Shown here: piece after piece, positions 1 to 31,615 of the stretch
Layout: every line of letters starts with the position of its first letter
How positions within the stretch are numbered: the stretch's first letter is position 1
Virus record (IMG/VR): IMGVR_UViG_3300021356_000096
Span: 1 to 31,615 of that record
Source: a virus
Reading direction: 5' to 3' (one strand)
Length of the DNA stretch: 31,615 bases
Made by a program: the position numbers and the translations under genes
Notes under the pieces: generated by a model
What the model saw: the letters and a program-made list of their open reading frames with translations, nothing else
The model's database searches: none
Told to the model about the DNA's origin: nothing

Positions 1-1775
1 CCCATTCTTCTGTTTCTATTTCTACTTCTAGATGCGGTTGGCGTTACGTTTGTTTGGCTAGAAACATTAGTTGAAGTTGGAGCATTAACATTAGTGGGTG
101 CGACTGTCGTTACTACTACGTTCCCAACTCCAGCAGCAGCCTGAGCAGACTGTGCGTTGATCTCAGATCCTTTATTTCCTCCTGCTCCACCTGCTCCTCT
201 ACCTTCTGCTTTGTTTTTGGCGAACTCAGCAGCTTGTCTTTGATTTGTTTCATCGGCAAGCATATTCATTTTCAATTCATCAACTGATATGCCTTCACTC
301 TTAGCCTTTTTCTTGAGTCTGTTTTCTTCTATAACACCATCACGTGCCGCACGCTCGGCTTCTAGATTAGCTCTTTCCCCAGCAAGTTCTTCTTTACTCA
401 GACCGCCAAGAAATGATGGGATCAAACCCCTCAAGCTCAATAGTTTATCTTCAATCCAGTCGCTGATTGTTAATCTTATGTCCTGGATAAAGTCGAAGAA
501 TTTGGCAAACATCTCAGCGAAAGAGAAGCTGTCGAGTTTTTCTGATAGCCCTTCAAATCCCAGCTTTTCAGCAATCCAAGAAACTAGATTTTTGAGTAGA
601 TCGAGGGGAACAGCAACTAGTCCAGTGATGACTCCTTCAAACGCACCCGTGATACCACCGAGAATACCTTCCTCGGAGAATCCTTCCATAAACCCCTTGA
701 CTGCATCGATGACGCTCATGATGATTGTCACTGGTAGAAATAGTTTACCAAGAAGTCTACCAGCTGATCCTGCGAATTTAGCTACAGGTTTGAACCCGTC
801 CGAGATTGCTTTTCCTATACTGGCGAATTTACCGCCCTGCCCAAACACTCCTTTTATGGAGGTTCCGATTTCTTTAAGTCTTTGTATTCCTCTGCTGACC
901 GAATCGCTGATAGGATTCAAAACTCTACCAAACTTTTCAAAGGCGAACGCTTTAAACTGACTACCAAGACCTTTTACCCAGTTGCCGAATTTCTGGAATG
1001 GCGCAAACAATTTTCCTCTTGTGAGATCGTTTAATACTTTAAACTCAGCCTTGAGTTGACCAAAAAATGCAACTATTGTTATGATAGGGGCAGCAATTAA
1101 TGCAGCTAGACCACCAAGACCCATACCGCCTTTTCTCCCCAAGTCCTTTAACCCTTTGACTAGACTTTCTCCTAAATCTTTAATTCCGCCAACTAGTGAA
1201 GCCATTAAAGTTGTTTGTTCTTCATCACGCCTTGCTTGTTCTCTACGCTCTTCAATTTCTTGTACAGAAGCTCCTTCCATCGCAGCCACAATGCCATTAA
1301 CAATGTTTGAAGCTGATTGAAATCTTCCCCTCTCATCCCTTTCAGCCACTCTAGCTTGAATCTCTCCCGCCTCAGTGACGAAAGTATTTGTATTTAAACC
1401 ATATTCTTCAAGAGATTTTTGTAGCGAGTCAGCTGCATCTTGTTGAGAATCTTTTAATTCCTTTTGGGCTTTGAGTAGTAAAAGTTCATCACGTGTGATT
1501 CCAGCTTTTTTCGCTAATGCTTCTTCTTCTTTTTTCTGAGCACGTCTCTGACCGATAAATGATTTGTCAAATTTATCTTTCAAACTTTTAAATGGATTTA
1601 ACTTTGTAATTTGTTGTTTGGCGAAATCATTTAGCGCTACCGATGTCTTAGCAAAAGTCTTATTGCTGGCGGTAAATGACCGCATAGCCTTTGCTAGCTG
1701 TTCTTGATTCTGGGCTACTAGTCTATTAGTATCCAAATTATTTTGTAAGACTTCCGGAAGTTGTGATTGAGCCAT
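1..1775 (-). CDS. Tail tape measure-like protein (gp29 role), partial at left edge
   Basis: About 591 residues are visible from ATG at 1775 and the frame is still open at base 1, so the C-terminus is missing. A Shine-Dalgarno AGGA lies 7 nt before the ATG, overlapping the stop of the upstream EF-hand gene. The N-terminal ~200 residues are charged and helix-prone (rich in K, E, Q, R). Two hydrophobic, Gly/Ala-rich segments follow at about residues 218-238 and 338-362, then helical charged stretches, and a low-complexity Ala/Gly/Asn/Thr/Val tail ending in Ser/Arg-rich sequence. Helical charged regions with hydrophobic segments, and a place at the end of the operon with tube-cap and hub genes, are typical of the tape measure that sets tail length. 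T4 gp29 is 590 residues, so this one is at least as long. The call is inferred from composition and position; a hub or other internal tail protein is possible. Confidence 0.62.
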   Translation of the reverse strand, partial: MAQSQLPEVLQNNLDTNRLVAQNQEQLAKAMRSFTASNKTFAKTSVALNDFAKQQITKLNPFKSLKDKFDKSFIGQRRAQKKEEEALAKKAGITRDELLLLKAQKELKDSQQDAADSLQKSLEEYGLNTNTFVTEAGEIQARVAERDERGRFQSASNIVNGIVAAMEGASVQEIEERREQARRDEEQTTLMASLVGGIKDLGESLVKGLKDLGRKGGMGLGGLAALIAAPIITIVAFFGQLKAEFKVLNDLTRGKLFAPFQKFGNWVKGLGSQFKAFAFEKFGRVLNPISDSVSRGIQRLKEIGTSIKGVFGQGGKFASIGKAISDGFKPVAKFAGSAGRLLGKLFLPVTIIMSVIDAVKGFMEGFSEEGILGGITGAFEGVITGLVAVPLDLLKNLVSWIAEKLGFEGLSEKLDSFSFAEMFAKFFDFIQDIRLTISDWIEDKLLSLRGLIPSFLGGLSKEELAGERANLEAERAARDGVIEENRLKKKAKSEGISVDELKMNMLADETNQRQAAEFAKNKAEGRGAGGAGGNKGSEINAQSAQAAAGVGNVVVTTVAPTNVNAPTSTNVSSQTNVTPTASRSRNRNRRM

Positions 1776-1784
1776 TAGCTAATC

Positions 1785-2111
1785 CTATTTCTTTTTATTT
1801 TGGAACCCAAAGAAAGCAGCAACGATACCAGCAACAGAAACGAAGTATGTTGGTGCCATACTACCTAATGTTTTCTGCGCTTCGTCTAGTCCTACTAACG
1901 CTGCAATAACAACAGCGAATGGGTATAGTAACAAACCAGCAAGAGCGAACCATGTCATATTGCGCTGAGCATCGCGCATGGCATCTGCGTCTTCAAGTTC
2001 TTTTCTTTTAAATTCTAAGTACAGCCTTTCTTCAGCTTCACTCACTTTACCATCTCCGTTTGTATCGGCTGGGTGAAACACTTGTTTATTTTCAGTTTCT
2101 TCTGACATCAT
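1785..2111 (-). CDS. Small EF-hand membrane protein, unknown function
   Basis: A 108-residue protein. Residues 16-27 form a canonical 12-residue EF-hand calcium loop (D16, N18, D20, G21, S24, E27). Two hydrophobic segments, about residues 54-73 and 87-103, look like transmembrane helices, and the protein ends in three lysines. The start ATG at 2111 overlaps the stop of the preceding 57-aa frame (TAATG), with AGGA just upstream, so translation is probably coupled; a second ATG follows at 2108. It lies directly before the tape measure gene. From memory, similar small EF-hand/two-helix proteins occur in marine T4-like phages at this spot without known function. Two helices plus a basic tail would also fit a holin, but no lysis gene is near. 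A role in membrane passage or in calcium-dependent tail assembly is speculation. Confidence 0.75.
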   Translation of the reverse strand: MMSEETENKQVFHPADTNGDGKVSEAEERLYLEFKRKELEDADAMRDAQRNMTWFALAGLLLYPFAVVIAALVGLDEAQKTLGSMAPTYFVSVAGIVAAFFGFQNKKK

Positions 2112-2284
2112 TATTTCCTATTCTTCATTTCTTCTTCTTGCTCTTTTAGAAATTGTTCTAAAAGAGTGACATAAATATCACGCTCAAATGGAATCATATC
2201 ATCCAGCTCAGATAAGCTGTAGTTATGGTGTTGCATTAGAGCGAAGTTCATCTGGTACATATTCGCCAGCGATTCATGTACCAT
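2111..2284 (-). CDS. 57-aa frame, likely -1 frameshift extension of gp26-like protein
   Basis: This open frame of 57 codons fills the gap between the gp26-like gene and the EF-hand gene. Its product has a compact hydrophobic/aromatic core around MYQMNFALMQHHNYSL, then ELDDMIPFERDIYVTLL and a charged helical end (KEQEEEMKNRK). The pattern Y-S-L-x-E-L-x-x-M-I-P-F-E-R resembles the short C-terminal 'T' parts of tail assembly chaperones, which carry an aromatic stretch, then an acidic helix. The ATG at 2284 has no Shine-Dalgarno and sits at the foot of a perfect 8-bp stem. Independent initiation therefore looks poor, while a -1 shift at the T7 run (2293-2299) would enter this frame through Tyr-Ile-Ser. 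The fused product would have about 292 residues. Its stop overlaps the next start (TAATG at 2111). Confidence 0.6.
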   Translation of the reverse strand: MVHESLANMYQMNFALMQHHNYSLSELDDMIPFERDIYVTLLEQFLKEQEEEMKNRK

Positions 2285-2299
2285 GCTTATGTAAAAAAA
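2253..2299 (-). promoter_or_regulatory. Candidate -1 programmed ribosomal frameshift site
   Basis: Read on the minus strand, the end of the gp26-like gene contains T TTT TTT (2299-2293) in the phase X_XXY_YYZ needed for -1 slippage. It is followed by a 9-nt spacer (2292-2284) and then by an 8-bp perfect stem, TGGTACAT (2283-2276) paired with ATGTACCA (2260-2253). The 15-nt loop itself contains a small TCGC/GCGA pairing. The zero-frame stop TAA is at 2289-2287. After the slip, the -1 frame is open through the 57-aa reading frame to the stop at 2113-2111. Slippery heptamer, 5-9 nt spacer and stem is the standard layout for -1 frameshifting. Slippage has not been shown here. Confidence 0.65.
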
Positions 2300-2988
2300 G
2301 CTGCGAGTCCCTCCAGGGTCATCTCATCTTCTTCGCCACATTCTGGGCACTTCCATTTCACAACCTGCTGTAGCTTTGGGGCATTATTAAAAAACTCAGT
2401 AATCTTAGCAAACTGCTCGGAACTCAATTGTTCTAGCCATTGTTCCATTTCTTTTTTACTGAATTCGCCATAAACATTTTCTTCATCATAAACATACTCA
2501 ATACAACCTGCTATCATATTAAACAAATCTGAAGAAGAATCGGTATCAACGCCTCCTATATCGCTCATTCCAGCAAATCTAAGTTTAACACCGATAGAGT
2601 CATCCAGTTGAACCTTATCGCTCGGCAACTCTCCAACAACTTCAATATCATCAATATTAATTTCAATCTCAGTTCTGTGTTGACATGGATTGTCTGGGTC
2701 GGAGTGTCCAATTTTTAATTCTATCACTTCCCCGACAGACTTTCCTCGCAACTTCAAGAATAAGTATTCTACATCGAATGTTGCTAATTTATCCAGTTTC
2801 ACATCACTCAAGATACAGTTGCCAAGTATTTTCATAATGGCATTAGTAATCTCGGTTTGATCATTCCCCTCTAAAGCCATAAGAAGTATTTTTTCTTCTT
2901 TGACCAAGAATGGTCTATATTTTATCTCCTCGCCTGTCGACGGCACTTTCGTCAAAAACTCAGGCGCAGATAACGATGGTAAAGCCAT
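2287..2988 (-). CDS. 26: gp26-like baseplate hub / tail assembly protein (T4_baseplate family)
   Basis: A 233-residue protein; T4 gp26 has 208. The N-terminal pattern with 'YRPFLVKEEKILLMALE' and 'FDVEYLFLKLRGKSVGE' (residues 25-86) is what I recognise as the T4 baseplate hub protein family that includes gp26. T4 gp26 takes part in hub assembly. Cysteines C214 and C217 near the C-terminus form a CPECG knuckle; C102 and H104 (CQH) could supply the other half of a zinc site. The start ATG has GGAG at a good distance. The gene ends ...GCT TTT TTT ACA TAA, which contains an in-frame slippery heptamer two sense codons before the stop (Thr-stop after the second Phe), followed by a stem-loop. By position, just upstream of the tape measure gene, it could act as the short form of a tail assembly chaperone pair. 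Confidence 0.75.
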   Translation of the reverse strand: MALPSLSAPEFLTKVPSTGEEIKYRPFLVKEEKILLMALEGNDQTEITNAIMKILGNCILSDVKLDKLATFDVEYLFLKLRGKSVGEVIELKIGHSDPDNPCQHRTEIEINIDDIEVVGELPSDKVQLDDSIGVKLRFAGMSDIGGVDTDSSSDLFNMIAGCIEYVYDEENVYGEFSKKEMEQWLEQLSSEQFAKITEFFNNAPKLQQVVKWKCPECGEEDEMTLEGLAAFFT

Positions 2989-3014
2989 GATATTCTCCAG
3001 TTATATAAAATAAT

Positions 3015-3749
3015 TTAAAATTGTAATGCGCTTCTAATCGAGGCAACTCTGTTATTTATGTTACCTATAGCAGCATTAATTTGCCCGCCAACTTCACTCG
3101 CCCCAACAATACTTCCGAGGCTTGGTATATTCACACTTCCACTTATACCACCAGTTCCGAGTCTGACCGAAAAACCAAAACCCTTTTCGGGCTGGTCTTG
3201 TTTAGTGTATAGACACTTATAATTTTTGTACGCAAACGTAACACCTAATTTAGCAGCACCATCTTCAGCCCAGTTCATCGTTATTGGGTTTATGATTAGC
3301 GGATACGCATCGTTTAGTGTGTGTATCGAATGCAACTTTCCATGAGAACCATACTGGCGTATCTCTACAGTACCAGCATAATCGTCAAAATATTTTGTAT
3401 TAAAGTTGGCTTGTCCATTATTTGCGGAGAACGCTCCAGTCCCAACCATTTTATCTTGCCAGATTTCAAAGTATTCCTTTTCTCTCATATCTTGGCTCAA
3501 GATAAATTGAACAGTCACGTCACCGTATATTTGACCATAAGCCACTTTGTTGATTGGACCATAGTTCTGGAACTTATGCTCAACAGAAGCTATACTTCTT
3601 CCAGGAATATCAGCAGTCTCAGCTCTATATGTAAGTTCCCGCTCAGTTCCTACATCACCTCCACCTTGAATGAACACTTCAAAGTGTGATGTCTTGGCGA
3701 ATCCGCTCTTATTGAGCGATGATACCATATCGTTGACGTTAAACCCCAT
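3015..3749 (-). CDS. 54: gp54-type baseplate-tail tube initiator (tube-fold protein)
   Basis: A 244-residue protein. Near the N-terminus it has 'TSHFEVFI', then 'AETADIPGRSI' and 'YGQIYGDVTVQFILSQD', followed by a Y-F-E-x-W-Q motif. This is the pattern of the T4 gp19/gp54 tail-tube fold: a target-facing beta strand, a P-G-R loop and a polymerising beta hairpin. The C-terminal region (from about residue 195) is Gly/Ser/Ile-rich. T4 gp54 has 320 residues, so this version is shorter. Its ATG overlaps the stop of the preceding 196-aa gene (TAATG), which suggests coupled translation. The product would sit on the hub and start polymerisation of the inner tube, together with the gp48-type protein encoded divergently from 4848. 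An assignment to another tube-like protein (a tail tube paralogue) cannot be excluded. Confidence 0.68.
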   Translation of the reverse strand: MGFNVNDMVSSLNKSGFAKTSHFEVFIQGGGDVGTERELTYRAETADIPGRSIASVEHKFQNYGPINKVAYGQIYGDVTVQFILSQDMREKEYFEIWQDKMVGTGAFSANNGQANFNTKYFDDYAGTVEIRQYGSHGKLHSIHTLNDAYPLIINPITMNWAEDGAAKLGVTFAYKNYKCLYTKQDQPEKGFGFSVRLGTGGISGSVNIPSLGSIVGASEVGGQINAAIGNINNRVASIRSALQF

Positions 3750-4339
3750 TAGATCATTTTCCTACTGTCTGACCAAACTTTTGTTTTCTTAGCCTTCATA
3801 AACCTTTCTGTCGGCAGGAATAATGCAGTATCCCACTCTGTAGAATTAATCTCAATAAACTTTGATCTTACTTGCGAATTGAGATAATGTTTAAATGTTG
3901 GCTTAAAGAACCTAAATTTACTAGCACTATTTAGTACATCATATGTTATTTTTAGCTTCGTAGATTCATCATATTTCGTATTATTTGTGATATCATATAA
4001 AGAATCCATTAATCTGGCTCTAAGTTGAGGTGGTAAGTAATGCAAGTTTATTCCGTAGAACCCACCAGGAGCTACACTCACCATAAAGATCAAAGGGAAT
4101 CTATCATAGTATGGCATCTTTTTCGCACCTTTTGGTTCATATTTGAAGTGGTACATCCTGCCGATAAGAACACGTGACTTCCTACTGTCGCTAGATTTGA
4201 TTATGTTATCTGGATAAACATCAGCGCTTCTTTGTTCTCTAGCCTTTTGCCTAAACCAATCTCTGGCAGCTTGCGTGCGAGCAGGGATCTGCCCTTTACG
4301 AACACCTGCTGCAAGTATATTGTCAAATATTTCTGCCAT
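3749..4339 (-). CDS. Conserved-looking 196-aa phage protein, function unknown
   Basis: I do not recognise a named family with certainty. The protein has no membrane segment. It has a basic, helix-prone N-terminus (residues 11-40), then a distinctive core: IGRMYHFKYEPK (59-70), MPYYDRFPLIF (75-85) and GFYGINLHYLPP (93-104), followed by a mixed helical C-terminus rich in Lys and aromatic residues. From memory, this 'pYYDrfPLif...GinLHYLP' signature recurs in unnamed structural genes of marine T4-like phages. The gene lies between the gp4-like and gp54-like genes, is preceded by AGAGG on the minus strand, and overlaps the next start by one base. Neighbouring gp4 in T4 is the DNA end protector gp2, so a head-tail completion role is conceivable, but I see no sequence evidence for gp2. 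Confidence 0.7.
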   Translation of the reverse strand: MAEIFDNILAAGVRKGQIPARTQAARDWFRQKAREQRSADVYPDNIIKSSDSRKSRVLIGRMYHFKYEPKGAKKMPYYDRFPLIFMVSVAPGGFYGINLHYLPPQLRARLMDSLYDITNNTKYDESTKLKITYDVLNSASKFRFFKPTFKHYLNSQVRSKFIEINSTEWDTALFLPTERFMKAKKTKVWSDSRKMI

Positions 4340-4359
4340 CTATTGCCTCTGTTATGGTA

Positions 4360-4797
4360 CTATTTATTCTTTTTGTACAGCTCTTTTTCTGTAAGTATCT
4401 GAAACTTCCATCCGCGATCAGCGCAGTAATCAATTGCTGCTTCCCATTTAGCTTGATTGACTCCCCAAGTCTTGACTTCGTTCAGATACTTTTTGGTCAG
4501 GCGTTTCTGCGGTTTAGGTTCACGAGTTTGGTGGTGCGGTTTGACTTCAATCATAATCGTTTCTTTATTCTTAGTTCTGATAATAAAGTCAACGAAATAA
4601 CGATGCTTCTTACCGTCGATCGGAGAGCGGTATCCTATGGGAAAGGGTTCCGAAGCCCACCAAATTATATCTGGGTTCTTATCAAAGTATGACATGCAGT
4701 TTAGTTCCCAGCTCGAGCGATAAATAATATCTGAAGGATCTCCCTTATATTTCTCAGGGAACTTACATTGATATTTTCCTTTATAAAATTGAGCCAT
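4360..4797 (-). CDS. 4: gp4-like head completion protein with nuclease fold
   Basis: A 145-residue protein; T4 gp4 (also called gp50) has about 150. The opening 'YKGKYQCKFPEKYKGD', then 'YRSSWE', 'SPIDGKKHRYFVDF' and 'IMIEVKPH' follow the T4 head completion protein closely. E31, D70, E84 and K86 fit a PD-(D/E)xK nuclease core, with the D in VDF and E-V-K as the catalytic pair. In T4, gp4 acts on filled heads so that tails can join; a DNA trimming role has been suggested for this fold. It is the first gene of the leftward operon, 30 bases from an exact late promoter box on the minus strand (4828-4835). The basic C-terminal half would suit DNA contact. Confidence 0.85.
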   Translation of the reverse strand: MAQFYKGKYQCKFPEKYKGDPSDIIYRSSWELNCMSYFDKNPDIIWWASEPFPIGYRSPIDGKKHRYFVDFIIRTKNKETIMIEVKPHHQTREPKPQKRLTKKYLNEVKTWGVNQAKWEAAIDYCADRGWKFQILTEKELYKKNK

Positions 4798-4805
4798 AAT
4801 CTGCT

Positions 4806-4813
4806 TATAAATA
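4806..4813 (+). promoter_or_regulatory. T4-type late promoter, rightward
   Basis: Exact TATAAATA on the plus strand, 34 bases before the ATG of the gp48-like gene. The expected start is near 4820-4821, giving a leader of about 27 nt. It would drive the long rightward baseplate operon. Confidence 0.77.
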
Positions 4814-4827
4814 GATACGTCAACGCA

Positions 4828-4835
4828 TATTTATA
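4828..4835 (-). promoter_or_regulatory. T4-type late promoter, leftward
   Basis: The minus strand reads TATAAATA here, an exact match to the T4 late -10 consensus recognised by the gp55 sigma factor with gp33/gp45. Transcription would start near 4820 and run into the gp4-like gene. It faces the rightward box at 4806-4813 within a 50-base gap. Confidence 0.75.
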
Positions 4836-4847
4836 CAGGCTCTTTCA

Positions 4848-5957
4848 ATGAAAATAAACCTGAAACAAGTAACATCTGGAATTAAATCGCAGGTTGCCCA
4901 AGTAACGGGAAATCTAGAAAACATTGCTGGCGCAGCAGGTAAAGGCGCATTCTCAGTATCAGCTGGAAGTAATGGTATTTCTATTAATGCTAATTTCAAT
5001 TCGCTTATAGAAAAAACTAAAATCGGCAACCTAATCAATTCTCCACTAGCGGATTTATTTGATAATAACAAAGTCAAAGAACCGCTACAGTTCCCTGCTG
5101 ATTTGAATGACGAACATTATATGATTTTCACAGTTAAGAATCGTATTCGTCAAAGTAGGAAAGAAGCTGCTGAAGATTTAACCATTAGGAATATAGTATT
5201 ACCCATTCCTAGCAACCTAGCAACAACTTATGGCGCTCAATATGAGAATGCTGATTTAGGCGCTCTCGGTGCTGCAGCTGCAGGTAGAATATCTGCTGAC
5301 CAACTAAGTGCAGCTGGTAATGATCTGAGTGAATTGATATCATCGAGAATAAGCCAATCAGTAGGCGCATTTAAATCTGGAGATACTGATGCTCAGGTTC
5401 AAGCAGGAGCGCCTCTGGCTGCAGCTGTTGCCACAGGAGTAGCTGGTAAAGTAGGTGGCTCTTTGGGTGCTGGTCTTGGTGGTGCGTTTACTGGTGCTTC
5501 GGTTGTTCAAGGCGTAGGTCTTGATGAAGGGTTGGCTGTAAACCCGCATATGGCTGTATTGTTTAAGGGCGTAGATATGCGTGAGCATTCCTTTAACTAC
5601 AAGTTCATAGCCAGAAACCAAGAAGAATCTGAAAACATACAGAAAATAATAGGAGCATACAAATATCATATGCATCCAGAATATGCAGCTGGTTCTCTTG
5701 CTTTCAAATACCCAGACGAGTTTGAAATTTCATTCGCCGACGCAATCGCAGGAAACTTATATAAGATAGGGACATGTGTATTGAAATCAATGACTGTTAA
5801 TTATAATGGCGAGGGTATGCCTTTATTCTTTGACCAGACTGGTGCGCCTGTTTCTATTGAGTTACAGCTTGCTTTCCAAGAAACGAAAATTATTACACGT
5901 GATGATATGGATTCTGGATTACCGCAACCAGTTAATTCTAAGCCAGAGGGATCATAA
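4848..5957 (+). CDS. 48: gp48-like baseplate tail tube cap protein
   Basis: A 369-residue protein; T4 gp48 has 364. The N-terminal ~60 residues are polar and helical. A core follows with 'HYMIFTVKNRIRQSRK' and 'IVLPIPSNLATTYGAQYEN', then a Gly/Ala-rich stretch (about 170-230) and a tube-like C-terminal domain with 'HSFNYKFIARNQEES', 'LAFKYPDEFEISF', 'NGEGMPLFFDQTGAP' and 'IELQLAFQE'. This pattern is what I know from gp48 proteins of T4-like phages. The product should form the hexameric ring linking the baseplate hub to the first tube ring, with the gp54-type protein encoded to its left. It is the first gene of the rightward operon, and gp53 starts two bases after its stop. Confidence 0.82.
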   Translation: MKINLKQVTSGIKSQVAQVTGNLENIAGAAGKGAFSVSAGSNGISINANFNSLIEKTKIGNLINSPLADLFDNNKVKEPLQFPADLNDEHYMIFTVKNRIRQSRKEAAEDLTIRNIVLPIPSNLATTYGAQYENADLGALGAAAAGRISADQLSAAGNDLSELISSRISQSVGAFKSGDTDAQVQAGAPLAAAVATGVAGKVGGSLGAGLGGAFTGASVVQGVGLDEGLAVNPHMAVLFKGVDMREHSFNYKFIARNQEESENIQKIIGAYKYHMHPEYAAGSLAFKYPDEFEISFADAIAGNLYKIGTCVLKSMTVNYNGEGMPLFFDQTGAPVSIELQLAFQETKIITRDDMDSGLPQPVNSKPEGS

Positions 5958-5959
5958 TA

Positions 5960-6568
5960 ATGTCTAACTATTTTTCATATTTCCCGACAATAGATCATGA
6001 CCTGACTAATGCTGGCAATAAAGTAAAACTGACAAATATTATGAGAAGGTTTAAGGTTCAGAGCGAAGTCTCTAACCTTGCTAGTGTGTATTACGAGTAT
6101 GATATTCAGGATGGAGATAGACCAGATACTGTGGCGGAGAAGTATTATGGCGATTCGAAATATGCTTGGTTGGTTCTGCATTTCAGTGAGATGAAAGACG
6201 TCCATTTCGATTGGCCACTAGGTACTTATGATTTTGAAGAATATATTAAGGGTAAGTATGGTTCTATTGCGAACGCTCAAGCCCAGAACCACGAGTATAG
6301 AATATATCTTTCTAAAATTAAGAACGGAGTAAAAGTTCCAGCCACTTCCGAGGTTCTATACGATGGAACAATATTATTAGAAAGGGTTGTGGTTGTCGAC
6401 GAAGCAACGTATAATGCAACTGTCTCAAACTATCGGAAAGCAGCAATCAGTAAGTATGATTATGAAGTTGAGTTAAATGATGCGAAGCGTTCTATAAAAA
6501 TATTAGACAAAAGGTATTTGTCTCAAGTTAGAGATGAAGTTGAAGATATTCTGAGGAATGGCGTTTAA
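5960..6568 (+). CDS. 53: gp53-like baseplate wedge protein with LysM-like domain
   Basis: A 202-residue protein; T4 gp53 has 196. It opens with 'YFSYFPTIDHDL', followed by a LysM-like segment at about residues 44-80 ('YEYDIQDGDRPDTVAEKYYGDSKYAW', then V-L-H-F). This is the signature of gp53, in which an internal LysM-type domain is used for protein contacts rather than for peptidoglycan. The C-terminal half carries repeated Y-rich segments ending in a charged helix. In the T4 baseplate gp53 clamps neighbouring wedges and joins them to the hub. It starts two bases after the gp48-like stop and its own stop overlaps the next start (TAATG at 6568), so the three genes are probably translated as a coupled set. 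Confidence 0.85.
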   Translation: MSNYFSYFPTIDHDLTNAGNKVKLTNIMRRFKVQSEVSNLASVYYEYDIQDGDRPDTVAEKYYGDSKYAWLVLHFSEMKDVHFDWPLGTYDFEEYIKGKYGSIANAQAQNHEYRIYLSKIKNGVKVPATSEVLYDGTILLERVVVVDEATYNATVSNYRKAAISKYDYEVELNDAKRSIKILDKRYLSQVRDEVEDILRNGV

Positions 6569-7935
6569 TGTCAGAATCTATTGGTGGGTATAAACACGCA
6601 GGCGATGTTGATGTCCGAGCGTTTAAACTAATAACTGCTGCGGGGCAGTCGATAGACCTTGAGCCTATTACCGTTGAGTTCAGCGTGTATCAAAGTTTGT
6701 TTGAGCATTATCTGCAGTGCGACCTGATCTTAAATGATTCTCTTGGGTTGATAAACTCACTAAACCCAATCAAAGACGGAGTTACGCAGGGCGGTTTTTC
6801 TGGCGGTGATTTGTTAGTGGTTTCGTACAGGTCTAATGATGAAAGTTTGCCATACAAAAATCACGTATTTGTTTTATATGAAATGAGCGATAGGAAAAGG
6901 CTCGAGGAAAACAGCGAGGCATACTTCTTTTCAGGTATTAGTCTCGAGGCTTATAGCGCAACTTCGCAAAAGATATCTAGGTCTTATGGAGGCTCTGCTG
7001 GTAACGATATATCTTCTATGGTTAAAAGCATAACGGATGAGTTCATATACAGCAATTCAATTAAAGGACTACACAATAGCCTAAGAGAAACAACTAAGTT
7101 TAGAATAGAAAAGCAAAACGACATCGAAAGCACCATTGGTACTCATAAATTCGTTATACCAAATTTATCTGTTGACGATACTATCGACTTTTTATGTAAA
7201 GAAGCAGACAACGATGATCACATTCCATATTATTTGTTTTATGAGAACAGCAAAGGTTTTAATTTTAAAAATCTTGGAACGCTAGTCAATCAAGAACCAA
7301 AAGAAACATACAGATACATACTATCAAATTTTGGCGATGGGTATAAAGATCGAAAGAAAGAAGAATATACCGAAGCAACAAACATACGTTCGTTTGAGGT
7401 TTTGAAACAAGGTGACTTTTTAGAAAACTTAGAAACAGGGTTATTTCAGTCTAGGACTATTCACATCGATGTCCTAAGAAAGAATAAAAGAGAAGTAGTG
7501 TATAAGTATGATGATTATTTTCCAAAGTTCAAAAAGTTACAAAACCTTAAAATAGCTGGGGGTCAAACAAACGGAGATCCTCTTGTCCGTATGTTTACTT
7601 CTAGGAATGGTCACGACAACGACTCAATATTTGCTGACGAAAAGCCAAACCCGAAAAGGGGAACTGAACATATAGGGCAGTCGGAAGCATACTTCTCTCA
7701 CATATTTAATACGCAACTGGAAGTTGTAGTTCCTGGAGATAGCGAACTGGATGCTGGTGATGTAATATATCTCGATATTCCTCCAGCAACAAACGTATTA
7801 GACCAAGTCAACGTCGGAGATAAATACTTGAGCGGAAAGTATTTGATTACTAAAGTAAGAAATAAATTCCTTGATGATTCTGAATCTATGTCAACAATTT
7901 TAGAAGTAGTCAAGGACACAGGAACAAAACAATAG
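6568..7935 (+). CDS. 27: gp27-like baseplate hub protein
   Basis: A 455-residue protein; T4 gp27 has 391. After a short polar start, the segment 'SIDLEPITVEFSVYQSLFEHYLQCDLILNDS' (split across about residues 29-59) and 'GGDLLVVSYRSND' match the first hub beta-barrel of contractile tails. A second barrel is suggested by 'HKFVIPNLSVDDTIDFLCKEAD' and the later 'ELDAGDVIYLDIPP' before a long terminal strand pair. Hub proteins of this type form a trimer that joins the spike to the sixfold baseplate. The position between gp53 and the gp5-type spike agrees. The identification rests on motif pattern and context; a different hub family with the same fold would look similar. Confidence 0.7.
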   Translation: MSESIGGYKHAGDVDVRAFKLITAAGQSIDLEPITVEFSVYQSLFEHYLQCDLILNDSLGLINSLNPIKDGVTQGGFSGGDLLVVSYRSNDESLPYKNHVFVLYEMSDRKRLEENSEAYFFSGISLEAYSATSQKISRSYGGSAGNDISSMVKSITDEFIYSNSIKGLHNSLRETTKFRIEKQNDIESTIGTHKFVIPNLSVDDTIDFLCKEADNDDHIPYYLFYENSKGFNFKNLGTLVNQEPKETYRYILSNFGDGYKDRKKEEYTEATNIRSFEVLKQGDFLENLETGLFQSRTIHIDVLRKNKREVVYKYDDYFPKFKKLQNLKIAGGQTNGDPLVRMFTSRNGHDNDSIFADEKPNPKRGTEHIGQSEAYFSHIFNTQLEVVVPGDSELDAGDVIYLDIPPATNVLDQVNVGDKYLSGKYLITKVRNKFLDDSESMSTILEVVKDTGTKQ

Positions 7936-7945
7936 GAGAAATGAT

Positions 7946-8107
7946 ATGCCGATCCCAGGATCAAGTAGAGATAAATTTTTATCAGAAGTAGCAAACTCTA
8001 ATAAGCCAGAGTTCCTACAAGAAATTAAAGAACCTTCTCACGAAGAAGAAGAGTTGGTTGAAGAAAAGCCAAAGAAAAAAAGAAAGCCACGTAAAAAGAA
8101 ATCATAA
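7946..8107 (+). CDS. Small charged protein between hub and spike, unknown
   Basis: A 53-residue protein not homologous to anything I know. The start at 7946 has a perfect AGGAG seven bases upstream (7934-7938), and the stop TAA is followed directly by the ATG of the spike gene, so the gene is well embedded in the operon. The sequence has three zones: a neutral N-terminus (MPIPGSSRDKF), a strongly acidic middle with a Glu run, and a basic end (KPKKKRKPRKKKS). Such charge separation suggests a disordered protein. It could be an assembly factor for the spike/hub pair, a DNA contact, or a minor virion part. Good ribosome site and exact spacing argue for real expression. Confidence 0.7.
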   Translation: MPIPGSSRDKFLSEVANSNKPEFLQEIKEPSHEEEELVEEKPKKKRKPRKKKS

Positions 8108-9004
8108 ATGAGAGAGTTTGTCGGAAAGGGGAACTTCACTTGGTTTTTCGGTGTAGTTGAAGATCGTAACGACCCATCGCAACTGGGTCGTGTGCGTGTT
8201 CGCGCATACGGTTACCACACTGATGACAAAGATAAAATACCGACAGACTCTTTACCATGGGCTATACCTTTGGGTGGGATTGATTCCGCATCAATTAGCG
8301 GTATCGGTAAATCACCGACTGGTATGGTTGAAGGAACATGGGTTGTAGGATTCTTTTTAGATGGCGATAGGGCGCAAGAGCCTGCTGTAGTTGGCACTAT
8401 TGCTGGTGCTCCATCTCAGTCTGCTGATACAGCGTTTGGTTTTAATGACCCAAATGGTATTTATCCCAAATACACTGACGAGTCGGATGTAAATAAAAGG
8501 GCGAGAGGTGTTGCTGATGAAACAGAAGAAGATGCTGGTAAGATAAGCATACCACCATCAACATATGCTCCAGTATATCCGATGAACCACGTTATGGAAA
8601 CTGAGTCGGGTCATTATAAAGAATATGATGATACTGAGGGCGCAGAAAGGATTAAAGAGTTACATAGAAGCGGTACGATGTATGAGTTGTATCCTGATGG
8701 TGATAAAGTAACTCGAGTTGTAAAAGACAACTACACTCTTGTCGCTAGTAATGATAATCTGCACGTTAAAGGTAATGTTACAATTTTTGTAGATGGAGAT
8801 ACTAACCTTACAGTCGCAGGAACTACGACAGTTGATACACCAACGACCAACTGGACTGGTGATATAAATCTAGTTGGTGATTTAGATATTACTGGTAAAT
8901 CTACAGCATCTGTCGATCATGTTTCGGCAGGAATATCTGGTAAGGGTCATACTCATACTGATACTCCAGGACTTGGTGCTGGTACTACGAGCAAGCCGAA
9001 GTAG
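8108..9004 (+). CDS. 5: gp5/VgrG-like central spike, no lysozyme domain
   Basis: A 298-residue protein. Residues about 10-100 form an OB-fold start typical of gp5/VgrG ('WFFGVVEDRNDPSQLGRVRVRAYGYH', split by position; then VVGFFLDGD and EPAVVGTIAG). After a linker, residues 163-215 carry the VgrG-like 'ETESGHYKEYDDTEG' and 'LYPDGDKVTRVV' strands leading into a beta-helix needle rich in V-x-G and T/D repeats (about 215-270). The end has GHTHTD with H281 and H283, which resembles the HxH iron-binding tip of P2-type spikes. T4 gp5 has 575 residues and a lysozyme domain between OB fold and needle; that domain is absent here. The protein should pierce the outer membrane mechanically. Start is ATG right after the previous stop. 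Confidence 0.85.
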   Translation: MREFVGKGNFTWFFGVVEDRNDPSQLGRVRVRAYGYHTDDKDKIPTDSLPWAIPLGGIDSASISGIGKSPTGMVEGTWVVGFFLDGDRAQEPAVVGTIAGAPSQSADTAFGFNDPNGIYPKYTDESDVNKRARGVADETEEDAGKISIPPSTYAPVYPMNHVMETESGHYKEYDDTEGAERIKELHRSGTMYELYPDGDKVTRVVKDNYTLVASNDNLHVKGNVTIFVDGDTNLTVAGTTTVDTPTTNWTGDINLVGDLDITGKSTASVDHVSAGISGKGHTHTDTPGLGAGTTSKPK

Positions 9005-9011
9005 GTATTAT

Positions 9012-9443
9012 ATGTCACATACACAGTTTCTAGACGAATCAGAATTTTCGCTTAAAATAGGTGGCATCGAGATCAACCCAACAACAGGGGATGGTATTGA
9101 GGGTCTGTTAAAACTTGATAATTGGACTATAGAAAAAGATAACACTAACCTTGTATTCAAGTACAATAGTGTTGAAAAGTTTAGGCTCTCCAATATTGAT
9201 GGCGCTTCATCTATTTCGGCTAGATATGAGGAGTATGTGTATACATCAGCAAACCAACAAACAACCTTTACTGGTAGTGATGATTTCGGAGAGACGTTAT
9301 CTTACAGTGAAGGGAAAGTTACAGTGTTTATGAATGGCGTTAGGTTGATGTCTAATACTGACTTCACAGCAACTAATGGTACATCTGTTATTTTTGAAGA
9401 ACCAGTAAGTAACAATGATATTATTACAATACAATCCTTCTAG
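9012..9443 (+). CDS. Small fibre-like structural protein
   Basis: A 143-residue protein. I choose the ATG at 9012, seven bases after the spike stop, since earlier in-frame starts lie inside the spike gene. The N-terminal half has 'SLKIGGIEINPTTGDG' and 'FKYNSVEKFRLSNIDG', patterns common at the base of phage fibres. The C-terminal half has 'TTFTGSDDFGETLSYSEGKV', then 'VFMNGVRLMSNTDFTATNGT' and 'NNDIITIQSF'. That second module (a 'gkvtVFlNGvrL...dyta tnGtsi... D.i.i..f' beta domain) recurs in tail fibre proteins of marine phages. It probably decorates the baseplate or spike, or acts as a small adhesin. A late promoter box overlaps the region right after its stop, so it ends the first transcription block. 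Confidence 0.65.
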   Translation: MSHTQFLDESEFSLKIGGIEINPTTGDGIEGLLKLDNWTIEKDNTNLVFKYNSVEKFRLSNIDGASSISARYEEYVYTSANQQTTFTGSDDFGETLSYSEGKVTVFMNGVRLMSNTDFTATNGTSVIFEEPVSNNDIITIQSF

Positions 9444-9447
9444 GGAT

Positions 9448-9455
9448 TATAAATA
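9448..9455 (+). promoter_or_regulatory. T4-type late promoter
   Basis: Exact TATAAATA immediately after the fibre-like gene and 72 bases before the Hc1-like gene. It would boost the Hc1-like, gp25, gp6, gp7 and gp8 genes. Confidence 0.72.
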
Positions 9456-9476
9456 GAAACTAATATTACTTAAAGC

Positions 9477-9496
9477 GGTACAATATTTATTATACC
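9477..9496 (+). repeat. Imperfect inverted repeat in leader of Hc1-like gene
   Basis: The 20 bases from GGTACAATAT to TTATTATACC pair end to end with a single C/A mismatch besides the two central T bases. As RNA this gives a weak AT-rich hairpin, 30 bases before the ATG at 9527. It has no U-run after it, so it is not a terminator. Function unknown. Confidence 0.35.
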
Positions 9497-9526
9497 TGAT
9501 TGATTGGAAATGTCAAGGATTATTTT

Positions 9527-9697
9527 ATGTCACACGATAGTTTAGTTAATTTGTTTGAAACTTATATTCAAGAAAACGAAAAGTTTATTGGTGGTAATAA
9601 GGCAGCTGGTACAAGAGCAAGAAAGGCTCTAGCTGAGATAAGCAAATACTGTAAAGACAGAAGAAAAGAAATACAAGAATCTAAGAATTCAAAGTAG
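9527..9697 (+). CDS. Small histone H1-like (Hc1 family) protein
   Basis: A 56-residue protein from ATG at 9527; a TTG in frame at 9500 would add nine residues without better support. The segment 'EKFIGGNKAAGTRARKAL' followed by 'KYCKDRRKEIQE' matches the N-terminal part of the chlamydial Hc1 family (pattern GNKAA..R.R......K....RKE...K), which is a helical dimerising, DNA-binding domain. The long lysine-rich tail of chlamydial Hc1 is absent. Net charge is basic. It stands alone behind its own late promoter, in front of gp25 (6-base gap), inside a baseplate operon. It might help compact or protect the genome before packaging or be carried in virions; neither is shown. The family assignment rests on the conserved core alone. 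Confidence 0.7.
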   Translation: MSHDSLVNLFETYIQENEKFIGGNKAAGTRARKALAEISKYCKDRRKEIQESKNSK

Positions 9698-9703
9698 GGT
9701 TAA

Positions 9704-10120
9704 ATGCCAAATCATTCGAATGGTGCTAAATTAAAAGTAAGAGAAATATACAGTGACGTTGACTTGGGGTTCTTCGCTCATCCTGTTACTGGGAATGTTT
9801 CTAAAAAGACTAATCGCGAAGCTGTAAGGCAGTCGGTTAAGTCTCTCATACTTACAGATTATTATGATAGACCATTCAAACCAAATATTGGTTGTGGGAT
9901 TAGATACTATTTATTTGAGATGTTTACCCCAGCTGTAAAGCAGCAAATGGAAAGCGCCATCAGAGAAACGATAGCGAACCACGAACCAAGAGCTGATATT
10001 ATAAACGTCTTGGTTGAGGAAAGACAAGATGTGCACGCACTTGTAGTTTCAGTAGCGTTCATGATAATAAACGATCCAGATCCAGTTGTTCTGGATATAA
10101 TCTTAGAAAGAGTTAGGTAA
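9704..10120 (+). CDS. 25: gp25-like baseplate wedge protein
   Basis: A 138-residue protein; T4 gp25 has 132. The core 'REAVRQSVKSLILTDYYDRPF', read across residues 38-58, then 'NIGCGIRYYLFEMFTP' and the conserved E-P-R at 94-96 identify the gp25/TssE family, present in all contractile tails. In the wedge, gp25 binds the gp6 core bundle and the first sheath ring, helping to trigger sheath contraction. The stop TAA at 10118-10120 is followed directly by the ATG of gp6 at 10121 with no gap, fitting the two proteins' tight complex. AGGG lies just before the ATG. Confidence 0.92.
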   Translation: MPNHSNGAKLKVREIYSDVDLGFFAHPVTGNVSKKTNREAVRQSVKSLILTDYYDRPFKPNIGCGIRYYLFEMFTPAVKQQMESAIRETIANHEPRADIINVLVEERQDVHALVVSVAFMIINDPDPVVLDIILERVR

Positions 10121-11890
10121 ATGGCAGCAAATACATACTTACAGGTTTCAGAATTAGATTTTAGTGAGATAAGATCAAATTTAAAAACTTATTTGGAATC
10201 ACAAACAGCGCTAAAGGATTACGACTTCGAAGGTTCTGTGATGTCGACTCTTTTAGACGTATTGTCATATAACACTCATTATAATGCATATTATTTAAAT
10301 ATGGTTGCTAATGAAATGTTCTTGGATACTGCTCAGCAAAGAGACTCTGTAGTATCAAGAGCGAAAGAGCTTGGGTATACGCCTGTTTCTTCAGTTGGTG
10401 CTACGGCTGAAATTGAAATTACATTCTCAGGGGTAGAATCTGGTTTCGCACAGGTAATTATCCCTAAGAACTCTAAGTTTACCACTACCGTTGATGACGT
10501 AACATACACTTTCGTAACTCCTCAAGCCGAAAAGGTTGATGCCGATATTAATGGGGCGTTCAAGAAGAGCATAATTATAAAAGAGGGAGAGCCTCTTTCT
10601 CATAGTTGGACTGCTAGTGCTTCTAATCCTGTCAGATATATTATTCCAAATTCTGGAGTTGATACGAGTAGTATAACGGTAAGCGTTCAAGAATCATCTT
10701 CTGACGATACTGTTACTGAATTCAAATTAGCATCAAACATAAATCAAGTATATTCTACTTCTGCTGTGTATTTTATTGAAGAGACTGCTGACCGAAAGTA
10801 TGAAATCATATTTGGTTCAGGTTCTTTGGGCAAATCAATCAAAGCTGGAAATATCGTTACTGTTAATTATCTTGTCAATAATGCGAACGCTACTAATGGC
10901 GCTTCGACTTTTAGTGTTGATTCTATAAATCTCAATGCTCCTTATGATAGCGCAACAATAACGAAAGTTGTTTCTAAAGCTAACGGTGGTCGCGAACAGG
11001 AAACTGTAGAATCAATAAAGTTTGCAGCTCCAAGAAATTATCAAACTCAAAATAGAGCAGTTATCGCTGGCGATTATGAAAGAATAATTCTCAATGAAAA
11101 TGCTGACTTACAATCTGTTGTTGCGTTTGGTGGTGAAGAAGCATCCCCTCCGCAAAACGGAAAGGTGTTGATTGCTGCTAAACCATTTAATGAGAAGTTT
11201 TTGACAACTAGTCGTAAGGCTTCCCTTAAAGATTCTATATCTGACAGAACTCCACTTGCTGTTGATCCAGTTATTATCGATGGGGATTATACATATCTAA
11301 TTCCAAGGATCACTACATTCTATGATTTAACTAAATCGTCACTCACCGAATCTGCGGTTGAGGCTGACATATTAAATCAGATATCAGAATATTCCACAAA
11401 CAATCTTCAAAGGTTTGGTAATAAATTCAGATATTCGAGATTTGTAAGAACTCTAGATAATGCTGCTGGCGGTTACATTATGAATAATGATGCCAAGATA
11501 AGCATGCAAAAAAGAATAACCCCAAATACAGAAGCGGTTACTTCGGTTGAGATATTATTTAACAATGCTATAAGACCATCTACTGTAACATCAACCCAGT
11601 TTACATATAACGGATTTACGGCAAATCTTGATGATGATGGTTCTGGAAATTTAAGGATATTCAGATATACGGATGATAATACAATTGTTATTATTGATAC
11701 CAACGCTGGAACAATAGATTATAATTCTGGTCGATTATTCTTACCAAACTTCGCTTTAACTGCATATGCGGATTTAGAGTTAAAGATTACAGTAACTCCT
11801 GAGAATTTAGACGTAAATCCAGTTAGGGAACAGGTTCTGTTGATGGAACCTAATGATGCAATTATTACTGTAATCGGCGAGCAAACCTAA
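10121..11890 (+). CDS. 6: gp6-like baseplate wedge protein (baseplate J-like)
   Basis: A 589-residue protein; T4 gp6 has 660. The N-terminus ('LDFSEIRSNLKTYLESQ', 'YDFEGSVMSTLLDVLSYNTHYNAYY') is the gp6/baseplate J-like helical core that bundles with gp25 and gp7. Beta-rich domains follow ('YEIIFGSGSLGKSI', 'NYLVNNANATNG'), then 'RNYQTQNRAVIAGDYE' and a segment around residues 390-480 with 'YDLTKSSLTESAVEADIL' and 'RYSRFVRTLDNAAGGYI', typical of the gp6 dimerisation region. Twelve copies would form the continuous inner ring of the baseplate that drives the hexagon-to-star change. Its stop overlaps the gp7 start (TAATG at 11890). Confidence 0.88.
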   Translation: MAANTYLQVSELDFSEIRSNLKTYLESQTALKDYDFEGSVMSTLLDVLSYNTHYNAYYLNMVANEMFLDTAQQRDSVVSRAKELGYTPVSSVGATAEIEITFSGVESGFAQVIIPKNSKFTTTVDDVTYTFVTPQAEKVDADINGAFKKSIIIKEGEPLSHSWTASASNPVRYIIPNSGVDTSSITVSVQESSSDDTVTEFKLASNINQVYSTSAVYFIEETADRKYEIIFGSGSLGKSIKAGNIVTVNYLVNNANATNGASTFSVDSINLNAPYDSATITKVVSKANGGREQETVESIKFAAPRNYQTQNRAVIAGDYERIILNENADLQSVVAFGGEEASPPQNGKVLIAAKPFNEKFLTTSRKASLKDSISDRTPLAVDPVIIDGDYTYLIPRITTFYDLTKSSLTESAVEADILNQISEYSTNNLQRFGNKFRYSRFVRTLDNAAGGYIMNNDAKISMQKRITPNTEAVTSVEILFNNAIRPSTVTSTQFTYNGFTANLDDDGSGNLRIFRYTDDNTIVIIDTNAGTIDYNSGRLFLPNFALTAYADLELKITVTPENLDVNPVREQVLLMEPNDAIITVIGEQT

Positions 11891-14730
11891 TGATAAAGGC
11901 AAAACTGTCAAGCCTAGTAAAAAACCAGTTCCCTGACTTTTATAAAGAAGAGGGCGAAAATTTTCTCGCATTCATTGAAGCGTATTATGAGTATCTTGAG
12001 CAAAACGGCAAACTGACTGATGCCATACAAAACCTCGAAGACTATAAAAATATAAACACGACTCTTGATGAGTATCTTGATTACTTCCAAGATACGTTAC
12101 TCCCATCAGTTCCTCATGATGTGCTTGGCGATAAGAGATTAATGGCAAAGTATGTCAAAAATTTCAATATTGCTCGTGGCACAGAAGCATCATATAGGTT
12201 GATGTTTAGAGCGATTTATAATGAAGATATTGAGATAAATTATCCATCAGAACAAATGTTAAAGGTTTCTGACGGAGACTGGAGGCTAGATAGGTATCTT
12301 GTAACAAACTACGACACCCGTGCTTACGATCTTATTGGTAGAACAATACAAGGTAGGTTCTCAGGCTCACGTGCTTTAGTAGAAGATGTGGTTGGTCGTG
12401 TGGTTCGTAACCGTGATGTTATGCAAATTTTAGTTTCTAATGTTGTAGGTAGGTTTGAGCAGAACGAACCAATAAAAATCTACGAAGAAGAACTGACAGC
12501 AAATACATACTCACCCAAAGTTGAGGTTGGGATTAGTTCCCTGGACATTATTAATGCTGGTGGTGAATATGAAACTGGTGATGTTGTAGAACTAATTTCT
12601 GATAAAACTGGAGACCTCGGTAAAGTTGTTGTTACTGGGACAGTTGATCTTGGTGGTGCTATAACATTTGATTTGAAAGATGGCGGTTCGGGTTATACGA
12701 GTTCAGCTAATGGACCAGATCAAGGCGAGACGCAGGTTGAAATACTTGGCGGTGATGGGCAAACTCCTGCCAGCTTCACTGTAGATCTACCTGATATTGG
12801 TGATAGATTTGCTATCTACATGAACACAGATCTTATTAGTAAGCCGAACATATTTGGAGAAAAAGCTCCTAATGTAAATTATCCAGCAACAATGTTTAAA
12901 GATGCTAATACTGGCATAATGAACACTTTTGCCAATACATTATTGAGTTCACCCAATTACGGTTTTCAAGAACAGAATGAAACTGAAACGAATCAGGATT
13001 TCTTTACTAACGCCAATGCTGTTATTGTTATTGCCAATACCAAAGCAGTGCCGTTAAATTCAAGTTTGTACGGATCGTCCACTGGCGCCAATGCCCACGT
13101 TACTAATATTCTTGTTGGTACTGACGGTGCCACCGTATTGAAAGTAAATACCTATAAGAATTTTGATACAAATGATACAATCCATCTGGGGTTCAGTACT
13201 AGTGATGAATCTATCGGTACTGTAACGTCATTCAGTTCTAATGCTGTTGGTCGTCATATTTTGGATATCGGTGTTACTGATGGGGTTACTATTAGCGAGG
13301 GTGATGAGTTTGTATCAGTAAATCCTAACGAAGCTGGCAATTATAGTTTTGGCGTTGTTAAGAAAATTATCTCACAAGCCACTGACGCATATACGCACGA
13401 CCCAGAAGGAACTGCTGAAGTTCGTGATCTATATTCTGTTATGATCTCAGCTAACAGTACATCTCAACTAACTGATCAGTTTGATATTGGACCGATTGTT
13501 CCATTTAGAGAAGAAGATGGGATCAAAGTGGTGGGTAGTTCTACAGTCATCGCTAATGTAGCAACCGCTGCATATACTTCAAATACCAATGTTGAAAATA
13601 TACATATGAATATTGGTGACTGTATCATATTTAAAGAATCTACTTTTGGTACAATTGAAAACCTTTCTAATAGAGTTGGCGGTTCAGGATTTAGTGTTGC
13701 GCCAACAGTTGAATTAATTGAACCAAATATTTCAACTCTAGGTATTGGCGAGCAATATGTCACATTAGAAAGTGATGCAAGTTTAACAAATACTACAGAC
13801 TCAAACGATAAGCTGGTACAAGCATCTTCGGGAGCTTCTGGTGACTTGAAACATGTAGCGGATTCTGTACAACAACCTAATGGAAAGTACCATACTGTTG
13901 TTAGGTGTTGGCAAACATTCCTACAAAGAGAACCTGGAAACATATTCTTCGCTAATAATCAAAATGTAACATTGGAGCATTATGGTAGCGAGTATATCCC
14001 AGGAACTCTTGATACAAGAACTGTTGCTTCTTCTGAAACGGTTAAGATAGTTAATATTCAAGACGAAGGTGTTCTAGGTAAAAATGCTGTCGTCGATGCT
14101 AGGGTTGGTGCTGATGGTACTGCTACAGGTTTCCGTATCATAGATTCAGGTTTTTCATATATTGATGGCGAGCGTGTTCGTGTTAAGGAGTCGGGTAGAA
14201 CAAACTCCACTCAAGCTGTTGTTGATTTGACTTTATCTGGCGTTGCTAATTCTCAGGGATACTATGCCACTTCAAGAAGTCATGTATCAACCAAAAGAGG
14301 TTTCATACAAGATAGTAAATTCTACCAAGAGTATTCATACCAAGTTATCGCTCCATTAGCTGTTGAAAGATACAGAGATATAGCATTAAAGTTGGTACAC
14401 CCTGCAGGACAGGCTCTATTTGGCAAGTATCAACTACATTCGAACGTAAATATCGACATAGCAACTTCAAGAAAAAATACAACAATGCTAAAATCTGCTG
14501 GCACGGTTTCTATCACTGAAGATAGTTCTAGCATAGTTGGAACTGGAACTGAGTTTACTTCTCACTTCGGCACTGCTAATTCCATGATTGTAGAAATAAC
14601 TGAAAATAACTACATCAATATTCCGCTAAATAGTGTAACAAATGATACAACAGCAACTGCTAAAATTGCATGGAATGGTTCCGCGATTTCAGGCGCTAAA
14701 ATATTTTACAGGACAGGTGAAATAACCTAA
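11890..14730 (+). CDS. 7: gp7-like baseplate wedge protein, rearranged relative to T4
   Basis: A 946-residue protein; T4 gp7 has 1032. Its first ~200 residues ('FYKEEGENFLAFIEAYYEYL', 'DKRLMAKYVKNFNIARGTEASYRLMFRAIYNEDIEI' read in parts, 'LIGRTIQGRFSGSRALVEDV') correspond to the C-terminal third of T4 gp7 (FEAFCEAYIQYLSDG, DKRDAVARFFESRSYDFYSTKG, FKFLYNEEVEI-like, 'VGQTIYTATGRC'). The end ('ERYRDIALKLVHPAGQALFG') matches the T4 gp7 'SDVIRFVHPVGFGFIA' segment. Between them lie about 600 residues of beta-rich sequence, while the large N-terminal part of T4 gp7 is missing. In T4, gp7 is the wedge long arm that joins gp10, gp8 and gp6. The stop overlaps gp8's start. Confidence 0.8.
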   Translation: MIKAKLSSLVKNQFPDFYKEEGENFLAFIEAYYEYLEQNGKLTDAIQNLEDYKNINTTLDEYLDYFQDTLLPSVPHDVLGDKRLMAKYVKNFNIARGTEASYRLMFRAIYNEDIEINYPSEQMLKVSDGDWRLDRYLVTNYDTRAYDLIGRTIQGRFSGSRALVEDVVGRVVRNRDVMQILVSNVVGRFEQNEPIKIYEEELTANTYSPKVEVGISSLDIINAGGEYETGDVVELISDKTGDLGKVVVTGTVDLGGAITFDLKDGGSGYTSSANGPDQGETQVEILGGDGQTPASFTVDLPDIGDRFAIYMNTDLISKPNIFGEKAPNVNYPATMFKDANTGIMNTFANTLLSSPNYGFQEQNETETNQDFFTNANAVIVIANTKAVPLNSSLYGSSTGANAHVTNILVGTDGATVLKVNTYKNFDTNDTIHLGFSTSDESIGTVTSFSSNAVGRHILDIGVTDGVTISEGDEFVSVNPNEAGNYSFGVVKKIISQATDAYTHDPEGTAEVRDLYSVMISANSTSQLTDQFDIGPIVPFREEDGIKVVGSSTVIANVATAAYTSNTNVENIHMNIGDCIIFKESTFGTIENLSNRVGGSGFSVAPTVELIEPNISTLGIGEQYVTLESDASLTNTTDSNDKLVQASSGASGDLKHVADSVQQPNGKYHTVVRCWQTFLQREPGNIFFANNQNVTLEHYGSEYIPGTLDTRTVASSETVKIVNIQDEGVLGKNAVVDARVGADGTATGFRIIDSGFSYIDGERVRVKESGRTNSTQAVVDLTLSGVANSQGYYATSRSHVSTKRGFIQDSKFYQEYSYQVIAPLAVERYRDIALKLVHPAGQALFGKYQLHSNVNIDIATSRKNTTMLKSAGTVSITEDSSSIVGTGTEFTSHFGTANSMIVEITENNYINIPLNSVTNDTTATAKIAWNGSAISGAKIFYRTGEIT

Positions 14731-16517
14731 TGGCAACTTATAGATACGCAACTAAAGAATTATCAATAGCATCTGCTAAGGCTTTCATAGAGAAAGTTCA
14801 GCATGTGGATGAATCGTCAACAGAAAAAAAATCATCAATAATTTATGCTGTTTTGGGTCATAGTAACCAATGGGATAATGAGCCAACGCAAAACGCAATA
14901 AGATCAAGTAGACAAGATTCTACGTTGTATCCATATAGAAACTTTTTTGGTGGAAAGAAAATATCTGCTGGAGATATTTCGCATGTTGCTCGACGTGTCG
15001 ATTGGGTTTCTGGTACAGTTTACCCGATGTATAAAGATACGGTTGAGAACTTATACGATACAGACTTTTACGTTATGACTGATGAGTATAATGTGTATAA
15101 GTGCTTGTATAATAATAAAAACGCAGCATCGACAGTTAAGCCGACTGGGTTTACAACATCTTCTGTGACTCTTTCTGATGGATATACGTGGAAATATATG
15201 TATAGTATATCATTAGGTCAAGCTGAAAAGTTCACGACGACAAATCATATTCCAGTTCAGACATTATCAAACCCCGACTCTACCCCAGAACAAACAAGAC
15301 AAGGCGCAGTTCAGGATGCATCCGTCAATGGTTCTATTGAAATTGTAGAAACAAATGTTATTGGTTCTGGGTATTATCAACTAGATAACATAGACGTAGA
15401 AGCTGCAACATCAACTACTTTGAGATTTTCAGGTTTGGGTTCAGGTCTGTATGGCTCTTTGTCTACTAATGACGATTTCTATAACGGATCGAGTATATAC
15501 ATAAAGTCAGGAACAGGATCTGGTCAGTTAAGAAGAATTACTGATTATGTTGGCGAAACAAAAACTGTAACTGTTAACACGCAATTTACTACAATTCCAG
15601 ATCAAACTTCTACCGCTATCATTTCTCCAACAGTTACAATTATAGGAGATGGGTCAGGCGCACAGGGTTATGTTAAGGTTCATACAGGAACAGGAACAGT
15701 AGCAAATGTTAGCATAATTAATGTCGGTTCTCATTATACTAGAGCTAAGTCATATATTTCTGGAGGGCAAGGAACTGGTGCGACTGCTAATGCAATAATC
15801 TCACCTAAAGGCGGTCATGGCTCAGACCCAATATCAGAACTTGGCGGTGACAAGTTGATGGTTAATGTTAAGTTCCAAGGAAGTGAGGGTATATCAGCAA
15901 ACGGTAATGGGTACATACCAGCAAATACTGAGTTTAGAACTATCACGTTGCTCAAAGATCCAATGCTAAAGGTAGACTCAAATAATGAACCAGTTTCAGT
16001 TGAGTCGGTTGCTAATACGTCAAATAGTCCAAGCACTCTTAGATTCACGCATCGTGCTACAATTTCATATGAAAATATGGATGGCGATGTACCAAGTAAT
16101 CCTCTATATGCTGATGATATTATTACAAACGAAAGAATGAGATTAGCTGCAGAGCTTGGTACGTTAGAGTTTGTCACAGAACTCAATCCTCAGGATAGAG
16201 AAGATAACGCTATGAGGAATGCTCTACAAGGCGCTAATGCTCAGATAGTGTATATTAGAGATGATGAGATAAAAGATGATACATCTTTCTACACAGTTTA
16301 CCTAAATAATGTACAGAGTAATGGGGATAGGATAGCGTTTGCTAAAGATGATACTATTCTAAAGAAAGGTAGTGAAGAAAAAGTAGCTGTCATTGAAGAA
16401 TATGTATATCCAGAAGCTAATACATTTTCTGGCGAAGTTCTCTATGTTGAGAATATAGAAAAAGTAACGAAAGACCCCGATCAAATAGAAGATATTAAAG
16501 TCATATTAGATTTTTAA
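14730..16517 (+). CDS. 8: gp8-like baseplate wedge protein, enlarged
   Basis: A 595-residue protein; T4 gp8 has 334. Residues about 35-170 fit the start of T4 gp8: a 'I-x-Y-A-V-L-G-H-S-x-x-W' strand for T4's FITFGRSEPW, 'ARRVDWVSGTVYP' for IPRRDWGDTRYP, 'NVYKCLYN' for VYRCLDV, and 'LSDGYTWKYMYSI' for PGDGYVWEYLFEI. The end, 'FRTITLLKDPML' and 'FSGEVLYVENIEKVTKDPDQIEDIKVIL' in pieces, fits T4 'FRQISIITNPL' and 'SGEMIYMENRPP...QTEEINILF'. About 250 extra residues in the middle are Gly/Ser/Thr-rich beta repeats. gp8 dimers connect the wedge arm of gp7 with gp10 at the rim. The start ATG overlaps the gp7 stop (TAATG). Confidence 0.85.
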   Translation: MATYRYATKELSIASAKAFIEKVQHVDESSTEKKSSIIYAVLGHSNQWDNEPTQNAIRSSRQDSTLYPYRNFFGGKKISAGDISHVARRVDWVSGTVYPMYKDTVENLYDTDFYVMTDEYNVYKCLYNNKNAASTVKPTGFTTSSVTLSDGYTWKYMYSISLGQAEKFTTTNHIPVQTLSNPDSTPEQTRQGAVQDASVNGSIEIVETNVIGSGYYQLDNIDVEAATSTTLRFSGLGSGLYGSLSTNDDFYNGSSIYIKSGTGSGQLRRITDYVGETKTVTVNTQFTTIPDQTSTAIISPTVTIIGDGSGAQGYVKVHTGTGTVANVSIINVGSHYTRAKSYISGGQGTGATANAIISPKGGHGSDPISELGGDKLMVNVKFQGSEGISANGNGYIPANTEFRTITLLKDPMLKVDSNNEPVSVESVANTSNSPSTLRFTHRATISYENMDGDVPSNPLYADDIITNERMRLAAELGTLEFVTELNPQDREDNAMRNALQGANAQIVYIRDDEIKDDTSFYTVYLNNVQSNGDRIAFAKDDTILKKGSEEKVAVIEEYVYPEANTFSGEVLYVENIEKVTKDPDQIEDIKVILDF

Positions 16518-16528
16518 AGGTATTATAA

Positions 16529-19500
16529 ATGGCGTCACTAGAAACTAACTTAAACCAAAGTCCTTTCTTCGATGACTTTAATGAAGAAAAGAATTTTCAT
16601 CGTATTCTGTTCAGACCTGGATTTGCTGTTCAAGCCAGAGAGCTTACACAAATTCAATCTATTTTGCAGAATCAAATAGAGAGGTTTGGTGATGAGTTCC
16701 TCCATAACGGGACTATTATTGATGGTTGTGCTGTAGACCCAGAAAAGTGGTCTTTTGTAAAGTTAAAAGATAGAGATCCGACCAACGAAAACCCAATACT
16801 TTTGGGGAGCTTTTTTGACGATAATGCCGAAATAGAAGACGCAACAATAACAGGAGCAACAACTGGAGTTACAGCCAGATTACTTTATGCTGTTGAGGGT
16901 TCAGAATCTGCAGATCCAGACTTCCTTACTATTTTCGTATCATATACTAACTCAGGAACCGACCAAGAAACTAAAACATTCGCTGATGATGAAACTTTAA
17001 CGATTACAAGAAATAGCGACAGCGTTGTTCTTGTTAGCGCTAAGACTATAGCGTCTAATTCTACTGGTACTGGTTTGGGTGTTTCTTGTTCCGAGGGTGT
17101 GGTTTACCATAAGGGCAACTTTATAAGATCTAAAGAGCAAGTTGGTGTAGTCAGCAAATATACCACACAGCCAACATTAAGAATTGGTTTTGAAACAGTA
17201 GAGAGTATTGTCGATTCTAACCAAGATTCTTCACTACTTGATAACGCTTCAGGGGCAACTAATTTCACCGCTCCTGGCGCTTCTCGTTTAAAAATTGAAA
17301 CTAAAATCACCACTAGAGATATAAATTCTGCAAATACTGCAGACTTTTTTGTTGTTGCTGATGTTCAAGACGGTATTATAACCAGAAAATATGAGACAGC
17401 TTATGGTGACCTTGAAGATGAGTTGGCACTAAGAACTTATGAAGAATCTGGTAATTATGCTTTAGAACCTTTTAATGTTTCAATTCATGAACACTTACGA
17501 AGTGATGTAAATGATGGCGTTTATGGGTTAACTGGTTCTGATACTGTTGGCAACAGTAGTTTGTTGGTTGTACAAACTGAACCATCTACTGGTTATGTCA
17601 GAGGTTATAGAACTGAATTAGTAAAGGCTGATAAGAAAACAATTGATAAGGCTACTGATACTGACACAAGAAATGCAGTTACTGTTGGGCAAACTGTAGG
17701 TAATCATGTTATATGTAACAGCGTATTCGGTACATTTAGTTCTCAAGATTTAGACCTTGTAACTTTGTACGATCAGCCTCAATCTACAGAAACAACTGGT
17801 AGCGCAGATACAAGCATAGAAGGAACCGCAGTCGGTACTGCTAGAGTTCGTGGTTTTGAATATCACGAGCAAGGGAAGTATAGAATATATCTTTATGATA
17901 TAAAAATGAATTCTGGCAAATCATTCCGCAGTGATGCTCAGTCTTTGGTTATTGAAGATTCAATGGGTACTAATTTAAACTCATACGCCAATATAGTATT
18001 AGAGGGCGGTGTAGCTAAACTCAAGGATACCAATTTACTCAACCTTGTATTCCCTCTACAAAGCTCTGGCGTTAAAACACTATCTTCTTCGCAGTATGTT
18101 TACAGAGAAGAACAAGATATTACGATCAACCAAAATGGTGAGGCTACTGTTAGCCTCGAATCTGCTCCAGCTGGAGGGTTACACTCATTTAACGATACTG
18201 GCGACCTTTCTACTGCAGATAGAACGAATATTATTATTGTATTTAAGGAAGCCGATTCGGGTAATAGCATTAAGGTTGGTGATATTTGGGATTGGAGTCA
18301 AGGCGGTACAGTAGATGTCGACACGCAAATGAACATTGACCTTAATGTAGCTACTACGTTGGGGCAGGCGTTTGCTCAGGAAATAAACGCTACGGTTTAC
18401 TACAACGTATTGCGCTCTTCAACAACCCCTGCTGCTAAAACACTACAAGCATCTAGACATATCCATATTAATACAGCAACTGTCACCAATAGACAGTATG
18501 GTCCATGGAATTTAGGTGTTCCTGACGCATTCAAACTCGAAGGCGTTTATAGGTCTACAGATGCTGATATTGCTAATATAGGCGAAGATATTACTTCTCA
18601 CTTCTCTTTGGATGACGGTCAGAGAGACTCGCATTATGATGGGGCGAGACTGTTTAAAAATACGTCAAGCACCATAGATATCTCAAACGAAAATCTTATT
18701 GTTAAGTTTAGCCATTTTACCACAGATAGAACTTCTGGTCTGGGATACTATACGCTGGATTCATATCCTGTTGATGATGATAACCCAGATGATACTGACA
18801 AGATAACTACTCCTGAAATTCCTATATTTGTAAGATCCTCTGGTGAACAAATTGATCTTAGGGATTCGGTTGACTTCAGACCGTTGAAGGCAAACACATG
18901 TGCTCCTGTAACTACAGGAACAGCGCCAACTAACCCAGCAATTCCTACAACATATAATATACAATCTTCGGGCAGTTACTTCCCAACTCCTGATGAGAAC
19001 TTCCAAACTAATATTGAAAGATATTTACCAAGAGCTGATTTAGTGGTAATGCGCTCTACTGGGGAAATCCGTGTAATTAAAGGCGCTTCTAGCGATACTC
19101 CATTACTTCCTCAAGCTAGTGATAATTCGATGACACTTGCTGAGGTATTTATTCCACCATATCCTTCTTTGTCTCCATCAGCAGCTGCATATTATGGTAG
19201 ACCGAGATATGAGGTTATAGTTAATCGTACTGACAACAGAAGGTTGACGATGGAAGATCTGAGGCACCTTGAAGACGAAGTTGCTCTTCAGCGTGAGATG
19301 ATCCAATTAAACCACAAAGAAATTCAAGCGTTATCTAGGAGCGTGCTTACTGATGCTGATCCAGAAAATTGCGCAGAACCGCCAAAGGATAGCGTTATAG
19401 TAGATCCTCCTGCTGACGCTGTTATCGAGAATACGTTGAGGAGTTCGGACTATCCGTTCACCAGAGATCCTTTGCGTGTGATACCAACTCTTGAAGATGT

Positions 19501-19870
19501 AGAAATAAAATTAGACCCTGAGTCCTTCACAGCTTCGATGCAATCAAATACCGTTTTGACTTTGATTCCCACTGGTTCTGCTACATTTGTTGAGCAAAAT
19601 TTCGCTACCCAACCAAGACAGGTTACAGTTAAGAGTACAGTTCCAGCGAAAATGTATAATGGGCAGATGGATACTAATCATGCAGTTTGTTATATTGAAC
19701 AAATAGTCGATACTGTTGTTACGCCACCGCCACCGAAACCTGCACCTGCAGCACCGATCATCAAGCCAATTGTCACGGTACCAAGCTATGGCGGAGGCTT
19801 CGGAGGGTACGGATTCAGCTGGTCGGCAGGCTGGAGCTGGAACTTGGGTATGCACGGCTTTGGTTTTTAA
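16529..19870 (+). CDS. DUF4815-like large baseplate protein (possible gp10 role)
   Basis: A 1113-residue protein. The N-terminus 'NLNQSPFFDDFNEEKNFHRI' followed by 'LFRPGFAVQARELTQIQSIL' and 'NQIERFGDEFLHNG' is the DUF4815 signature I know from marine T4-like phage structural proteins. The middle is beta-rich; 'RPRYEVIVNRTDNRRLTMEDL' precedes a helix (about residues 905-945), then 'DPLRVIPTLEDVEIKLDP'. The C-terminus has a proline stretch (PPPPKPAPAAP) and a last ~27 residues made largely of Gly with Trp, Tyr and Phe, ending GMHGFGF. It follows gp8 by 11 bases, where T4 has gp9 and gp10, so a peripheral wedge/fibre-attachment role is likely, though no sequence match to T4 gp10 is visible. AAAGG precedes the ATG. 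Confidence 0.75.
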   Translation: MASLETNLNQSPFFDDFNEEKNFHRILFRPGFAVQARELTQIQSILQNQIERFGDEFLHNGTIIDGCAVDPEKWSFVKLKDRDPTNENPILLGSFFDDNAEIEDATITGATTGVTARLLYAVEGSESADPDFLTIFVSYTNSGTDQETKTFADDETLTITRNSDSVVLVSAKTIASNSTGTGLGVSCSEGVVYHKGNFIRSKEQVGVVSKYTTQPTLRIGFETVESIVDSNQDSSLLDNASGATNFTAPGASRLKIETKITTRDINSANTADFFVVADVQDGIITRKYETAYGDLEDELALRTYEESGNYALEPFNVSIHEHLRSDVNDGVYGLTGSDTVGNSSLLVVQTEPSTGYVRGYRTELVKADKKTIDKATDTDTRNAVTVGQTVGNHVICNSVFGTFSSQDLDLVTLYDQPQSTETTGSADTSIEGTAVGTARVRGFEYHEQGKYRIYLYDIKMNSGKSFRSDAQSLVIEDSMGTNLNSYANIVLEGGVAKLKDTNLLNLVFPLQSSGVKTLSSSQYVYREEQDITINQNGEATVSLESAPAGGLHSFNDTGDLSTADRTNIIIVFKEADSGNSIKVGDIWDWSQGGTVDVDTQMNIDLNVATTLGQAFAQEINATVYYNVLRSSTTPAAKTLQASRHIHINTATVTNRQYGPWNLGVPDAFKLEGVYRSTDADIANIGEDITSHFSLDDGQRDSHYDGARLFKNTSSTIDISNENLIVKFSHFTTDRTSGLGYYTLDSYPVDDDNPDDTDKITTPEIPIFVRSSGEQIDLRDSVDFRPLKANTCAPVTTGTAPTNPAIPTTYNIQSSGSYFPTPDENFQTNIERYLPRADLVVMRSTGEIRVIKGASSDTPLLPQASDNSMTLAEVFIPPYPSLSPSAAAYYGRPRYEVIVNRTDNRRLTMEDLRHLEDEVALQREMIQLNHKEIQALSRSVLTDADPENCAEPPKDSVIVDPPADAVIENTLRSSDYPFTRDPLRVIPTLEDVEIKLDPESFTASMQSNTVLTLIPTGSATFVEQNFATQPRQVTVKSTVPAKMYNGQMDTNHAVCYIEQIVDTVVTPPPPKPAPAAPIIKPIVTVPSYGGGFGGYGFSWSAGWSWNLGMHGFGF

Positions 19871-19872
19871 CT

Positions 19873-19880
19873 TATAAATA
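19873..19880 (+). promoter_or_regulatory. T4-type late promoter
   Basis: Exact TATAAATA in the 35-base gap after the DUF4815-like gene, 25 bases before the ATG at 19906. It would drive the 806-aa structural protein and the fibre genes beyond it. Confidence 0.75.
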
Positions 19881-19905
19881 CTAGAAAAACATAGGAATAA
19901 ATTTT

Positions 19906-22326
19906 ATGGGCGTCGCTACAAAAGCATCTGCTACAGCAATAATCTTGAAGGAGAAGTACAAGGCAGCAGGTCTAGATTATACAGGTCTTGCCGAATACTC
20001 TGACGTTTCTGGCTATAAAAACGGAACGAATGATTACGAGATTAAAGCGCACAATGAACGCACTGCTACATGTACTGGGTTAAAGCCGAGTACAAGAGTT
20101 TGGCCACGCCTTGATGGTAGAGATCTGAGCAATTACTGCAGAGAGCCAGGAAATGCGTATGGTACCAAACTAGTTACTGATGCTAATGGTGATCTAACAT
20201 TTAACTACAAGATCCCCAATGATAGTGATATGAAGTTCAGAGGCTTGAAGCACTTATTAGAAGTAAGTGATGTAGCACCGCCCGCTGGTGGCAACGGCAA
20301 TGGTGTAAGTTCAGGTAAAGATGGAGCTACAACAAGATGCGGTCAATACTTATATTTTCCATCTAACAAAACTGGTTTTGAGGCTGAAGATGTTTTACAA
20401 ACTTCTAACATTAGCTTAACAGAATTAAAAGCGGATTCGACTAAAACTACGGTTGTAACTACAAAAGTTGACGCAGAGTTCCCAGACTATATGTCGCAGG
20501 CATTTACTGTCCTTAAAGATGATATTGATGGAATCAGAATTAAGTTCTTGGACTTGTACTTCTCCGATAGACCAACTAATACAGGCGCCCATATGCTTGT
20601 TCAAATTAGGGAGACAGGAAAAAATGGCACTCCTACTGATAAAGTCTTGGCGCAGAGTGGGAAAGTTTATAGAAATGGCATAAATGTTTCTAACAACGGT
20701 ACGGAATCAACTAGATTTTCATTCAGAGATCCTATAATTCTGAAAAATAACAGAACATATTCATTGACTCTTATACCAAGCGAAAAGGGTCATGACTTTA
20801 CTGTTTGGACAGCTAGAAATAATGTTCGTGACGTTAGAACAAATGTTAATGCTCATTTTAAACCTGGAGTTGGGATGTTGTATGGATCATCTTCAGGCAC
20901 TCGGTGGCACATACTAAAAAATGAAGCCTTAAAAATGAATTTACATGCGGTAGAGTATGAGACTGAATCCGAGACAGATTTTATTGCTGAAAATGATAAT
21001 CTAGAATTTATTAATATTTCAGATATCAAACCGAAGCGCATAACTGGACTTAGAGGATTCCAGTTGGATGAGAAAGTTATGGGCGAATCTATACTGACTA
21101 TAACTTATGACTCTGGACATACTCCTGCTGTTGGTACTATGTATCAGACAGCTGAAGCGCGAGATGGGGCTAGAGTTTCTAATGATAATTTCGCCAACGG
21201 AACTATCAGAAGCGTTATTAGTGATGATGGAACCGATACTGCTGTGGTAAAACTGGATGCTGCAGGAAACTTTGGTTATGAAGCAGGCGCTAACGTATAT
21301 GTCGGCACAACGAAAGTTGGTACTGTTTCTTCATTCTCTGCCAATACAACCTTTGGTTATACCAGATTTATTAATACTGACTTTGGTAGAATACGACTAG
21401 GCGACTCTACAGCTGTTTCTTCTAATACAAACGCCAAATTTAAAACAGGCGACTTTATCCGTGGTCAAGACTTTGGTGGCAGTGCTAAGATTGAATCTGT
21501 ATTGAACCCATCGATTGACGAGCTTGATATTAGATTACCATTTATTTCTGATCATAATACTGAATTAAAGTGGTATATAAAAACAACTAAAGCTGGCACG
21601 ACTTCCATTACCCCTAATTGGACAGAAATAAACGGAAACAGAACACTTCAGTTCGGTAAAGACAGGCAAGTAATATACAGCAAATCTAATCTTCCAGATA
21701 AATCTATCCAACTTAAAGGGGTTATGAAAACAACTAATAAGAACGTGTCTCCTTCCGTGATAATAGATGATCTTACTCTTGTTGCTAAAAGGCAAAGAAT
21801 TAATTCCACAAACGCTAATGAAGTTTCACCTGCTGGAGACAGTGCTGCGAGATATGTATCTAGGTCTTTGCGTGCCACTAATCCAAGAACAGGCGAGGCT
21901 TCTGAACGAATATTTGTCCATGGTAGTGCGTACTATCCAGATGGTTCTAATATATATGCATATATAAGAGCTAAAAATGACAACGACCCAGAAAAATTAC
22001 AAGATAAAGATTATACGTTGTTGCGTGGCAGCGCATCGGGTAGATCGATTTTGGGAGAAAGGCTAGACAAGGTAAATATAGTTTTTGGTCCAGTGGCAAA
22101 TACATCAGGTGAACAATTCCTTTCATCAAATAATGTTTTAAGAATGAATTCAGCTAATAATAATGTATTGGCATACAGATCTTCTGATGGATCGATACAT
22201 CATGGTATTGATGACTTCCAAATTAAGATAGTATTCACAAAACCTGAAAATGCTGGAACTGCATATGCCCCAGAAATATTTGACTTAGATTGCATCAGTC
22301 ATAAGACTGCTATAGAAATCGTATAG
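19906..22326 (+). CDS. Large structural protein with 'KPSTR..DG' N-terminal domain
   Basis: An 806-residue protein preceded by TAGGAAT and the late promoter. The N-terminal ~115 residues carry 'TGLKPSTRVWPRLDGRDLS', a single cysteine (Y-C-R-E) and 'LVTDANGDLTFNYKIPND', then 'RGLKHLLEVSD'. From memory, this beta-sandwich module (LKPnTr.y..fDG.dvs.yC ... lvTda.G...g.f.iP) recurs in big structural proteins of marine T4-like phages. A second module at about 185-310 ('DIDGIRIKFLDLYFSDRPTN', 'ILKNNRTYSLTLIPS') looks like a carbohydrate-binding-type beta sandwich. The rest is beta-rich with Asn/Thr/Gly. No coiled coil, no membrane segment, no catalytic motif. Likely a baseplate rim or fibre-attachment protein. 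It ends 7 bases before a GTG-started small gene. Confidence 0.7.
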   Translation: MGVATKASATAIILKEKYKAAGLDYTGLAEYSDVSGYKNGTNDYEIKAHNERTATCTGLKPSTRVWPRLDGRDLSNYCREPGNAYGTKLVTDANGDLTFNYKIPNDSDMKFRGLKHLLEVSDVAPPAGGNGNGVSSGKDGATTRCGQYLYFPSNKTGFEAEDVLQTSNISLTELKADSTKTTVVTTKVDAEFPDYMSQAFTVLKDDIDGIRIKFLDLYFSDRPTNTGAHMLVQIRETGKNGTPTDKVLAQSGKVYRNGINVSNNGTESTRFSFRDPIILKNNRTYSLTLIPSEKGHDFTVWTARNNVRDVRTNVNAHFKPGVGMLYGSSSGTRWHILKNEALKMNLHAVEYETESETDFIAENDNLEFINISDIKPKRITGLRGFQLDEKVMGESILTITYDSGHTPAVGTMYQTAEARDGARVSNDNFANGTIRSVISDDGTDTAVVKLDAAGNFGYEAGANVYVGTTKVGTVSSFSANTTFGYTRFINTDFGRIRLGDSTAVSSNTNAKFKTGDFIRGQDFGGSAKIESVLNPSIDELDIRLPFISDHNTELKWYIKTTKAGTTSITPNWTEINGNRTLQFGKDRQVIYSKSNLPDKSIQLKGVMKTTNKNVSPSVIIDDLTLVAKRQRINSTNANEVSPAGDSAARYVSRSLRATNPRTGEASERIFVHGSAYYPDGSNIYAYIRAKNDNDPEKLQDKDYTLLRGSASGRSILGERLDKVNIVFGPVANTSGEQFLSSNNVLRMNSANNNVLAYRSSDGSIHHGIDDFQIKIVFTKPENAGTAYAPEIFDLDCISHKTAIEIV

Positions 22327-22333
22327 GTGGTCT

Positions 22334-22546
22334 GTGAATAGATTAGTTGGAGTTGCTGAAAGACCTGATTTGGTAAAAGACATAGATACTGGAATGATAT
22401 ATGTAGTCAATGATAGGGAACATAAAGAATATAATGCTTTAAAACTTAGAAAAGAATCTGCCGATAAAATGAAACAAGAAGTTGAAAATTTAAAATCAGA
22501 TATCGATGATATCAAAAGCATGCTGACAACTTTAATAAATAAGTAA
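22334..22546 (+). CDS. Small coiled-coil phage protein, GTG start
   Basis: A 70-residue protein beginning at GTG 22334, the only start that keeps the N-terminal 'MNRLVGVAERPDLVKDIDTG' whole; TAGGTGG lies a few bases before. The first 35 residues ('L-V-K-D-I-D-T-G-M-I-Y-V-V-N-D' then a Y-N pair) resemble the 'LVRDmnSkAiiNtD...Y..Y' start seen in small genes of marine T4-like phages. The second half is a heptad-type coiled coil (KMKQEVENLKSDIDDIKSML). Its place between structural and fibre genes suggests a small virion component or a fibre assembly partner. Function unknown. Confidence 0.68.
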   Translation: MNRLVGVAERPDLVKDIDTGMIYVVNDREHKEYNALKLRKESADKMKQEVENLKSDIDDIKSMLTTLINK

Positions 22547-22567
22547 AACCACTTAAAGAGAATTCAA

Positions 22568-25500
22568 ATGACAGTAACTGTTGCAAATACCGAACTCCTG
22601 AACAGCTTTGATGCTTGGAGGCTAAACACAAACTTTATTGCTACTGTTATCAGTAATAACGTAGTTACAGTTTCAGGGACTGGAGATACTGCTCGTGGCG
22701 GTACTGCTACTGGTGATGGTCATGTTCATGGTCAGTTTTCGGCTAATAATTTATCAACTCCTGAATTAAGTGGCGGGATAGTCGGTAATCCAGGTCCAAT
22801 ATCAATTACATCTAACACCACAATTGTTTCTACAGTATCTGACTTTACAGTAGACTCTGATGCCACGTTCACTTCTAACGCAAACTTTACGATTACTGGT
22901 GAGAACAGAATGATCTTGCCTAGTGTTGAGAAGATACGTGTTGGCGGTGGTTCTGATGGTCAAGTATTAAGAATACAGCAAAACAACGAACCGCATTTTA
23001 AAGATTTCAAGCTAAGAGATTTACAAGGCGATCATGCCTTTGAATTGACGCATAACGATTTAACTCTGGCTGGCGGTAATACCGCATTTAGAGATGATGG
23101 TAATTCACCGCATTTAGTTTTCTCTGGCGGTCAAAGTAATACCGATACTGTTTCCGTTTATTTGGTTGGTTCCGCTCTTTCTGGCGATTCGGATTTATAC
23201 ATTAAGTTAGTTGATTCTGCTGGTGACTCTGCTCTAGTCATAACTGACTCAGGTAATACTATTGTCGCTACAATTGATTCTAACGGTAATGCTGATTTTA
23301 CAAATAATTTAACTGTAGATGGTGTAACAAGTTTAAACTCTACCTCTACCACAACGCTGACTGCTAATGGCGCAACAAATTTAGAATCAACATTAGACGT
23401 TGATGGTGCCACCACTCTAAACTCTACGCTAGACGTTGATGGTGGAACTACCTTAAATGCTGCCCTAGATGTTGACGGAGCAACTACTCTAAATTCAACC
23501 TTAGATGTTGATGGTGCGTCAACTCTAAATGGTCTAACAGTTACAACGTTGACTGCTAATGGCGCAGTGAATTTAGAATCAACTTTAGATGTTGATGGTG
23601 GAACTACTTTAAACTCAACCTTAGATGTTGATGGTGGGACTACATTAAATGCTGCCTTAGATGTTGATGGCGCCACTACTTTGAATTCAACCTTAGATGT
23701 TGATGGTGCGTCAACCTTACACAACCTTGATGCGATTGATGTAACTGCTAATGGTAACTTAATCATCAAGGGGAGCGCTAACCTACAAAGCACTGAGGTT
23801 ACAACACTAGACGCTAATGGTGCTGTAGACTTTACATCAACCCTAAATGTTGACGGCTCTACGACTCTTAATGCGCTAACCATTACAACTCTAACCGCTA
23901 ATGGCGCAGTAGATCTAGAATCAACCTTAGATGTTGATGGTGCCACTACTCTAAACTCTACGCTAGATGTTGATCTTGCTACTACTCTAAATTCAACCTT
24001 AGATGTTGATGGTGCGTCAACTCTACATGGTTTAACAGTTACAACGTTGACTGCTAATGGCAATACAATAATTAAAGGTAGTGCGAATTTACAAAGCGTT
24101 GAGGTTACGACACTAGACGCTAATGGTGCTGTAGACTTTACTTCTACTTTAAATGTTGACGGCTCTACGACTCTTAATGCTCTAACAACTACAACGTTGA
24201 CTGCTAATGGTGCTGTTGATTTAAAATCAACCTTAGACGTTGATGGTGACACTTCCCTTAATGATGTAACAGTTACAACGCTGACTGCTAATGGTGATAC
24301 AATAATCAAAGGTAGTGCGAATTTACAAAGCGCTGAAGTCACAACTCTAAATGCAAATAGTACAGTTAATTTCTACTCAGGAGCATTCTTCGCCAACGGT
24401 AACATTACGTTTGGTACAGATAGAACAGCTGAAACTGATGAAGCAACTAGACGTTCCCTGTGGGAAAGCGGTGCGTTGTCGACTCTCACGATATATGCGA
24501 ACACTGTATTTAAAGATAATGTTACTATTCCAGGTGGTGTTACTACTGAATCGGCAGGTGCTTTCGGTAGCATAACTGTATCTGGTGAGAGTCTATTAAA
24601 TGGTGATGTTACAGTCGGAAATGATGCTACTGATACTATTAGTATTGGTGGTACTATTGGTGGCGCTGTTACTCACTCAGGCGGTCAGTTATTCAATTCT
24701 TCAGGTCAGTTGGCAGTAGCTAGAATTGGCTCTGGGACTATAGCAAGCGGTAAGTTACAAGATAATTTAGTTGGCGATGCTGGGACTTATGGTAGTTCTA
24801 CAGTAGTTCCTTCTATTACAGTAAATTCTAAAGGTTTAATTACATCAATATCTAACAACAATATAGCTGGGTTGAGCAACTTTACTTATACTGTAGCCAA
24901 TACCACTCTTAGAATTACTTCTACTGACAGTACTGAATTTGATGTCAATCTTCCAGCTACTCAAACTGCAGCATCATCTGCAGCTGGGGATGATGTTCTT
25001 GGTTTGGCTTCGTTTAATTCAAGCCACTTCGCTGTTACTGATGGTTGGGTTAAACTTAAAAATTCAACAACTGGTCCAGTCCTTAATGTAACAGGAACTG
25101 CTAACGAAATTCAAGTAGACCGAACTCTCGGTACAACTCAAATCGGATTGCCTGATGACGTTTCGGTAACAGGTCAATTGTCTGTTGGTGAGAATGTTGT
25201 AATTACTGGTAACTTGACTGTTTCTGGAACTACAACTACCGTCAATACAACTGAGGTTAATATTGCTGACAATATGCTTGTATTGAATAGTGATGTCGGC
25301 GAAGGCGACCAACCCTCTGAGAACTCTGGATTTACTGTTAATCGTGGCGCACAGGCGAATGTTGTTTTACGTTGGAATGAAAACACCACTACTCCAGCGG
25401 ATAGTAGATGGCAATTATCTGCTAATAACGCAGACTACTATGATATTCTAACCAATAATGAACAGGCTATTACAGATAGAACAGAAACAACTAGCGTTGA

Positions 25501-26956
25501 TCGCAATAATGATTATGTATTACTATATGATGCTTCGGAAACTGGAAACACTTTAAGAAAGGCATCTATCGCTAACGTAGCTGCAGCTGGTCAAAAAGGA
25601 CAGAAAGGTCAAAAAGGCGAGAAGGGCGTCAAAGGTATAGATGGCGTTATTGGTGGCGACGGTGCTGACGGTGATAAGGGTGAAAAGGGTCAGAAAGGTC
25701 AAGCTGGCGCTAAAGGTCAAAAAGGCGAGAAGGGCGTCAAAGGTATAGATGGCGTTATTGGTAGCGATGGTACTGACGGTGATAAGGGTGAGAAGGGTCA
25801 GAAAGGTCAGAAAGGTCAAGCTGGCGCTAAAGGTCAGAAAGGTCAAAAAGGCGCTCAAGGTCAAAAGGGTGTTCTTGACTTACCAGCTGTTCCTAGTGAA
25901 GATAAAGTAGTATTCTATAACGAAAGTACTCCAGGTCATGATTATGCCACGCTTGGCGATAACATTAAGACAGATGGTTCCACTCTTCTCACTAGATACA
26001 TGCAAGAAGTTACTTTCGCCACAAGTTCAGGTGTAATACGATTTAACGATAACTTCGGTAGCAATGCTCCTGGCGCCAACACTGATTTAGTTGTCGATGT
26101 TGATGGTCGCTATATTATGCCATTCAATGTACGGAAAGGTGGCTCTTATGATACATATCATGATGCTTCTGGCGTTGGTGATGGTTCAAATTTCAATGTA
26201 GGTGAGGATTGGTCTCAGGCTGACACCAATAACGAACGTCGATTATATTTCGCTTCTAAGACGTTTGGTGCCCTTAATTCGGTAAATGAAACAGACGATC
26301 CAGTTTTCAACCCTGCTCTTAACACCGTATATCTGCCAACTACTAAAATTGGTCTCGCTGTCACGGGCTCTACTGCTACTACTCCAGCCACTGGTAATAT
26401 CTTTCTGTCTAACGGAGTTGGTCTTACTCTTACTGGAAGTTTAAGCAACGGTTCGTACACTGCTTCGTTTGGGCTGGCTAATGACAGACGAACTTCTGGC
26501 GACGCTGATGTATATGTCGGAAATAATGACACATATACTTTCTACGACAATAATATAATCAGTTGGTTCACTGGTGGTACTAAGAGAATGGCTCTGGATA
26601 ATGGCGGAGACCTATTCGTAGACAATGATGTAATCGCCATGGCTACTTCTCTACCTTCAGACGAAAGGTTAAAGGAAAATATACAAGTAGTTGATGGTGC
26701 GCTTGATAAGGTTTGTGCTTTGCGTGGCGTTACGTTCGATTGGAAAAAAGACGGAAAATCATCTGCTGGTTTGATAGCGCAAGAACTAGAAAAAGTATTA
26801 CCTTCGGCTGTTAAAGAAAGAAGTAAATTGGATAGCGAAGAAGAAGTAAAAACAGTAGATTATAATCAGTTAACAGCCTTATTCATTGAATCGATTAAAG
26901 AACTTAAAGCCGAGAACGAAGAACTGAGAGCGATGATTGAGGAGTTGAAGGAGTAA
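22568..26956 (+). CDS. Tail fibre with tandem repeats, collagen-like stretch and S74 chaperone
   Basis: A 1462-residue fibre. N-terminus: 'LLNSFDAWRLNTNFI', a start common in marine phage fibres, then beta-rich sequence. Residues about 250-600 hold repeats of LDVDGATTLNS type. After more beta-rich stalk, residues 1008-1101 are a collagen-like Gly-X-Y run (GQKGQKGEKG units with GIDGVIG interruptions). A distal domain (about 1105-1355) probably binds the host. The C-terminus is a peptidase S74 intramolecular chaperone: PSDERLKENI with S1364 and K1369 at the dyad spacing (S, then K five residues on), 'GLIAQELEKVLP', 'VDYNQLTALFIESIKELK' and a coiled-coil tail. Self-cleavage before S1364 would release about 99 residues after trimer folding. 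AAAGAGAA precedes the ATG. Confidence 0.88.
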   Translation: MTVTVANTELLNSFDAWRLNTNFIATVISNNVVTVSGTGDTARGGTATGDGHVHGQFSANNLSTPELSGGIVGNPGPISITSNTTIVSTVSDFTVDSDATFTSNANFTITGENRMILPSVEKIRVGGGSDGQVLRIQQNNEPHFKDFKLRDLQGDHAFELTHNDLTLAGGNTAFRDDGNSPHLVFSGGQSNTDTVSVYLVGSALSGDSDLYIKLVDSAGDSALVITDSGNTIVATIDSNGNADFTNNLTVDGVTSLNSTSTTTLTANGATNLESTLDVDGATTLNSTLDVDGGTTLNAALDVDGATTLNSTLDVDGASTLNGLTVTTLTANGAVNLESTLDVDGGTTLNSTLDVDGGTTLNAALDVDGATTLNSTLDVDGASTLHNLDAIDVTANGNLIIKGSANLQSTEVTTLDANGAVDFTSTLNVDGSTTLNALTITTLTANGAVDLESTLDVDGATTLNSTLDVDLATTLNSTLDVDGASTLHGLTVTTLTANGNTIIKGSANLQSVEVTTLDANGAVDFTSTLNVDGSTTLNALTTTTLTANGAVDLKSTLDVDGDTSLNDVTVTTLTANGDTIIKGSANLQSAEVTTLNANSTVNFYSGAFFANGNITFGTDRTAETDEATRRSLWESGALSTLTIYANTVFKDNVTIPGGVTTESAGAFGSITVSGESLLNGDVTVGNDATDTISIGGTIGGAVTHSGGQLFNSSGQLAVARIGSGTIASGKLQDNLVGDAGTYGSSTVVPSITVNSKGLITSISNNNIAGLSNFTYTVANTTLRITSTDSTEFDVNLPATQTAASSAAGDDVLGLASFNSSHFAVTDGWVKLKNSTTGPVLNVTGTANEIQVDRTLGTTQIGLPDDVSVTGQLSVGENVVITGNLTVSGTTTTVNTTEVNIADNMLVLNSDVGEGDQPSENSGFTVNRGAQANVVLRWNENTTTPADSRWQLSANNADYYDILTNNEQAITDRTETTSVDRNNDYVLLYDASETGNTLRKASIANVAAAGQKGQKGQKGEKGVKGIDGVIGGDGADGDKGEKGQKGQAGAKGQKGEKGVKGIDGVIGSDGTDGDKGEKGQKGQKGQAGAKGQKGQKGAQGQKGVLDLPAVPSEDKVVFYNESTPGHDYATLGDNIKTDGSTLLTRYMQEVTFATSSGVIRFNDNFGSNAPGANTDLVVDVDGRYIMPFNVRKGGSYDTYHDASGVGDGSNFNVGEDWSQADTNNERRLYFASKTFGALNSVNETDDPVFNPALNTVYLPTTKIGLAVTGSTATTPATGNIFLSNGVGLTLTGSLSNGSYTASFGLANDRRTSGDADVYVGNNDTYTFYDNNIISWFTGGTKRMALDNGGDLFVDNDVIAMATSLPSDERLKENIQVVDGALDKVCALRGVTFDWKKDGKSSAGLIAQELEKVLPSAVKERSKLDSEEEVKTVDYNQLTALFIESIKELKAENEELRAMIEELKE
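23320..24360 (+). repeat. Tandem ~36-bp coding repeats in tail fibre
   Basis: Twelve LDVD-type units (mostly LDVDG + TTLNS/STLNG) plus two LNVDGSTTLNA units alternate with LTANGAV-type units and three copies of IIKGSANLQS. Unit length is about 12 residues. Long stretches are nearly identical at base level, for example around 23400-23530 and 23590-23720, which points to recent duplication. Confidence 0.85.
25589..25872 (+). repeat. Collagen-like Gly-X-Y coding repeat
   Basis: About 94 residues of Gly-X-Y, mostly GQK, GEK, GAK and GDK triplets with Lys in the Y position. A block including GEKGVKGIDGVIG occurs twice with nearly the same bases (from 25617 and 25729). Confidence 0.85.
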
Positions 26957-26959
26957 TCT

Positions 26960-27301
26960 ATGGGCGCAAAGGCTAATATAATTATTGATCAGGGTACAGA
27001 TTACAGCACAACTCTAACCGTTACTAACGACGATGGTACAGCTACTGACTTAGATGGATACACTGCTGCTGGTCAAATAAGAAAACATTATACTTCTTCA
27101 ACCGCAACAGCTGATTTTCAAATATCGTTTAGCGATGATAGAAGCGATGGTTTGATAACAGCAACATTGGCTAGGGCGACAACTGAAGCGATGCCTGCTG
27201 GTAGATATGTTTATGATATAGAAATAACAAGTAGTGGCGACAAAAGAACAAGACTTGTAGAGGGTATAGCGACAGTAACACCGCAAGTAACACAGAGTTA
27301 G
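26960..27301 (+). CDS. Small beta-rich structural protein downstream of fibre
   Basis: A 113-residue protein whose ATG lies 3 bases after the fibre stop, with GGAG/AGGAG nearby inside the fibre end. The sequence 'IIIDQGTDYSTTLTVTNDDG', then 'AAGQIRKHY', 'ITATLARATTEAMPAGRYVYDIEI' (in pieces) and 'VEGIATVTPQV' has the strand order of the small beta-sandwich seen at the N-terminus of Siphoviridae upper baseplate proteins (BppU type) and in small marine phage proteins. It could be an adaptor or neck/fibre joint protein. Family assignment is tentative. Confidence 0.65.
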   Translation: MGAKANIIIDQGTDYSTTLTVTNDDGTATDLDGYTAAGQIRKHYTSSTATADFQISFSDDRSDGLITATLARATTEAMPAGRYVYDIEITSSGDKRTRLVEGIATVTPQVTQS

Positions 27302-27327
27302 GGTTAAAACAAATATGAGTAAGAGAT

Positions 27328-27864
27328 ATGAGTAACCCGAATGGAAGACGTGTTAGCCTGAGCGAAACCACATCAATTGGCAACGTAAAACTCAGCGGAG
27401 AAAGTCAAAGTAAAGTTACACTCACCGATACAGGCAAGCCAGTAACTCTAACTACATTCCGACCTTTCTCTGCCAAATTATCCGAACTTTCAGACGTTGA
27501 TGTAACACAATCTACTAATGGCGCTGTTATAATTTATGACAGCGAATCAAACTCATTCGAATTAAATGATGTAATTATATCAGATGGGCAAAAATTAATA
27601 TTTGACGCACCAGTAGATATAAATGGCAATTCAATAAAACTGACAGCGAATAATCAAACTGATTCCATTGACACAGGAGTATATGCTTTATATGTTGATG
27701 GGTCAGCTAATAACTTCTCAGGTTTCTTTAGAGACGCAAGTGACGGTGGTAAATTTAAATTCTATAAAGGGTTGACTTCTGAGCCTTCTTCAGAAATAAA
27801 TACAAGCGACCCATCTTATTCTATGGGAGAAGTGGTAGCAGTTATTGATGGTGGGGAATATTAA
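27328..27864 (+). CDS. Small fibre-associated protein
   Basis: A 178-residue protein from ATG at 27328, with AAGAG just before. The motif 'KLSELSDVDVTQSTNGAVIIYDSESN' (residues about 50-75, shown in parts as LSELSDVDV and GAVIIYDS) is a well-known element of marine phage fibre proteins, where it starts a beta-rich stalk domain. The C-terminal part 'VYALYVDGSANNFSGFFRDA' and 'GEVVAVIDGGEY' looks like a distal beta domain. There is no collagen part and no chaperone domain. It may be a short fibre or cap that joins the two long fibres encoded on either side. A 98-base gap with inverted repeats follows. Confidence 0.6.
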   Translation: MSNPNGRRVSLSETTSIGNVKLSGESQSKVTLTDTGKPVTLTTFRPFSAKLSELSDVDVTQSTNGAVIIYDSESNSFELNDVIISDGQKLIFDAPVDINGNSIKLTANNQTDSIDTGVYALYVDGSANNFSGFFRDASDGGKFKFYKGLTSEPSSEINTSDPSYSMGEVVAVIDGGEY

Positions 27865-27895
27865 TTTTATATATACATTAGGAATGGCGTTTTAG

Positions 27896-27940
27896 CTTAT
27901 ATAAGTCTAGCCTTTCTAATTAATAAACCTTACATAAGGT
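27896..27940 (+). repeat. Two palindromes upstream of collagen-like fibre
   Basis: The 98-base gap 27865-27962 contains the perfect palindrome CTTATATAAG (27896-27905) and the inverted repeat ACCTTA-CA-TAAGGT (27927-27940). The second includes AAGG, which could serve as ribosome site for an ATG at 27942. No exact late promoter box and no terminator with a U-run are seen here. Confidence 0.4.
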
Positions 27941-27962
27941 AATGACCAAAGGTTCCATAGAT

Positions 27963-30900
27963 ATGGCAGACAAGTCTCTCATAAAAATCAAGCGCAGTAG
28001 CGTTCCTGGCAATGCCCCTGATACAACTAATATTGTAGAGGGCGAACTAGCACTCAATACCGCAGATCAAATACTCTACTCTCGTGGAGGAGATCAGGTA
28101 TTTGAGGTTGGGGCTAACGTATCTTCTGTATCTATTTCTGGAACGCAAGTAATTGATGAATCTGGTAACTGGGTTGGTGACAACTCAGGGTTAAAAGGTC
28201 AGAAAGGTTCGAAAGGCGAACTCGGGATACAAGGCGTTGAAGGTCCAAAGGGGCAAAAAGGAGAAATTGGTCCAAAGGGTGAAATAGGAGTTGGCGAAAA
28301 GGGTTCCGAAGGTCTTCAAGGCGCAATTGGTGAAAAGGGTCCAATAGGTCAACAGGGTCTACAAGGCGATCAAGGTCCAAAAGGTCAAAAGGGCGAAATC
28401 GGTCCAAAGGGTGAAATAGGAGATGGCGAAAAGGGTTCCCAAGGTTCTAAAGGCGAGCAAGGTCCAAAAGGTCAAAAGGGCGAAATCGGTGTTAAGGGTC
28501 AGACAGGCGCTGGTGAAAAGGGTCAGAAAGGTGATCAAGGTCTAACTGGTGAAAAGGGCGAAATCGGTCCAAAGGGTAGCGCAGGAATTGGTGTAAAGGG
28601 TCCGCAAGGAAACAAAGGGACTCAAGGTCTAACTGGGGAAAAGGGCGATACTGGTCTAAAGGGCGAGCTTGGTCCCAAGGGCGATAAGGGGGAACAAGGT
28701 TCTAAAGGTGATCTAGGTCCAAAAGGTCAAAAGGGCGAAATCGGTGTTAAGGGTCAGACAGGCGCTGGTGAAAAGGGACAGAAAGGTGAAGTTGGCTCTA
28801 AAGGCGAACTAGGATTACAAGGCGATAAAGGTCAAACAGGCGCTGGTCAAAAGGGTCAGAAAGGAGAGGTTGGTCAGAAAGGTCAAACTGGCGCAGACTC
28901 AACCGTAGCTGGCGATAAAGGTCAAAAAGGCGAAACTGGCGCAGACTCAACCGTAGCTGGTGCCAAAGGTCAAAAAGGCGCAGAAGGTCCACAGGGTCCA
29001 CAAGGTAACTTTGGTGGCGCTTCGTTCGAGTATGAGTTTGGCGGTCAAAGCGGTGCTGGCGATCCTGGCTCTGGAAAATTCAGTGTTAATAGTTCGAATC
29101 CCGTAAATGTAACTCAAATAAAAATAGATGATGTCGATATAAACTCTACTGATATTCAATCGTATCTAAGAACTATTGATGATTCTACATCAACAATCAA
29201 AGGTCATGTTAGGATATCTGAGACGGCTGATTCAAGTGTATTCGCTATATACGCAATTTCTGGGACAAACCAAGAAGCTAGTGGATACCATATCGTCGCT
29301 GCGTCCTATGTATCAGGGTCGATCTCCAACAATGTAAGTTTTGATACTGGTGTCAACCATATCTTGACTTTTGCTAGAACTGGTGACGTGGGTGATAAAG
29401 GTCAGAAAGGTGAAACTGGCGCAGACTCAACCGTAGCTGGCGATAAAGGTCAGAAAGGTCAAGATGGTGTTAAGGGACAAACTGGCGACAAAGGTCAGAA
29501 AGGTCAAGGCGGTACTGACGGAAATGATGGAACTGATGGTGACAAAGGTCAGAAAGGTTTGAATGGCAGCAAAGGGCAAAAAGGTCAGGCAGGAACTAAC
29601 GGAACAGACGGATCCGATGGCGATAAAGGTCAGAAAGGTCAAGGCGGTACTGACGGAAATGATGGAACTGATGGCGACAAAGGTCAGAAAGGTCAAGATG
29701 GCGATAAGGGACAAAAGGGACAAACTGGCGATAAAGGTCAGAAAGGTCAAGGCGGTACTGACGGAAATGATGGAACTGATGGCGATAAAGGTCAGAAAGG
29801 TCAAACTGGCGCAGACTCAACCGTAGCTGGCGATAAAGGTCAGAAAGGTGAAACTGGGGATAAGGGTCAGAAAGGTCAAACTGGCGCTGATTCTACTGTC
29901 GCTGGTGACAAAGGTCAAAAAGGTGAAGTTGGCTCTAAAGGTCAAAAGGGACAAACTGGCGCTGATTCTACTGTGGCTGGTGACAAAGGTCAGAAAGGTG
30001 AAACTGGCGCAGACTCAACCGTAGCTGGCGATAAAGGTCAAAAAGGTGAAGTTGGTCAAAAGGGGCAAACTGGAGCAGACTCAACCGTAGCTGGTGACAA
30101 AGGTCAGAAAGGTGAAGTCGGCTCTAAAGGTCAAAAGGGACAAACTGGCGCTGATTCAACAGTAGCTGGCGATAAAGGTCAGAAAGGCGAAACTGGTGCT
30201 GATTCTACTGTGGCTGGTGACAAAGGTCAGAAAGGAGAGGTTGGTCAGAAAGGTCAAACTGGTGCTGATTCTACTGTGGCTGGTGACAAAGGTCAGAAAG
30301 GTGAAACTGGTGCTGATTCTACTGTGGCTGGTGACAAAGGTCAGAAAGGTGAAGTTGGCTCTAAAGGGCAGAAAGGTCAAACTGGCGCAGACTCAACAGT
30401 AGCTGGCGATAAAGGTCAAAAAGGCGAAACTGGCGCAGACTCAACCGTAGCTGGCGATAAAGGTCAGAAAGGTGAAGTTGGCTCTAAAGGGCAGAAAGGA
30501 GAGGTTGGTCAGAAAGGTCAAACTGGCGCAGACTCAACCGTAGCTGGTGACAAAGGTCAGAAAGGTGAAACTGGTGCTGATTCTACTGTGGCTGGCGACA
30601 AAGGTCAGAAAGGCGAAGTCGGCTCTAAAGGTCAGAAAGGCGAAGTGGGCTCTAAAGGTCAGAAAGGTGAAGTCGGCTCTAAAGGTCAGAAAGGCGATGG
30701 TTTTGATACAGCAACTAACGTATCGCCAAGCGGTTATATAGGTTCTGGTGGTTACCAGATGTTTAACTCTGACGGAGAACAAGTTTCACATTTCACTCCA
30801 AACTCTACAAATTTCTCTCGGACTGTTGAGGCTGCTGGCATACCTCCGCATGACACACAGAACAATGCTAGTGACGATTTTCCTTCAGCAGCTGGCAAAT

Positions 30901-31615
30901 TAAAATTCTTGTACCTTAGTAGCCAAATAGCGGTTATGCGGATTCATTTTAATACTGCTGGGGGAACGAATCAGGCTTATTCTTTATCAAATGTCAGACC
31001 TTACGATCATGTCATGATTAGGTCTGACGACAATAAAGAAAAATACCTTTTTGCTGAAGTATATAATGTTGCAAGAAACACAAGCTCTAGTGCCTTGTAC
31101 CTTGATATTTGGATTCAAAGGTACTCAGGTGGACCGCTCACTCTTAATCCACCAGGATCTGGATCTAGCCTTTGGGCTGATCTTGAAAGTGCATTTGGTA
31201 CTGATGACGTTACTGTTCAATATGTAAACACAATAGCTGCTGGTACCAACACAGTTCCTGGCGCCTCAATAGCCATCGGAAATGGAAATGCGTCAAATAA
31301 ATACAAACTTAGATTAAATGGTGAGTACCATACTGGAGGGCAACACTACAACTACTATCCTGTTGATATAGGAACGACAAGTAATTACCATGGAGACCTT
31401 TATTCAGTATATACTTCTATGTGTTTTGAAACATACAGTCAGTATCAAGGGTTTGTTTGGAGATATAAGACTGCTAACTCTTCATTGGGTGCTGGTATGG
31501 CACTGAGAGCTGATGGTAGGTTGAATGTTGCTTATGGTATTAGAGTTGGTGCTGGCGTCAATGATACGGTTGATGTTTCTTCGACATACAGGTTATACGT
31601 TTCAGGTCAAATATA
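27963..31615 (+). CDS. Collagen-like long tail fibre, partial at right edge
   Basis: 1217 residues are visible and the frame is open at the end of the window. I start at 27963 (MADKSLIKIKRSSVPG, AAAGG ten bases upstream); an in-frame ATG at 27942 would add seven residues. N-terminus: 'SLIKIKRSSVPGNAPDT' then 'IVEGELALNT', a baseplate-end module of marine phage fibres. Residues 76-350 are Gly-X-Y collagen; 351-473 a globular interruption; 474-912 again Gly-X-Y with 'TGADSTVAGDKGQKG' units. From 913 on comes a folded distal part with aromatic-rich strands and 'RADGRLNVAYGIRVG' near the edge, a pattern that usually precedes an S74 chaperone, which would lie outside the window. It should form a trimeric, flexible host-recognition fibre. 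Confidence 0.88.
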   Translation, partial: MADKSLIKIKRSSVPGNAPDTTNIVEGELALNTADQILYSRGGDQVFEVGANVSSVSISGTQVIDESGNWVGDNSGLKGQKGSKGELGIQGVEGPKGQKGEIGPKGEIGVGEKGSEGLQGAIGEKGPIGQQGLQGDQGPKGQKGEIGPKGEIGDGEKGSQGSKGEQGPKGQKGEIGVKGQTGAGEKGQKGDQGLTGEKGEIGPKGSAGIGVKGPQGNKGTQGLTGEKGDTGLKGELGPKGDKGEQGSKGDLGPKGQKGEIGVKGQTGAGEKGQKGEVGSKGELGLQGDKGQTGAGQKGQKGEVGQKGQTGADSTVAGDKGQKGETGADSTVAGAKGQKGAEGPQGPQGNFGGASFEYEFGGQSGAGDPGSGKFSVNSSNPVNVTQIKIDDVDINSTDIQSYLRTIDDSTSTIKGHVRISETADSSVFAIYAISGTNQEASGYHIVAASYVSGSISNNVSFDTGVNHILTFARTGDVGDKGQKGETGADSTVAGDKGQKGQDGVKGQTGDKGQKGQGGTDGNDGTDGDKGQKGLNGSKGQKGQAGTNGTDGSDGDKGQKGQGGTDGNDGTDGDKGQKGQDGDKGQKGQTGDKGQKGQGGTDGNDGTDGDKGQKGQTGADSTVAGDKGQKGETGDKGQKGQTGADSTVAGDKGQKGEVGSKGQKGQTGADSTVAGDKGQKGETGADSTVAGDKGQKGEVGQKGQTGADSTVAGDKGQKGEVGSKGQKGQTGADSTVAGDKGQKGETGADSTVAGDKGQKGEVGQKGQTGADSTVAGDKGQKGETGADSTVAGDKGQKGEVGSKGQKGQTGADSTVAGDKGQKGETGADSTVAGDKGQKGEVGSKGQKGEVGQKGQTGADSTVAGDKGQKGETGADSTVAGDKGQKGEVGSKGQKGEVGSKGQKGEVGSKGQKGDGFDTATNVSPSGYIGSGGYQMFNSDGEQVSHFTPNSTNFSRTVEAAGIPPHDTQNNASDDFPSAAGKLKFLYLSSQIAVMRIHFNTAGGTNQAYSLSNVRPYDHVMIRSDDNKEKYLFAEVYNVARNTSSSALYLDIWIQRYSGGPLTLNPPGSGSSLWADLESAFGTDDVTVQYVNTIAAGTNTVPGASIAIGNGNASNKYKLRLNGEYHTGGQHYNYYPVDIGTTSNYHGDLYSVYTSMCFETYSQYQGFVWRYKTANSSLGAGMALRADGRLNVAYGIRVGAGVNDTVDVSSTYRLYVSGQI
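28188..29013 (+). repeat. Collagen-like Gly-X-Y coding region 1
   Basis: About 275 residues of Gly-X-Y triplets such as GPK, GQK, GEI and GVK, with few interruptions (GVGEKG, GAGEKG). It contains a near-exact base-level duplication of the block GPKGQKGEIGVKGQTGAGEKG (from about 28462 and 28720). It ends in two ADSTVAG units. Confidence 0.85.
29014..29381 (+). other. Globular domain interrupting the collagen-like fibre
   Basis: Encodes about 123 residues without Gly-X-Y: 'GGASFEYEFGGQSG', 'DPGSGKFSVNS', 'QIKIDDVDI', 'YLRTIDDSTSTIKGHVRI', then 'FAIYAISG' and 'ILTFARTGDVG'. This is a recurring beta domain found between collagen-like parts of phage tail proteins; likely a trimerisation or bend point. 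Confidence 0.7.
29382..30701 (+). repeat. Collagen-like Gly-X-Y coding region 2 with ADSTVAG spacers
   Basis: About 440 residues of GDKGQKG, GQTG, GEVG and GSKG triplets. Fourteen TGADSTVAGDK spacers occur here (two more before the globular domain). Three near-identical GGTDGNDGTDGDKGQKGQ blocks start near 29510, 29642 and 29750. Spacers use two different synonymous base versions. Confidence 0.88.

Follow-up and report, generated by a model that had tools for sequence, protein, structure and literature searches.

The stretch of bacterial-virus DNA analyzed here (31,615 nucleotides; hereafter the window) carries a small plus-strand gene for a 56-aa Hc1-family (PF07432) protein at positions 9527–9697, lying among baseplate genes on the same strand. 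Upstream are gp5, the baseplate hub (8108–9004; phrog_430, E = 5.9e-90), and a tail-fiber-like gene (9012–9443; phrog_38058, E = 4.9e-6 when residues from 9033 were searched). The next cistron after Hc1 is gp25, a baseplate wedge subunit (9704–10120; phrog_261, E = 4.4e-41), which is followed by gp6, also a wedge subunit (10121–11890; phrog_219, E = 4.2e-150), and by a further baseplate wedge protein (11890–14730; phrog_17744, E = 7.5e-90).

The leader of Hc1 contains two promoter motifs on opposite strands. The octamer TATAAATA, which we take to be the T4 late promoter consensus, occupies 9448–9455 on the plus strand, directly after the stop of the preceding gene at 9443. A sigma70-type promoter (TTGACA-N16-TATAAT, a 12/12 match) lies on the minus strand at 9489–9516 and points back towards gp5. 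Its −35 box overlaps the Shine-Dalgarno sequence of Hc1 (AAGGA, 9515–9519, read from the sequence), which is located 7 bases upstream of the ATG start codon. Hc1 is presumed to open a late unit, Hc1-gp25-gp6, that comes after gp5 and the tail-fiber-like gene. An earlier note on this DNA had described Hc1 as having its own late promoter inside a baseplate operon. The promoter motif is indeed found in front of the gene, but Hc1 would head the late unit rather than lie inside it.

The Hc1 Protein

PF07432 (Hc1) was the sole Pfam match of the 56-aa protein at E values up to 10 (E = 2.2e-15), and the score of 56.7 bits is above the curated cut-off of 23.5. The match extends over profile positions 6–57 of 57, so the protein is a near end-to-end Hc1 domain. 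All members of the phage alignment A2 (24/24) also match PF07432. The earlier note had assigned the product to this family from its core, GNKAAGTRARKAL...RRKEIQ; the core is present and the profile search bears the assignment out. Six residues (Y13, R32, L35, K40, R45, and R46) are invariant across 124 phage rows, a count that includes the window. The median pN/pS of Hc1 is 0.21 (186 pairs with 0.15 < pS < 0.6), which indicates that ORF 9527–9697 is under selection and is not a chance ORF.

The AlphaFold model of Hc1 is a helical hairpin, consisting of helices 3–21 and 25–55 (mean pLDDT 95.1). No informative structural neighbor was found by sequence search, Foldseek, or VIA-align. The best solved-structure hit from sequence had an E value of 1.2 and was ignored; the best Foldseek (E = 0.98) and VIA-align (Z = 7.0) hits are ordinary for helical hairpins. 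PHROGs yielded no family match at E values up to 1, and the HctA equivalog model NF051889 (threshold score 100) was unmatched at E values up to 0.1. The net charge of Hc1 is a modest +4, the mean for 77 unique gp25-context Hc1 proteins is +2.6 (range 0 to 6), and strong charge-driven binding is therefore not obvious. The positive moments seen on helical wheels are weak.

Hc1 Is Conserved next to gp25

A scan of viral contigs listed 599 candidate stretches, of which 594 encode an Hc1 relative; we retained the best 80. The next conserved gene after Hc1 is gp25 in 79 of these best 80 of at least 594 relatives. In the 80th (locus L073) the contig ends early, yet a gp25-like ORF begins there. In some of the 80 loci, Hc1 and gp25 are separated by a single small additional ORF or by ∼200 bp. 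Gaps of about 200 bp are present in L013, L014, L017, L022, L035, and L042; in L202, from the same contig as L013, the gap is occupied by a 62-aa basic ORF. Among 24 loci anchored on gp25, Hc1 is upstream in 22/22 that have upstream sequence.

Median identity to the window across 87 loci is 76% for Hc1, 66% for gp25, and 59% for gp6, and Hc1 identity exceeds that of gp25 in 81/87, although this comparison is biased by most loci having been found through Hc1. Hc1 still adjoins gp25 where the identity of gp25 to that of the window drops to 25–40%. The tail-fiber-like gene at 9012–9443 is swapped for other genes in many relatives. In 29/149 loci the gene directly upstream of Hc1 belongs to a PAAR cluster, one member of which matches PF05488; this suggests that the gp5–gp25 interval gains and loses genes while Hc1 stays. 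The earlier note considered a protein of this kind unexpected among wedge genes; this is half right, in that many relatives keep the gene in this position beside gp25. The open-licence literature searched yielded no report of a fixed Hc1-gp25 synteny.

The counts that follow use 154 unique rows, comprising 97 in gp25 context, 50 in other contexts, and 7 cut by the end of the locus. Rows were removed when they duplicated another exactly in both the protein and the 150 nt, or when no ATG lay close to the start of the profile. Of the gp25 rows, 94 have 150 nt upstream. The rows are related rather than independent, and fall into 62 clusters at 90% gp25 identity. The main clade, to which the window belongs, was defined by gp25 identity (60%, single linkage).

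Two Opposed Promoters in the Hc1 Leader

The octamer TATAAATA was found within 150 nt upstream of Hc1 in 48/94 unique gp25-context loci, versus a Markov mean of 2.3 (maximum 8 in 200), while its reverse complement was found in none of the 94 upstream stretches. Only 1/50 loci with Hc1 at a non-gp25 site has the octamer in the 150 nt before the gene. The split by clade is strong (47/71 in the window's own gp25 clade versus 1/23 outside), such that the gene's own late promoter is a feature of the window's clade and the Hc1-gp25 order spreads wider. Judged from the motif, Hc1 would be expressed late.

Both strands of the 31.6-kb window were searched for TATAAATA, which gave three copies on the plus strand (4806, 9448, and 19873) and one on the minus strand (4835). 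All four are positioned 33–79 nt ahead of a gene start. The pair at 4806 (plus) and 4835 (minus) separates a block of minus-strand genes from the plus-strand gp53/gp5 block, and GC skew changes sign there.

The antisense sigma70-type site at 9516–9489 is the only minus-strand site in the whole window that matches at 11/12 or better. Minus-strand sites of this quality occur in 55/94 gp25-context leaders, against about 0.6 expected from their density elsewhere in the same loci. The corresponding plus-strand search of these leaders yielded 0/94, and shuffled leaders (one shuffle each) gave no site at 11/12 or better. The 50 other-context leaders contain none on the minus strand and one on the plus strand. 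The site is confined to the main clade, being present in 55/71 main-clade loci and in 0/23 gp25-context loci outside it; as the rows are related, we also counted clusters at 90% gp25 identity, of which 32/62 have the site.

Of the 67 sites matching at 10/12 or better, all but one (66) have a spacing of 16 or 17, and 61 have a −35 box whose start is 9–11 nt from the Hc1 ATG. Judged by eye, the promoter is conserved, the spacer varies, and the transcribed sequence beyond the first ∼20 nt is not conserved. An antisense RNA from this promoter would cross the late promoter towards gp5. Folding of the leader RNA revealed no structure (z = 0.80), and Rfam gave no match on 9000–9800 at E values up to 1.

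When 11 viral records were scanned for exact TTGACW-N16/17-TATAAT, 8 contained a match, and in three of these (G304, G307, and G007) the sole match is the Hc1 leader. The 110-kb record G005, which includes locus L101, has 14 exact sites, 12 of them on one strand, compared with 1 in the backwards control. At least one of these phages thus contains many such promoters, and the 14 sites are likely a set of early promoters. No report of a conserved antisense sigma70 promoter in the Hc1 leader was found in the open-licence literature searched. Phage Hc1 itself is already in print; the fixed synteny and the conserved antisense promoter, a concrete regulatory element beside Hc1, are the added interest.

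Hc1 Occupies Other Sites in Other Phages

A query from the single-cell phage AG-345-O18 gave 243 loci, of which 80 further ones were kept; in most of these Hc1 lies away from gp25. A search with the gp25 profile detected no gp25-like ORF within 2.5 kb downstream in the 50 unique other-context rows (0/50; downstream room of at least 759 bases). In 16/50, Hc1 directly follows a gene of the gp33 cluster, with a gap of 4–90 bp. One member of this cluster matches PF16805, the late-transcription coactivator (E = 1.8e-29). Downstream of gp33-Hc1, gp59 (PF08993/PF08994, for one member) follows either immediately or beyond a single small ORF cluster, and a gp32-like ORF, named by eye, is located farther along. 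The gp33-Hc1-gp59 order is seen in another T4-like phage group (L083 and L255–L274). Other sites of Hc1 are near nrdB, glutaredoxin, or segE-like genes, and in 17/50 loci the neighbors belong to none of 30 numbered clusters.

A single Hc1 per record was found in 15/15 records searched, most of which are fragments. Nine of the 15 also hold gp25; Hc1 is adjacent to it in 5 and 11–87 kb distant in 4. In the 4 records with a distant Hc1, another gene directly precedes gp25. A tree of Hc1 proteins was built from 180 short rows over 59 columns; many of its forks stayed open, and it was used for label clustering only. In this tree the gp25-context rows form nearly one group (2 label changes, one not ruled out).

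The earlier note had raised a co-opted assembly function. This is disfavored because in other T4-like phages the gene is sited apart from gp25 (50 unique loci with no gp25-like ORF in the 2.5 kb downstream), and because 4 records have gp25 without an adjacent Hc1. Kept beside gp25 in relatives of the window and placed elsewhere in other viruses, Hc1 is probably a DNA-handling helper and not a piece of the tail.

The Hc1 Family outside Phages and Comparison Systems

Of 424 homologues found in assemblies, the nearest 80 were kept, all from bacterial assemblies apart from one archaeal-labelled assembly. Their median length is 58 aa, 79/80 are no longer than 65 aa, and the remaining one has 78 aa. 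This longest homologue (L170) is the only one of the nearest 80 with a K/P/A-rich basic C-terminal extension. Short Hc1 was found in 87/148 genomes of the phylum of a Flavobacterium and in 2/144 genomes of the class of a Rickettsiales assembly. The short PF07432 proteins of Bacteroidota and other bacteria resemble the phage protein in size and in their GNKAAGTRARK-type core, but they are genes of bacterial assemblies and not late-phage genes. The bare Hc1 domain is therefore widespread, both in bacteria (87/148 genomes in that one phylum sample) and in uncultured phages (at least 594 stretches). No function for it was found in the literature searched, and a phage Hc1 gene with a late promoter is a tractable setting in which to study its role.

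In chlamydial Hc1 (HctA), the conserved N terminus mediates dimerization and the lysine-rich C terminus is responsible for DNA binding (PMC2848022). Both proteins fall under Pfam Hc1 and share the conserved N-terminal domain, but the phage protein stops at residue 56, has no lysine-rich tail, and is not matched by NF051889. The absence of the tail was correctly described in the earlier note. It is not peculiar to the phage protein, as is clear from the lengths of the kept bacterial and archaeal-labelled homologues. Since the part shared is the dimerization part and not the DNA-binding tail, DNA binding does not follow from homology; the note's description of a DNA-binding protein is not established for an N-terminal domain alone with a net charge of +4.

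Histone H1-like proteins of moraphages are also PF07432 members in tailed phages, and a role in compaction has been proposed for them (PMC12619734). The passages that treat them describe neither gp25 synteny nor a late promoter. That paper was the only one to mention PF07432 by name in the open-licence literature searched, and PMC8557907 contains no occurrence of "histone". The "histone H1" of S-SRM01 is likewise a PF07432 protein of a tailed phage, with its gene ∼87 kb from gp25.

T4 DsbA offers a parallel for a small DNA-binding protein gene in the gp33/gp59/gp32 neighborhood (T4 map), where Hc1 is found in some phages. The dsbA gene is coupled to gene 33, and the DNA-binding protein of ∼10 kDa that it encodes has weak sites of AT-rich sequence at late promoters (PMC2988020). 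It precedes gene 33, whereas Hc1 follows gp33 in other phages and lies beside gp25 in the window. The comparison is limited by DsbA being non-essential and without effect on late transcription in vitro, the latter an unpublished observation quoted in the same paper. A relationship between Hc1 and DsbA received an hhalign probability of 0.3%, a weak single-sequence test that detected no similarity. We consider T4 DsbA the nearest functional comparison and not a demonstrated relative.

Discussion

The reading that we favor, with moderate confidence, is that short-form Hc1 is a late-made, probably dimeric two-helix hairpin that most likely acts on phage DNA in trans, as an accessory factor of the nucleoid type. 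By analogy with chlamydial Hc1, the hairpin would dimerize. It would be made late, from the cistron that opens the wedge-gene unit, and its position at the gp25 operon most likely serves mainly to secure this late expression. We infer that Hc1 contacts DNA or polymerase, and that the process it serves in trans may be late transcription, replication, or genome handling. One copy per record, placed at several sites, one of which is beside the late-transcription coactivator, fits a trans-acting factor better than a part of the baseplate. Several points weigh against a DNA accessory. The shared domain is the dimerization part of chlamydial Hc1, the net charge is only +4 and the helical-wheel moments are weak, there is no informative structural neighbor, and no relation to T4 DsbA was detectable, albeit in a weak test. 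That Hc1 has long been kept next to gp25 might also reflect a link with the wedge genes.

Genome compaction, in which late Hc1 would coat or fold new phage DNA before or during packaging and might enter the virion, is possible but unlikely in our view. It is consistent with the late-promoter motif and with membership of the Hc1 family, and the same proposal has been printed for moraphages (PMC12619734). The missing lysine tail and low net charge argue against it, as does the near absence of TATAAATA from the 150 nt before Hc1 at its other sites (1/50 loci).

A chaperone of the baseplate wedge, or a minor structural protein that works with gp25 and gp6, would explain why Hc1 stays beside gp25 even across phages whose gp25 has 25–40% identity to that of the window, and why the gp25-context rows are nearly one group in the tree (with the label changes noted above). 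We nevertheless consider such a role improbable, as T4-like phages with gp25 carry Hc1 elsewhere, the same family is found in bacterial assemblies, and no PHROG structural match was seen at E values up to 1.

A regulatory reading of the two opposed promoters is, in our view, equally improbable. On this account they would make the Hc1 leader a conserved switch of head-to-head design. Early in infection, sigma70 polymerase of the host would transcribe antisense across the late promoter towards gp5, providing an RNA primer for an oriE-like origin or causing interference; late, phage polymerase would pass through the same DNA into Hc1-gp25. If this were true, synthesis of a histone-like protein would coincide exactly, in place and in time, with the end of the early event.

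Very doubtful is the proposal that the leader is an oriE-like locus, at which replication would be primed or permitted by the conserved antisense promoter of early type, with Hc1 beside it as an origin accessory. In its favor are the frequency of the antisense promoter (55/94 loci, 55/71 in the main clade) and the retention of the promoter while the transcribed sequence beyond ∼20 nt diverges, by eye. In T4, oriE apparently requires an early promoter (PMC3016281). The T4 record annotates the oriE primer RNA as complementary to the gene 5 transcript, and a 10/12 minus-strand site is found ∼20 bp from the annotated oriE. What the two loci share, here at the level of sequence motif, is a promoter of early type that is directed antisense to gene 5 and placed on the gene 5/gene 6 side. 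The T4 site sits inside gene 5, however, and the leader in the window differs in its exact position, in being confined to one clade (0/23 gp25-context loci outside the main clade have the antisense site), and in having no iterons. No evenly spaced repeats were found in 8900–9720, only two-copy families, and GC skew does not switch at 9.5 kb; an origin at the Hc1 leader is thus supported by neither GC skew nor iterons. Eight other isolates were compared. Melnitz, S-PM2, S-RSM4, and Mosig have minus-strand sites of 10–11/12 within about 1 kb upstream of gp25, but comparable sites occur elsewhere in the same stretches; HTVC008M, Cr30, phiM12, and DLP_6 have none in that interval. Hc1 showed no resemblance to RepEA or RepEB in weak single-sequence tests.

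In a host-directed role, phage Hc1 would pair with or mimic its host counterpart and so remodel the nucleoid or gene expression of the host. Short Hc1 is common in the phylum of a Flavobacterium (87/148 genomes) and shares the GNKAAGTRARK core, but we think this role very unlikely, as late expression fits host takeover poorly and Hc1 is present in only 2/144 genomes of the class of a Rickettsiales assembly.

The gp5 product (8108–9004) has just 298 aa, and its best stretch corresponds to positions 13–141 of the 868-position hub/lysozyme profile phrog_430; given this short coverage, the lysozyme part may be missing. Positions 22568–26956 encode a large fiber-like protein with many GQKGEKG collagen-like repeats.
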